From: an uncultured Clostridia bacterium
GTDB taxonomy: Bacteria; Bacillota; Clostridia; UBA1381
Assembly (NCBI GenBank): GCA_947624485.1
Contig: CANQKM010000001.1
Span: 1-64,000, forward strand
Direction: 5' to 3'
Length of the DNA stretch: 64,000 bases
Part shown: positions 1 through 64,000 of the stretch, piece by piece
Position numbering within the stretch: the stretch's first letter is position 1
Layout of the letters: every line of letters starts with the position of its first letter
The notes under the pieces: model-generated
Seen by the model: the letters and a program-made list of their open reading frames with translations, nothing else
What the model was told of the DNA's origin: nothing
The model's database searches: none
Made by a program: the position numbers and the translations under genes

Positions 1-518
<518 letters not shown>

Positions 519-698
519 TCACATTTCATTCTGTTTGTCACCGCCTTTTTCGGGATTTTCAGCCATCAATTTCAACAATTTTGACGGCAAAGATTCGTGT
601 CCGGCGTACACGCCGCTGAAACGGTAGGTAGTGTTGCCGCTTTCAAGGGTAAGCGTTATCTGCGGAAGCTCCGCAGATAACAGATTTTTAACTTTCAT
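519..698 (-). CDS. Small transposon-encoded TnpW-like protein
   Basis: MKVKNLLSAELPQITLTLESGNTTYRFSGVYAGHESLPSKLLKLMAENPEKGGDKQNEM preceded by GAGAGGGACGG; position next to relaxase and recombinase. The start is internal to the ORF-track entry. Confidence 0.6.
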   Translation of the reverse strand: MKVKNLLSAELPQITLTLESGNTTYRFSGVYAGHESLPSKLLKLMAENPEKGGDKQNEM

Positions 699-726
699 AT
701 TGCACCGTCCCTCTCTTTCATTAGTT

Positions 727-1257
727 CTAAAATTTCTCGTCAATCGCTTTTTTGATTGTGTACTTGTTTGAAACATACGTTTTCTTTTGCTCATAGCTCC
801 GTTTCCGTCCGCTCGGTTCGACAACATTTAATCCGTATTCGGCGCATATCTTGTCACTGATTTCCCGTATTCGGTAATATGATTTCTTGTCGGAGCAATA
901 GCGTTTGTGGTCTTGGAAGCTGACGGCGTTAAATATGATGTGATTGTGGTAATGTTCTTTGTCGGTATGCGTACAAATCACATATTCATATTTTCCGCCC
1001 AAAACCTCGTCTGTGAATTTCTTTCCTATTTCCGCTGTGACCTCGTTCGGCTTGAATGATTGGATAAGGTGATACGCCTGATTTTCGCCGCCGCCCTTTG
1101 CCGATTGCGCGGTCAGTTCAAATTCAAGCTCCGCTGTTTCATATGCACAGCCGAAAGTTGAGATATATTTGCCGTTTTCTGTTTTATCAGAATTGCCGAT
1201 ATATGTTATTGATTTGCCGAGAGTGTGTTTGATAGGGTGTATCTTAGCAATTGCCAT
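727..1257 (-). pseudogene. Relaxase/mobilization nuclease (VirD2-type), C-terminally truncated
   Basis: MAIAKIHPIKHTLGKSITYIGN...THTDKEHYHNHIIFNAVSF with HxxxH relaxase motif; only 176 aa where the family usually has a long C-terminal region. Confidence 0.85.
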
Positions 1258-1553
1258 ATCTCGTCCACCTTCACTTTGATAGCCTCAACGTCTTGTTTCA
1301 TAATTCCATAGGTATTGGCGTTCCGTGCGATTTGGTTGATATTCTTTCCGATAGCGTTCATTTCCTTAACTACCGCCCTTAAGTCGGAAGTATCAACATT
1401 TACCACGAACCCGTCAATAGCCATTTTCCGCAGATACGCGCCCCGATTAGTCACATTAGCCAACTGTACGCGCCCGTTTATCTGCTCCAATTCTTGTTCA
1501 TCAACATAAAATTTTACCTGAATATCCCGCTTGCGCTTATCCAAGAATTTCAC
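1206..1553 (-). CDS. MobC-family relaxosome accessory protein
   Basis: 115 aa, RGAYLRKMAIDGF...LRAVVKEMNAIGKNINQIARNAN; overlaps the relaxase start. Confidence 0.9.
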   Translation of the reverse strand: MKFLDKRKRDIQVKFYVDEQELEQINGRVQLANVTNRGAYLRKMAIDGFVVNVDTSDLRAVVKEMNAIGKNINQIARNANTYGIMKQDVEAIKVKVDEIWQLLRYTLSNTLSANQ

Positions 1554-1567
1554 CTCCTTTCTCTACG

Positions 1568-1645
1568 GTGTGAAACTTTTTTGCAAAATCCCGAAACGGG
1601 ATTTTCACACTTCGGTACTTTGAGTACCATAGTGTTATGCTTGCT
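1568..1645. other. Candidate origin of transfer (oriT) upstream of mobC
   Basis: Nested inverted repeat GTGTG..AAAATCCCG-AAA-CGGGATTTT-CACAC, then GGTACT-TTG-AGTACC, then CATAGTGTTATGCTTGC; sits directly upstream of mobC-relaxase. Confidence 0.5.
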
Positions 1646-1739
1646 AAATAAGTTTCCACTCATTATTAGCACTATCAATACGTTGTTTTTCTCGCTTTTA
1701 CCTGTTGTTAGAGAATATCTGTATCAATAGTACATATTT

Positions 1740-1768
1740 ATTATACCAGCGAACTAATAATATGTCAA
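1740..1768 (-). promoter_or_regulatory. SigA-type promoter for mobC operon
   Basis: TTGACA - 17 bp - TATAAT on minus strand. Confidence 0.75.
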
Positions 1769-1797
1769 TAGTTTTTTGAAAAGTTTTATTTATGTAC

Positions 1798-1826
1798 TTG
1801 AAATTCATAAATATATGTGATATACT
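1798..1826 (+). promoter_or_regulatory. SigA-type promoter for XRE regulator
   Basis: TTGAAA - 17 bp - TATACT upstream of the 1847 ORF. Confidence 0.6.
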
Positions 1827-1846
1827 GTGTATGAGGTGAAGTAAAG

Positions 1847-2419
1847 ATGAGTAACGAAGAAATGACAATAGGGCAGCGTGTCAGAAAGGCGCGGAAGGAA
1901 AAAGGGTATAACCAAACGGAGCTTGCGAACGCTCTTGGTAAATCGCTTCGTACAATCCAAAAGTACGAAAACGGCGAAATTGAGATTTCAATAAGTATGC
2001 TCAATGAGCTTGCAAAGGCTCTTGATACAACGACGACCTATCTGCTCGGCTACAAAACAGAAACGGTGAAGCCGCAGATAACCACGTTTGCCGATGTCGC
2101 GGTACTGCTGTTTGAGCTTGAAAAGGTCGCGGGACTGAAATTTGATATTGACGTGAAGCGTCCGCCGAGAGATGATAACTGGGAGTGCTCCATCACGTTT
2201 GATGGAAAAGCTAAAACGGAACTGAACGCTGATATGTGCCTGTTCCTTGAGGATTGGGCGGACACAAGAGAGAATTACTCAACAGAACAGTACACGGACT
2301 GGAAAGACAAGACGCTTGCGTATTATTCGAGATTGACGATTGTGAAACAGGCAGATGAAGCGGAGGATAATGCGATAAAAAGAAACGTTGTTCCGGCGGT
2401 GGATTTGGGGAAAATATAA
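1847..2419 (+). CDS. XRE-family helix-turn-helix transcriptional regulator
   Basis: IGQRVRKARKEKGYNQTELANALGKSLRTIQKYENGEIEISISMLNELAKAL. Confidence 0.92.
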   Translation: MSNEEMTIGQRVRKARKEKGYNQTELANALGKSLRTIQKYENGEIEISISMLNELAKALDTTTTYLLGYKTETVKPQITTFADVAVLLFELEKVAGLKFDIDVKRPPRDDNWECSITFDGKAKTELNADMCLFLEDWADTRENYSTEQYTDWKDKTLAYYSRLTIVKQADEAEDNAIKRNVVPAVDLGKI

Positions 2420-2693
2420 TCAAATGATTGCAAAATTTCATTATTTATGATACAATCAATAGCACAAATGAAGACATTTTAAACATTGCCTGCGTCAGTC
2501 GGGATGGAAATAGTTGGCGATAATTACATAAATTTGTTATTGACGGATAATTCAAATGCAGACAAATGTTATTGGCATGATGGGGAGTATCACGTTGAGG
2601 ATATAAAATCCAGCGAATGGAAAAATACGAAATATTTGTATAAAAAATAAGTAAAACGTGCTTTTGCACGTTGATTGAAAAAATAGGTGTGTT

Positions 2694-3311
2694 ATGGGCG
2701 AATTACAATGGCTTTTCTTCGACATAGGCTCCACACTTGTGGACGAAAGCAAAGCGTATGAGCATAGAATAAAAGATACAATAGCGGATAGCAATATAAC
2801 GTATGAGCACTTTTATGAAACTATGCTGAATTTTTGGAGGCAGGGCAAAAAGGGCGATACGGAAGTTGCGCGGCTGTTCAATCTAAAATTAGGAAAATGG
2901 CACAGCGAGGACGAATTTTTATATCCCGAAACACATAATTGTCTTGAAAAGTTATCGCAAAAATATAAAATAGGAATTATAGCAAACCAAGTTCTCGGAA
3001 CAAAGGACAGGCTTGCCAAAATGGGCATTTTAAAATATATTGATTTGATTGTAGCATCAGCCGAGGTAGGAGTGTCGAAGCCGGATTTAGAGATATTCAA
3101 AATAGCGTTCGACCGTGCCATGTGCAAGCCGGAACAGGCGGTAATGATTGGAGACAGACTTGACAATGATATAGCGCCTGCGAAGCAACTCGGCATGAAA
3201 ACGGTGTGGATAAGGCAAGGTTTCGGCGGATTGGCAATTCCTGATACGGATAACTCGCCGGATTGTGCTGTGGATAATTTATATGAAGTTTGCGAATTGT
3301 TTGGAGAGTGA
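2694..3311 (+). CDS. HAD-family hydrolase
   Basis: LFFDIGSTLVDE (DxGxT motif I variant), VSKPDLEIFKIA, MIGDRLDNDI. Confidence 0.88.
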   Translation: MGELQWLFFDIGSTLVDESKAYEHRIKDTIADSNITYEHFYETMLNFWRQGKKGDTEVARLFNLKLGKWHSEDEFLYPETHNCLEKLSQKYKIGIIANQVLGTKDRLAKMGILKYIDLIVASAEVGVSKPDLEIFKIAFDRAMCKPEQAVMIGDRLDNDIAPAKQLGMKTVWIRQGFGGLAIPDTDNSPDCAVDNLYEVCELFGE

Positions 3312-3470
3312 CTAAATTGAATTTTTGAAGTAAGGCTTGCCGTAATGTCGGACGCGTAGGCGATTTACACATTGAACTGCGATGAACTGGGATATGATTA
3401 TCCGTTTGAACAAAGAAAGAAAAATTAGCGAATTTACTGTCAAACAAAACTGATAAAATGACCATTGGGA

Positions 3471-3747
3471 ATTGAGGTGATTGCAAATGAGTGATTAGGG
3501 GCGTAGAAAGTTTTAACCTCATTTTTGAGGTTGGGAGTATAAACATAAGGGGTATGTCGATTTTGGGATTTTCGCTGCTAAAAAAGTAAGTGTTTATGCG
3601 GGTTTCAGTATTCGAAATATCTCATAAATGAGGACATATATATGTATCAAAAAGGCATATCGCAATTCAAGCGATATGCCTTTTCTTGTACCCTGTCCGA
3701 CAGCCTGTCATAAAATTATTGATTATACTGTCTTATGTGAGGTATCC
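3471..3747 (+). repeat. Left copy of long direct repeat flanking phage-tail remnant
   Basis: Aligns by eye with 8864-9148; shared blocks include ATAAACATAAGGGGTATGTCGATTTTGG, GTGTTTATGCGGGTTTCAG, TGTATCAAAAAGGCATATCGC and CCCTGTCCGACAGCCTGTCATAAAATTATTGATTATACTGTCTTATGTGAGGTATCC. Confidence 0.95.
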
Positions 3748-4773
3748 GTTATCTGGAATAACCGTGTCAAGGAAAATATACATCCAAAGCTGCAAGGGAC
3801 GGTGAGCATACCGCCTACGGGCGAGCTTGCCTTGTATGCGAACGGTAATGACATAACAAAGATAGCCGGAGGCTTATCGTGGAAAAACAGCATTTATGAG
3901 CTATCCACAACGATGTCGTTCAGCGTGGCGAAAAGCGATGCGGCGTATTTGAAGGATTTAATGTATACGCCGCAGGTCGGCGATGTTGTGCAGTACGTCA
4001 CGAACGCGGAGATTTTTCGCGGGGTGATAATAAAGGTGGACGACGGTGACAAAGACTCCAACAAATACAGCGTCGTTGATATGGGCTGGTATCTGAACAA
4101 GACAAGTCAGACATATCAGTTTAAGAACATCACGGCGGCGGACGCAATACGGGAATTATGCGCGGATTTATCAATAAATATCGTTATGCTGCCGGAACTG
4201 ACGGCAAACATAAACCAGATATATTTTGACAAGACTATCTCGGCGATTCTGACGGACATCCTCGATAAATGCGGCGGTGATTACAATTACGATTTCGTGC
4301 CGGAGGGATTGCGGATTTACGAGATCGGCGAGCTTTATGCTTATCCGGAATTTTTTATTGCGAGCAATATCGCGCAAGCATACGCGCCGGATTATCGCGG
4401 CGGTGTAAGCCACAGCATATCTATTGAGGAGATGAAAAACTCGATAAAAATCACTTCCGAAAAAGACAGCGTTTATACGGAACTTATGGTACAGCAGAAC
4501 CGCGAGCTGATTGATAAGTACGGATTTTTGCAGAAAATTGTAAAGATAGATCCGGAAAAGGAAAATGCCGAAACCATCGCAAAGCAGGAGCTTAACGATA
4601 ACGCACGGGAAGCTGAGACGTTCAGCTTTGAGATCATCGAAAAATACGACAGCTACACCCGCGCCGGCGAGGTTATGACCGTGGACGATGTGCGGTATGT
4701 TATCGAAAGCACAGACCACTCTATTGTGGACGGTTGGCACTTTGATAAGCTGGAGCTGCGGAAGATAATTTGA
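3628..4773 (+). CDS. Phage tail protein, XkdQ/YqbQ-like; N-terminus as called lies inside the direct repeat and is probably artefactual
   Basis: ELALYANGNDITKIAGGLSWKNSIYELSTTMSFSVAKSD...; followed in order by DUF2577, DUF2634 and XkdT homologs as in PBSX-type tail modules. Confidence 0.78.
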   Translation: MRTYICIKKAYRNSSDMPFLVPCPTACHKIIDYTVLCEVSVIWNNRVKENIHPKLQGTVSIPPTGELALYANGNDITKIAGGLSWKNSIYELSTTMSFSVAKSDAAYLKDLMYTPQVGDVVQYVTNAEIFRGVIIKVDDGDKDSNKYSVVDMGWYLNKTSQTYQFKNITAADAIRELCADLSINIVMLPELTANINQIYFDKTISAILTDILDKCGGDYNYDFVPEGLRIYEIGELYAYPEFFIASNIAQAYAPDYRGGVSHSISIEEMKNSIKITSEKDSVYTELMVQQNRELIDKYGFLQKIVKIDPEKENAETIAKQELNDNAREAETFSFEIIEKYDSYTRAGEVMTVDDVRYVIESTDHSIVDGWHFDKLELRKII

Positions 4774-4776
4774 TTA

Positions 4777-4805
4777 TTGAATTTTGTCGGCTTTTGTGGT
4801 ATAAT
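4777..4805 (+). promoter_or_regulatory. SigA-type promoter of glycosidase cassette
   Basis: TTGAAT - 17 bp - TATAAT, immediately after the XkdQ stop codon. Confidence 0.8.
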
Positions 4806-4836
4806 CAAACGAGTGAAAAAACGGAAAGGGACTTTT

Positions 4837-6681
4837 ATGATGAAAGAACTGATACATCCGCAGGACAGATATAAAATGAATTGGATCGAGGGCGGCACGG
4901 AATGGGGTACGGTAAAATGCGTTCCCCCGCTTGACGTTGAGGTAAAAAGTGAAAAGCGCGGCGATATTTTAAAAGAGGAATATATTTTTACGAACAATAC
5001 CGATAAGGATATATTTACCTGTCTTACAGACATCGGGATATATACTCCGTTTAACGACGATTACACCTCCGCCGAGGAATGTATGACAAATAAATGTCAC
5101 GCTCACATTTGGTGCGGTGGCAAAATATCGTATGTTATGGCGCTGAGAATGGGCGGCGAAGCGCCGCATTTGGGGCTTGTGCTTAACAGTGGTTCAATCG
5201 GCGGGTACAGCGTTGAGCGCGACATAAAAAGAGCGAGCAACGACAGGGGCGATTTCATTCTGCATCCGTCTCCGTTTTCGCTTGCTCCGGGCGAAAGCTA
5301 TACGGTTTCATGGACGCTGTTTTTTCATGACGGCAAGGAAGATTTTTATACAAAAGCGGCTCAATACTGCAAAAAATTTCTCAACGTCCATGCGGATAAA
5401 TATGTGCTGTTCGGCGGTGAAACGTCGAATGTTGAGATTAAGACCAATTTTTCTTTTACGGAAAATGATGTTCAAATATTGCTCAATCACGAAAGAATAG
5501 ATTTTACAGTCAAAAACAATTCGGTTCTCTTTCAAGCAAAAACCGACGCTTGCGGAGAACTGAAATATCAAATATGTATCGGCGGCGTTCACACATATCT
5601 GCGGATGATTGTTTTGCCTGCTTTAACCGAGTTGGCGGCATCGCGCTGTCGGTTTATAACGAAAAAGCAGCAATATAGCAAAGACAGCAGTAGGCTAAAC
5701 GGAGCGTATCTGGTTTATGACAATGAGAGCAATTCGATGTTCTACTCTCCGCTTTATGACTATAACGGCGGCAGGGAACGAATAGGAATGGGGCTTTTGA
5801 TTGCGTTGTATTTGCAGACGAAACATGACGCGGATATGGAAAAATCGCTTTCAGATTACGCGGAATATGTGCGGCGGGAGCTTGTAAATGAGGAAACGGG
5901 CGAGGTGTATAACGATTATATGCGCGACGACAGCTATAAGCGATTATACAATGCGCCGTGGTTCGCGCTGTTTTATGTTGAGATGTATAAGCTGTATAAA
6001 GATCGCGGTTATCTGATTACGGCATATAAAATTATAATGAATTATTACGAAAACGGCGGCTCGGAATTTTATCCTATAGAGCTGCCGGCAGCCGAATTGA
6101 TAAACCTTATGAGATCCGAGGATATGAACGCGGAAAAGCTGACGGAGCAATTTCTGCGCCACGCCGACCGCATTGCCGAAACCGGCACAAAATACCCAAG
6201 CTCGGAGGTAAATTACGAGCAAAGCATAGTCGCTCCCGCGGCGGATATTTTGTTAAAAGCGTATATGCTCACGAATGATGAAAAATATCTTAGCGCGGCA
6301 AAAAGGCAGATTGACGTGCTTGAATTGTTTAACGGATTGCAGCCGGATTATCATTTATATGAAACGGCGATTCGTCATTGGGACGGATACTGGTTCGGGA
6401 AAAGAAGGATGTACGGCGACACATTCCCGCATTACTGGAGCGCGCTTACAGCGAACGTGTATTCCGATTATGCGCGGATCACTCATGATAATGAATATCT
6501 GAAAAAAGCGGAATATTCCTTCAGAGGAGTAATGAGTCTGTTTATGCTCGACGGAAGCGCGTCATGCGCGTATGTTTATCCGGTAACTGTGAACGGCGAA
6601 AGAGCGGAATACTACGATCCGTATGCCAACGATCAGGATTGGGGCTTGTATTATATGCTGAAGTATATGGGGAATACATAA
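4837..6681 (+). CDS. Six-hairpin glycosidase-like protein (putative polysaccharide-active)
   Basis: MMKELIHPQDRYKMNWIEGGTEWG...; N-terminal beta-rich domain and C-terminal alpha-helical repeats typical of six-hairpin folds (RDIKRASNDRGDF, YNAPWFALFYVEMYKLYKDRGYL, WDGYWFGKRRMYGDTFPHYWSALTANVY). RBS GGAAAGGG. The ORF-track start at 4777 overlaps the promoter. Confidence 0.65.
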   Translation: MMKELIHPQDRYKMNWIEGGTEWGTVKCVPPLDVEVKSEKRGDILKEEYIFTNNTDKDIFTCLTDIGIYTPFNDDYTSAEECMTNKCHAHIWCGGKISYVMALRMGGEAPHLGLVLNSGSIGGYSVERDIKRASNDRGDFILHPSPFSLAPGESYTVSWTLFFHDGKEDFYTKAAQYCKKFLNVHADKYVLFGGETSNVEIKTNFSFTENDVQILLNHERIDFTVKNNSVLFQAKTDACGELKYQICIGGVHTYLRMIVLPALTELAASRCRFITKKQQYSKDSSRLNGAYLVYDNESNSMFYSPLYDYNGGRERIGMGLLIALYLQTKHDADMEKSLSDYAEYVRRELVNEETGEVYNDYMRDDSYKRLYNAPWFALFYVEMYKLYKDRGYLITAYKIIMNYYENGGSEFYPIELPAAELINLMRSEDMNAEKLTEQFLRHADRIAETGTKYPSSEVNYEQSIVAPAADILLKAYMLTNDEKYLSAAKRQIDVLELFNGLQPDYHLYETAIRHWDGYWFGKRRMYGDTFPHYWSALTANVYSDYARITHDNEYLKKAEYSFRGVMSLFMLDGSASCAYVYPVTVNGERAEYYDPYANDQDWGLYYMLKYMGNT

Positions 6682-6737
6682 TAACAGATGAAAAAAATAG
6701 AAATAAAATTCTTGTTTGTTAGGCAGGATAAGACATA

Positions 6738-6766
6738 AGCGATTACCAATCGGTAGTCGCTTTTTT
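6738..6766 (+). terminator. Rho-independent terminator after glycosidase
   Basis: AGCGATTACC-AATC-GGTAGTCGCT followed by TTTTTT. Confidence 0.88.
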
Positions 6767-6778
6767 GTGGGAGGAAAC

Positions 6779-7057
6779 ATGGACGCAATAACGGAACTGG
6801 CGAGGCAGATACGCGAGCGGGATAATCCCTCGCCGTACACGCCGATGTTCGGCATAATAATTTCACTGCCGGAGCTTAAAATTCAGCTCGGCAGCCGAGT
6901 ATTCCTTGACGCGGACGATGTGAAGGCGACATTCGACCTTTACGAAACGCGACAGCTTGAGCATGGCGGAGTGGAGTATGTGAATCTAAACAAAGAGGTC
7001 GTGTTGCTGCCGTATTCGGACGATAATAAATTTGTAGTAATTGGGGTGGTGCAGTGA
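6779..7057 (+). CDS. Phage tail-associated DUF2577-like protein (XkdR position)
   Basis: MDAITELARQIRERDNPSPYTPMFGIIISLPELKIQLGSRVFLDADDV; RBS GGGAGG. Confidence 0.75.
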   Translation: MDAITELARQIRERDNPSPYTPMFGIIISLPELKIQLGSRVFLDADDVKATFDLYETRQLEHGGVEYVNLNKEVVLLPYSDDNKFVVIGVVQ

Positions 7058-7431
7058 AAAAGACATTTGATTTCGATTTCAAAAGCGGCGAATTCAATAT
7101 GAAAAATGGGAATCCCGTGGTGCTGGAAAGTGTGGACGCTCTGAAAATGTGGATACAGAAATGTATCCGGACGCAGCTTAACCGATACTCCATCTATAAA
7201 GGCAAACAGTACGGCGCAAACATTGAGGATTTGGTAATCGGACACAGCTATGGGAACGGTTTTGCCGAATCAGAGCTGCGCCGCGAGATTGAGGAAGCAC
7301 TGCTCAGACACGAGAATATTCTGAGTCTGGGCGATTTTTCTGTATCTACCAAGCGCAAGCTGATGGAGGTTTCATTCACTCTTACCACCACATACGGCGA
7401 GCTTTCGGAGGTGTATGTGTATGACGCTTAG
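7054..7431 (+). CDS. DUF2634-like phage tail/baseplate protein (XkdS)
   Basis: KKTFDFDFKSGEFNMKNGNPVVLESVDALKMWIQKCIRTQLNRYSIY; adjacent to the XkdT gene. Confidence 0.8.
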   Translation: MKKTFDFDFKSGEFNMKNGNPVVLESVDALKMWIQKCIRTQLNRYSIYKGKQYGANIEDLVIGHSYGNGFAESELRREIEEALLRHENILSLGDFSVSTKRKLMEVSFTLTTTYGELSEVYVYDA

Positions 7432-8887
7432 TGAAATATTTGAATATATGCTTGCGGGCGTACCGGATGATTACGACATTTCGGCAGGCTCGTTTTTTTA
7501 TGATTTGCTTTATCCGGTCGCGGAACAGATATATTTCCTGCAGCAGAAAATACAGGACTTATCGACTAACACATTCGCGCTGACCGCAGTTGGCGAATAC
7601 CTCGACCGCAAGGCAGCCGAGCAGGGCTTGACGCGCCGCGCGGGTACGTTTGCGAGGGGTATGGTTCGGATCTACGGCAATCGCGGCGAGATTGTCAATA
7701 GGAACGCAAAGGTCGCGGCGGATAATATTCTGTTTGCCATAGACGAAACGGCGACCATTCCCGAAGCGGGATATGTGGACGTGGGTGCTACCTGTATCAT
7801 GGTTGGGAGTGTCGGCAACGTCAAGGTCGGTGAAATAAACCGCTTTCCGGTTACGCTGCCGGGACTTACTGCGGTTGAGAATATAACGGAATTTACGGGC
7901 GGTTATCCGCAGGAGAGCGATGTTGACCTGCTGGAGCGATATATCGAAAAAGTATCACATCCGACAGCCAGCGGAAACATCTACCATTACATCGAATGGG
8001 CGAAGGAAGTCAGCGGCGTCGGCGATGTGCGCGTTATACCGCTCTGGAATGGTAACGGTACGGTCAAAGTCGTTATCGTTGATTCCGACAATCAGCCCGC
8101 CGGTGAGGATTTGATAGAAGCGGTCAAGTCGCACATTGAGGAACAGCGACCAATCGGAGCGGAGGTTACCGTAGTGAGCGCGACTGCTCTTACTATTAAC
8201 ATATCTGTAAATATCATCACAGACGGTTCGGACGGGATCCAAGACGCGGTTGAGGAAAGCATCAAAGGCTATCTCGCGGACGAGGCGTTAAAGAAATCGT
8301 ATGTGTCCTACGCAAAGGTCGGCAGCTTTATCCTGTCGGTCGCGGGCGTAGAGGATACCACGTTGTCTGTTAAACTGTCAAAGGATGCGACCGAAAATGA
8401 CATAGCGTTTATTCGCAGTCTTGCGGGGAATCATTCCTTTGCAGATTACAGAGAGAGCAACCGACAAAACAGAGGCACATATTGGCTATTCAATATTTTA
8501 GTGTATGGATTTTTAGCTATTATAGCGCTAATTGCTGTATTTAACATAATGAATTGTATCTCCATGAGCGTGTCGGCAAAGCTAAAGCAATACGGTGCAA
8601 TGCGCGCAATAGGCATGGACAGCGGCCAGTTTACGAAGATGATAACGGCAGAAACAATCACCTATGCTGCGCTTGGCTGTCTTATTGGGATTGCCGCAGG
8701 TCTGCCGCTCAACAGACAGTTGTTTGAAACATTGGTTACATCGCACTTTGGTGTTCCGTGGACATTTCCTGTTTTCCCGGTTATTATAATACTGATTTTG
8801 ATTGCCACTGCTTCCGCCGCTGCGGTATATGCCCCTTCGAGGCGGATTAAAAATATGTCGGTGATAGAAGTGATCGCGGATGAGTGA
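7421..8887 (+). CDS. Chimeric ORF: baseplate J/XkdT-like protein fused to C-terminal domain of an FtsX-type ABC transporter permease
   Basis: N-part: SEIFEYMLAGVPDDYDISAGSFFYDLLYPVAEQI...AAEQGLTRRAGTFARG (XkdT). C-part: FADYRESNRQNRGTYWLFNILVYGFLAIIALIAVFNIMNCISMSVSAKLKQYGAMRAIGMD...SVIEVIADE (FtsX permease). Confidence 0.85.
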   Translation: MTLSEIFEYMLAGVPDDYDISAGSFFYDLLYPVAEQIYFLQQKIQDLSTNTFALTAVGEYLDRKAAEQGLTRRAGTFARGMVRIYGNRGEIVNRNAKVAADNILFAIDETATIPEAGYVDVGATCIMVGSVGNVKVGEINRFPVTLPGLTAVENITEFTGGYPQESDVDLLERYIEKVSHPTASGNIYHYIEWAKEVSGVGDVRVIPLWNGNGTVKVVIVDSDNQPAGEDLIEAVKSHIEEQRPIGAEVTVVSATALTINISVNIITDGSDGIQDAVEESIKGYLADEALKKSYVSYAKVGSFILSVAGVEDTTLSVKLSKDATENDIAFIRSLAGNHSFADYRESNRQNRGTYWLFNILVYGFLAIIALIAVFNIMNCISMSVSAKLKQYGAMRAIGMDSGQFTKMITAETITYAALGCLIGIAAGLPLNRQLFETLVTSHFGVPWTFPVFPVIIILILIATASAAAVYAPSRRIKNMSVIEVIADE

Positions 8888-9148
8888 TTTGAGGACGTAG
8901 AAAATTTTAACCGCATTTTCGAGAGTAGGAATATAAACATAAGGGGTATGTCGATTTTGGCATTTTTGTCATTAAAAAATCAAGTGTTTATGCGGGTTTC
9001 AGAACTATAAATATCTTAATAAATGTGGACATATATATATGTATCAAAAAGGCATATCGCTTGAATGAATTGCGATATGCCTTTTCTTGCACCCTGTCCG
9101 ACAGCCTGTCATAAAATTATTGATTATACTGTCTTATGTGAGGTATCC
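8864..9148 (+). repeat. Right copy of long direct repeat
   Basis: See 3471-3747; begins in the last codons of the permease (IEVIADE, against IEVIANE in the left copy). Confidence 0.95.
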
Positions 9149-9297
9149 ATTCTGGCACTCCTTGTAAAATGGTTCTTGTTCTGTTTTTAGGAAAGAAAAA
9201 AGCAAGATATTGTCAAAACATCTTGCGATTTCTTATAGCATTGTTTGTAGCTGTCCTAAAATCCTTGATTTTATGCGGTTTTTTAGACCTTCCTTAA

Positions 9298-9638
9298 TTA
9301 TTATTACGGAAGCGGAGCAAAAGGAAGTTTCGGAAAAGATTACGGCGCTCCAAAACGAATTGGACAGCGACATGAGCAAAGCGGTCACTTCCGATATGTT
9401 TATGGCTTCCGTCCGCAAATATACGCGGGCGAGGAAATTAACGCCGAGAATGCTCAATGAGCTTATAGAGAAAATCGAAGTCCATCAGGCGGAAAAGATT
9501 GACGGCAAAACCGTACAGAAACATACAATTTACTACAACTGCATAGGAAATATCGAAATCCCCGACCTTGACAAGCTGCCGGATAATAACGTATCGCTTA
9601 ACACAAGGCAGGGCGTAGATGTTCACTATGCGGCATAG
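9298..9638 (+). pseudogene. C-terminal remnant of a large serine recombinase
   Basis: ITEAEQKEVSEKITALQNELDSDM...SVRKYTRARKLTPRMLNELIEKIEVHQAEKIDG...IYYNCIGNIEIPD; the catalytic domain is absent. Confidence 0.8.
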
Positions 9639-9653
9639 ACGGATTTATGCGAA

Positions 9654-9704
9654 TATAAAAAACGAGTGTTCCATTGGATTACTCAAATCCAATGTGAACA
9701 CTCG
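9654..9704 (-). terminator. Terminator downstream of tRNA (CAT)
   Basis: Minus strand: CGAGTGTTC-n-ATTGGAT-TTGAGTA-ATCCAAT-GGAACACTCG followed by TTTTTT. Confidence 0.85.
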
Positions 9705-9707
9705 GTA

Positions 9708-9784
9708 TGGTAGCGGTAAGTGGATTTGAACCACTGACACTGCGGGTATGAACCGCATGCTCTAGCCAACTGAGCTATACCGCC
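9708..9784 (-). tRNA. tRNA with CAT anticodon (elongator Met, or Ile2 if lysidine-modified)
   Basis: GGCGGTATAGCTCAGTTGGCTAGAGCATGCGGTTCATACCCGCAGTGTCAGTGGTTCAAATCCACTTACCGCTACCA; anticodon stem GCGG/CCGC. Confidence 0.95.
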
Positions 9785-9799
9785 ATAGCAACGTTACAT

Positions 9800-9828
9800 A
9801 TTATAAACGATAATTTTTTATTTGTCAA
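9800..9828 (-). promoter_or_regulatory. Consensus SigA promoter for tRNA
   Basis: TTGACA - 17 bp - TATAAT on minus strand. Confidence 0.85.
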
Positions 9829-10003
9829 GCACTTTTTCAAAAAATTGTTAATCATTGCCGTCATTGCATGTTCAAGCTGACGCAAAAAGCGCGTTTTGCA
9901 GCTTAAACGGTTATGGACACAGAGCAAAAATTGTGATAAAATATAATATAGCGGCGGTGAAAACCGCGCCGATATTAAATTGACATTGAAAAGAGGAATT
10001 ATC

Positions 10004-12241
10004 ATGAAGGATTTGAGGTTTAGAAGAGCTGCGGCGATTCTCGTATCTGCTGCGACGGTGTTTTCGTTTGCACTGCCCGCGATAGCGGACGGCGGCACGA
10101 AGGAAGTATCGCTTCATCTCGCGGCATATTACAATGACGCCAAAACGCTTTTGGGTGTCAAGGAAATACGGGGCAGCCTAAGCAAAGACGAGGTTGACGC
10201 GCTCGTTGATATTTACGAGCCGGAAAATGCCGACAAAGCCAAGGTGTTTGAATGGACGGATAACATTGAGCCGACAACGGAAAACAGCGGCAGAGAGGTT
10301 GACATATCCGACGAGCCGGAGGTCGTGATCCTTCACACCAACGATATGCACGGTGCGCTTGCAGGATCATCATCGGTTATAGGCTCGGACAGCGTGGCGG
10401 CGCTTAAAAAGCTTGACAACGCAATTCTTGCCGACGCCGGAGACGCTTCTCAGGGAGTTGCGCTCGCGTCACAGTCGAAGGGCGAGAGCGTAATAAAAAT
10501 CATGAACGCGGCGGGCTATGACGTTATGGCAGCCGGCAACCACGAGTTCGACTACGGTCTTGGCCATTTCAAAGAGCTTAGGGATATGGCAAACTTCCCA
10601 ATCATATCGGCGAATACATACAAGGGCGACGCGCTTTTGTGCGCCGACGGCGACAATAACGGCGCAAACGTTATTATTGATAAAAACGGCGTAAAAGTCG
10701 GTATATTCGCGCTCACCACGCAGAACACAAGAACATCGACAAAACCCGAAAACGTGGCGGGCGTTGAATTTAAAGACGAGATCGAAACCGCGAAGGAACA
10801 AGTAGCGGATTTGGAAAGTAAGAATGCGGACGTAATAATCGCGCTCACGCATATGGGCGACACGGACGAGGGCGAGTGTACGAGTTTAGAGCTTGCCGAG
10901 GCGCTCAAGGACACTGAGCTTGACGCGATCATCGACGGTCACACGCACCATGTGGTAAACAAAAAAGTCGGCAACATCACGATCGCGCAGACCGGCACGG
11001 GCAGCGTAAACGTCGGCAGAATGGCAATCAACATTGAAGAAAACGGCGAGGTTACAATAGATGAAACAATGCTCTCGCGCGCTTTCTTCAACAACATCAC
11101 TCCTGATGCGGAGGTTACAAAAACAATAACCGACGCAAGCTCTGAGCTCGACAAAACTCTTAAACAGAAAATCGGCGAAACGAAAACAACGCTCTGGGGC
11201 GGCTCTATAAGAGGCGTGATAACGGAGGGACGCGTAGGCGAAACCAACTTCGGAAGCCTCATCTGCGACGCGATGATAGAGGAAGCAAAAAATCTTGTGC
11301 CTGACAAGTACAAAGACGCGGAAGGCAATATAACGGCTCCGATAGTAGCTATTGAAAACGGCGGCGGCTACCGCGCGAGCATTCCGAACGGTCAAATCAC
11401 GCTCGGTCATATCATAGACGCGCTGCCGTTCGCGAACAATGTGCGCATTATGGAGATAACTCCGAAACAGCTCTACAGCGCCCTTGAGGGATATATTTCA
11501 AGCGAGAAGAACGGCACACCGATCGGCGTAACGGCGCAGGATGATGAAACGGGCTTCCTGACGGCAACATACGAGGGCAGCTTCCCGCAGATAGGCGGTA
11601 TGCGTATCTGCTACGATCCGAATAAGCCTGTCGGCGAAAAGATAGAAGTCATTTCTCTCATCGCCGGCAACACAGACTTGGATAAAAACGACGACACGAC
11701 AGAGCTGATCCTCGCGTCGCACGACTATATAATAGGCGCGGAGGACATGATCGCCGAGGGCAGCGGACTTACGGAAACAGTCACCGCATACATCAATTCC
11801 ATGACCGAAGGCGGTACAAAGCCGCTTGAATTCCCCGTAACGCTGGGAAGAATAATCACAACGGCTCATAACCCCGACAACTACACCTACACCGCGCATA
11901 TAACTCTCACAAATGCAAGCTCTCTTGCCGCGGACAGCGAGGTTCCGGTATACGTCGACGGAGAAGCGTATGATAAAGCGGCTGTCGTAAAAGACGAGGA
12001 AATCAAGATCCCGGGAAAGGACGAGAACGGAAACGAAATCGTCAAAGAAATGTTGAATGTCAGGACGCTCAATATAGAGCTTCCCGACGGTCCTCATGCG
12101 ATTAAGCTGTTCCCCGAGCAGGAGGAGGTATACGTAAACAACTACAGCGGAAACGGTATACTGTATACCTATAACGGACTGACGCTCAAATATCCCGAGC
12201 TTGAATACGACGCGGAAAAGATAGAGCAGCCGGCAGGCTGA
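10004..12241 (+). CDS. Secreted 5'-nucleotidase/UshA-family metallophosphatase
   Basis: Signal peptide; VVILHTNDMHGAL, ILADAGDASQG, AAGNHEFDYG, IDGHTHH, and NGGGYRASIPNGQITLGHIIDALPFANNV (5'-nucleotidase C-terminal domain). Confidence 0.93.
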   Translation: MKDLRFRRAAAILVSAATVFSFALPAIADGGTKEVSLHLAAYYNDAKTLLGVKEIRGSLSKDEVDALVDIYEPENADKAKVFEWTDNIEPTTENSGREVDISDEPEVVILHTNDMHGALAGSSSVIGSDSVAALKKLDNAILADAGDASQGVALASQSKGESVIKIMNAAGYDVMAAGNHEFDYGLGHFKELRDMANFPIISANTYKGDALLCADGDNNGANVIIDKNGVKVGIFALTTQNTRTSTKPENVAGVEFKDEIETAKEQVADLESKNADVIIALTHMGDTDEGECTSLELAEALKDTELDAIIDGHTHHVVNKKVGNITIAQTGTGSVNVGRMAINIEENGEVTIDETMLSRAFFNNITPDAEVTKTITDASSELDKTLKQKIGETKTTLWGGSIRGVITEGRVGETNFGSLICDAMIEEAKNLVPDKYKDAEGNITAPIVAIENGGGYRASIPNGQITLGHIIDALPFANNVRIMEITPKQLYSALEGYISSEKNGTPIGVTAQDDETGFLTATYEGSFPQIGGMRICYDPNKPVGEKIEVISLIAGNTDLDKNDDTTELILASHDYIIGAEDMIAEGSGLTETVTAYINSMTEGGTKPLEFPVTLGRIITTAHNPDNYTYTAHITLTNASSLAADSEVPVYVDGEAYDKAAVVKDEEIKIPGKDENGNEIVKEMLNVRTLNIELPDGPHAIKLFPEQEEVYVNNYSGNGILYTYNGLTLKYPELEYDAEKIEQPAG

Positions 12242-12258
12242 CGCATACAAAACAGATA

Positions 12259-12285
12259 AACGGACGGATTACCGTCCGTTTTTTT
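12259..12285 (+). terminator. Rho-independent terminator
   Basis: AACGGACGG-ATTA-CCGTCCGTT followed by a T-run. Confidence 0.9.
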
Positions 12286-12297
12286 GTGCGCGGATTT

Positions 12298-12363
12298 TGT
12301 CGTAACATTTTTTATATTCGACAACCGACTTTGACATTTTTCTCATATATGCAGGAGTATAAT
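12298..12363 (+). promoter_or_regulatory. spoIIG-type promoter with putative Spo0A boxes
   Basis: TGTCGTA (12298), TTCGACA (12317, reverse complement of the TGTCGAA 0A box), TTTGACA (12330); TTGACA - 21 bp - TATAAT. Confidence 0.6.
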
Positions 12364-12383
12364 ACATCATAGAGGTGGTCAAA

Positions 12384-13223
12384 ATGATTGTGTACGCCGA
12401 CGTGTTGTTTCTGATAAATTTCATATCGTCGTACATCATGCTCCGTCTCATTGAATGTATTATATTAAAACGGCGCGCAAAAACAGTTAGGATTATTATT
12501 GCCGCAGCGGTCGGCGGTATTGCTTCGGTGACGGTTTTCTGTGCGGACATACCGTATGCGCTGCTTCTGCCGATTAAGACATTATCCGCCGTAATAATGG
12601 TATTTACGGCATTTTTCAACCGCGGCGGACATATTCTGCATACTGTTTTGTGGCTTTTTGCGCTGTCGGGTATGACCGTGGCGGCGGCGATGCTGCTCGC
12701 GATGCTGCTCGGCAACGAGACGGGCGTTCTCGTAAAATGCGGAACGATATATTTTGACCTTCCGTCCGGCGTATTTTTACCGCTTTTTATACTGTCGTAC
12801 GCGGCTGTGGCGCTGTTTATGAAAATACTGCAAAACCGCCGCGCAAAAAGGCGGTATTCGGTGACAATATCATACGGCGGCAAAAAAATCACCGTTCCGG
12901 CATTATTCGACAGCGGCAACCTTCTCCGTGATCCGCTGTCGGGGAAGTGTGTGAGCGTACTCGAATGGGATAAAGCGAAAGAGCTTATCGGCGCGGACTA
13001 CGGGTTTGACACGCTTTTGGAGCATACGGGCGATGTGATTTTAAGAGCCGTGCCGTACCGCGGCATAAACGGCGCGGACGGCATAATATATGCTTTTACC
13101 GCCGACGAAATGGAAATACCCGAGGAAAGAAAGTCGGCTGAAAACACCCTTATAGGGCTGTACAACGGAAGGCTGTCGCCGGACGGGGAATATAACGCGC
13201 TTGTAAACTCGGCGCTATTGTGA
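12384..13223 (+). CDS. spoIIGA: Sigma-E processing peptidase SpoIIGA
   Basis: Membrane N-terminus, [16 protein letters not shown] aspartyl protease motif, followed by sigE and sigG. Confidence 0.93.
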
Positions 13224-13237
13224 AGGGAGCGAAAAAC

Positions 13238-13951
13238 ATGGAACTGCTGAATACGCTGAAAAGGACATTTATGTTTATAGGGACGAACCCCTTAAAATGC
13301 GATGAGGTATACTATATCGGCGGCAGCGACACACTTCCCGCTCCGCTATCAAAGGAGGAAGAGGCGCGTCTTATCGCAATGCTTGCCGAGGGCGACATGT
13401 CGGTAAAAACGACGCTGATCGAGCATAATCTGCGTCTTGTGGTATATATCGCGCGTAAATTCGAGAATACGGGCATATACGTAGAGGATTTAATCTCGAT
13501 AGGCACAATAGGTCTTATAAAGGCGATAAACACATTTAAGCCCGACAAAAATATAAAGCTCGCGACGTACGCGTCAAGGTGCATTGAAAACGAGATACTT
13601 ATGTATTTAAGGAAAAATTCAAATATGCGCAGTGAAATCTCGATAGACGAGCCGCTTAACGTTGACTGGGACGGCAATGAGCTTCTGCTGTCGGACATAC
13701 TCGGAACGGACAACGACGTTATATGCAAAAACATAGAGGACGAGGTTGACAAGGCATTGCTCGCCGACGCGCTGTCAAAGCTCACGAGCCGCGAACAGCA
13801 GATCATGAAAATGCGCTTCGGTCTGGGCAGGGAAAAGGAGAAAACACAGAAGGAGGTCGCCGACATACTCGGCATATCGCAGTCGTACATTTCACGGCTT
13901 GAAAAAAGGATAATCGGAAGGCTGAAAAAGGAAATAGTAAAAATGTCATAA
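13238..13951 (+). CDS. sigE: RNA polymerase sporulation sigma factor SigE
   Basis: [67 protein letters not shown]; downstream of spoIIGA. Confidence 0.96.
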
Positions 13952-14017
13952 TACATATCCGCGTCATATTCTTATACATACCGCGCACCGCGCGGGAATA
14001 ACAAGGAGGTAAGGGAT

Positions 14018-14788
14018 ATGACGAACAAGGTGGAAATCTGCGGAGTAAACACATCTAAGCTTCCGGTACTGTCAAGAGAAGAAAAGAACGCGTTGTTCAT
14101 AAAAATAAAGCAGGGGGATAAAGAAGCGCGCGAGACGTTTGTAAAAGGAAATCTGCGTCTTGTGCTGAGCGTAATACAGCGGTTTAAAAGCAGGGGAGAG
14201 AACCCCGACGATCTGTTTCAGGTCGGATGTATAGGACTGATAAAAGCGATCGACAACTTCGACCTGTCGCAGAACGTGCAGTTTTCAACATACGCCGTGC
14301 CTATGATAATCGGCGAAATACGCCGTTACCTTCGTGACAACAACGCCATACGCGTGAGCCGCTCACTTAAGGATATAGCGTACAAGGCTATGCACGTAAG
14401 AGAAAAGCTCATAAACGCGAACTCAAAAGAGCCGACCATATCGGAAATCGCAAATGAGCTTAACCTCCCTAAAGAAGACGTCGCGCTCGCGCTTGACGCG
14501 ATAGCCGAGCCGGTGTCGCTGTTCGAGCCTGTGTACCATGACGGCGGCGAGGCGATATACGTAATGGATCAGGTAAAAGATTCAAAAAACGTGGATGAAA
14601 ACTGGCTTCGCAGCATAGCATTAAGTGAGGCGATGAAGCATCTCGGAGCGAGGGAAAAACACATACTTGACCTTCGGTTTTTCAAAAGCAGGACACAGAT
14701 GGAGGTGGCGAAGGAAATAGGAATATCACAGGCGCAGGTGTCGCGTCTCGAAAAAAACGCGCTGAAGCAGCTTCGGAAATATATATAG
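14018..14788 (+). CDS. sigG: RNA polymerase sporulation sigma factor SigG
   Basis: NKVEICGVNTSKLPVL N-terminus, FVKGNLRLVLSVIQRFKSRGENPDDLFQVGCIGLIKAIDNFD. Confidence 0.96.
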   Translation: MTNKVEICGVNTSKLPVLSREEKNALFIKIKQGDKEARETFVKGNLRLVLSVIQRFKSRGENPDDLFQVGCIGLIKAIDNFDLSQNVQFSTYAVPMIIGEIRRYLRDNNAIRVSRSLKDIAYKAMHVREKLINANSKEPTISEIANELNLPKEDVALALDAIAEPVSLFEPVYHDGGEAIYVMDQVKDSKNVDENWLRSIALSEAMKHLGAREKHILDLRFFKSRTQMEVAKEIGISQAQVSRLEKNALKQLRKYI

Positions 14789-14820
14789 CAAAAAATATGT
14801 CAAAAAAATCAATGTCGCTC

Positions 14821-14849
14821 TTGCAATTCGGTAAAATTTCGTGTATAAT
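14821..14849 (+). promoter_or_regulatory. SigA-type promoter for CdaR-like regulator
   Basis: TTGCAA - 17 bp - TATAAT. Confidence 0.6.
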
Positions 14850-14895
14850 AAACATATATATATGCGTAACAAATGCGAAAAATGGAGGAATGACA

Positions 14896-15981
14896 ATGAT
14901 TAGCAAGGCGTTTCAGGATATAGTAAGCCAGATGTCCGAGGTGTTCCCGAAGAAATTCGGCATAGCCGATTCTCACGGTCTTGTACTTGCGTCAAACGGC
15001 TCCGAGCCTTCGGGCGAGACGGTGGACGATTTGGTAACCGTTGCGGCAAACAGCGAGAAACTGCTCTTTAAGGACGGATATACGGTACGCACGGTGTCGA
15101 ATAAGCCGTACACCGAGTACATGGTATACGTTGAGGGTACCGATGAAGTGTCAAAATACTGCTGCAATTCGCTTGTTGTTGCAGCCAATAACGTGCGCCA
15201 TTACTACGACGAAAAATACGATAAAAACAATTTCATGCAGAACATTATATTCGATAACATTCTTCCGTTCGATTTACATCAGAAAGCGCGTGAGCTGCAT
15301 GTTGAAATAGACGTGCCGCGCGCGGCATACTATATAAAGGTGCTTGACGAGGGTGAAAACGGTATTTACGACGTTCTCCGCAACATGTTCCCCGACAAGG
15401 AAAGGGATTTTGTCATAAACATCGATGCGGAAAATCTCGTGCTTATAAAAGAGCTTCACGACGGCGAGGACTCCGGCAAACTCGAAGAAACGGCGCAGGC
15501 GATCGTCGATACCGTGAATGCCGAAACGATGCACACGGTATGCGTCGGCGTAAGCACAATAGCGAACAATATCGACCGCATAAACGGCGCGTACAAGGAA
15601 GCGCAGATTGCGATTGAGGTCGGTAAGGTGTTCGACGATGAAAAGTATATATTAAATTACGACAGCCTCGGCATAGGAAGGCTTATATACCAGCTTCCCA
15701 TTAAGCTGTGCGAGCTTTTCCTCAAAGAGGTGTTCAAGAAGGGCGACATTTCGACGCTCGACGACGAGACGATTCTCACCATTAACAAATTCTTTGAGAA
15801 CGACCTCAACGTCAGCGAAACATCGAGACAGCTCTTTGTACACAGAAACACGCTTGTATACAGACTTGAGAAGATATATAAGCTTACGGGCCTCGATCTC
15901 CGCAAGTTTGACCAGGCGATAGTATTTAAGGTAGCCATGATGGTTTACAAATATCTCGAATCAAATTCGATGAAAATATAA
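14896..15981 (+). CDS. CdaR-family (sugar diacid recognition / PucR C-terminal HTH) transcriptional regulator
   Basis: MISKAFQDIVSQMSEVFPKKFGIADSHG N-terminus; C-terminal FFENDLNVSETSRQLFVHRNTLVYRLEKIYKLTGLDLRKFD. Confidence 0.9.
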   Translation: MISKAFQDIVSQMSEVFPKKFGIADSHGLVLASNGSEPSGETVDDLVTVAANSEKLLFKDGYTVRTVSNKPYTEYMVYVEGTDEVSKYCCNSLVVAANNVRHYYDEKYDKNNFMQNIIFDNILPFDLHQKARELHVEIDVPRAAYYIKVLDEGENGIYDVLRNMFPDKERDFVINIDAENLVLIKELHDGEDSGKLEETAQAIVDTVNAETMHTVCVGVSTIANNIDRINGAYKEAQIAIEVGKVFDDEKYILNYDSLGIGRLIYQLPIKLCELFLKEVFKKGDISTLDDETILTINKFFENDLNVSETSRQLFVHRNTLVYRLEKIYKLTGLDLRKFDQAIVFKVAMMVYKYLESNSMKI

Positions 15982-15995
15982 ATGCGAATAGCGTT

Positions 15996-16041
15996 GGCTG
16001 CCGCGCAAGCTTTGTAGTGAAGGCGCGGCAGCCGTTTTTTT
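15996..16041 (+). terminator. Rho-independent terminator
   Basis: GGCTGCCGCGC ... GCGCGGCAGCC then GTTTTTTT. Confidence 0.85.
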
Positions 16042-16053
16042 AGGGAGAAGATT

Positions 16054-17253
16054 ATGGAGACAAAAGGAAAGATTGCGGCTGCGGTTGCCGTAACGGCGGC
16101 GGTAACGTGTGCCGTAACGGCTTTTGCGTGCGTGCGTTTCGTATATCCGGCTATGATTTCGGCGTACGGAGCGAGCAGCAAGCTCGGACTTGTAAAAGCC
16201 GTGCTTGACGGCACATATCTTTACGACTACGATAAAAATGAGGCGGACGAATATTCGGCTATGGCATATGTGGCGTCGCTTAACGAACCGTACACGGCGT
16301 ATTATCCCGCCGACCTGTTCCGCTCATACAACGACGCGATAGATGAGGAATACACCGGCATAGGTGTGATCGTAACGGTAAATGACAGTGATGAAATAGA
16401 AGTAATATCGGCATACGAGGACGGACCGGCGTATAACGCGGGCATACTTCCGGGCGATATTATAACCGCCGTGGACGGGAAAGAGTACACGGGCGGTTCT
16501 CTTGACGAAGCCGTTGAGCATATACGCGGCGGCGAGGCGGGTACATCGGTTGAGCTTAAAATAAAAAGAAAAGACGCCGGGGAGCTTAATGTAACCGTCG
16601 AGCGCGGCAGCATATCCCAGCAATCGGTCAAGTCCGAGCTTATAGAGGACGGCGTTGGATATATAAGAGTCAGCGGCTTCAATATGGCGTCCGGCAGCGA
16701 CGAAAAAAGCACTTCCGACGAGTTTAAGGAAGCTGTGGAAGGTCTTAAAGCAGTGGGCGCGGAGCGTATTGTGCTTGACCTGAGGGACAATCCGGGCGGC
16801 GTACTCGACGAGGCTTGCGAAATGGCTGACTATCTTCTGCCGGAGGGTATTATAACGTACACCGAGGACAAAAGCGGCAAGAGAACCGATTACACATCCG
16901 ACGCCGAAAACGAACCCATACCCATGACAATTCTGATAAACGGCAGCAGCGCGAGCGCGTCGGAAGTGTTCACGGGCGCGCTTAAGGATTACGGCAGAGC
17001 CGAGGTAATCGGTGAAACAAGCTACGGCAAGGGTATAGTACAGAACGTTTACAGCTTTACGGACGGTTCGGGCATATCGGTCACGTCCGCCAAGTATTAC
17101 ACGCCGAACGGCGTATGTATACACGAAATGGGCATAGAACCCGACATAAGCGTCACGCTTCCCGAAAAATACAGGAACGCGTACGTGTCAACGATTGATC
17201 GAAGCGAGGATACACAGCTTCAAAAAGCGGTGGAAAGGGTAAAGGAACGGTAG
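16054..17253 (+). CDS. S41 family C-terminal processing peptidase (PDZ-containing)
   Basis: EYTGIGVIVTVND PDZ region, LDLRDNPGGVLDEA, ILINGSSASASEVFTGALKDYGRAEVIGETSYGKGIVQ. Confidence 0.94.
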   Translation: METKGKIAAAVAVTAAVTCAVTAFACVRFVYPAMISAYGASSKLGLVKAVLDGTYLYDYDKNEADEYSAMAYVASLNEPYTAYYPADLFRSYNDAIDEEYTGIGVIVTVNDSDEIEVISAYEDGPAYNAGILPGDIITAVDGKEYTGGSLDEAVEHIRGGEAGTSVELKIKRKDAGELNVTVERGSISQQSVKSELIEDGVGYIRVSGFNMASGSDEKSTSDEFKEAVEGLKAVGAERIVLDLRDNPGGVLDEACEMADYLLPEGIITYTEDKSGKRTDYTSDAENEPIPMTILINGSSASASEVFTGALKDYGRAEVIGETSYGKGIVQNVYSFTDGSGISVTSAKYYTPNGVCIHEMGIEPDISVTLPEKYRNAYVSTIDRSEDTQLQKAVERVKER

Positions 17254-17275
17254 AGAAATTTCCGGAGGGGTTTTG

Positions 17276-19207
17276 ATGATAAAGCTAAAGAAATGGCAGT
17301 ATGTGCTGTTCGGCACAATTATGGCTCTCGCGATGTGGACGCTTGTGGGAGTCGGTACCAATCTTTTTACGACGGACGGTGTGTTTGAGGTATTTGCCTA
17401 TATCTCGTCGTATATTCTTGTGCTGTGCTTTTGGGGACTTGCGGTATTTGAATTTGATATATCCGAAAGAATGAAAAAGGTTATCGGCATAACGCTGTTC
17501 GCGCTTACGCCCTTTTTCTGTATGCAAATAGCGATGATGCTCGCGGGCAAGCCGGAGTATTCGTTTTTAATATTCTTTATAAACATGATGTTTTACGCGT
17601 CGTTTATGGCGATAATACTCGCCGCGACGAGAAGCTTCCGCGCAAGCGCGATTGCTGCGGTAGGAGCGTCGTACCTGTTTAACCTCGCGTGCTTTGTGAT
17701 AAACATACTGCGCGGCACGCCGCTGATCCCCGGCGACATACTCGCCATAGGCACGGCGGCACAGGTGGCGCAGCATTACACGTTTGAAATGCGTTATCCG
17801 ATAATCGCCGCCACAGTCACGGCGGCGACGGTTGTCGCGCTTTTGGTAAAATTCCCTTATAAGCCGAGGTTCAGGTTTAAGAATATCATTCTGCCGGTAA
17901 GCGGCGTACTGTTCGCGGCAATATTTGCCGCTGCGATAACGGTTCAGGATTATTCCGATATAGATATGGACTTTTTCGACCAGTACCACGCGAACAACAC
18001 TCACGGCACGGCATACAGCTTTTACATAAACGCGCGCCGAATGGTTCTTGAAAGACCGGACGGTTACGACGGCGCAAAAGCCGAAGCGCTTCTAAAGGAG
18101 AACGGCGCGCCGTTCCCCGCCGACGCGGACAAGCCCAATATAATAGTAATAATGAACGAAAGCTTTTCCGATTTGAAATCGGTAGGTGACTTTAAGACGA
18201 GCGAGGACTACATGCCCTTTACAAGAGAAATTTCCAACAACGCGATAAAGGGCGAGCTTTTGGTGTCACCGTTCGGCGGCTATACGTGCAATACAGAGTT
18301 TGAATTTTTGACCGGACTTTCAATGGGACTTTTGCCCGCGGGTTCGACGCCGTATCTTCAGTACATATCAAAGCCTTTTCCGAGCGCGCTGCCGGAGTAC
18401 CTTTCGGAAAACGGGTATAAATCCGTCGCGCTGCACCCGTATTACGCGCGCTGCTGGAACAGGGAAACGGTGTACCGCAATCTAGGATTTGACGAGTTTA
18501 TAAGCATAGAGAATATGAGCGAGCTCGTGCCGGAGGACGAATGGGAGTACGTGAGATATTATTTGAGCGACCGTACCTCATACCGAACGATAGAGAAGTA
18601 TCTCGAAAACAAGGAAAAGGGCAAGCCGCTGTTCCTGTTTAACGTTACGATGCAGAACCACGGCGGCTACACGTATGAAGGCGACGAGTTCCCGACCGTT
18701 ACCATAACCGATATGCAGGGCAGCTACAGTGAAGCCGAGCAGTATCTGTCGCTTATAAAAGAGAGCGACAGCGCGTTCGAGGAGCTTATAATGAATTTGA
18801 AAAATTACGGCGAGAAAACAATCGTCGTAATTTTCGGCGACCATCAGCCGGCGGTTGAGCAGGCGTTTTACGAGGAGCTTTACGGCAATTCTCTGCTGAA
18901 CCTGTCGGCGGAGGATTTGCAAAAGCGCTATACCGTTCCGTTTGTAATATGGGCGAACTACGATATAAAAGAGGAAACGGGCATAAAGACAAGCCCCAAC
19001 TATCTCTCCGACCTCGTGCTTGACACGGCGGGACTTCCGAAAAACGCCGTCGGCAGCTTTACCTCGCGTCTTAAAGCGGAAATACCGCAGATTAACGTAA
19101 TGGGACACTACGACGCGGGCGGTGTGTGGCATGAAAACGACGTGAATGAGTCCGACAGCCTGCGCGATTACAACTATATCGAATACTACCAGCTTACAAA
19201 TAAATAA
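17276..19207 (+). CDS. LTA synthase family sulfatase-fold membrane protein
   Basis: N-terminal transmembrane segments; PNIIVIMNESFSDL, FGGYTCNTEFEFLTGLS, FGDHQPAVEQAF. Confidence 0.9.
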   Translation: MIKLKKWQYVLFGTIMALAMWTLVGVGTNLFTTDGVFEVFAYISSYILVLCFWGLAVFEFDISERMKKVIGITLFALTPFFCMQIAMMLAGKPEYSFLIFFINMMFYASFMAIILAATRSFRASAIAAVGASYLFNLACFVINILRGTPLIPGDILAIGTAAQVAQHYTFEMRYPIIAATVTAATVVALLVKFPYKPRFRFKNIILPVSGVLFAAIFAAAITVQDYSDIDMDFFDQYHANNTHGTAYSFYINARRMVLERPDGYDGAKAEALLKENGAPFPADADKPNIIVIMNESFSDLKSVGDFKTSEDYMPFTREISNNAIKGELLVSPFGGYTCNTEFEFLTGLSMGLLPAGSTPYLQYISKPFPSALPEYLSENGYKSVALHPYYARCWNRETVYRNLGFDEFISIENMSELVPEDEWEYVRYYLSDRTSYRTIEKYLENKEKGKPLFLFNVTMQNHGGYTYEGDEFPTVTITDMQGSYSEAEQYLSLIKESDSAFEELIMNLKNYGEKTIVVIFGDHQPAVEQAFYEELYGNSLLNLSAEDLQKRYTVPFVIWANYDIKEETGIKTSPNYLSDLVLDTAGLPKNAVGSFTSRLKAEIPQINVMGHYDAGGVWHENDVNESDSLRDYNYIEYYQLTNK

Positions 19208-19217
19208 GGGGTAAATT

Positions 19218-20423
19218 ATGGGTATTTACAATATAGCCGATTACGGAGCGGTATCGGACGGCAAAACGGTATGCACCGGCGCGGTACAGCGTGCGGTGGA
19301 TTTGTGCGGCAAGGGCGATACCGTGTACGTGCCGGAGGGTACGTTTATAACGGGCGCGATATATCTGAAAAGCGACATGACGCTGTACCTTGAGAAAAAT
19401 TCAAAGCTTTTGGGCAGCGGCGATCTTAACGATTTCCCGATTGTCGGCTGCCCGTACGAGGGCTTTGAGCAGCTTTGCTACGCGTCGCTTATAAACACCG
19501 ACGGCGCGCTCTATCATAACATAACGATAGAGGGCGAAGGTACGCTTGACGCGAACGGAGTTGAGCTTTTTCATAAGGAAATTGAAGAAGGGAAGGGAAA
19601 GCGCGGCAGAATAGTCTGCATAAGGAACTGCGAAAACCTGACGATTCGCGGCGTAACGCTGCGCCAATCTCCCGCGTGGGGACTGCACCTCGTCTATTGC
19701 AAAAACGTGCTTATAGAAAATATCGGCGTACATACGAAATATGACGAAAACGGCGAAAAATACAACATATACAACTGCGACGGCATAGATATTGACTCGT
19801 GCGGCGGCGTTGTGATACGCAATTCGCTCATATCGAGCCAGGACGACTGCATAGCGGTAAAGTCGGGCAGAGACGCGGTCGGACGCAGGGTAAATATACC
19901 GTCCGAGAACATAACGATTGAGAACTGCGACTTTAAGAGCGGCTTCGGCGTGGCGATGGGCAGCGAGATGTCGGGCGGCGTAAGAGATGTGTACGTGCGC
20001 GATTGCCGCTTTACCGACACTCATTCGATAGCGAGCGTAAAGACTGTGCGCGGACGCGGCGCGTACATAAGGAACATACACTACGAAAACTGCACGCTTG
20101 ACAACAGAAATACAGAGATAACCGACACTAAATGGTTCCGCGGCGCGCTTTACGTTGACGCGTTCTACGGTGAGGATGTATTTGATGCGGATGCTCCCAT
20201 ACCTATCGATGAAACAACGCCCGTTATTGAGGACATATATTTTAAGAACATAAGTCTCAAAACCGTCGCAGGAAACGCAATATACATCTGCGGACTGCCC
20301 GAAAGACATTTTAAGAACATATATTTGGAAAACGTCACGGCGCACGGAAGGTACGGCATGAAGACGAAAAATGTTGATAACCTCGTCACCGTAAACGTCA
20401 GCGTGACGAGCGACGAGGACTAA
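19218..20423 (+). CDS. Glycoside hydrolase family 28 protein (polygalacturonase-like)
   Basis: YNIADYGAVSDGKTVCTGAVQRAVDLC, NCDGIDIDSCGGVVIRNSLISSQDDCIAVKSGRD, GSEMSGGVRDVYVRDCRF. Confidence 0.92.
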   Translation: MGIYNIADYGAVSDGKTVCTGAVQRAVDLCGKGDTVYVPEGTFITGAIYLKSDMTLYLEKNSKLLGSGDLNDFPIVGCPYEGFEQLCYASLINTDGALYHNITIEGEGTLDANGVELFHKEIEEGKGKRGRIVCIRNCENLTIRGVTLRQSPAWGLHLVYCKNVLIENIGVHTKYDENGEKYNIYNCDGIDIDSCGGVVIRNSLISSQDDCIAVKSGRDAVGRRVNIPSENITIENCDFKSGFGVAMGSEMSGGVRDVYVRDCRFTDTHSIASVKTVRGRGAYIRNIHYENCTLDNRNTEITDTKWFRGALYVDAFYGEDVFDADAPIPIDETTPVIEDIYFKNISLKTVAGNAIYICGLPERHFKNIYLENVTAHGRYGMKTKNVDNLVTVNVSVTSDED

Positions 20424-21274
20424 AGTCCGCATCGCTCAAAGAAGTCGGCTGACGACAGCCCCGACGGACGGTTAAAACGTTTCAGCATAAACAGCGAGTC
20501 GGGATCGCTCGTCACTGTGTTTATGCCCTCCGTACACGAAAAGCTCATTTTGAACCCCATATCCCGCAGCCATTCGGTCGTGCCTTTGCTGTACGCGCCG
20601 AACGGGTACGCGTAAATTATCGGCGCAAAACCGGTCTTTGACAAAAATCGGTTTTGCGCTTTTTCCGTGTCGGCGCAGAATATGCGCTTGTATTCCTCGT
20701 CGCTCTCACCCTTCTTTTTCTGCGCGCCGTTCCTTCCCTTATCGACCGAGTGAAAGTCGTACGAGTGATTGCCGACCTCGACGCGGTTCGACAAATACAT
20801 ATCGTACACCTCGCTCCACCGCAGATATCCGTACGTCGCGTTTTTTATATTGCTCTCACTGAACTCGTCGGTGTAGCTCCCGACAATAGAGCAGACAGCC
20901 TTTGCACCCGTTTCCTCCAGTATCGGCATAACGTAACTGTAAAAGTTGTAGTGACCGTCGTCAAAGGTGAGCATTACAGGTTTTTTCGGCAGCGGAGTGC
21001 CATGCTCCGAATAGTCTATGACCTCCTGCGCGCTGACGAACGAATAGCCGTTATTTTTCAGATACATAATATCCTCTTTAACCGTATCGGGCGTAACAAC
21101 ATACTTGCCCGCGCGCGATGAGTCCGCTATGACGCTGTGGTACATTACTATCAAAAGCTCCCTGCCGCCGCCGATTGCCGTTGTGTAACCGCCGCGTGCG
21201 TTGTAAACGATTACGGCGAGACATGCTAAGAACAGACACGCGGCGGAGATAAGGATAAAGCGCATTTTTTTCAT
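20420..21274 (-). CDS. Polysaccharide deacetylase family protein
   Basis: LLIVMYHSVI, KPVMLTFDDGHYNFYSYVMPILEETGAKAV, VEVGNHSYDFHS. Confidence 0.93.
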   Translation of the reverse strand: MKKMRFILISAACLFLACLAVIVYNARGGYTTAIGGGRELLIVMYHSVIADSSRAGKYVVTPDTVKEDIMYLKNNGYSFVSAQEVIDYSEHGTPLPKKPVMLTFDDGHYNFYSYVMPILEETGAKAVCSIVGSYTDEFSESNIKNATYGYLRWSEVYDMYLSNRVEVGNHSYDFHSVDKGRNGAQKKKGESDEEYKRIFCADTEKAQNRFLSKTGFAPIIYAYPFGAYSKGTTEWLRDMGFKMSFSCTEGINTVTSDPDSLFMLKRFNRPSGLSSADFFERCGL

Positions 21275-21281
21275 AAAAATA

Positions 21282-21311
21282 ACACCCCCTGTTATAGTAT
21301 GACAGGGGGTG
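21282..21311 (-). terminator. Hairpin downstream of fba, overlapping the ribosome binding site of the deacetylase gene
   Basis: Minus strand GCACCCCCTGT-CATACTATA-ACAGGGGGTGTTATTTTTATG. Confidence 0.7.
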
Positions 21312-21328
21312 CGCCGTTATGCGGTAAA

Positions 21329-22192
21329 TCAAGCCTTGCCGACAGAGCCGAACAGCTCCATCTTTTCCTTTACGATTACCTTTATAGCCTCCGTTCCGGG
21401 AGCCAGAAGCTTTCTCGGATCAAAGCCCTTACCCTCAAGGTCTTTGCCCGCTTCGATGTACTTTCTTGTCGCCTCCTGGAAATAAAGCTGACATTCGGTG
21501 TTTACGTTTATCTTCGCAACGCCGAGCGAAATTGCCTTCTTGATCATATCAGCCGGTATACCCGTGCCGCCGTGAAGAACGAGCGGAAGGTCGCCGATAA
21601 GCTCCTTCGTCTTTGCGAGAGCGTCAAAGTCGAGACCTTTCCAGTTTGCGGGGTACTTGCCGTGGATGTTGCCGATACCTGCCGCAAGGAAGTCAACGCC
21701 GAGGTCGGCTATCTTCTTACATTCGTTCGGATCGGCGATTTCGCCCATGCCGACAACTCCGTCCTCTTCGCCGCCGATCGAGCCTACTTCTGCTTCAATT
21801 GACATTCCCATAGCGTGGCTTACCTTTACAAGCTCCTTTGTTTTTTCGATATTTTCCTCAATGGGGAAGTGAGAGCCGTCAAACATTATTGACGAGAAGC
21901 CCGCCTTTATGCACTTGTAGCAGCCCTCGTAAGTACCGTGGTCGAGATGAAGCGCGACGGGGACGGTTATGTTCATTTCCTCTATCATAGCCTTAACCAT
22001 AGCCGCGACGGTCTTAAAGCCCGTCATATATTTACCCGCGCCCTCGCTTACGCCGAGAATAACGGGCGACTTGTTTTCCTCCGCCGTGGCGAGGATTGCC
22101 TTTGTCCATTCAAGATTGTTTATGTTAAACTGACCGACCGCGTACTTTCCCGCGACTGCCTTGTTTAACATGTCTGTAGCTGAAACTAACAT
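21329..22192 (-). CDS. fba: Class II fructose-bisphosphate aldolase
   Basis: AVGQFNINNLEWTKAIL, VALHLDHGTYEGCYKCIKAGFSSIMFDGSH, PLVLHGGTGIPADMIKKAISLGVAKINVNTE. Confidence 0.95.
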   Translation of the reverse strand: MLVSATDMLNKAVAGKYAVGQFNINNLEWTKAILATAEENKSPVILGVSEGAGKYMTGFKTVAAMVKAMIEEMNITVPVALHLDHGTYEGCYKCIKAGFSSIMFDGSHFPIEENIEKTKELVKVSHAMGMSIEAEVGSIGGEEDGVVGMGEIADPNECKKIADLGVDFLAAGIGNIHGKYPANWKGLDFDALAKTKELIGDLPLVLHGGTGIPADMIKKAISLGVAKINVNTECQLYFQEATRKYIEAGKDLEGKGFDPRKLLAPGTEAIKVIVKEKMELFGSVGKA

Positions 22193-22246
22193 TTCAACAT
22201 TCCTCCTTTATAAATTTGATAAAATATATGTTAATTTAATATATTT

Positions 22247-22852
22247 TCAGTTACCTATGATGATACGGTCGGAATTTAATACGCGCGTAAGGTTGTCCTC
22301 CGTGGCTGCTATCGTTTTCGACCTGCCGCAGCGCAGGCAGGAAATCACGACGCTGCCGCCCTTTACGATTACCGACGCCTTTTCGCCGCCGCACACACAG
22401 CCTATACGATGCGCGTCGGAGAGCTTGTTAAGCCGCTCTATTATCAAAAGCAGCGTGTTGAATACCGCGTCGTCGCCGGTGTCGTATTCGTCTATAATAT
22501 CGGAATAAATGTCGGTGTCCTCGAGAGCCTGTTCAACCTTGTCGCTTTCGCCGGCAAAGAATATATCCATACCAGCCGCCGGACATTTGTACGACAAGAG
22601 CTTTTTCTTCCAGAATCCGCCGCGTGAAGACGTGTAGCTGTGATTTCCTCCGCAAAGCGGACACTCTACGTTGATCTTGTAGCCTGCACCCTTAACCGAG
22701 ATTGTGACGCACTTTTCGCGGCAGCCGTGGGTGGGGCATACAAACGTCGCCTTACCCGCGCCCGAAAAATCGAAAATTGTCAGATATTTTGAAGATATGT
22801 TTGAGCAGACGGGGCAGACATAAGCCACAGTCCGTTTCAATTCAACAACCAT
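22247..22852 (-). CDS. Uncharacterised cysteine-rich (zinc-ribbon-like) protein
   Basis: Repeated CxxC-type motifs CPVC, CPTHGC, CPLCGG, CVCGG, CLRCG. Confidence 0.75.
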   Translation of the reverse strand: MVVELKRTVAYVCPVCSNISSKYLTIFDFSGAGKATFVCPTHGCREKCVTISVKGAGYKINVECPLCGGNHSYTSSRGGFWKKKLLSYKCPAAGMDIFFAGESDKVEQALEDTDIYSDIIDEYDTGDDAVFNTLLLIIERLNKLSDAHRIGCVCGGEKASVIVKGGSVVISCLRCGRSKTIAATEDNLTRVLNSDRIIIGN

Positions 22853-22865
22853 TTATACAACCTCA

Positions 22866-23735
22866 CTACAATCCTATTTTTTCTTCGCGCGCGTAGAAAA
22901 ACAAATACTGCTGCGCGAAACCGCCGAGCGCGCCGAATTTCTTTTCCGCAAATTCCGAAACGGCATTTATGCTCGTTTCTCCGTCAAAGTAACAATACTC
23001 CATTATACGCTTTATCCACACGTCCACCGGAAACGCCTCCGTATGCGAAAGTCCGAAAAGCAGTATACAGTTCGCGACCTTGTTACCCACGCCGTTTATA
23101 CGCATAAGCTCTTTTTTCGCGCCCTCCGCGTCAAGCGAGCGTATGTATTTTTCGTCAATGTCGCCCGACGCGAACCGCCGTGCCGCGTCTATAATATACT
23201 TGTCGCGGAAACCTGCGCGTATAGGGGCTAAATCCTCCGCTTTAAGACGCGCGAGCGTCTCACAGTCGGGGAATGAGTAATATATTTCGCCGCCGTACTC
23301 GATTTCACTGCCGTAAAGCGCGCACAGCCGCTCGATTATGCCCTTTATGCGCGGTATGTTGTTGCTCGCCGATATGATAAACGACACGACCGTTTCCCAC
23401 AAATCCTGATTGAGTATGCGTATACCTCCGCCGTACGAAACAGCCGCGCGCATAATATCGTCCGCGGCGAGAGCCTTTTTTATCTCTCCATAGTCCCTGT
23501 CAAGGTCAAAATAACCGCGCCAGATATTTTGAAAATCCTTTTCGCTCGTATCGTATAGCGTAACGGTATCGCCGCTCTGCTTGATACGAAGTGCGCGACC
23601 GAGCGCGACGCCGATGTACGAACCGTCAGAATCCATATTCCAGCGGAAGCATTGTCCGCAGTCGAATATATGTTTTAAATCGAAGTCCCGAAGCCCCGTC
23701 ACAACGAGGTCTTTTCCTGTCATTTGCGTATTCAT
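22866..23735 (-). CDS. 8-oxoguanine DNA glycosylase (OGG family)
   Basis: FDCGQCFRWNMDSDGSYIG, QDLWETVVSFIISASNNIPRIKGIIERLC, INGVGNKVANCILLFGLSHTEAFPVDVWIKRIM. Confidence 0.93.
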   Translation of the reverse strand: MNTQMTGKDLVVTGLRDFDLKHIFDCGQCFRWNMDSDGSYIGVALGRALRIKQSGDTVTLYDTSEKDFQNIWRGYFDLDRDYGEIKKALAADDIMRAAVSYGGGIRILNQDLWETVVSFIISASNNIPRIKGIIERLCALYGSEIEYGGEIYYSFPDCETLARLKAEDLAPIRAGFRDKYIIDAARRFASGDIDEKYIRSLDAEGAKKELMRINGVGNKVANCILLFGLSHTEAFPVDVWIKRIMEYCYFDGETSINAVSEFAEKKFGALGGFAQQYLFFYAREEKIGL

Positions 23736-23911
23736 AAATACAGTATACCACATTTGGTATATTTTATCAATAATATAAAGATAGAAATTTAACGAGCGCT
23801 TTTGTACATTTTGATAGGCATAATTGCGCCGCACCACTTGACACAATAGGATAAAAATAGTAAAATAATTATGTATGTTCTTATATAACGAAAGGAGAAA
23901 CCGACAAAATT

Positions 23912-25684
<1,773 letters not shown>

Positions 25685-25702
25685 GAGTGGAGTGAAGCAG
25701 GA

Positions 25703-26668
25703 ATGATTACGGTATCAAATCTGACGAAAAAATACGGACAGAAAACCGTACTCGACAACGTGAGCTTTGACGTTAAGGAAGGCGAGATCGTAGGCTTTCT
25801 TGGTCCCAACGGCGCGGGAAAGTCCACGGCTATGAACATTATAACGGGTTACATTTCAGCCACGGAGGGCAGCGCGCAGATAGACGGTCACGATATAGCG
25901 AAAGAGCCTATCGAGGCAAAAAAGCGCATAGGTTACCTTCCCGAAATACCGCCGCTTTACGTGGATATGACAGTTAGGGAATATCTCGAATTTGTATGCG
26001 ATTTGAAAAAGGTAAAAAAAGCCGACATAAAAGCGCATATCGGCGGTATAATTGAAACGGTGAAAATATCCGACGTCGAAAACAGACGCATCGGCAACCT
26101 ATCAAAGGGCTACAGGCAGAGAGTGGGACTCGCCGGCGCACTTATAGGCGATCCGCCGGTTATAATACTCGACGAGCCGACCGTCGGACTTGATCCGAAG
26201 CAGATAGTTGACGTGAGAAACGTCATAAAAAAACTGGGCGAAACAAAGACGGTCATATTAAGCTCGCATATATTGAGCGAGATTAGCGCCGTCGCGGACA
26301 GAGTAATCATCATAAACAAGGGCAGAATCGCAACAGAGGACACGCCCGCAAACCTTCAAAACCGCCTCGGCAAGTCGCACCGCGTACAGCTTACCGTTTC
26401 GGGCGACCGCGGTAAAGCGGAAGACCTGCTCAAATCCTTTGACGGCGTAAGCAATGTAGTATGCACCTCGTCAAACGGCGACGAGCATAGCTTTGAATTT
26501 GAAACGCAGCTTAGCGCGAACGACAGAAAAAAGATTTTCTTCGCGTTCGCAAAGGAGAATATGGCGATAATATCACAGCAGGACAAGCGGCTCACGCTTG
26601 AGGAAATATTCCTGTCCGTGACGGACAGCGGCGGAAAGGAGAGTGACGAAAGTGAAGGCGATATTTAA
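25703..26668 (+). CDS. ABC transporter ATP-binding protein (GldA-like)
   Basis: GFLGPNGAGKSTAMNIITGY, LSKGYRQRVGLAGALIGDPPVIILDEPTVGLDPKQI. Confidence 0.95.
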   Translation: MITVSNLTKKYGQKTVLDNVSFDVKEGEIVGFLGPNGAGKSTAMNIITGYISATEGSAQIDGHDIAKEPIEAKKRIGYLPEIPPLYVDMTVREYLEFVCDLKKVKKADIKAHIGGIIETVKISDVENRRIGNLSKGYRQRVGLAGALIGDPPVIILDEPTVGLDPKQIVDVRNVIKKLGETKTVILSSHILSEISAVADRVIIINKGRIATEDTPANLQNRLGKSHRVQLTVSGDRGKAEDLLKSFDGVSNVVCTSSNGDEHSFEFETQLSANDRKKIFFAFAKENMAIISQQDKRLTLEEIFLSVTDSGGKESDESEGDI

Positions 26669-27356
26669 GAGAGAACTGAACGCGTACTTCACATCGGCTC
26701 TCGGCTACGCGTATTTGTTTTTGTTCCTTGTATTCACGGGACTTGTGTTCTACTTCACGTCCATACAGACGGGACTTTCGTCGCTGACAACATACTTTAC
26801 CGTAACGGCGTACCTGTCGCCGCTGCTTTTGCCGCTCCTTACGGTGCGGATATTTTCGGAGGACAGAAAGCTTAAAACCGACCAGCTTCTGCTTACCGCG
26901 CCGGTATCGACCGCGGGCGTAGTACTGGGCAAATTTCTTGCCGCGTTCGCGATGTTCGGCATAGGTCTTGCGGTAACAATAATATATCCGCTCATACAGT
27001 CGCGCTACGGCGCTGTACCGGTGGCGGAAACGGTATGCGCGTACATCGGATTTATACTGTTCGCGGCGCTTATACTTGCCGTCGGCGCGTTCATGTCGTC
27101 GCTTACCGAAAACCAGATAACGGCAGCCGCCGCGACGTACGTAGTGGTGTGCGCGGTAATAGCGGCTGTGTTCGCGGTAAATATAATACCGAACGAGACG
27201 ATCGTGAATATCGCGCTTTGGCTGTCTCCGATAAACAGATTTCTGAACCTTCTTCACGGCAGATTTAACATAAACGACGCGGTTTATCTCGCAAGCGTAT
27301 CGGGACTGTTTCTGTTCCTCACGGTGGAAACGTTCGAGAAGCGCAGACTTGGCTGA
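26652..27356 (+). CDS. ABC-2 type permease (GldF-like)
   Basis: VKAIFKRELNAYFTSALGYAYLFLFLVFTGLVFY...LTVRIFSEDRKLKTDQLLLTAPVS. Confidence 0.9.
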   Translation: MKAIFKRELNAYFTSALGYAYLFLFLVFTGLVFYFTSIQTGLSSLTTYFTVTAYLSPLLLPLLTVRIFSEDRKLKTDQLLLTAPVSTAGVVLGKFLAAFAMFGIGLAVTIIYPLIQSRYGAVPVAETVCAYIGFILFAALILAVGAFMSSLTENQITAAAATYVVVCAVIAAVFAVNIIPNETIVNIALWLSPINRFLNLLHGRFNINDAVYLASVSGLFLFLTVETFEKRRLG

Positions 27357-27371
27357 CGGGAGGGGTGCAAT

Positions 27372-28727
27372 ATGAATAACCGTAAAAAATTCAGGATAAA
27401 TTTCATTGTAACGGTTGCCGCCGCGGTCGCGCTTGTCGCTGTGGTAAACGTGTTCGCGACCGTTCTCCAGAACCGTATGTCAATAATCACAAGCGACGCA
27501 TACGAGCTTTCCGACAGGACGAAGGATTACCTCAAAACTTTTGACACACCCGCGCACATCTACATCTTCGAGAGCGCGGCAAAGCAGGACGAGAACATTT
27601 CAAACGTTCTTCGCCGTTACGGAGAGCTTAACTCAAATATAAAGGTTGAGAATGTAAATCCTATGGAGGATCCGACCTTCGGAAGCAAATACACGAAAAA
27701 GGGCGAATCGCTTCCGGCGAATTCGATTATTGTCGCGTCCGACACGCGTTACCGCACATTTACGCTGACGTCGCTCTACGAGGGTACGTACCTGAGCGTT
27801 GAAAACAAGATAACGCCCGCGCTCGAATACGTTTCGGGCGACGCGGATATGAAAGCGTGCTTTGTGACAGGTCACGGCGAGCTTGACTCCGCGGGTATGC
27901 AGAAAAAGCTCAAGGACGAAACTTACGTTGTTGAGGAGTGGGACAGCCTTATGACGGACGTTCCGGAGGATACGTCGCTTGTCATATGCTTCAGACCGCT
28001 AAACGACTTTACGGACGAGGAAATAACAAAGCTTGACGCGTACCTCGAAAAGGGCGGACATTTCCAGCTTTACACCGACAACAACACAAAGGCTCTCACG
28101 AACCTTTACAAATATATGGAGTCGTGGGGAATAGGCTTTACCGACACAATGGCAGCCGACACGAACAGCGACAACTACCTCTATAACGGCAGCACGCAGC
28201 TCATGTACGCCGACGTGCAGCCTACGCCGTTCACGGACGGCATAATTTCGGGCGACCGCCGCGTGGCGTACCTGCCTTACGCGAAGGCGCTCGATATGCT
28301 TTTTGAGTCTAACGGCGCGAGAACCGTTATGCCGGTGCTTGCCACGACCGATATGACATACACGATAGCGGGCGACACGCTTGAAACGGTCGAGGACGTG
28401 CCTATGGGCGCGAGAATGATAGCGGGACTTGCGGGCGACACCGACACGGGCGCATCTGTTTACGCTGCGGGCGCGACGTTCTTTATGAACTACAACGAGG
28501 AGGACATCACAGGCTCGGTAAATTACGAGTATTTCGACAACCTCATAAATTACATGCTCGGCACGGACGCGAGCTTTACCGTAAACGGAAAATCGGCATA
28601 CGGCGGCATGCTTATGATGAACGAGTCGCAGAAGGTCTACGTGCGCACGCTTGTCATTATCGTAATACCGCTTATTGTGCTTATATGCGCCGTTATTGCG
28701 CTTTTGAGAAGGAGAAAGCTGAGATGA
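27372..28727 (+). CDS. GldG-family ABC-associated protein
   Basis: FRINFIVTVAAAVALVAVVNVFATVLQNR..., FVTGHGELD, C-terminal transmembrane segment; between a GldF-like permease and DUF4340. Confidence 0.85.
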   Translation: MNNRKKFRINFIVTVAAAVALVAVVNVFATVLQNRMSIITSDAYELSDRTKDYLKTFDTPAHIYIFESAAKQDENISNVLRRYGELNSNIKVENVNPMEDPTFGSKYTKKGESLPANSIIVASDTRYRTFTLTSLYEGTYLSVENKITPALEYVSGDADMKACFVTGHGELDSAGMQKKLKDETYVVEEWDSLMTDVPEDTSLVICFRPLNDFTDEEITKLDAYLEKGGHFQLYTDNNTKALTNLYKYMESWGIGFTDTMAADTNSDNYLYNGSTQLMYADVQPTPFTDGIISGDRRVAYLPYAKALDMLFESNGARTVMPVLATTDMTYTIAGDTLETVEDVPMGARMIAGLAGDTDTGASVYAAGATFFMNYNEEDITGSVNYEYFDNLINYMLGTDASFTVNGKSAYGGMLMMNESQKVYVRTLVIIVIPLIVLICAVIALLRRRKLR

Positions 28728-30100
28728 ACAAGAAGCTGCTGACAGTTGTAATAGTGCTTATTGTGCTGTTCGCGGGCGCGACGGCGTTTCTTCTGCTGAC
28801 TGGAAATAAAGAGCCTGACACACAGGGAACGGAAGCGGAGGGCGAAACGTACACGCTGTTCGACATTCCGTCCCCGTCGCTTAAGGAAGTCGAGGTAAAC
28901 ACGGCTGACTTTAACATAAAAGCCGTAAACACGGGCGACTCCGAGTGGACGATAGACGGTGAAAACGCCGAGGAAATATCGCCGCAAAAGGCGTTCGGAC
29001 TTGCCGGCACGGTATCCAACCTCACATCGAAGAACCGTTACGACGCGCCGAGTGATCTGTCCGCTTACGGGCTTGACAATCCGCCTATAACGGTCACGCT
29101 CCGCCTGAAAGAAGGAACGGAAAACAAGCTGTATATAGGCGATTTGAGTGCGTCGCTCGGCGAATATTTTGTCATGAAGGACGGCGACGATGCGGTTTAC
29201 ACCGTCTACAAGCACAAGGTTGACGCGATGCTCGAACCGATTTCGTATTATAAGGAGTTTAACCGCCTGACGCTCAATGCCGATGATATAACGGGCGTTA
29301 AGATAGAGCGCGGCGGCGACGATATAGAAATTAAAATCCGCGACGATATAGACGAGTTTACGCCGATAGTATGGGAAATGACCGAGCCGTACGCAAGTCC
29401 CGCGAACGACGATTACATCGACGGCGAAATTCTCGATCCGATAAGCGGTCTGGAGCTTACGACGCCGATAGACAACGCCGACGGCGGCTTTACGGACAAA
29501 TCTCCGGTCGTAACTGTAACGATACTCACGCATGATGAAGAGTCGGGCGAACTGAACGGCGGCAGTTACACGGAAACCTTCACAGTCGGCAAAGCGGAGG
29601 GCGACAACACTTATGTAAAATACGGCGGCAAGGTGTTCCTCGTTCCGACCGAGAATGTCGCGTTTGCAAACGACAGCGCGTTTAATATAGTGAGCAAGCT
29701 GCAGCTTATGGAAAATATCGCCGACATTAAGAGCGTAACGGTCGAGTACGGCGGCGCGGGACACAAAATCGAGGTGTCGCGCGACAGCAATAACAAGTAC
29801 GATTTTAAGACCGACGGCAAAGACGCAGACCGCGAAAAGTCGCAGACAATCTACGAAAGCCTTATAAGCCTGTCGGTTGACAGCGCGTACACCGGCGGCG
29901 ACCTCGGCGAAACGGCGCTCAAAATCACATACGAGGGCGCGGACGGAAACGACGACACCGTCATAGAGGTAAAGCGCGCCGGCGACATCAACTGCGCCGT
30001 TGTAAAGAACGACAAAGCCGAATTTATGATAAGATACGCGAAAATACAGGGATTTACGGAGGAATTTGACGAGTACCTCCGCAGCTTTACGGAAGAATAG
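28724..30100 (+). CDS. DUF4340 domain-containing protein
   Basis: MNKKLLTVVIVLIVLFAGATAFLLL...; follows GldG as in many Gld-like operons. Confidence 0.8.
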   Translation: MNKKLLTVVIVLIVLFAGATAFLLLTGNKEPDTQGTEAEGETYTLFDIPSPSLKEVEVNTADFNIKAVNTGDSEWTIDGENAEEISPQKAFGLAGTVSNLTSKNRYDAPSDLSAYGLDNPPITVTLRLKEGTENKLYIGDLSASLGEYFVMKDGDDAVYTVYKHKVDAMLEPISYYKEFNRLTLNADDITGVKIERGGDDIEIKIRDDIDEFTPIVWEMTEPYASPANDDYIDGEILDPISGLELTTPIDNADGGFTDKSPVVTVTILTHDEESGELNGGSYTETFTVGKAEGDNTYVKYGGKVFLVPTENVAFANDSAFNIVSKLQLMENIADIKSVTVEYGGAGHKIEVSRDSNNKYDFKTDGKDADREKSQTIYESLISLSVDSAYTGGDLGETALKITYEGADGNDDTVIEVKRAGDINCAVVKNDKAEFMIRYAKIQGFTEEFDEYLRSFTEE

Positions 30101-30110
30101 GAGGATAAAC

Positions 30111-30908
30111 ATGGAGAGCTTATGGAACGGCGAAATGCCCTACAAAAACGACAGCTTTATAGAGGACGGCGAAACGTCCCACCGTATGCCCACGATAACG
30201 GCGTACCCTTCAAAATCAAGCTGCGCCGTGATTATTTTCCCGGGCGGCGGCTACGCGATGCGCGCCGAGCATGAGGGAAAGGGGTACGCGGAGTGGTTCA
30301 ACTCCATAGGCGTGACGGCGTTCGTGGTAGACTACCGTGTCGCGCCGTACAAGCACCCTGCGGAGCTTACGGACGCGATGCGCGCGGTAAAGTACGTGCG
30401 CGCGTTCGCCGACAGGTACGGCGTGGATAAGGACAAGATAGCCGTAATGGGTTCGAGTGCGGGCGGTCACCTTGCCGCGAGCGTGTCGGTGCATTACGAC
30501 AAGGACTTCTACACCGCCACCGACAACATCGACCGCGAAAGCTGCCGGCCGGACGCGACAATTCTCTGCTATCCCGTAATAGATATGTACGAGTACCGCC
30601 ATGACGGCTCACGCGCCAATCTCATAGGCGACAGACCGTTTGACAGCGACAAGACGTTTATGTCGCTCTATAACCACGTAACGGTCAACACGCCGCCGGC
30701 GTTTATATGGCACACAGCCGAGGACAGCGTTGTGCCGTGCGAAAACTCGCTTTTGTACGCCGAGGCACTCAGCAAATACCACGTACCGTTTGAGCTTCAC
30801 ATTTACCCCGAAGGTCACCACGGTCTGGGACTTGCCGCGGAAGTACCGCACACGGCGCAATGGTCAGCCGCACTTAAAAGCTGGCTCGAGGATATAAAAT
30901 TTATATAA
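30111..30908 (+). CDS. Alpha/beta hydrolase (acetyl esterase / lipase family)
   Basis: CAVIIFPGGGYAMRAEHEGKGYAEWFNSIG, KIAVMGSSAGGHLAASVS, HTAEDSVVPCENSLLYAEAL. Confidence 0.92.
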   Translation: MESLWNGEMPYKNDSFIEDGETSHRMPTITAYPSKSSCAVIIFPGGGYAMRAEHEGKGYAEWFNSIGVTAFVVDYRVAPYKHPAELTDAMRAVKYVRAFADRYGVDKDKIAVMGSSAGGHLAASVSVHYDKDFYTATDNIDRESCRPDATILCYPVIDMYEYRHDGSRANLIGDRPFDSDKTFMSLYNHVTVNTPPAFIWHTAEDSVVPCENSLLYAEALSKYHVPFELHIYPEGHHGLGLAAEVPHTAQWSAALKSWLEDIKFI

Positions 30909-30924
30909 CGAATTTAAAGTATTA

Positions 30925-30958
30925 AGAGAGAGCATATCATACGATACGCTCTCTTTCT
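30925..30958. terminator. Rho-independent terminator between convergent genes
   Basis: AGAGAGAGCATATC-ATAC-GATACGCTCTCTTTCT. Confidence 0.8.
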
Positions 30959-30966
30959 GTTACAGC

Positions 30967-32259
30967 TTAAAATTCAACGCCTTTTGCGAGCGGCGTAGCA
31001 GTACCCAATCCGTCCCATACGAACGCCTTCACCGTCTCTATCAGTTCGTCCGTTTTCGGAATATTCACGCCGCAGGAAAAGCTCGTGCCGGTCGGCAGAT
31101 CGGCTTTTATGTAATTAAGACTGACGAGCGCGCCGTTCTCACCGTATGCCGCGACGATAAAATAATCCTGTCCGTTCCGGTCGGCGACTTTGGTAACGTC
31201 CATGTCCACTATAAAGCCCGTGTCGGTCGGGATTTCATCGTATTCCTCGCCGCTTGCGGAAACGAGCTTTAACGAATTTATCGTGTACGGGTACGTTTTG
31301 GGGTTTACCTCCGTAAGCTGCACGACATTATTTTCACCGTTTACAATCTTGTAATCTTCGTTGTCGCTGTGGAAATACTCACTGTAATCTTCGCCGTTTG
31401 CGCCTGTCACGCTTATCGGGTTGCCTATTGTAGGCACAGCCTCTACGCTTACGCCGATATATGAGCCTTCCGAAAGAGGCTCGGCTATTGTAACGGTTCG
31501 CCCTTCCCTCAATTCAAGATTGCTGTTTTTTCCGTCCGCGTTCACATTACCGCATATCGTCGTTGCGCCGCCGATTTTAAATTCGCTCGATACGCGCACG
31601 GCACTGTCGCATCTGTTTGCGGATATAAGGCAGTCGTGCAGTTCCACCGAAGATATGGCGTTAAGCGCGTGTGAGCCGTTATTGCCGGAAATCCCGCATT
31701 TTTCCAAAAGGACATTTCCTCTGCTGTAAAGGAAAACTCCCCCGCCGTCATCGCCGACCACGTTTATGTTATACATTTCAAACATAATGTCTGAGGCGAT
31801 AAGCATACTGCCGATTATCGCAGCGCCCATGACCGTTATATTGCCGCTGTTCTCGTTGAGCACCCACAGTCCGTCCTCGCGCTCGCTGAATTTGTGAACC
31901 GTATCGGTGCAGTCGGTAAGTCCGCAGTTGTCGCAGGCGGGCGTCGCGGTCAACGCTACAGAGCCTGCGCCGACGCTTTGTATAATATGACCGTTCAGAC
32001 AGATATACACCCCGTCGACGACATTCACGCCGTTTTCCGTTATAATGTCATTCGTGAGATAATAATATCCCGCCTCGTTCGGCAGCTTGGACGAGCTTTC
32101 CCACGCCGTCCACGTTTTGACCTCGTGATTGTCGGTACAGTTTTCATCGACGCATAACGTATGCGTGTGCGCCTCGTCCTCCGTACGCGCTCCGACCGTG
32201 ACCGGTACCAATGACATTGCAAGCAGCAGTGCAAGTAACCCTGAAATCTTTTTCCTCAT
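30967..32259 (-). CDS. Secreted protein with parallel beta-helix-like region
   Basis: Signal peptide MRKKISGLLALLLAMSLVPVTVGA; repeated short beta-helix-like segments (GNITVMGAAIIGS, NVLLEKCGISGNNGSHALNAISSVELHDCLISANRC). Confidence 0.7.
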   Translation of the reverse strand: MRKKISGLLALLLAMSLVPVTVGARTEDEAHTHTLCVDENCTDNHEVKTWTAWESSSKLPNEAGYYYLTNDIITENGVNVVDGVYICLNGHIIQSVGAGSVALTATPACDNCGLTDCTDTVHKFSEREDGLWVLNENSGNITVMGAAIIGSMLIASDIMFEMYNINVVGDDGGGVFLYSRGNVLLEKCGISGNNGSHALNAISSVELHDCLISANRCDSAVRVSSEFKIGGATTICGNVNADGKNSNLELREGRTVTIAEPLSEGSYIGVSVEAVPTIGNPISVTGANGEDYSEYFHSDNEDYKIVNGENNVVQLTEVNPKTYPYTINSLKLVSASGEEYDEIPTDTGFIVDMDVTKVADRNGQDYFIVAAYGENGALVSLNYIKADLPTGTSFSCGVNIPKTDELIETVKAFVWDGLGTATPLAKGVEF

Positions 32260-32310
32260 GTTCTTTACCTCCGTAAATATATTAGTATGATTGTGTGTTT
32301 GCGGGTAAGA

Positions 32311-32500
32311 CCCCCTCATGTCAGCCTCCCTTGTTAAAGGGAGGGGGACCGCCGTGGGCGGTGGAGGGATTCATTATAAAAACAGAAAAGGAATCCCCCA
32401 GTCACACTTCGCGTGACAGCCCCCTTTGCTACGGCGTTTGTTGCTGCGCGACACGCCTACAACACGCAAGCGTGTTGTTCACTTTGACAAGGGGGCCTCA
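32311..32500. repeat. MITE-like intergenic repeat with imperfect terminal inverted repeats
   Basis: GCCTCCCTTGTTAAAGGGAGG at left, CTTTGACAAGGGGGCC at right; internal GGAGGGATTC ... GGAATCCCCC and CAACACGCAAGCGTGTTG hairpin. Confidence 0.65.
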
Positions 32501-32537
32501 CGGACGAATACGGTTCGCCCTATCATATTCCCCGCAA

Positions 32538-32703
32538 TAAAAAAGTGCGCCGCGCATAAATCCTTGAGCGGCGCACCTAAAAACGCCACCTTGATTTAAT
32601 GCTGCGACACACTTTCATACTAACAATCTCTTTAGGTATGATAATCAAAGCGTGCGCCTTTAGCAAAGCGCAAGCCTAAGAGATTGTTCAGTATAGTATG
32701 TCG
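32538..32703 (-). ncRNA. Candidate structured small RNA (promoter, long imperfect hairpin, terminator)
   Basis: Minus strand TTTACA - 20 bp - TATAAT; then TTGCGACATACTATACTGAACAATCTCTTAGG ... CCTAAAGAGATTGTTAGTATGAAAGTGTGTCGCA; then GTGCGCCGC...GCGGCGCAC TTTTTT. Confidence 0.6.
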
Positions 32704-32848
32704 CAATTATTATAATATCATACTTTTTTGCGGTTGTAAATATTTTTAACGCAATTTTGTGCCTTACCGCAGACAAAAAAGCGGTACAAAACGGTTTAAA
32801 GCCGCTTTGCGCCGCCGATTACTTTGCTACGCCCATGGGCGTAGCTCA

Positions 32849-32917
32849 TCACATTTTAAACATCTTCCGTACAATACCCCTCATAAATTTCGGCACTTCC
32901 AAGATTACTACTTTCAT
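32849..32917 (-). CDS. spoVM: Stage V sporulation protein M (22 aa)
   Basis: MKVVILEVPKFMRGIVRKMFKM with RBS AAAGGAG; resembles B. subtilis SpoVM (MKFYTIKLPKFLGGIVRAMLGSFRKD): PKF..GIVR.M core. Confidence 0.85.
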   Translation of the reverse strand: MKVVILEVPKFMRGIVRKMFKM

Positions 32918-32933
32918 TTCCGACAGCTCCTTT

Positions 32934-33098
32934 CTACCACTTAAAAAGACATAAATATCCGAATACCGCAAGCACCGCCAGCTCTATCACCGCGATCCAG
33001 AACGGCGGCACGCACCGCCCGACTATTATTCCGACGCACAGTGCGAGAATGGCAAGACCTGCAGCCTTCACAAACCCTTTCATGCAGACGTTAAGCAT
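32934..33098 (-). CDS. Small membrane protein (54 aa) upstream of spoVM
   Basis: MLNVCMKGFVKAAGLAILALCVGIIVGRCVPPFWIAVIELAVLAVFGYLCLFKW; RBS GAGGTGAT; two hydrophobic segments. Confidence 0.7.
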   Translation of the reverse strand: MLNVCMKGFVKAAGLAILALCVGIIVGRCVPPFWIAVIELAVLAVFGYLCLFKW

Positions 33099-33280
33099 TT
33101 TTATCACCTCACGCGTTGTTTAGTTTATAATATGCTCGCGCCGAAATTGTGTGCCGGAAAGGTAAATTATGTTTTTGCCGCGCGTGTGCGATAATTTCGT
33201 GCGCAGAACATAAAATAAATAATACTTGCAAAAACAATAACAATGTTATATACTGATAAAAGGAAAGAGGTGAGACGCGT

Positions 33281-33718
33281 ATGGATATGACGGTATGGAT
33301 ATGGCTTCTCGGAATTGTGGCGTTCGTAATTCTCGAAAGCGCGACGTACCAGCTTATAAGCATCTGGTTCGCAATCGGAGCGGTCGGCGGTCTTATCGCG
33401 AAGGCGTGCGGAGCGGGATTTGTCGTCCAGCTTTCGGTCTTTATAGCGGTATCGGCGCTGTGCATTATATGCCTCAGACCGCTGTCGAAAAAGCTCATTA
33501 AGGGCAAAGAGGTCAAAACAAATGCCGACGCGGTTGTCGGGAAGGAAGTACTCGTCACAAAGGAAATAAACAACCTGCGCGGCGAGGGTGAAGGCAGAGT
33601 CGGCGGCATGACGTGGACGCTGCGCTCCGTGGGCGACGAAATAATCGCCGCGGGAGAAACGGTAATATGCGAAAAAATAGAGGGCGTAAAGCTCATGGTT
33701 AAGAGAAAGGAAGATTAA
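33281..33718 (+). CDS. NfeD family membrane protein
   Basis: WLLGIVAFVILESATYQLISIWFAIGAVGGLIA plus OB-fold-like C-terminus; upstream of SPFH protein. Confidence 0.9.
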   Translation: MDMTVWIWLLGIVAFVILESATYQLISIWFAIGAVGGLIAKACGAGFVVQLSVFIAVSALCIICLRPLSKKLIKGKEVKTNADAVVGKEVLVTKEINNLRGEGEGRVGGMTWTLRSVGDEIIAAGETVICEKIEGVKLMVKRKED

Positions 33719-33719
33719 A

Positions 33720-34628
33720 ATGGGAACGGCTGTTGTAATTATAATTTTGCTCATAATTCTGCTTATAATACTCGTATCGAACATTAAAATCGTACCGCAG
33801 GCGCACTCGTACATCATAGAGCGTCTCGGCGCGTACCATTCGAGCTGGGGAGTGGGACTGCACGTAAAAATCCCGTTCGTGGACAGAGTGGTAAAGAAGG
33901 TAAACCTGAAGGAACATGTAGCGGACTTCCCGCCGCAGGCAGTTATAACGAAGGATAACGTAACGATGCAGATAGACACCGTTGTGTACTATCAGATTAC
34001 GGATCCGAAGCTGTTCGCGTACGGCGTTGAACGCCCGATGATGGCTATGGAAAACCTCACCGCAACGACGCTCCGTAATATAATCGGCGACCTTGAGCTT
34101 GACGAAACGCTCACCTCGCGCGACACGGTAAACACGAAAATGCGCGCGATACTCGACGAGGCGACGGATCCGTGGGGAATAAAGATAAACCGCGTGGAGC
34201 TTAAAAACATTATGCCGCCGAAGGAAATTCAGGACGCGATGGAACGTCAGATGAAGGCGGAGCGTGAAAGACGAGAGAGCATTTTAAGAGCCGAGGGTGA
34301 GAAAAAGAGCGCGATACTCCGCGCCGAGGGTGAAAAGGAAAGCGCGATCTTACGTGCCGAGGCTAAAAAGCAGGCGGCGATAAAGGAAGCCGAAGGTCAG
34401 GCGGAGGCTATTATAGCCGTAAGAACGGCTGTCGCGGAAGGTATAAAGAAAATAAACGAAGCCAACCCGAGTGAAGCGTTCCTTACCATAAAATCGCTTG
34501 AAAGCTTTGAAAAAGCAGCCGACGGCAAGGCTACAAAGCTCATTATCCCGTCCGACATACAGGGCATAGCCGGACTTGCCGCGTCACTCACGGAAATAAT
34601 AAAATCCGACAATCCGAAACAAAACTGA
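33720..34628 (+). CDS. SPFH/Band 7 family protein (stomatin/QmcA-like)
   Basis: IVPQAHSYIIERLGAYHSSWGVGLHVKIPFVDRVVKKVNLKEHVADFPPQAVITKDNVTMQIDTVVYYQI. Confidence 0.95.
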   Translation: MGTAVVIIILLIILLIILVSNIKIVPQAHSYIIERLGAYHSSWGVGLHVKIPFVDRVVKKVNLKEHVADFPPQAVITKDNVTMQIDTVVYYQITDPKLFAYGVERPMMAMENLTATTLRNIIGDLELDETLTSRDTVNTKMRAILDEATDPWGIKINRVELKNIMPPKEIQDAMERQMKAERERRESILRAEGEKKSAILRAEGEKESAILRAEAKKQAAIKEAEGQAEAIIAVRTAVAEGIKKINEANPSEAFLTIKSLESFEKAADGKATKLIIPSDIQGIAGLAASLTEIIKSDNPKQN

Positions 34629-34638
34629 CAATACACTA

Positions 34639-34671
34639 AAAAACCATTCCGACTGCGGAATGGTTTTTTAT
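34639..34671. terminator. Rho-independent terminator
   Basis: AAAAAACCATTCCG-ACTG-CGGAATGGTTTTTT. Confidence 0.9.
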
Positions 34672-34673
34672 AT

Positions 34674-34793
34674 CTACGGCGGTTCATCATCGTCATTATC
34701 GCGCGTAAGAAGCGCCCACAACTCACGCGCCGCGGTGTAAACGCCTATCGCAAAGAATACCGCCGTTACCGCGGTAAGAATAACATGAGCCAT
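34674..34793 (-). CDS. Small membrane protein (39 aa)
   Basis: MAHVILTAVTAVFFAIGVYTAARELWALLTRDNDDDEPP; RBS AAAGGGGGTG; internal part of a longer ORF-track entry. Confidence 0.55.
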   Translation of the reverse strand: MAHVILTAVTAVFFAIGVYTAARELWALLTRDNDDDEPP

Positions 34794-34992
34794 AGAAAGC
34801 ACCCCCTTTGTGTATAATATGCGCATTGCCGCGCCGCCGACAAACAAATTTACGCGATAAAAAAGGGTTTTGACTGTCAAATGTTGTATTATAAAGGGTG
34901 CGGCAAAGACGATTGATATTTTATTCACAAAAATTGTTATAAAAAGCAAAAACGGGGGTAAATATTTATTGTGCGGAAAGGAGGCGGCACGT

Positions 34993-36798
34993 ATGGCGGG
35001 CAGAATATCGAACGACATGATAGCGAAGATATGCGACGAGAACGACATCATAGACTACGTGTCGCAGTACGTGTCGCTCAAAAAGACGGGACGCGACTAC
35101 ATGGGACTTTGCCCGTTCCATCACGAAAAAACGCCGTCGTTTCACGTAAGCCGCGAAAAGCAGCTTTTTCACTGCTTCGGCTGCGGCGCGAGCGGCAACC
35201 TCGTGCAGTTCGTCATGCGCAGCGAGAACCTTGACTTTGTGGATGCTCTGCGTTCGCTTGCCGACCGTGCGGGGATAGTGATACCCGAAAACGGCGCGGT
35301 TGAGAGTGACGCGCAGCATAAAAAGAAGCAGCGCATACTCGCGATGAACAAGGACGCTGCGCGTTTTTTTCACAGCTGCCTGAAGGACGAGAAAACGGGC
35401 GCGAAAGCGCGCGAATACTTCCAAAAGCGAAGAATATCCGCGAAAACAATCACAGCCTACGGTCTGGGCTACGCACCTGAGGGCAGGGACGCTCTCATAA
35501 AGCATCTGCTGTCAAAGGGCTACACCGCCTCCGAAACGGTTGAGGCTGGACTCGGAGTAAGCCGCGAAGGGCAGATACGCGACAAATTCCGCGGACGAGT
35601 CATGTTCCCGATAATCGACGTGCGCGGCAACGTCATCGGTTTCGGCGGACGCGTCATGCATAACGAAAAGGAAATAAACGGCTACACAATACCGAAATAT
35701 CTGAACTCTCCCGAAACGCCCGTGTTTGACAAGGGCAAGAACCTGTTTTCGCTGAACCTCGCAAAAAACTCATCGGAGCAGGACATAATATTGTGCGAGG
35801 GATATATGGACGTAATTTCGGTGTACCAGGCTGGCGTTAAGAATATAGTCGCGACGCTCGGCACGGCGATAACGGAAAACCAGGCGCGGCTTATGCTGCG
35901 CTACGCGAGCGAGATACTCATATGCTACGACATGGACGAGGCAGGCACAAAGGCGGCTCTGCGCGCGATAGACGTAATATCGGACGCGGGCGGCAGATCG
36001 AGAGTAATACGGCTTAAAAACGCGAAGGATCCCGACGAATACATAATAAAAAACGGCGTGGAGAAATTCAGGGAAGCCGTGAAAAACGCGATGCCGTCAA
36101 CGGAATTTAAAATATCGCTGATAAAAAGCCGTTACGACACCACCACGGCGGACGGCAAGGTATTATTTATCGACGAAGCGGTTAATATCTTTATGGGGAT
36201 AAAGGACGCGGTGGAGGTTGACGCGTATATAACGAAGGTTGCCGAGGACGTCGGAATAAGCCGTGATGCGATACTTGCGAAATACCGCGAAAAATCGTCG
36301 CGCAATACGTTCCGCAGCCGTATACCGCAAAAGAGCGAGTACCAAAAGCGGACGGAGCGCGAAGCACGCCAGACGGTCAGGGAGGAAAACACATCCTCAA
36401 AGCTCATGGAAGCCGAAAAACGCCTTTTGGGACTAATCTCGCGCAGCCGCAAGCTGTATAAAACGGCAAGTGAAAAACTGAGCGCCGGCGACTTTTCGAC
36501 GGACGTTTACAGACGCGTGGCAGAACGCGTATACCAATGCTTTGAAAATGGTGAAACGCCCGAACCGGCGCTGATACTGAACGACTTTGAGGGAAACGAT
36601 TTAAGCACCGCGAGCGGCGTGTTCTACAACCTCGAGGTCTATGACGGCGACGAGGAAACCGTCAGAGAACTTTTGCATACGATCAGGCTTGAAAAGCTTG
36701 ATTTAAAAATAAAAAAAGAAACAAACCCCGCCGAGCTGTCAAAGCTTTTTAAGGAAAGGGAAACGCTTGCGGCGGCAAAAAATACTTGGGAGGAATAA
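34993..36798 (+). CDS. dnaG: DNA primase
   Basis: [40 protein letters not shown] zinc-binding domain; [27 protein letters not shown]. Confidence 0.97.
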
Positions 36799-36802
36799 TG
36801 TA

Positions 36803-37960
36803 ATGCTTGAAAGGAAAAAGCAAATCAAAAAGGAGCTTATAGAGAAGGGTAAGCAGAAGGGAGTACTCAGCTATAAGGAAATAAACGACGCGTTTGACGA
36901 CATTGAAATAACTCCCAATGAGATAGAAGCGCTCTACGACAGGTTTGAAAAGGAAGGAATAGAGCTTGTCGAAGACCTTGACAAGGAGCTTGAAGAAATC
37001 GAGGTTTCCAAAGAAGAACTCGAGGATCTTTCCGTACCCGAGGGCATAAACATTGACGACCATGTAAAGATGTACCTCAAAGAAATAGGCAAGGTCGACC
37101 TTCTCACAGCTGAGGAGGAAATGAACCTTGCAAAGCGTATGGCGGAGGGTGAAGCCGCAAAGCTGCAGCTTGCCGACGAGGAAGCGGAGCTTGACGACGC
37201 GGCGCGCGCCGAGCTTGAAGCTATCGCAAACGACGGCGAACAGGCGAAAAAGAACCTTGCCGAAGCGAACCTCCGGCTTGTCGTAAGCATTGCGAAAAGA
37301 TATGTCGGACGCGGTATGCTTTTCCTCGACCTTATACAGGAGGGCAATCTCGGTCTTATAAAGGCGGTGGACAAGTTCGACTACACAAAGGGCTACAAAT
37401 TCTCGACGTACGCGACATGGTGGATACGTCAGGCGATAACGCGCGCGATAGCCGACCAGGCGCGTACGATCCGTATACCCGTACACATGGTTGAAACGAT
37501 AAACAAGCTCGTGCGCGTGTCGCGTCAGCTTGTGCAGGAACTCGGACGCGAACCCACGCCGGAGGAGCTTGCAAAGGAGCTTAACATGTCGGTTGAGAAG
37601 GTGCGCGAAATTTCAAAAATATCGCAGGAACCGGTGTCGCTCGAAACGCCGATAGGCGAGGAGGAGGACAGTCACCTTGGCGACTTCATACCCGACGACG
37701 ACGCGCCCGCACCCTCGGAGGCGGCAAGCTTTGTGCTGTTAAAGGAACAGCTCGGCGACGTGCTTTCAACGCTTACGCCGCGCGAGGCAAAGGTTTTGAG
37801 ACTGCGCTTCGGACTTGACGACGGACGCGCGAGAACTCTCGAGGAGGTCGGCTCGGAATTCGGCGTAACGCGTGAGCGTATACGGCAGATCGAGGCGAAG
37901 GCGCTCCGTAAGCTGCGCCACCCGTCGAGAAGCAAAAAACTGAAGGATTTTCTTGATTGA
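36803..37960 (+). CDS. sigA: RNA polymerase primary sigma factor SigA
   Basis: [63 protein letters not shown]; downstream of dnaG. Confidence 0.98.
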
Positions 37961-38017
37961 TTTTTAGAGGGGCGGTATATTTTGTGCCGCCTCATATTCA
38001 TATAACGGAGGATAAAC

Positions 38018-38983
38018 ATGAACTGGATAAAGGTGACAATATACACATCGCACGACGGCATAGAGCCGGTGAGCGGCAGACTGTACCGCCTCGGCATAAC
38101 GGGGCTTGAGATAGAGGACGCGGAGGAATTTGACGACTTTCTCGAGGAAAGCAAGGCGTACTGGGATTACGTGGACGACGAGCTTGTCGAGAAAATGCAC
38201 GGTGAAACGAAGGTCAAGGCTTACGTGAGCGACGACATTGCGGGACACGAGCTGCTTCTCGGCATAAAATCCACGCTCGCGGAGCTTAAACAGCTTGACG
38301 CGGATGGAATGTTCGGACGCTTGGAGCTTGACATGGACGGCATGACCGAGCAGGACTGGGCGAACAACTGGCGCAAATATTTCCACCCCATGGAAATAGG
38401 CGAAAAGATAATGATAAAACCCGAATGGGAAGAACTTACTGAACCAACCGACCGTATCGTGTTCAACATAGAGCCGGGAATGAGCTTCGGCACAGGCTCG
38501 CACTACACGACGCAGCTTTGTCTCGAAACGCTTGAAAAATGTATTAAAAAGGGCGATAAAATGCTCGACCTCGGCTGCGGCAGCGGTATACTGTCAATTA
38601 TTGCGCTTATGCTCGGAGCGGATGAAGCCGTCGCGGTTGACGTAGATCCGAACGCTGTCGATACGGCGTACCAAAATGCAGAGCGTAACGGCATAAACAA
38701 ATCGCGCTACACCGTCATAAGCGGCAATGTCGTGACAGATAAGGACGTGCAATCCGAAATCTCAAAGAACAAATACAATGTCGTGTGCGCGAATATCGTG
38801 GCGGACGTTATAATCGGTCTTGCGCCGGTTGTAAGGCAGTATATGGCTGACGGCGCGGTATTTATAACGTCGGGCATAATCGAGGACAGAATAGACGACG
38901 TGACGGCGGCGCTTACCGAAAATAGCTTCGCCATAACGGACATAAAACGCAGAAAGGATTGGGCATCGGTCGTATGCAGGTAA
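38018..38983 (+). CDS. prmA: Ribosomal protein L11 methyltransferase
   Basis: EPGMSFGTGSHYTTQLCLETLEK, MLDLGCGSGILSIIALMLGADEAVAVDVDPNAV. Confidence 0.95.
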   Translation: MNWIKVTIYTSHDGIEPVSGRLYRLGITGLEIEDAEEFDDFLEESKAYWDYVDDELVEKMHGETKVKAYVSDDIAGHELLLGIKSTLAELKQLDADGMFGRLELDMDGMTEQDWANNWRKYFHPMEIGEKIMIKPEWEELTEPTDRIVFNIEPGMSFGTGSHYTTQLCLETLEKCIKKGDKMLDLGCGSGILSIIALMLGADEAVAVDVDPNAVDTAYQNAERNGINKSRYTVISGNVVTDKDVQSEISKNKYNVVCANIVADVIIGLAPVVRQYMADGAVFITSGIIEDRIDDVTAALTENSFAITDIKRRKDWASVVCR

Positions 38984-40014
38984 GTGAAAATATATACCGT
39001 ATCGGCGGTGCGTATCTCGTTATCGGTGATAAAACCGCGCTTATCGACGCCGCACCGCGAGGCGGTGAAGGCGCGCTCATACAAGAAATCGAGGAAATTT
39101 TGGGCGGCAGACAGCTTGATTATATAATCCTAAACCACACCGAGCCGAACAGGTCATACGGGCTTGGCGCGGTGCTTGAACGTTATCCCGACGCGGAGGT
39201 TACCGCCACCGTGGCAGGTATAAGGAATCTAAAGGAAATGCAAAGCCGACCGTTCTGCGAGCAGGCGGCGAAAGATAACGCTGTACTTAATCTTGGAAAC
39301 GGAATAACGCTGCGGTTTATAATAACTCCGAACATAAGCTGGCCCGACAGTATGGTAACGTATGAGGAAAATAGCGGCACTCTGTTTACCTGCGACCTGT
39401 TTTCGGAGGGTGAGAAACTTATGACGTACCCTGACTATGTGGAAAACGCTCTCAAAAGACTGTCGGAGCTTAAAATAACGGCGGTTATGCCGGCGGAGGG
39501 CGATGTTTTACAGGGTACGGATATTCAAAAGGCGTTTGACGTTTACTATGGACTTCTTGACAAATACCGAGAACAAGAGAAAAATAAAACAGTTCTTATT
39601 CTGTACTCGTCACACTACGGCGCGACACGCGAAATGGCTGAGTGCATACGCGCCGAACTGGAAAATGCGGGAGCGACCGTTACAATGTACGATACGGACG
39701 ATGATACCATACCCGATATTAACACCTTTTCGGCGATAATAGCCGGAAGCGGCACATACGAGCGAGGCGCGTCGGAAAACGTCACGCGCGCGCTTTGCGG
39801 CGTAAATGCCGTGCTTATGCGTCATAAGCCGTTTTTCACGTTCGGATCGCACGGCTGGAGCGGCGAGGGCGCGAACATTCTCCACACAATGCTTGTAAGC
39901 CTCGGCATGAAGCCGTTTTCAAAGCCGTTTACGAGCATATTTAACATGTCGGACGAAACGCGCGAGCGGCTGAAGCGTCACACGCGCAAATTCGCGGAAT
40001 TTATTTTGAACTAA
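38974..40014 (+). CDS. FprA-like A-type flavoprotein with degenerate diiron site
   Basis: Metallo-beta-lactamase-like N-domain (YIILNHTEPNRSYGLG, NISWPDSMVTYEE, FTCDLFSEG) plus flavodoxin domain (VLILYSSHYGATREMAECI). Confidence 0.88.
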   Translation: MQVSENIYRIGGAYLVIGDKTALIDAAPRGGEGALIQEIEEILGGRQLDYIILNHTEPNRSYGLGAVLERYPDAEVTATVAGIRNLKEMQSRPFCEQAAKDNAVLNLGNGITLRFIITPNISWPDSMVTYEENSGTLFTCDLFSEGEKLMTYPDYVENALKRLSELKITAVMPAEGDVLQGTDIQKAFDVYYGLLDKYREQEKNKTVLILYSSHYGATREMAECIRAELENAGATVTMYDTDDDTIPDINTFSAIIAGSGTYERGASENVTRALCGVNAVLMRHKPFFTFGSHGWSGEGANILHTMLVSLGMKPFSKPFTSIFNMSDETRERLKRHTRKFAEFILN

Positions 40015-40095
40015 ACTATTGATTTATTGGCAAAAATAGTATAAAATATATGACAATAAATGAAATTCACACAAAATACAGGAGGATATACGAAA

Positions 40096-41451
40096 ATGGC
40101 AAATCTGAAATTCGATTATTCAAAGGCGCTCCCGTTCGTAAAGCAGTATGAGATAGACAACCTCGCAAAGTACGTTGCCGACGCTCATGAAATGCTGCAC
40201 AATAAGACGGGTGCGGGAAACGACTACCTCGGCTGGGTAAACCTTCCCGCCGACTATGATAAGGAGGAATTTGCGCGTATTAAGAAGGCTGCGGAGAAAA
40301 TCCGCTCCGACTCGGACGTGCTTGTGGTAATAGGCATAGGCGGCTCGTATCTCGGCGCGAGAGCGGCTGTGGAAATGCTTTCACACTCGTTCTACAATTC
40401 GCTTGACAAGGACAAGAGAAAGGGACCTGCCGTATTTTTTGCGGGCAACAGCATAAGCTCGACATATCTTGCCGACCTCCTTGACGCGGTTGAGGGCAAG
40501 GATATAAGCGTAAACGTAATCTCAAAGTCCGGCACAACGACAGAACCGGCGATAGCGTTCAGAATATTCAAGGATTTGCTTGAAAAGAAATACGGCAAAG
40601 CCGAAGCCGCGAAAAGAATTTACGCGACTACCGACAAGGCGCGCGGCGCATTAAAGACGCTTGCCGACAGTGAGGGCTACGAAACGTTCGTTGTACCCGA
40701 CGACGTCGGCGGACGTTACTCCGTTCTTACCGCCGTAGGTCTTTTGCCGATTGCCGCCGCGGGTATAGACATTGACGCTATGATGCAGGGCGCGAAGGAC
40801 GCTATGGACGAGTACAACAACCCGAAGCTTGCCGAAAATCAGTGCTATCAGTATGCGGCTGTAAGAAACGCGCTCGCGAGAAAGGGCAAGACCGTTGAAA
40901 TGGTCGTAAACTATGAGCCTGCCGCGCTTCATTATTTCGGCGAATGGTGGAAGCAGCTTTACGGCGAGAGCGAGGGCAAGGACAACAAGGGTATATTCCC
41001 GGCGGCAGCCGACTTCTCGTCCGACCTCCACTCAATGGGACAGTATATCCAGGACGGTCAGAGAATAATGTTCGAGACGGCGATACTCGTTGAAGAACCG
41101 AGAAAGAATATAACGATAGAAGCCACCGAGGACAACATCGACGGACTTAACTTCCTCGCCGGAAAGACCGTTGACTTTGTAAACTCCAAGGCGGCGCAGG
41201 GTACGGCTTTGGCGCACACTGACGGTCAGGTGCCGAACCTCGTAGTATCTGTTCCGAAGCTCGACGCGTACAACTTCGGCAAAATGGTATACTTCTTCGA
41301 GAAGGCGTGCGGCATATCGGGCTACCTTCTCGGTGTGAATCCGTTCGACCAGCCGGGCGTTGAGGCGTACAAGAAAAACATGTTCGCGCTTCTCGGCAAG
41401 CCGGGCTATGAGGATCAAAAGGCGGCTCTCGAGGAAAGACTCGCGAAGTAA
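40096..41451 (+). CDS. pgi: Glucose-6-phosphate isomerase
   Basis: [52 protein letters not shown]. Confidence 0.97.
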
Positions 41452-41551
41452 TCCGTAGGGGCGGTCAGCGGCCGCCCGCATCTGAATTCATGTATTCATA
41501 GGGATTTTGGCAATCCCGCAAAATAAAATAAATCAAAGGAGGAAGTTTCTT

Positions 41552-41962
41552 ATGGTTGAACTTCTTATCGGTAAAAAAGGAACGGGCAAGACAAAGGCTC
41601 TTGTAGACAAGGTAAACACGGCTCTTACGGTCGCGAAGGGCAACGTGGTATTTATCGCAAAGACGAGCGATCAGATGTACGCCGTTGACTCAAAGGCGAG
41701 AATGGCTACCACGTCCGATTTCGACATCAGGAGCTATAACGAGCTTCTGGGCTTCATCTACGGCATAGTAAGCCGTGACTACGACATCACGAACATATTC
41801 ATCGACGGCATTTTCAAGATTGTCGGCACGACGGAGCTTGACGGCTTTGAGGAATTTCTCAAGAGACTTGAGGAACTGTCGAGAAAGCAGAGCATATCGT
41901 TCGTAATATCGGTAAGCATAGACGCGGACACTGCGCCCGACTATATTAAGGAACTGGCGTAA
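41552..41962 (+). CDS. Small P-loop ATP-binding protein, function unknown
   Basis: MVELLIGKKGTGKTKALVDKVN (Walker A), NIFIDGIFK (Walker-B-like). Confidence 0.8.
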   Translation: MVELLIGKKGTGKTKALVDKVNTALTVAKGNVVFIAKTSDQMYAVDSKARMATTSDFDIRSYNELLGFIYGIVSRDYDITNIFIDGIFKIVGTTELDGFEEFLKRLEELSRKQSISFVISVSIDADTAPDYIKELA

Positions 41963-42033
41963 ATAATAAAAAACAGACAAGGGGCTGCCGCGCAAAACGG
42001 CAGTCCCGTAATCTGTATTCGGAGGTTTAACAC

Positions 42034-43536
42034 ATGCAATATCAAAGCACAAGGGACAAAAGTATATCGGTATCATCCGCTCAGGCAATAAAGCAGGGAC
42101 TTTCAAGCGAGGGCGGACTATTTGTGCCGGAGAGCTTTCCGACGGTGACAAGCGCGGAAATAAAAGCTCTGACCGAAATGACATACAACGAGAGAGCGAA
42201 GTTTATACTCAGCAAATTCCTCACCGACTTCACGGACGAGGAGCTTACAAAGTGCGTAAACAGCGCGTACACGAAGGAAAAATTCGGCACAAGCGCGATC
42301 GCGCCGGTGTATAAGCTCGACGATACCGTATACGTTCTCGAGCTGTGGCACGGACCGACATGCGCGTTTAAGGACATGGCGCTGCAAATTCTGCCGCACC
42401 TGCTCACAACGTCTATGAAAAAGACGAACGAGGACAAGGAGGTAGTAATCCTTGTCGCAACGTCGGGCGACACGGGCAAGGCGGCTCTTGCGGGCTTCCA
42501 AGACGTTGACGGCACAAGAATAATCGTATTTTATCCCGACAACGGCGTAAGTGAGATACAGAAGCTCCAAATGGTAACGCAGGAGGGCAACAACGTGTCG
42601 GTAGCTGCCGTAAAAGGCAACTTCGACGACGCGCAGAACGGCGTTAAAAAGATATTTACCGACGAATCGTACAAGACGCTTCTCGAACGCAACAAATTCA
42701 GCCTGTCATCGGCGAACTCGATAAACTGGGGAAGACTTGTGCCGCAGATAGTATATTACTTCTCCGCCTACGCCGAGCTTATAAAGAGCGGCGATATCAA
42801 AAACGGCGATGAGATAAATGTCGTTGTGCCGACAGGCAACTTCGGCAATATCTTAGCGTCCTATTATGCGAAGAAAATGGGACTGCCCGTACGCAGATTT
42901 ATATGCGCGTCAAACGAGAACAACGTCCTCACCGAGTTTATAAATACGGGCGTATACAACAAAAACCGTCCGTTCCATACGACAATCTCGCCGTCAATGG
43001 ACATCCTGATTTCGAGCAACCTCGAAAGATTTCTCTATGACCTCACGGGCTGCGACGACGCGGCTGTAAGAGATTTAATGGCGAAGCTTGCGTCTGACGG
43101 CGTGTATGAGGTATCGGACGACGTTAAGGCAAAAATGCAGTCGATGTTCTCGGCAAATTACTGCGACGACGCGGAAACAATGGCGGCAATCAAGAAAACG
43201 GCTAAGGAATATGACTACGTAATGGACACTCACACAGCCGTTGCAAAAGCCGTATACGATAAGTACGTCGCTGAAACGGGCGACAAGACAAAGACGGTTA
43301 TAGCGTCCACGGCAAGCCCGTTCAAATTCAATCAGAGCGTGCTTATCGCGCTTGAGGATCACAACGCCGTTGTGGGCAAGGACGAGTTTACATTGCTTAA
43401 CGAGCTTAGCGAAAAGAGCGGAATGAAAATACCCGACTCGCTCGCTGCGCTTAAGGACAAATCGGTTGTGTTCGACCTTGTCTGCGACAAGGACGAGATG
43501 CAGCAGACGGTAAGCGATTTTCTTATGGTCGAGTAA
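42034..43536 (+). CDS. thrC: Threonine synthase
   Basis: MQYQSTRDKSISVSSAQAIKQGLSSEGGLFVPESFP, LELWHGPTCAFKDMALQ, VATSGDTGKAALAGF. Confidence 0.97.
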   Translation: MQYQSTRDKSISVSSAQAIKQGLSSEGGLFVPESFPTVTSAEIKALTEMTYNERAKFILSKFLTDFTDEELTKCVNSAYTKEKFGTSAIAPVYKLDDTVYVLELWHGPTCAFKDMALQILPHLLTTSMKKTNEDKEVVILVATSGDTGKAALAGFQDVDGTRIIVFYPDNGVSEIQKLQMVTQEGNNVSVAAVKGNFDDAQNGVKKIFTDESYKTLLERNKFSLSSANSINWGRLVPQIVYYFSAYAELIKSGDIKNGDEINVVVPTGNFGNILASYYAKKMGLPVRRFICASNENNVLTEFINTGVYNKNRPFHTTISPSMDILISSNLERFLYDLTGCDDAAVRDLMAKLASDGVYEVSDDVKAKMQSMFSANYCDDAETMAAIKKTAKEYDYVMDTHTAVAKAVYDKYVAETGDKTKTVIASTASPFKFNQSVLIALEDHNAVVGKDEFTLLNELSEKSGMKIPDSLAALKDKSVVFDLVCDKDEMQQTVSDFLMVE

Positions 43537-43550
43537 GATAGGAGGACAAT

Positions 43551-44846
43551 ATGCGCTCTTTAACGGAAACAAAAGCCGCGCTTCTCACGGGCGAGTACGA
43601 CGACAAGCTTAAATTTGTATACGTATGCGGTGACGGCGAAACAAAGCGGTACGTCGAAAGGTATGTTGACGCGATTGACAGCTTTGTTGACACATTCGGC
43701 GAAGCCGACGACATCGCGCTCTTTTCCGCGCCCGGACGCACGGAAATAGGCGGCAACCACACCGACCACCAGCACGGACGCGTGCTTGCCGGCAGCGTGA
43801 ACATCGACATAATCGCGGCAGCGCGTCCAAACGGCACAAACACAGTCCGTATACAGTCAAGAAATTACAAAATGGACGTTATTGACCTTGACGATTTGGA
43901 AATCCACAAGGAGCAGTACGACAAGGCGATAGCGCTTATCCGCGGCGTAATCAAGCGTTTCACGGACATCGGAATAGAGGTAAAGGGCTTCGACGCGTAC
44001 ACGATATCAAACGTGCCGAAGGGTTCGGGCGTATCGTCGTCGGCGGCGTTTGAGGTACTCGTGGGAACGATAATAAACGGACTTTTCGCGGACGGAAGCG
44101 TAAGCCCCGTGGAAATAGCGAAGTTCGGTCAATACGCGGAAAACGTCTACTATAACAAGCCGAGCGGTCTTATGGATCAAATGGCGTCGTCCGTGGGCGG
44201 AGTTGTCGCAATTGATTTTGAAAGCACGGAAAATCCCGTGATAGAAAAGGTGGAGCTTGACCTCACAAAAGAGCGTCACGCGCTCTGCATAATAGACTCC
44301 GGCGCGGATCACGCGGATCTCACAGACGAGTACGCGACGATCCCCGCCGACATGAAATCGGTAGCCGCGTATTTCGGCAAGGAATATCTGCGCGAGGTGG
44401 ACGAATCCGAATTTAAGGCAAACATCGGCGCGCTGCGCGAAAAGCTCAAAAACGACCGCGCTGTTCTCCGCGCAATTCACTTCTTCCGCGACAACAAGTG
44501 CGCGATCGACGAAACGAACGCACTAAAGTCGGGAAATTTTGACGAGTTCCTGCGTCTTAACAGGCTATCGGGACGCTCGTCGTATATGTATCTTCAAAAC
44601 GTATACGCGTCATCCATGCCGAAAGCGCAGGCAGTGTCGGTAACGCTCGCAATGTGCGACGAGCTTCTGTGCGACAGAGGCTCTTACCGCGTACACGGCG
44701 GCGGCTTTGCCGGAACGGTGCAGGCGTTTGTGCCGTTCGATATGCTCGACGAGTTCAAAAACGGCATTGAGAGCGTGCTTGGTGAGGGAATGTGCCACGT
44801 GCTGTCAATAAGACCTGTGGGCGGCTACGAGCTTAAACAATCATAA
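43551..44846 (+). CDS. galK: Galactokinase
   Basis: FSAPGRTEIGGNHTDHQHGRVLAGSVN, PKGSGVSSSAAFEVLVG, GSYRVHGGGFAGTVQAFVP. Confidence 0.95.
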   Translation: MRSLTETKAALLTGEYDDKLKFVYVCGDGETKRYVERYVDAIDSFVDTFGEADDIALFSAPGRTEIGGNHTDHQHGRVLAGSVNIDIIAAARPNGTNTVRIQSRNYKMDVIDLDDLEIHKEQYDKAIALIRGVIKRFTDIGIEVKGFDAYTISNVPKGSGVSSSAAFEVLVGTIINGLFADGSVSPVEIAKFGQYAENVYYNKPSGLMDQMASSVGGVVAIDFESTENPVIEKVELDLTKERHALCIIDSGADHADLTDEYATIPADMKSVAAYFGKEYLREVDESEFKANIGALREKLKNDRAVLRAIHFFRDNKCAIDETNALKSGNFDEFLRLNRLSGRSSYMYLQNVYASSMPKAQAVSVTLAMCDELLCDRGSYRVHGGGFAGTVQAFVPFDMLDEFKNGIESVLGEGMCHVLSIRPVGGYELKQS

Positions 44847-44865
44847 ATTCAGGGAGGTCGGTAAC

Positions 44866-46269
44866 ATGACTGACAAGGAGCTTTTCAAATCACTTTCCTA
44901 CGAAAGAAAAAACGTGTATGAAAACATAACAGAGGAAGAAAAAAGCGAAATGTACGCGCTTTGCGACGAGTACCGCGCGTTTCTCGACGCGGGCAAAACG
45001 GAACGCGAGTGCGTTGAAATTGCGCTTAAAATGGCTAAGGACGCGGGCTACAAGAACCTTGACGAAGCGGACACGCTTAAAGCCGGCGACAAGGTATACA
45101 AGGTAAACCGCGCGAAAAACATTCTTATGGCTGTAATAGGCAGGGACGATATCCGGAACGGCATCAACCTTGTCGGTGCGCACATAGATTCGCCGCGTCT
45201 CGACTTGAAGCAGAATCCGCTCTATGAATCTACGGGTATGGCGCTTCTTAAGACGCACTACTACGGCGGAATAAAAAAATACCAGTGGACGGCGATGCCG
45301 CTCGCTTTGCACGGCGTTATATTCACAAAGGACGGCAATAAAGTAACGCTCAATATCGGCGAAAAGGACAGCGATCCCGTATTCTGCATTACTGATCTTC
45401 TGCCGCATCTCGCGAAGGATCAGATGTCGAAGAGCATGAGCGAGGGCATAGATGGCGAAAGCCTAAACATACTCATAGGCGGTATGCCCGTCGGCGACGA
45501 CGAGGTTAAGGAAAAGGTTAAGTTTGCGGTATTGAAGCTCATAAACGACCGCTACGGCATAACAGAGCGCGACTTTTTAAGCGCGGAAATAGAAATAGTA
45601 CCGGCGTTCAAGGCGCGCAACGTGGGACTTGACGAGAGCTTCATAGGCGCGTACGGTCAGGACGACAGAGTGTGCGCGTTCACGACGCTAAAGGGTATAC
45701 TGGCTGTTGACAACCCGAACAAAACGGCTGTCGCGCTGCTTGTGGATAAGGAAGAAATCGGTTCAATGGGCAACACGGGAATGCTCAGCGCGTTCTTTGA
45801 AATGACCGTGGCAGAAATCGCCGAAAAGCTCACAGGCTCATGCGCAATGACCGACTTTAACAAGATAATTTCAAATTCCGCCTGCATGTCCTCGGACGTC
45901 GGCGCGGCTGTCGATCCGAATTACGAAAGCGTTTCGGAGAAGAAAAACGCCGCATTCGCGGGCTGCGGAATGGTGCTGGTGAAGTATACCGGCGCACGCG
46001 GCAAGTCGGGAAGCTCCGACGCGTCGGCTGAATTTGTATACAGAATAGGCAAAATACTCGACGACGACGGAGTAATATGGCAGACCTCGGAGCTTGGCAA
46101 GGTCGATCAGGGCGGCGGCGGTACAATAGCGCAGTACGTCGCGAACCTCAATATCGACGTAATTGACTGCGGCGTGCCGGTACTCAGTATGCACTCGCCG
46201 TTCGAGGTAACGGCAAAGAGCGACGTTTATATGGCGTACAGGTCATACGTCGCGTTCTATAAAAGCTGA
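44866..46269 (+). CDS. M18 family aminopeptidase
   Basis: NLVGAHIDSPRLDLKQNPLYE, AYGQDDRVCAFTTLKGIL, LLVDKEEIGSMGNTGM, VLSMHSPFEVTAKSDVYMAY. Confidence 0.94.
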   Translation: MTDKELFKSLSYERKNVYENITEEEKSEMYALCDEYRAFLDAGKTERECVEIALKMAKDAGYKNLDEADTLKAGDKVYKVNRAKNILMAVIGRDDIRNGINLVGAHIDSPRLDLKQNPLYESTGMALLKTHYYGGIKKYQWTAMPLALHGVIFTKDGNKVTLNIGEKDSDPVFCITDLLPHLAKDQMSKSMSEGIDGESLNILIGGMPVGDDEVKEKVKFAVLKLINDRYGITERDFLSAEIEIVPAFKARNVGLDESFIGAYGQDDRVCAFTTLKGILAVDNPNKTAVALLVDKEEIGSMGNTGMLSAFFEMTVAEIAEKLTGSCAMTDFNKIISNSACMSSDVGAAVDPNYESVSEKKNAAFAGCGMVLVKYTGARGKSGSSDASAEFVYRIGKILDDDGVIWQTSELGKVDQGGGGTIAQYVANLNIDVIDCGVPVLSMHSPFEVTAKSDVYMAYRSYVAFYKS

Positions 46270-46281
46270 ATAATAAAATTT

Positions 46282-46309
46282 AAGTACGGCTCCGCGCCGT
46301 ACTTTTTTT
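46282..46309 (+). terminator. Rho-independent terminator
   Basis: AAGTACGGC-TCCGC-GCCGTACTTTTTTT. Confidence 0.9.
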
Positions 46310-46349
46310 ATTACGCCCGCATAGAATAAAAGCGGGGGAGGTATGTCCT

Positions 46350-47183
46350 GTGATAAAAATAACGGAGCATATAAAAATAAACCCGCTCACTATCGCGCTG
46401 CTCGTACTCGGGATAATATTCAAATGCCCGACCGTATTCTACATATCATACGCCGTAATGGCTCTGCACGAAACGGCGCACCTCGTCGCCGCCGTGTGCG
46501 TCGGACTAAAAGTAGACTGCGTGATTCTGCAGCCGTTCGGACTTAACCTGAGGCTAAAAAACAGAATTGTAAACACGTTCTCCGACGAGGTGATACTTTA
46601 CCTCTCCGGACCTCTTTTCAACGCCGTTGCCGCACTCGTATCGCTTTGGATATACAGCCTTTGCGGCACGGAGGTCGTGCGTGAGTTTTACGCGATGAAT
46701 ATAGCTCTGTTCGCGGTAAACATGCTGCCCGCGATGCCGCTTGACGGCGGAGTGCTGTTAAAACGCTTCCTGTCGCGCCGCATGGGTTACAGAACGGCGA
46801 ATCATGTGAGCGGAGCGGTAAGCGCCGTAATATGCGTCACGCTCGCCGCGCTCGGCGTGTACGTCGTGACAGTAAACAGAACAAACTTCTCACTGATACT
46901 TTTCTCGCTCCTGCTTATGGGCAATATCTTTACGCAGCGCGAGAAGTACGATGTTGATTTTGTAAGCGGGCTTATGTTTGCGGAAAAGAAAAAAAAGAAC
47001 CGCGTCCGCCTTATCGCGGCGGACACGGGTACAGATCTTAGAGACGTTGCCGCGAGGTTTAACCGAGGCAGCTACGCCATAGTGTATTTTATAGACAATG
47101 ACGGCAAAATCGCCGACGTAAAAACCGAAACCGAGATTATAGAAGGTCTTACTTCGACTTATTCACCGCGGCGGCTCGTATAG
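46350..47183 (+). CDS. M50 site-2 protease family, SpoIVFB-like
   Basis: MALHETAHLVAAVCVGLKV (HExxH) and NMLPAMPLDGGVLLKRFLSRR; CBS-like tail; GTG start with RBS GGGGGAGG. Confidence 0.85.
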   Translation: MIKITEHIKINPLTIALLVLGIIFKCPTVFYISYAVMALHETAHLVAAVCVGLKVDCVILQPFGLNLRLKNRIVNTFSDEVILYLSGPLFNAVAALVSLWIYSLCGTEVVREFYAMNIALFAVNMLPAMPLDGGVLLKRFLSRRMGYRTANHVSGAVSAVICVTLAALGVYVVTVNRTNFSLILFSLLLMGNIFTQREKYDVDFVSGLMFAEKKKKNRVRLIAADTGTDLRDVAARFNRGSYAIVYFIDNDGKIADVKTETEIIEGLTSTYSPRRLV

Positions 47184-48000
47184 TATTCTTCATAAGCATA
47201 GCCACAGTCATTGGGCCTACGCCGCCCGGTACGGGCGTAATCGCTCCCGCAACCTTTTCGGCAGTCTCAAACTCAACGTCGCCGCACAGCTTCTTGTCCG
47301 GCATACGGTTTATACCCACGTCGATAACGACCGCGCCTTCCTTGATCATATCGCCCTTGATAAAATTCGGAATACCGACCGCCGCGACGAGTATATCGGC
47401 GCGCTTTGTCTTTTCGGCGAGGTCTTTTGTGCGCGAATGGCATATCGTAACCGTGCCGTTTTGGTGCAGAAGCAGCATAGCCTGCGGCTTGCCGACGATA
47501 TTGCTCCTGCCGACAACAACGCACTCCTTGCCGCTCACGTCAACGCCGCTCTCCTTTATAAGCTCCATAACTCCGGCGGGCGTACACGGCACAAAATCGT
47601 AGTTGCCGACCATAATTTTACCTACGTTTACGGGGTGGAACGCGTCAACGTCCTTTTTAGGATTGATCGCTTCTATTACCGTTTTTTCATCGATGTGCTT
47701 TGGCACGGGAAGCTGCACGAGTATGCCCGATATACATTCCTTGTGATTCAGCTCGTCTATAAGACGCAGAAGCTCCTCCTGCGTCGTCTCCTCTGGCAGC
47801 GCGTACTTCTCGCTGTAAATGCCGCATTCGTCGCACGCTCTTTCCTTATTGCGCACATACACCTGACTTGCGGGATCCTCGCCGACTATTATAACGGCAA
47901 GACCGGGATTTATACCCTGCGCTTTCAGCTTTTCCGCTTCCTCGCGCAGTTCTTTCTTAATCCGCGCCGAAACCTCTTTACCCATTAACAGCTTTGCCAT
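47149..48000 (-). CDS. folD: Methylenetetrahydrofolate dehydrogenase/cyclohydrolase
   Basis: GLAVIIVGEDPASQVYVRNKERAC, GILVQLPVPKHI, CVVVGRSNIVGKPQAMLLL, PVPGGVGPMTVAMLMKNT. Confidence 0.97.
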   Translation of the reverse strand: MAKLLMGKEVSARIKKELREEAEKLKAQGINPGLAVIIVGEDPASQVYVRNKERACDECGIYSEKYALPEETTQEELLRLIDELNHKECISGILVQLPVPKHIDEKTVIEAINPKKDVDAFHPVNVGKIMVGNYDFVPCTPAGVMELIKESGVDVSGKECVVVGRSNIVGKPQAMLLLHQNGTVTICHSRTKDLAEKTKRADILVAAVGIPNFIKGDMIKEGAVVIDVGINRMPDKKLCGDVEFETAEKVAGAITPVPGGVGPMTVAMLMKNTIRAAAVNKSK

Positions 48001-48024
48001 AATTTTTCCTCCTTATATTTTACG

Positions 48025-50487
48025 TCATTTATTCACTTCATCGTCAAAATCGCTCTCGTCGTCCGCGTCCGAACCGATACCAAGCTCCGACGGCAGCTTC
48101 AAAAGCTCGCGCGGCTTTGAACCGTTCGCGCCGGAAATAATACCGCGCGCCTCCATTTGGTCTATAATGCGTCCCGCGCGGCTGTAACCCACGCCGAGAC
48201 GGCGCTGTACCATTGAAGTCGATATTTTGCCGAGCGACGCCGCAAGCTCGATCGCCTCACGCAGGAGAGGATCGCCGTCCTCGTCCGGCGCGTCGGGCGT
48301 TACGCCGCTTTCACCCGTCGCGCGGCGTTCTATTTCCTCCATTAAATCCTCGCTGTAATACGTTTCACCCGTATTTTCCTTAATATATTCGAGAACCCTT
48401 TCAATCTCCGCGTCACTCACGAACGCGCCCTGTACGCGCGTGGCGGCTCTCGCGCCGGAGGGGTGGTAGAGCATATCGCCCATACCGAGCAGCTTTTCCG
48501 CACCGCCCTTGTCGAGTATCGTGCGGCTGTCGATCTGGCTCGACACCGCGAACGCTATACGCGACGGAATATTCGCCTTGATAAGACCTGTGATAACGTC
48601 AACTGACGGACGCTGCGTCGCTATAATCAGATGTATACCCGCCGCGCGCGCAAGCTGTGCCAGACGGCATATGTAATCCTCGACCTCTTTGGCTGCTACC
48701 ATCATAAGGTCGGCAAGCTCGTCTATAATAACCACAAGCTGCGGTATTTTTTCGCCGCCCGTGCTTTCCATAAGCTTGTTGTAGCTTTCGAGCTTTCTCA
48801 CGCCCGTTTCCTTAAACAAATCATATCGGCGCATCATTTCTGTGACAGCCCAGTTGAGCGCGCCCGCAGCCTTTTTCGGCTCGGTGATAACGGGTACGCG
48901 CAGGTGGGGTATACCGTTGTAAACGCCAAGCTCGACCACCTTCGGATCTACCATTATAAGATTTACCTCGTCGGGCTTTGACTTAAACAGAAGGCTCATT
49001 ATAATCGTGTTTATGCACACGCTCTTACCCGAACCCGTAGCGCCCGCGATAAGCACGTGCGGCATTTTAGCTATGTCGCCTATTACAACGTTGCCGCCTA
49101 TATCCTTGCCGAGCGCGACCGTCAGCTTCGACTTCGCGCCTCGGAACTCGTCCGACTCGAGCATTTCGCGTATCGACACGGAGCTCACCTTGCTGTTCGG
49201 TATCTCCACACCGACAGCCGCCTTGCCGGGAACGGGCGCGACAAGCACCGTTGAAACGGCGAGGTTAAGCGCAATATCGTCCGCAAGACCTACTATTTTG
49301 CTTAGCTTTGTACCCGTTTCGGGCTGTATTTCGTAGCGCGTTACCGTCGGGCCTTGTGTTACCTGCACGAGCTTTGCCTTAACCCCGAAATCGTCGAGAA
49401 CCGATATAAGCTTTTCCGCCGTGCGTCGCATTTCCTCGCGCTTGTCGCCCGAAACTGCTTTCGGCTGATTTAAAATCGAAAGCGGGGGAGCCTTGTACTC
49501 AATTTTCGGCGGCTCTATCGGCAGATTAAACTCGCTGTTTATTTCCTCTTTTTCTTTTTCGGTCAGGCTGTCCGCTTTTTTCGGCTTTTCCTTAACCGCC
49601 GTCACAGCGGCTTCCGGCGCGTTTTCGGCAGGAGGCAGTTCCTCCGGATGCGGTGCGTTATCCCGATCCATTCTTGAGAAAATCGCGTCAATATCCTCCG
49701 ACAATGTGTCCTTAACATCGTTTTTACCGCCCTTGGCTGACGGCGATTTTCCGTCAGTAAGCGAATTTGCGGCGTCGAGAATGGAGCTTACGCCCTTTTT
49801 CTTCGGCTTTTTTTTATTTTTGCTTTTATCCTCGATATAAAATTCTTCATCAAAATCGTACGGCTCATCCTCCGCTTTTTCAAACTCACGCCGTTCCTTC
49901 GCATCCGCGATTGTACGCTTGATCCAATCTGCAGCCAGCGACACAAGCGACACGTTGCTTATAACGCTTGCAAGTATAATCAGCGTTATGAACAGTATGA
50001 TATACGACGCGACCTTTTGCACCATCTTTTCCAGAAACAGCGCGATACATGTTCCGAAAAATCCGCCCATTGCGTCCGCGTAACCGGCGAACAGCGCGTC
50101 AAGCGGCGAAAATGCCGTGTCCGACGCGGCAAGCTGTGTTATCGCACTCACGTTTATAAGCGCGAGCGTCGACCACATGAGCTTTTTCCAAAATCCGTCT
50201 ATGTCCTTTGTCTTGATGAGGTACGCCGTAACGCCCGCCAAAAGCACCGGCACAAAATATCCGCACACACCGAAAAGACGGCTCATAACAAGCTTCAGAA
50301 AGCCGTTAAATATACCGCCGTCACCCGTGTCAACATATAAAAGCACGGATACAAGCACCGTGATGATTAACATTGATATAATATATGTGGGGAGCGGATT
50401 GCGTTTTTTTGACGCGGCTCGTCCGCTTTTTGTGTTTGACTTTTTGCCCGCCGCTTTGCTTTGCGCGGTTTTCTTTTTTGCAGCCAT
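48025..50487 (-). CDS. FtsK/SpoIIIE family DNA translocase
   Basis: MPHVLIAGATGSGKSVCINTIIMSLLFKSKPDEVNLIMVDPKVVELGVYNGIPHL, IIATQRPSVDVITGLIKANIPSRIAF, C-terminal gamma domain. Confidence 0.97.
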   Translation of the reverse strand: MAAKKKTAQSKAAGKKSNTKSGRAASKKRNPLPTYIISMLIITVLVSVLLYVDTGDGGIFNGFLKLVMSRLFGVCGYFVPVLLAGVTAYLIKTKDIDGFWKKLMWSTLALINVSAITQLAASDTAFSPLDALFAGYADAMGGFFGTCIALFLEKMVQKVASYIILFITLIILASVISNVSLVSLAADWIKRTIADAKERREFEKAEDEPYDFDEEFYIEDKSKNKKKPKKKGVSSILDAANSLTDGKSPSAKGGKNDVKDTLSEDIDAIFSRMDRDNAPHPEELPPAENAPEAAVTAVKEKPKKADSLTEKEKEEINSEFNLPIEPPKIEYKAPPLSILNQPKAVSGDKREEMRRTAEKLISVLDDFGVKAKLVQVTQGPTVTRYEIQPETGTKLSKIVGLADDIALNLAVSTVLVAPVPGKAAVGVEIPNSKVSSVSIREMLESDEFRGAKSKLTVALGKDIGGNVVIGDIAKMPHVLIAGATGSGKSVCINTIIMSLLFKSKPDEVNLIMVDPKVVELGVYNGIPHLRVPVITEPKKAAGALNWAVTEMMRRYDLFKETGVRKLESYNKLMESTGGEKIPQLVVIIDELADLMMVAAKEVEDYICRLAQLARAAGIHLIIATQRPSVDVITGLIKANIPSRIAFAVSSQIDSRTILDKGGAEKLLGMGDMLYHPSGARAATRVQGAFVSDAEIERVLEYIKENTGETYYSEDLMEEIERRATGESGVTPDAPDEDGDPLLREAIELAASLGKISTSMVQRRLGVGYSRAGRIIDQMEARGIISGANGSKPRELLKLPSELGIGSDADDESDFDDEVNK

Positions 50488-50586
50488 ATGTCCTCGCCTT
50501 TCATGCGCCGATGCGCAATTTTCAACTCATACATTCTACCACAAAACCGCGTCGATTTCCATATATGTTACTAAACTGTAATAATA

Positions 50587-51888
50587 TTACAGTTCGCGGT
50601 AATCCGCCAATGAGCGGATCGTCGCGTTATCCTCCGAAATTTTATGAATTGTGACGTTCTTTACCTCCGCGCCGTCAAACAAATCCTCATTAAACCCGTT
50701 ATTCACCGCTTTTACGTCAATATTCTCGAATGTAAAGCAGCTGAGCCTGTACTGCCCGTCGTTTCTTTCTGCGTCGCAGTACGTGACGCACTCCGCGGCA
50801 CACCGTCTTACCGCGATATGCTCGGCGCGCGAGAGGGGGATTTCGTTTCTGCCGCCGAGGTCAAAAAACTGCGTCCACGGTCTTATATGAAGGAAGCTTC
50901 GCACCGTACCCTCGATATCCTCAACCGTTATATACTCATAAAGCTGCGGCGTGTCGGGGCGCATTTTGAGCCACAAGAGATTTAGCGCGCCGTTTACCTT
51001 TACGCGCCGCATTATAATATTCCGATTATGTATCGACTCCGAGCCGCACGTAAGACAGCTGTGGCAAAAACCGAATCCGCAATCCTCGACAATTACGCGC
51101 TCATTCATGCCGTTTTCGGGAAGCGTGTCGGCATACGCGCCCTTGCCGCCCTTCAGCGCGACCGCGTCGTCGTTTACAGCCATATAGCAGCTTTTTATAA
51201 GCAAGTCGCGGCATACGTCAATATCGACCGCGTCGGTACTCGGTGCTTTCACCGGTTCGCGCGGCGACAGTATGCGGCAGTCTATGTACTTTACGCGCTC
51301 GCAGCGGTACAGATGCGTCGTCCAGAAATGCGAGTTTTGAATGGTCAGTCCCGATATAATTACATTTTTGCTGTTTGAGATGTAAACGAGCCTCGGACGC
51401 TGCTCGTCCTTATTCGTGCAGTCTGGGTTCCATTCACGCCTTAACCAAAACGCGCGCCACGACTTAGCGCCGCTGCCGTCGATAACGCCACCGCCCGACA
51501 TAACAAAGCCGTCGAGACCGTCGGCATTTACGAGAGCGGGGAAGTACACGCACGTTTCACCCTCTATACGCGTTTCGCACGGCGGGTAGTCGGATATATC
51601 GTCGCTGCCCTTTAAGACGCCGCCCTTTTCGATATAAAGATTGACGCCCTGCTTAAAGTACAGCGCGCCCGATATATATGTACCCTCCGGCACATACACC
51701 GTGCCGCCGCCCGATTTGTGCGCCGTGTCTATCGCGCTTTGAATTTCTCTCGTGTAAACGTTTCCGTCGTCTTTCGCGCCGTAATCCGTAACAGCGAAAA
51801 GCGCGCCGCTTTTTATGTCCGGCACGCTCAAATCGTAAAACCAATCGTCAATTACCGTCCCGTCGGGGAAATACTCCTTTTTGCGCAT
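50587..51888 (-). CDS. Glycoside hydrolase family 28-like protein
   Basis: FAVTDYGAKDDGNVYTREIQSAIDTAHKSGGGTVYVPEGTYISGALYFKQGVNLYIEKGGVLKGS; APSTDAVDIDVCRDLLIKSCYMAVNDDAVALKGG. Confidence 0.9.
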   Translation of the reverse strand: MRKKEYFPDGTVIDDWFYDLSVPDIKSGALFAVTDYGAKDDGNVYTREIQSAIDTAHKSGGGTVYVPEGTYISGALYFKQGVNLYIEKGGVLKGSDDISDYPPCETRIEGETCVYFPALVNADGLDGFVMSGGGVIDGSGAKSWRAFWLRREWNPDCTNKDEQRPRLVYISNSKNVIISGLTIQNSHFWTTHLYRCERVKYIDCRILSPREPVKAPSTDAVDIDVCRDLLIKSCYMAVNDDAVALKGGKGAYADTLPENGMNERVIVEDCGFGFCHSCLTCGSESIHNRNIIMRRVKVNGALNLLWLKMRPDTPQLYEYITVEDIEGTVRSFLHIRPWTQFFDLGGRNEIPLSRAEHIAVRRCAAECVTYCDAERNDGQYRLSCFTFENIDVKAVNNGFNEDLFDGAEVKNVTIHKISEDNATIRSLADYREL

Positions 51889-52631
51889 CACTTGTCCTCC
51901 TTTGCGGCGTTCATGAGATAACTGATCTCGTGGCTCGTAAGGTGCCGCCACCGTCCGAGCGGCAGATTGCCGAGTTCGACGCTGCCTATCGCGAGCCGCT
52001 GCAGCGCGCCAAGCTCCTTGCCGAGTACGGCAAACATACGGCGTACCTGACGGTTTTTACCCTCATGAATTGTGAGCTTCACAAACGTGTAACCGTTTTT
52101 AACGTCGGTGATCTCCGCCTGCGCCGGCGATGTCTTAAACCCGTCGTCAAGCCTTACGCCTGCGCGCAGCACGTTCATGTCATGCACCGTCATACCGCCC
52201 TTCACCGCAGCGAGATACGTCTTGCCCATATTGAATTTCGGGTGTGTTACTCGGTAGGAAAAATCACCGTCGTCCGTTAGCAGCAAAAGCCCCTCCGTGT
52301 CGTAATCGAGCCTGCCGACGGGGAATATGCGCTTATCCTTCAAATCGGTCTTTATAAGGTCGATTACCGTCGGACGGTCAAACTGATCCTTAACCGTCGT
52401 AACATAGCCGACGGGCTTGTTGAGCATGATATAATAACGTTTTTGACTGTGTTTTAGCGTTTCGCCGTCGAGCGTCACCTTGTCCGCGCCTATCTCGACC
52501 TTAACGCCCTGTTCGGTGACGGTTTTGCCGTTTACCGTAACGCGCCCCTCACTTATCATTGTTTCCGCGGCGCGTCTTGACGCTGCTCCGCACATGGCGA
52601 TGTATTTCTGCAATCTTACTGTTTCTCCCAT
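51888..52631 (-). CDS. RsuA/RluB-family 23S/16S rRNA pseudouridine synthase
   Basis: VRLQKYIAMCGAASRRAAETMISEGRVTVNG (S4), FPVGRLDYDTEGLLLLTDDGDFSYRVTHP, EGKNRQVRRMFAVLG. Confidence 0.95.
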   Translation of the reverse strand: MGETVRLQKYIAMCGAASRRAAETMISEGRVTVNGKTVTEQGVKVEIGADKVTLDGETLKHSQKRYYIMLNKPVGYVTTVKDQFDRPTVIDLIKTDLKDKRIFPVGRLDYDTEGLLLLTDDGDFSYRVTHPKFNMGKTYLAAVKGGMTVHDMNVLRAGVRLDDGFKTSPAQAEITDVKNGYTFVKLTIHEGKNRQVRRMFAVLGKELGALQRLAIGSVELGNLPLGRWRHLTSHEISYLMNAAKEDK

Positions 52632-52696
52632 AATTTCCCTTTCTTATGCCGTTTCGGACGTATTTTGGATTTCTTGCAAATATTTTAAATTTCCTC

Positions 52697-52725
52697 TTGA
52701 CAAATCGGAAATTTACTGGTACAAT
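52697..52725 (+). promoter_or_regulatory. SigA promoter for tRNA-Leu
   Basis: TTGACA - 17 bp - TACAAT. Confidence 0.8.
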
Positions 52726-52738
52726 ATTAAACGGTCGC

Positions 52739-52822
52739 GCGAGGGTGGCGGAATAGGCAGACGCGCACGTTTGAGGGGCGTGTGGTTTACCCGTGCCGGT
52801 TCAAGTCCGGTCCCTCGCACCA
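52739..52822 (+). tRNA. tRNA-Leu (GAG)
   Basis: GCGAGGGTGGCGGAATAGGCAGACGCGCACGTTTGAGGGGCGTG...CGGTTCAAGTCCGGTCCCTCGCACCA; loop TTGAGGG, long variable arm. Confidence 0.95.
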
Positions 52823-52896
52823 AATTTAACCGCTTCGTGTTGAACATATTTTATCATAAACAGGGTAAATTATCAATATCGTTTTCGGTTAAATAT

Positions 52897-52970
52897 TGCG
52901 GAATTGTGTAAGGGTAGCACTAGTGACTCTGACTCACTCTGTTCGGGTTCGAATCCTGATTCCGCAGCCA
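52897..52970 (+). tRNA. tRNA-Gln (CTG)
   Basis: TGCGGAATTGTGTAAGGGTAGCACTAGTGACTCTGACTCACTCTGTTCGGGTTCGAATCCTGATTCCGCAGCCA; anticodon loop CTCTGAC. Confidence 0.92.
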
Positions 52971-53002
52971 TTAAGTCTCTGCATTTGCGGAGACTTTTTT
53001 GT

Positions 53003-53767
53003 TTACTCCGCCGCGTACGCCAGAACAACAACTCTCTCGTTCTCGCTGTTGTACGCGCAGGTGGAGAGCGTAAGAAGCCTGTCGCCGAACACGGGCGTAT
53101 CGTCCGACTTGCATACCGCGCGGTCAAGCGTTTCGTTTACATACTCGTAATACTTATCTTCCTCGGTCAAATCCGCAAAGTCACGGTAAAAAAATTCGTT
53201 ATCGCTGCCTACGCTTGTGCGGCAAACGGCGAACACCTTATACTCGCCGCCGTACATCACGCTTCCGTGCGCGTCAAAATAGGACTTGTCCGTGAACCTT
53301 ACGAGCGGCGCGAACATCGAACCGTCCTTCATGTTGTGCGCGTATATGATAGTGTTAAGGCTCTCCGGCGTACATTCGCAGTCGATAAACGGCACACCGC
53401 TCGCGTTTTTGTTTTTGTAAAAATCTCTTTTAAGATAAAATTCGTTATTGTCCGTCTGCACAACAGGGTAGTCGATTGACGTACCCCGTACCGTTATCCA
53501 GCCGGCATAGTCGCCGTTTTTTTCGGCAAGCATTTTTGCGGGATCGACAGCCTCCGCATCGATACTGCCGCTGCCGGCGGTATTTTCGTCATACTTTTCA
53601 TACGCGCCCGACGCGTCGACAGCTTCGGCCACCTCGCGCCGAAGCTCGTCATATTCGCTGCTTGCATGGTGCAGGTCATAAGCGTACTTGCCAAGATACG
53701 CCGCGCAGCATAAAAATACCGACAATAAAAGGACCTGCGCGCCGGTAAGCCATTTTCTCACTGTCAC
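53003..53767 (-). CDS. Class B sortase
   Basis: TSIDYPVVQTDNNEFYLKRDFYKNKNASGVPFID, IIYAHNMKDGSMFAPL, LLTLSTCAYNSENERVVVLA (His/Cys/Arg present). Confidence 0.93.
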   Translation of the reverse strand: MTVRKWLTGAQVLLLSVFLCCAAYLGKYAYDLHHASSEYDELRREVAEAVDASGAYEKYDENTAGSGSIDAEAVDPAKMLAEKNGDYAGWITVRGTSIDYPVVQTDNNEFYLKRDFYKNKNASGVPFIDCECTPESLNTIIYAHNMKDGSMFAPLVRFTDKSYFDAHGSVMYGGEYKVFAVCRTSVGSDNEFFYRDFADLTEEDKYYEYVNETLDRAVCKSDDTPVFGDRLLTLSTCAYNSENERVVVLAYAAE

Positions 53768-53783
53768 ACACGTCCTTTCAATT

Positions 53784-54953
53784 TTACTTGCGTATCTTCC
53801 TTTTTATAACTCCAATCGCAGCTGCGGACAGAAGCGCCGCCGCTCCTATCACGCTTATAAGAACAACCGGCGTCGTATCGCCCGTTTTGGGATTCTGCGA
53901 CGAAGAATTTTTCGGCGCGGATGTTGAACCTGCAGTGCTGTTCGGCGCCGCCGACGGCGGCGCGGAAGGCTTCGCGGAGGGAAGTATCACAGACGAGCGG
54001 AACGGACTCAGCATGATCTCATTTTCAACCTTTACCGTCTCGCCGTCCTTTACCGTAAGCACATATTCGTCAACGCCGTTTGCGCTGTTATCGCCCTTGT
54101 GCTTTAACGCTATGGTCATACGAAGTATTCCCTCATCGGTGTAAACATGCACCTTACCGCTGCCGGTCATGGTGTACCTTCCGGCGGGTATATCGTGGCC
54201 TACGGCGTATTCGCCGGACGGAAGCACCGTGGAATTTGCTGCCGGTGCGGCGCTCGGCATACTTGCGGGAGCATCCGTAGCCTGAACGGGCGGCGCGGTG
54301 CTTTCACTCTGCTCCGCTTCACTCTCGTTTTCAGTTTCCGGCGCGGGAGCAGGCGCAGGGGATACGCCGCTTACCGATGTGACAATGCTCCAATCGAGCC
54401 TTGACGCCATTCTCTCGTAGTTCTTCATATCCTTGTCAGCGGATATTGTGACATTAAATATCTTATTTTCGGCTGCCGACGTTTCATTCATCATGCCGAG
54501 ACTTATATCCCTGTATCCCGACACTTCATCGGTGTCCGCATTATCCGAATTATCATAAAGCACCGTTCCGTCAGCCGACGTAACCTTTATATTGTAGTAA
54601 CCGAGCGCTTCACTGTCGGTTTCGGACGGTGAATTTGGACCTTCTTCGTTATCCGTTCCGGGCAGCGACAGTCTCAGCTTTACGCTTACGGGCGCTCCGT
54701 CCGCCGACTCGCTCGTTACGGTAAGCGTCTGCACAACACTGTCCTGACGGTCAAGCTCTTCAAGCTTTGTCATAAGCGTCTTTATGGATTTCGCGGATTC
54801 CGCTCCCGACTCGCTGTCGTACGAATACGACACGGGCTTTGACTGCGGCGAATTGTTTTTTACCGATATATTGGACGTTCCCGCCATTGCCGTAAGCGAT
54901 GATGCAAACGTCACAGCCGCACATAATGCTGCGGCAATTACAGTCTTTTTCAT
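53784..54953 (-). CDS. Cell-wall-anchored surface protein with NPKTG sorting signal
   Basis: Signal peptide; C-terminal NPKTGDTTPVVLISVIGAAALLSAAAIGVIKRKIRK. Confidence 0.88.
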   Translation of the reverse strand: MKKTVIAAALCAAVTFASSLTAMAGTSNISVKNNSPQSKPVSYSYDSESGAESAKSIKTLMTKLEELDRQDSVVQTLTVTSESADGAPVSVKLRLSLPGTDNEEGPNSPSETDSEALGYYNIKVTSADGTVLYDNSDNADTDEVSGYRDISLGMMNETSAAENKIFNVTISADKDMKNYERMASRLDWSIVTSVSGVSPAPAPAPETENESEAEQSESTAPPVQATDAPASMPSAAPAANSTVLPSGEYAVGHDIPAGRYTMTGSGKVHVYTDEGILRMTIALKHKGDNSANGVDEYVLTVKDGETVKVENEIMLSPFRSSVILPSAKPSAPPSAAPNSTAGSTSAPKNSSSQNPKTGDTTPVVLISVIGAAALLSAAAIGVIKRKIRK

Positions 54954-55061
54954 GGTATTTCTCCTTTTTCGGATTACAGATATAAACAGTATACCATAAA
55001 AACAGAAATTTGTCACCATCTTTTTGAAAATTTTATGTAAACGGAGCCTCAAAAAAAATAC

Positions 55062-55090
55062 TTGAAATTTCCGTAATAATATATTATACT
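55062..55090 (+). promoter_or_regulatory. SigA promoter for tRNA-Arg
   Basis: TTGAAA - 17 bp - TATACT. Confidence 0.7.
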
Positions 55091-55102
55091 GTATATGCAC
55101 CT

Positions 55103-55177
55103 GCCCCCGTAGTTAAGTGGATATAACAAGCCCCTCCTAAGGGTTAGTCATCGGTTCGACTCCGGTCGGGGGTGCCA
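55103..55177 (+). tRNA. tRNA-Arg (CCT)
   Basis: GCCCCCGTAGTTAAGTGGATATAACAAGCCCCTCCTAAGGGTTAGTCATCGGTTCGACTCCGGTCGGGGGTGCCA; loop CTCCTAA. Confidence 0.95.
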
Positions 55178-55251
55178 GAAACCGCCGCGACGCGCAAGGC
55201 TCGCGGCGAATTTTATACGCGCTTTACGCGCATTTATTTGGAGGAATAAAA

Positions 55252-56535
55252 ATGAGCGATTACAAAATCAACACAAAATGCGTGCAGGGCGGCTACACGC
55301 CCGGCAACGGCGAGCCGAGACAAATCCCTATAGTGCAGTCAACGACGTTCAAGTATGACACGAGCGAGGATATGGGCAAGCTCTTTGACCTTGAAGCCGA
55401 GGGCTATTTCTATACGCGTCTGCAGAATCCGACGAACGATTACGTCGCGGCTAAAATAGCGGAGCTTGAAGGCGGTACGGCTGCCATGCTCACGTCGTCG
55501 GGACAGGCGGCGAACTTCTTCGCGCTCTTTAATATATGCGAGGCTGGCAGTCATATTGTGTCGTCCTCGTCAATATACGGCGGCACGTTCAACCTTATAT
55601 CGGTGACAATGGCAAAAATGGGCATTGAAGCGACGTTTGTGTCGCCCGATTGCACCGAGGAGGAGCTTAACGCGGCGTTTAAGGAAAACACACGCGCGGT
55701 ATTCGGTGAAACTATCGCGAACCCCGCGCTGACGGTGCTTGACATAGAAAAATTCGCGAAGGCGGCTCACGCGCACGGTGTGCCGCTTATCGTTGACAAC
55801 ACGTTCCCGACGCCGGTTCACTGCCGTCCGATAGAGTGGGGCGCGGACATTGTGACGCACTCGACCACAAAATACATGGACGGTCACGGCGCGGCTGTCG
55901 GCGGCGCGATATGCGACAGCGGCAACTTTGACTGGATGGCTCACGCCGATAAATTCCCCGGTCTTACCACGCCCGACGAATCGTACCACGGCATTACATA
56001 CGCGGAACGGTTCGGCAAGGAGGGCGCGTTTATAACTAAATGCACGGCTCAGCTCATGCGCGATTTGGGAAGCATACAGTCGCCGCAGCACGCGTTTCTG
56101 TTGAATCTCGGACTTGAGTCGCTGCACGTGAGAATGAAGCGCCACGCCGAGAACGGTTACGCCGTGGCAAAGTTTTTGGAGTCGCGCAGCGAGGTCGAAA
56201 GCGTGAGCTTCCCGCATCTTGAGAGCGACAAGTATTACGACAGAGCGATGAAGTACATGCCCGACGGCGGCTGCGGCGTTGTGTCGTTTACCGTCAAGGG
56301 CGGCAGGGAAGGAGCGGAACGTTTTATGAAGGCTCTGCGTCTCGCGGCAATCGAAACTCACGTTGCCGACGCGCGCACGTGCTGCCTTAACCCCGCAACG
56401 TCCACGCACCGCCAGATGAACGACGAGCAGCTTGCGGCTGCCGGCATCAGCGCGGGACTTGTGAGAATTTCCTGCGGCCTCGAGGATAAGGACGACCTTA
56501 TCGCCGACCTCGCCCAGGCGCTTGACAAGGTTTGA
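55252..56535 (+). CDS. O-acetylhomoserine aminocarboxypropyltransferase/cysteine synthase family (Cys/Met metabolism PLP enzyme)
   Basis: YFYTRLQNPTNDYVAAKIAELEGG, VTHSTTKYMDGHGAAVGGAI (PLP lysine). Confidence 0.95.
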   Translation: MSDYKINTKCVQGGYTPGNGEPRQIPIVQSTTFKYDTSEDMGKLFDLEAEGYFYTRLQNPTNDYVAAKIAELEGGTAAMLTSSGQAANFFALFNICEAGSHIVSSSSIYGGTFNLISVTMAKMGIEATFVSPDCTEEELNAAFKENTRAVFGETIANPALTVLDIEKFAKAAHAHGVPLIVDNTFPTPVHCRPIEWGADIVTHSTTKYMDGHGAAVGGAICDSGNFDWMAHADKFPGLTTPDESYHGITYAERFGKEGAFITKCTAQLMRDLGSIQSPQHAFLLNLGLESLHVRMKRHAENGYAVAKFLESRSEVESVSFPHLESDKYYDRAMKYMPDGGCGVVSFTVKGGREGAERFMKALRLAAIETHVADARTCCLNPATSTHRQMNDEQLAAAGISAGLVRISCGLEDKDDLIADLAQALDKV

Positions 56536-56544
56536 TAATTTATC

Positions 56545-56568
56545 AGTCCCCTTCGGGGGACTTTTTTT
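56545..56568 (+). terminator. Rho-independent terminator
   Basis: AGTCCCC-TTCG-GGGGACT followed by T-run. Confidence 0.92.
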
Positions 56569-56726
56569 ATTTTGTACACCATACACAAAACACAGCGCGG
56601 TTGGACAGGGAAATTTCTCCTGTGAAGACACGCAAAATAACTTGAAAAAAACAGGGATTTGCGGTATAATGTACAATAGGTTAAAATTGTGATTTATCAC
56701 AGCAAAATAACAATGGAGGTTAAATC

Positions 56727-58277
56727 ATGGGAACAATTGATAAATTGACCGAGCTTCAATACCGCAGAAGCGTCATAAACGCGGGCGGCGGCGAGGCAAA
56801 AATCAAAAAGCAGCATGACAGCGGCAAAAAGACCGCCCGCGAGAGAATAAACCTTCTCCTGGACGAGGGCAGTTTCGTTGAGATTGACGCTTTTGTCACG
56901 CACCGCGCGACGGAGTTCGGCATGGACTGCGTTGAAGCCCCCGGCGAGGGCGTTGTTACGGGTTACGGCACGGTGGACGGCAGACTTGTATACGTCTACG
57001 CGCAGGACTTCACTGTAATAGGCGGCTCTCTGGGTGAGATGCACGCGAAAAAAATATGCAAGGTTATGGACATGGCTGCCAAGATGGGCGCGCCGATAAT
57101 CGGCATGAACGATTCGGGCGGCGCAAGAATACAGGAGGGTATCGACGCTCTTTCGGGCTTCGGAGAAATTTTCTTCCGCAATACGTGTAACAGCGGCGTA
57201 ATCCCTCAGATTTCCGTAATCATGGGGCCCTGCGCCGGCGGCGCGGTGTACTCACCGGCTATAACCGACTTTATATTCATGGTCGAGAAAACGAGCCAGA
57301 TGTTCATTACGGGCCCGCAGGTTATAAGTTCCGTTACGGGCGAGGCGGTGACAGCCGAAGAACTCGGCGGCGCGGACACGCACATGACAAAGTCGGGCGT
57401 CGCTCACTTTAAGGCGTCGAGCGACGAGGACTGCATAGAGAAGATTAAGACGCTTCTTTCGTATCTGCCGTCAAACAATCTCGAAGAACCACCCTACGAG
57501 CAAACAAATGACGAGATTAACCGTCTTTCCGAAAAGCTCACGGAAATAGTCCCCGACGAGTCGGGCAAGGCTTACGACGTTAAGGACGTTATCGCGGAAA
57601 TCGTAGATAACGGTACATTCTTTGAGGTACAGGAAGCGTTCGCGCAGAACATAGTAGTAGGCTACGCGCGCATGAACGGGCAGGTTGTAGGTATTGTTGC
57701 GAACCAGCCGAAGGTTATGGCGGGTTCTCTGGACGTTGATTCGTCCGACAAGGCGGCAAGATTTGTACGCTTCTGCGACAGCTTCAACATTCCTCTTGTA
57801 ACGCTTACCGATGTGCCGGGTTACTTCCCGGGCGTGGAGCAGGAGACGAGCGGAATTATAAGACACGGCGCGAAGCTCCTTTACGCGTTCAGCGAGGCTA
57901 CCGTTCCGAAGATTAACGTGATACTCAGAAAGGCATATGGAGGCGCTTACATAGCGATGAACTCCAAGCATCTGGGCGCGGACATCGTTATGGCATGGCC
58001 TACGGCTGAAATTGCCGTTATGGGACCTGAGGGCGCGGCAAATATCATATTCAAGAATGATATTAAGGAAAGCTCCGACCCGATCGTAACGCGCAATGAA
58101 AAGATACAGGAATACAGAAACAAGTTCGCTTCACCGTACGAGGCGGCGAGACGCGGTTATGTCGACGACGTAATCGAACCCGATTCGACGCGTCCGCGCA
58201 TTATTGCAGCACTTGAGATGCTCGCGTCGAAGCGCGATTCGCGTCCGGCTAAGAAGCACGGAAATATTCCCGTATAA
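56727..58277 (+). CDS. Acyl-CoA carboxylase carboxyltransferase subunit (methylmalonyl-CoA decarboxylase alpha-type)
   Basis: [82 protein letters not shown]. Confidence 0.94.
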
Positions 58278-58294
58278 TCGGAAGGGGGATAAAC

Positions 58295-58738
58295 ATGTAT
58301 TCTGAAGCATTATTGACAGGAAAGGATTTGCCTCTGTCCGAAGCGCTCGCAATGGGCGGTGAAACGACCGTTATAGGTCTTGCGATAGTTTTCGGCGTGC
58401 TTGTCATACTGATGATTGTGCTTATGCTTTTTAAGGTAATTTTCTACAAGGATCCGAAAAAGCAGACCGAAAAGGTAAAAGAAGCGAAGCAAATCGGAAT
58501 GAAAAATGTACCGGACGGAGCCGAGGCAGTTTATACCACGGATAAAAACCATAACGAGCCTTACGAACCGGACGAAATCCCCGAGGACGAGCTTGTGGCT
58601 ATACTCACGGCCGCGGTCGCATCGAGCCTCAACACCTCGACGTACAATTTGAGGATAAAGTCGTACAGACGCGTTGACGGCAGACAAAACGCATGGAACA
58701 GAGCAGGTCTTACCGAGACCATCAACAACAGATATTAA
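58295..58738 (+). CDS. OadG-family small membrane subunit of Na+-translocating decarboxylase
   Basis: Single N-terminal TM segment TTVIGLAIVFGVLVILMIVLMLFKVIF; charged C-terminus; operon position. Confidence 0.85.
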   Translation: MYSEALLTGKDLPLSEALAMGGETTVIGLAIVFGVLVILMIVLMLFKVIFYKDPKKQTEKVKEAKQIGMKNVPDGAEAVYTTDKNHNEPYEPDEIPEDELVAILTAAVASSLNTSTYNLRIKSYRRVDGRQNAWNRAGLTETINNRY

Positions 58739-58751
58739 GGAGGATAATAAA

Positions 58752-59129
58752 ATGAGAAAGTTCAATATAACCGTAAACGGAAAAACATACGCGGTAGACG
58801 TGGAGGAAGTAGGCGGCGTACAGACAAGCGCGCCCGTTCCCGCACCTGCTCCCGCTCCGGCGGCTGCACCGAAGGCGGCTCCCGCACCCGCGCCGAAGGC
58901 CGCTCCCGTAGAGGGCGCAAAGCAGGTTACAGCGCCGATGCCCGGCACGATCGTATCGGTAAAGGTAAACGTGGGCGACGCCGTTAAGTCGGACACGCTT
59001 GTTGCGGTACTTGAGGCGATGAAGATGGAAAACGAGATTTTCGCCGGCGTTGACGGCACGGTTGCCGGTATAAGCGTATCCGCCGGCGACAGCGTAAACA
59101 GCGGCGACGTGATTGTTTCGGTAAACTGA
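58752..59129 (+). CDS. Biotin carboxyl carrier protein (decarboxylase gamma subunit)
   Basis: Pro/Ala-rich linker and VAVLEAMKMENEI biotinylation motif. Confidence 0.95.
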   Translation: MRKFNITVNGKTYAVDVEEVGGVQTSAPVPAPAPAPAAAPKAAPAPAPKAAPVEGAKQVTAPMPGTIVSVKVNVGDAVKSDTLVAVLEAMKMENEIFAGVDGTVAGISVSAGDSVNSGDVIVSVN

Positions 59130-59166
59130 CGCATTATCTATACTTAACGGAAAGTGGTGAAAAAGA

Positions 59167-60411
59167 GTGATTGAAAGCTTTTTAAACTTTTTGCAGAATA
59201 CCGGAGCAGCCGCGCTTTTCGCCTACGGCGGCATGGAAGCGATAAAGACGATTGTGATGATTATAATCGCATGCCTGCTTTTGTATCTTGCGATAGTAAA
59301 GAAATTTGAACCGCTGCTGCTTATGCCGATAGCGTTCGGTATGCTTCTCTCTAACCTGCCTGTTCTTAAAGACTCTCCGGCGCTCATGATGCACACCGAA
59401 TGGTTCACGGACACGCAGTACATGATAGACGGTCATTTTATAGACGTGGGCAAGATAGTACGAGAGGGCGGACTTTTAGACCTTCTCTACCTCGGAGTTA
59501 AGCTCGGCATTTATCCGCCGCTTATCTTCGTCGGCATAGGCGCGATGACGGACTTCGGCCCGCTTATCGCGAACCCCAAGAGTATACTTCTCGGTGCTGC
59601 GGCGCAGTTCGGCGTGTTCTTCACATTTGTCGGCGCGCTTGTACTGAGCGCGCTCGTGCCTTCGATTATGTTCGGCGTTAAGGAGGCTGCGTCAATCGGT
59701 ATCATCGGCGGTGCGGACGGCCCTACGGCGATATACGTAACAAAAACGCTCGCACCGGCGCTTTTGCCTGCGATAGCGGTCGCGGCGTACTCGTACATGG
59801 CTCTTATACCGGTTATCCAGCCGCCTATAATGAAGCTCATGACGCGTAAAAAGGACAGGATGATAGTTATGGAGCAGCTTCGTCCCGTTTCAAAGACGGA
59901 GAAAATACTGTTCCCGATAATAGTAACGATAGTGGTTGCGCTCATAATACCCGACGCGGTATCGCTTGTCGGCTGCCTTATGCTCGGCAATTTGTTAAAG
60001 GAATCGGGCGTTGCGGACAGACTTGCAAAGACGGTGCAGAATGAGCTGATGAATATCGTAACGATATTCCTCGGCGTAACGGTCGGCGCGACGGCAACGG
60101 CGTCGAGCTTCCTGTCGCCGCAGACGATAGGTATAGTCGTACTCGGTCTTGTGGCGTTCTGCTTCTCGACAGCCGGCGGACTGCTTTTGGGCAACATTAT
60201 GTGCTGGCTCACAAAGGGCAAGGTTAATCCGCTTATAGGAAGCGCGGGCGTAAGCGCCGTGCCTATGGCGGCGAGAGTGTCGCAGCAGGTCGGACAGAAG
60301 GAAAATCCGTCCAACTTCCTGCTCATGCACGCTATGGGACCGAATGTTGCCGGAGTTATCGGCTCGGCGGTCGCGGCGGGCGTGTTCCTTGCAATGTTCA
60401 GCAATATTTAA
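59167..60411 (+). CDS. Na+-translocating decarboxylase beta subunit (OadB family)
   Basis: LIFVGIGAMTDFGPLIANPKSILLGAAAQFGVF, GIIGGADGPTAIYVTKTLAP, FLGVTVGATATASSFL. Confidence 0.97.
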   Translation: MIESFLNFLQNTGAAALFAYGGMEAIKTIVMIIIACLLLYLAIVKKFEPLLLMPIAFGMLLSNLPVLKDSPALMMHTEWFTDTQYMIDGHFIDVGKIVREGGLLDLLYLGVKLGIYPPLIFVGIGAMTDFGPLIANPKSILLGAAAQFGVFFTFVGALVLSALVPSIMFGVKEAASIGIIGGADGPTAIYVTKTLAPALLPAIAVAAYSYMALIPVIQPPIMKLMTRKKDRMIVMEQLRPVSKTEKILFPIIVTIVVALIIPDAVSLVGCLMLGNLLKESGVADRLAKTVQNELMNIVTIFLGVTVGATATASSFLSPQTIGIVVLGLVAFCFSTAGGLLLGNIMCWLTKGKVNPLIGSAGVSAVPMAARVSQQVGQKENPSNFLLMHAMGPNVAGVIGSAVAAGVFLAMFSNI

Positions 60412-60440
60412 TCGAAATCAGAATAAAGGAGTGAAAATAT

Positions 60441-61853
60441 ATGGCAAAGGGAAATAAAGCGGTAGAAATTACCGAAACAGTCCTCAGAGACGCGCACCAG
60501 TCGCTTATTGCGACGCGTATGACGACGGAGGAAATGCTTCCCATAGTTGAGAAGCTTGACGATATAGGCTTCCACTCGCTCGAGGCGTGGGGCGGAGCGA
60601 CGTTTGACTCGTGCCTTCGTTTCCTTAACGAGGATCCGTGGGAGAGACTTCGCAAAATAAAGGATAAGGCTAAGAAAACACCTCTGCAGATGCTTTTCAG
60701 AGGTCAGAACATTTTGGGCTACCGTCATTACGCGGACGACATTGTACAGTATTTCGTACAGAAGTCAATCGCGAACGGTATCGACATTATAAGAATATTC
60801 GACGCGCTCAACGATACGCGCAACCTCAAATGCGCGATCGACGCGTGTATAAAGGAGAAAGGTCACTGTCAGGCGGCTCTTTCGTACACGATCGGCGGTC
60901 CGCACACAACGGAGTCGTTTGTTAAGCTGTCAAAGCAGCTTGAGGAAATGGGCGCGAACTCCATTTGTATAAAGGATATGGCCGGACTTTTGCTCCCGTA
61001 CACGGCTTACGAGCTTGTAAAGGCGATAAAGGAAACGGTTAAGATCCCCGTTCAGCTTCACACGCACTACACGTCGGGCGAAGCGTCGATGGTATACTTA
61101 AAGGCTGTCGAGGCGGGCGTTGACGTTATCGACTGCGCGATGTCGCCTATGGCTATGGGTACGTCCCAGCCGCCGACGGAGCCGATGGTCGCGGCGTTCC
61201 AGGGTACGCCGTATGACACGGGCTACGACCTCGACAAGCTTGTCGAGATTTGCGATTACTTCAAGCCGCTGCGTGAAAAGTACCTCGCGAGCGGACTTAT
61301 GAACCCGAAAGTAATGGGCGTTGACGTTAACACGCTTAAGTACCAGGTGCCGGGCGGTATGCTCTCGAACCTTGTTTCGCAGCTTAAGCAGCAGGGCAGA
61401 GAGGACGCGTTCGAGGAGGTTCTTAAGGAAGTGCCGCGCGTAAGAGCGGATATGGGTTATCCGCCTTTGGTAACGCCGTCGTCGCAGATCGTCGGCACGC
61501 AGGCGGTGCTGAACGTTCTTATGGGCGAGAGATACAAGATGGTTTCAAAGGAAACGAAGGGTATCGTAAGAGGCGAGTACGGCAGAACGCCCGTGCCCAT
61601 AAGCGACGAGATAGTGAAGAAGGTTATCGGCGATGAGAAGCGTATAACGTGCCGCCCAGCCGACCTTTTGGAGCCGGAGCTCGACAAGATGCGCAAGGAG
61701 TGTGCGGAGTGGACGGAGCAGGACGAGGACGTATTGTCCTACGCACTGTTCGGACAGGTTGCCGTTAAATTCTTCGAGTACAGACGCGCGCAGAAATATA
61801 AGATTGACGCGGATTTGCTGGACGAGGAAAATAAGGTTTATCCGGTGCAGTAA
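60441..61853 (+). CDS. Oxaloacetate decarboxylase alpha/pyruvate carboxylase subunit B-type carboxyltransferase, without biotinyl domain
   Basis: ITETVLRDAHQSLIATRMTTEEMLPI, EAWGGATFDSCLRFLNEDPWERLR, HTHYTSGEASMVYLKAVEAGVDVIDCAMSPMA; C-terminus ends without a biotinylation motif. Confidence 0.95.
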   Translation: MAKGNKAVEITETVLRDAHQSLIATRMTTEEMLPIVEKLDDIGFHSLEAWGGATFDSCLRFLNEDPWERLRKIKDKAKKTPLQMLFRGQNILGYRHYADDIVQYFVQKSIANGIDIIRIFDALNDTRNLKCAIDACIKEKGHCQAALSYTIGGPHTTESFVKLSKQLEEMGANSICIKDMAGLLLPYTAYELVKAIKETVKIPVQLHTHYTSGEASMVYLKAVEAGVDVIDCAMSPMAMGTSQPPTEPMVAAFQGTPYDTGYDLDKLVEICDYFKPLREKYLASGLMNPKVMGVDVNTLKYQVPGGMLSNLVSQLKQQGREDAFEEVLKEVPRVRADMGYPPLVTPSSQIVGTQAVLNVLMGERYKMVSKETKGIVRGEYGRTPVPISDEIVKKVIGDEKRITCRPADLLEPELDKMRKECAEWTEQDEDVLSYALFGQVAVKFFEYRRAQKYKIDADLLDEENKVYPVQ

Positions 61854-61862
61854 ATATAAAGG

Positions 61863-61888
61863 AAAGGGTTGCGTATGCAACCCTTTTT
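61863..61888. terminator. Bidirectional terminator
   Basis: AAAGGGTTGC-GTAT-GCAACCCTTTTT. Confidence 0.85.
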
Positions 61889-61894
61889 CAATCT

Positions 61895-62977
61895 TTATTT
61901 TTCGCCCGAAACAGCCTTTAAGCGATTTTCGATTTCCTTAAATTCCTCCGTATCGCGAACGGCGTCGAACGGCTTACGCGTGTCCATAAGCTGCAAAAGC
62001 CGCACCGAGTCGATATAGTGGTCGCCGGTTATCTCCGTTTTGCAGCGGTTTACGAAAATCGGCTTGTACAGCGCGCCCTCGGCGGCGAATTTATCGTAAT
62101 ATTCCGCCGCTTCTGCCGCGAGACGCAGATACTTCATACCGTTTTCAATATCATCGTTCCACAGATACAGCTCCGACATACGCTCGTAAATATGCCGCCA
62201 CGCGCCGCTCGACGGCGATTTGTGACCGCCCGTGAAAATAGTGCTGTAAACCGTAAGCGCAGTTTCGGCAAAGTGAATTTGCTCGGCATAGGTAAAATCA
62301 TCGTGCAAACCCATGTAGTCGTTCGACGAGAGATGAATAAGCTGTGAAACGATCTGATCAGCCAACTGCGCGAGATTTTTCTGCGCCTGCACAATTTTGT
62401 CCTCGCCGCTGAGTATCATTTCAAGAAGCCAATCCCTTTCCACGGTGCAATCCGGCAGCGAGTTTGCGAGATTTACCGCTTCGCTCTGTTGCCCGTTGTC
62501 CGAGTAAGATATGCAAAGCATCTGTATCGCGCACTGGCGTATCGTTTCGTCGCGGCAGTCCTCGACTATCCTCTCGCAAAGCGGTATGATCCGCGACAAA
62601 TCACGGTCGCGACGCCTTTTATGCGAGAGCGCGTGAACAAGCTCCCATATAAACTCGTAATTTGACGGATATTCCGCGATAGCCTGTTCCATAAGCTCCG
62701 CCGCAGATTCGTAATCGTAAACGCGCTTGTACTCCGTAAGCTTTTCCTTGTATTCGAGCAGCTTTTTGTCCGTTACCTCGGGTTTGGTCGAAAACAGTTC
62801 GTCGGTGCTCACTCCGAAAAACGCGGAAAGCTTCGGTACGAGCGTTATATCCGGCAGAGCCGTGCCGTTCTCCCACTTTGAAACAGCCTGCGCCGATACG
62901 GTCAGATATTCCGCCAGTCTCTCCTGCGTGATGCCGCGCTTCTTGCGCAGCTCCCTTATTTTTAGTCCGATATTCAT
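61895..62977 (-). CDS. XRE-family regulator with helical repeat (TPR-like) C-terminus
   Basis: MNIGLKIRELRKKRGITQERLAEYLTVSAQAVSKWENGTALPDITLVPKLSAFFGVSTDELF. Confidence 0.92.
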   Translation of the reverse strand: MNIGLKIRELRKKRGITQERLAEYLTVSAQAVSKWENGTALPDITLVPKLSAFFGVSTDELFSTKPEVTDKKLLEYKEKLTEYKRVYDYESAAELMEQAIAEYPSNYEFIWELVHALSHKRRRDRDLSRIIPLCERIVEDCRDETIRQCAIQMLCISYSDNGQQSEAVNLANSLPDCTVERDWLLEMILSGEDKIVQAQKNLAQLADQIVSQLIHLSSNDYMGLHDDFTYAEQIHFAETALTVYSTIFTGGHKSPSSGAWRHIYERMSELYLWNDDIENGMKYLRLAAEAAEYYDKFAAEGALYKPIFVNRCKTEITGDHYIDSVRLLQLMDTRKPFDAVRDTEEFKEIENRLKAVSGEK

Positions 62978-63180
62978 TTTATTTTCCTCCAGAATTTTAT
63001 TTAACAGCGCCGTTATGGTTATATTATAGCGTGACTTTGCGTGAAATTCCATACCTTATTGCGACAATCCGTATCAACCGTGGGTTGAGATTTGCGGTGT
63101 ATCGTAAATATTGACAGAAAAAGGAAAGAGTAGTATAATTTAAGGCGATATATAAGTTTGGATAAGGAGATTTTTCATAT

Positions 63181-63982
63181 GAAAATAGGATTTATAGGCG
63201 GCGGTAACATGGGCGGCGCAATTATAAAGGGAATTATCGCGTCCGGCACTGCCAATGCCGCGGACATTTTGGTATCCGACAAAAACGCGGACGCGCTTCA
63301 TGCGCTCAAAACCGAGTACGGTGTTTACACGACCGCCGACAACAGGGAAGTTGTGCGTATCTCGGACGTTGTTTTCCTGTGCGTAAAGCCGCAGATTTTG
63401 TACGGCGTGATAGACGAGATAAAGGACGTTACGGACGAGAACACGCTTATCATATCCATAGCGGCAGGTCAGGCGATTATGGATATTGAAAACGCGTTCG
63501 GAAAGAAAATTAAGCTCGTACGCGTAATGCCGAACACTCCCGCGCTTGTCGGAGAGGGTATGGCTGCGCTTTCACCGAACAATAACGTAACCGACGGCGA
63601 TATGAAAATTGCTGTAGGAGTTATGGGCAGTCTCGGCAAAGCGGAAATTGTACCCGAACACCTTATGGACGCGGTAACGGCTGTGTCAGGCTCGTCACCG
63701 GCGTATGTGTTTATGATGATCGAGGCTATGGCTGACGCGGCTGTCCGCGAGGGTATGCCGCGCAGGCAGGCGTACACGTTCGCGGCGCAGGCTGTTATGG
63801 GCAGCGCAAAAATGGCGCTCGAAATGAGCAGTCATGTTGCGGAGCTTAAAGACATGGTCTGCTCTCCTGCCGGTACAACGATCGAGGCGGTCGCCGCGCT
63901 CGAAAAGAACGGTTTCAGGAGTGCAATCATGGAGGCAATGCACGAGTGCGCCGAAATGTCACGTCGAATGGGCAGGAAATAA
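63181..63982 (+). CDS. proC: Pyrroline-5-carboxylate reductase
   Basis: MKIGFIGGGNMGGAIIKGIIASG, RVMPNTPALVGEGMAAL, VSGSSPAYVFMMIEAMADAAVREGMPRRQAYTFAAQAVMGSAKM. Confidence 0.96.
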
Positions 63983-64000
63983 TGCGCAGCAGAGGAGAGA

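Follow-up and report, generated by a model that had tools for sequence, protein, structure and literature searches.

Phage morons are units of a promoter, a gene and a terminator set between phage genes. The term is used in PMC9122126, where P2/P4 hotspots are described as regions of about 1-5 kb that are bounded by two conserved phage genes, show high turnover and hold small systems, including TIR and other defence genes. The P2 hotspot lies between gpA and gpQ next to cos, and a Vibrionaceae site and a Bacillus site near the integrase were also described (PMC9122126). The window analysed here is a 64-kb stretch of DNA at the start of a 404-kb contig, belonging to a 2.7-Mb draft genome with a completeness of about 91%. 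It shares gene order and gene families with the PBSX-type tail module xkdQ-xkdR-xkdS-xkdT, but holds only a remnant, in which XkdQ and XkdT are truncated and the slot between xkdQ and xkdR is filled. Like phage morons, the insertion lies between genes that are adjacent in relatives, has its own signals and carries a cargo outside the virion module; unlike in classic morons, the signals in the clade of the window phage appear to be retained by the phage while the gene swaps. High turnover between conserved genes and TIR/defence cargo are shared with the P2/P4 hotspots (PMC9122126), whereas the xkdQ-xkdR slot belongs to another phage group, is situated inside a baseplate operon within a frame of promoter and terminator, and has many metabolic or transport cargos; that paper mentions neither terminators nor Clostridia. 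Monoglobales phage CHVD 5762 (PV036456.1), with an XkdQ 75% identical, shares the frame of promoter and terminator at its xkdQ-xkdR junction, but it is a complete 52-kb phage whose slot contains small ORFs only and no lyase. As judged from titles and abstracts, no description of the slot was found in the literature on xkdQ/xkdR, DUF2577 or Heliusvirales. We consider it highly probable that the locus represents a moron slot in a clade of contractile-tailed temperate phages, with fixed signals and exchanged genes, which here holds a host-type PL27 lyase.

The cassette and the tail-gene remnant

The xkdQ stop, the promoter, the reading frame and the xkdR start of the original prediction were all found in place (Table 1), except that the protein is 614 and not 615 aa long, because the stop codon occupies 6679-6681. 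The xkdQ-like frame ends with TGA at 4771-4773 and the -35 element begins 3 nt past it; an RBS-like AAAGGGAC precedes the ATG. The predicted stem-loop and T-run were also present ahead of xkdR, with the coordinates revised as in Table 1. Observed scores were matched by none of 60 shuffles of the 5' stretch (promoter) and none of 25 shuffles of the 3' stretch (terminator). The GC content of the gap was 43.8%, versus 46.8% for xkdQ. At the sequence level, the cassette possesses its own promoter and its own terminator, and it separates two genes that are neighbours in related phages, more than half of 59 XkdQ clusters having an empty junction.

Table 1. Coordinates of the cassette, the tail-gene remnant and the flanking repeats in the 64-kb window
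Feature	Position	Strand	Basis
Left flanking repeat copy	3471..3750		86% identical to 8864-9151
XkdQ/YqbQ-like tail protein, 5'-truncated	3751..4773	+	Pfam YQBQ 2e-36; PHROG 400 tail 5.5e-49
Sigma-70-type promoter, TTGAAT-17-TATAAT with TG extension before the -10	4777..4805	+	sequence; 0/60 shuffles reach score
Cargo gene, 614-aa PL27-type lyase, predicted L-rhamnose-alpha-1,4-D-glucuronate lyase	4837..6681	+	phmmer to PDB 5no8 E=4.5e-134
Intrinsic terminator stem-loop, then T-run	6737..6762	+	stem AAGCGATTAC-CAAT-CGGTAGTCGCTT
XkdR-like DUF2577 protein	6779..7057	+	Pfam DUF2577 1.5e-5; PHROG 579 4.5e-9
XkdS-like sheath initiator / baseplate wedge	7054..7431	+	Pfam PF10934 5.9e-30
XkdT-like Baseplate J protein, 3'-truncated	7415..8355	+	Pfam Baseplate_J 1.9e-65
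FtsX/MacB-type ABC permease, C-terminal part, in frame with XkdT	8355..8887	+	Pfam FtsX 2.1e-19
Right flanking repeat copy	8864..9151		direct repeat of 3471-3750

Matches in Pfam and PHROG bear out the proposed phage tail setting as far as the xkdQ and xkdR flanks are concerned, but the phage itself is a decayed fragment, a 4.6-kb tail remnant (about 3749-8355), with XkdT fused to a permease. The listed ORF start of the XkdQ-like frame (3628) falls inside the flanking repeat, homology to intact relatives begins at about 3749, and an extra N-terminal domain present in relatives with XkdQ 72-85% identical is absent from the window. At the other edge, DNA homology of XkdT to the intact phage L113 ends at 8356, and the region 8355-9139 has 94% DNA identity with the end of a longer permease relative that this genome carries on contig C2. 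The frames of xkdR and xkdS are intact. The sheath and portal proteins of CHVD 5762 had no match in the genome of the window, an absence that is not proof because the assembly is only about 91% complete; as a control, the same sheath query matched 3 of 4 relatives. With XkdT truncated and sheath and portal not found, the remnant lacks the complete sheath and baseplate gene set of a functional PBSX-type tail module. Since the genome is a draft, the contig end is about 3.7 kb away and repeats flank the remnant, its outer edges may have been affected by assembly.

Further copies or parts of the flanking repeat were located on contigs C2, C3, C5, C16 and C23. A 72-bp part of this dispersed repeat, ending GAGGTATCC, was common to copies with different right neighbours, as would be the case for a putative mobile-element end. 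A DUF4368 piece at 9210-9638, adjoining the right repeat, probably represents the C-terminal end of a serine recombinase. In addition, the region 727-2419 contains relaxase, MobC/NikA-like and HTH repressor genes and is 88% identical to C2:166000-167539, a copy upstream of the longer ABC permease; the two are probably related mobilisable elements.

An xkdQ fragment 99.9% identical to that of the window was observed in L115 (6990-7839), with a left edge matching window position 3749 within about 2 nt, so that two unlike flanks join xkdQ at one point. This fragment lies beside a gene that its sequence marks as ACR3-like, at the end of a 113-kb contig from a rabbit Gemmiger bin; the lyase was sought in this bin and not found, the contig stopping inside xkdQ. 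In the intact relatives L113, L114, L066, L068 and L120, XkdQ is fused to varied N-terminal domains, some of them cell-wall-hydrolase-like by eye. Because these domains vary among intact relatives, this XkdQ part of the tail appears to be exchanged as well.

Occupancy and cargo of the xkdQ-xkdR junction in relatives

Relatives of XkdQ were drawn from IMG/VR, genome contigs, the same bacterial family and phage CHVD 5762, and clustering at 95% identity gave 59 clusters; XkdS and XkdT used as IMG/VR queries yielded no confirmed match, whereas the XkdQ query worked. The junction was bimodal, being either closed, with xkdQ and xkdR adjoining or overlapping, or opened by a gap of about 0.5-3.6 kb. 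By distance, 26 clusters were occupied, but one of them (L133) has a longer XkdQ without cargo, hence about 25 of 59, the remainder essentially abutting; L171 likewise has a longer XkdQ without cargo, its cluster-mate L172 being occupied. Occupancy by distance amounted to 25/43 clusters at 40% identity or above and 1/16 below, i.e. it is largely limited to the clade around the window phage. Two loci were unusual: the 61-nt slot of L093 (7997-8057) has a terminator but is free of cargo and may be what is left after cargo was lost, and in L129 (7937-10056) the cargo runs in the opposite direction and the customary promoter and terminator are missing. Cargo between xkdQ and xkdR thus recurs in many other genomes; the original prediction had the form of the moron right and underestimated its generality across phages. 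No PL27 gene was found in the slot of another phage among the relatives compared.

The nearest occupied relatives each had a different cargo. Slots contained 1) a Zn-dependent dehydrogenase (L113), 2) a Y-family polymerase and an acetyltransferase (L116), 3) an MNT/HepT toxin-antitoxin pair (L114), 4) a Phd/ParE toxin-antitoxin pair (L120), 5) a 328-aa membrane protein (L066), and 6) SSB, CrcB and an acetyltransferase (L068), CrcB being seen again in L177 (by Pfam in L068, judged from sequence in L177). Other cargos were MarR with an MFS exporter, a CNNM transporter, DUF1643, a GTPase and an RCC1-repeat protein. As in diversity hotspots, cargo turnover was high between two conserved genes and antiviral systems were present, the latter by homology only, namely Avs5 (E=1.9e-67) and bSEFIR/TIR. 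So varied a mixture has no common tail function, and since related phages hold quite different genes, the slot looks like a general loading dock. The phages with an empty junction suggest that the cargo is dispensable for the phage.

A predicted PL27 lyase as cargo

PL27 enzymes free rhamnose from gum arabic by beta-elimination (PMC8377490). The window protein alone matched the PL27 lyase BACCELL_00875 (PDB 5NO8/5NOK; PMC8377490) with E=4.5e-134 in phmmer against 5NO8, most of the protein being aligned and 235 of 562 residues identical (42%), and a profile of ten lyase relatives matched the same structure with E=5e-188. The enzyme had been taken for a six-hairpin glycosidase; instead, its sequence belongs with PL27, and it is predicted to be an L-rhamnose-alpha-1,4-D-glucuronate lyase. 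An N-terminal beta-sandwich followed by an (alpha/alpha)6 barrel would be implied by 42% identity to a solved structure. A Pfam hint of a C5-epimerase C-terminus was below the cut-off, and PL27 was preferred.

Compared with PL27 proteins of the BACCELL_00875 type, the window protein has a shorter N-terminus and no signal peptide, and in contrast to Bacteroides PL27 its gene is found in Clostridia, inside a prophage remnant. No hydrophobic stretch was present at the N-terminus, and neither Pfam nor PHROG gave a recognised tail domain. Without a signal stretch, the likely substrate would be an imported oligosaccharide. Within the same bacterial family, related lyase genes lie on the chromosome, several of them adjoining GH31, FGGY kinase and fucose-isomerase-like genes; searches of IMG/VR (single protein and profile) and of the phage collection (protein) gave no viral relative. 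From these comparisons, the lyase is most likely a captured host gene helping lysogens to use plant arabinogalactan sugars: its intracellular substrates would be plant oligosaccharides that have been imported, and by taking rhamnose caps off glucuronate it would benefit the lysogen and not the virion.

Ownership of the promoter and terminator

Promoter scores of at least 12 (extended sigma-70) were obtained for 63% of 27 occupied 5' ends, as compared with 0.4% of shuffles and 0/22 empty loci. Strict terminators, finishing 16-32 nt ahead of xkdR, were detected at 17/23 occupied 3' ends (0.5% of shuffles, 0/22 empty loci), and five of the remaining six had a terminator seen by eye that the strict scan had missed, the exception being L129. 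In most occupied loci the -35 element started 2-8 nt past the xkdQ stop. Signal stretches of loci with different cargo aligned above cargo-interior controls, the sequence just inside the cargo much less so. In the close group, 13/15 pairs for the terminator and 5/15 for the promoter were beyond the 99th percentile of the control; this is the fairer test, since the second-clade comparison is partly circular, its nine loci having been chosen for similar promoter position. DNA homology between the window and L113 runs through the -10 element to 4805 and is back at the terminator, at 6738. The type of terminator stem goes with the phage and not with the cargo, the same type occurring before xkdR in relatives with other cargo. 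Because the signals are alike across different cargos and absent from empty loci, they look like a fixed frame of the phage, and we lean towards the junction being a phage-owned expression dock, in which the phage retains promoter and terminator and nothing but the coding sequence changes. The original prediction, a unit of promoter, gene and terminator set between genes that adjoin each other in relatives, stands as to the unit, but the signals seem to belong to the phage frame instead of being borne by the cargo. That the promoter and terminator arrived with the lyase as one autonomous unit, and likewise with the other cargos, is a more doubtful reading. It would account for the presence of both signals in nearly every occupied locus and of neither in empty ones, and the promoters farther from the xkdQ stop in L049, L064, L078, L088, L114 and L120 are as independent insertions predict; it fits poorly with terminator stretches that align far above controls next to unrelated cargo, with a stem type that tracks the phage, and with homology to L113 that stops and restarts at the signals.

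Three other explanations were also weighed. Phage tail enzymes that cut polysaccharides exist, and this precedent, together with the position of the gene in a tail module, might point to a tail-associated depolymerase or receptor-processing enzyme working in the virion. However, the dehydrogenase, the MFS exporter and Avs5, all unrelated, fill the same place, the gene has its own promoter and terminator, its product has neither a signal peptide nor a recognised tail domain, and its homologs lie on chromosomes, where several have sugar catabolism genes as neighbours; a virion role is therefore very unlikely, as is the tail-linked processing of receptors or wall polysaccharides that had been suggested. 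The lyase is not a standard tail gene, and its own promoter and terminator sequences speak against the alternative of a tail gene co-transcribed with xkdQ. We give equally little credence to the view that the lyase is a normal gene of the chromosome and that misassembly or a chance rearrangement brought phage genes to its two sides. Its homologs of the same family are indeed chromosomal and the outer edges of the remnant are rearranged and within repeats, but the lyase lies exactly where many independent genomes also carry cargo, flanked by the expected promoter and terminator, and misassembly would not produce such recurrence. The intact xkdR and xkdS frames could indicate a domesticated tail device served by the lyase; this is hardly credible, given that XkdQ and XkdT are truncated, XkdT is joined to a permease end, and searches of the assembly gave neither sheath nor portal.

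For the favoured moron slot, the following course may be proposed. The phages concerned would be those of gut Clostridia (Monoglobales and relatives), with CHVD 5762 as the nearest named phage. The promoter just past the xkdQ stop would drive, in the lysogen, whichever gene fills the slot, and the terminator ahead of xkdR would halt the slot transcript before the baseplate genes. While the signals would stay with the phage, the gene between them would be exchanged, probably by homologous recombination via the shared flanks. Later, the prophage presumably decayed to the 4.6-kb tail fragment, the cassette staying intact.

The slot is an exact, searchable site in phages of gut Clostridia that collects accessory genes, including defence-like genes, exporters and carbohydrate enzymes, and a survey of it across genomes would yield candidate lysogenic-conversion and anti-phage genes. 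It also presents a plant-polysaccharide enzyme, as predicted here, as phage cargo. The fixed frame suggests how morons may swap while control signals remain; if the junction is indeed a phage-owned dock, temperate gut phages could gain and express host, metabolic or defence genes without cargo-borne signals.
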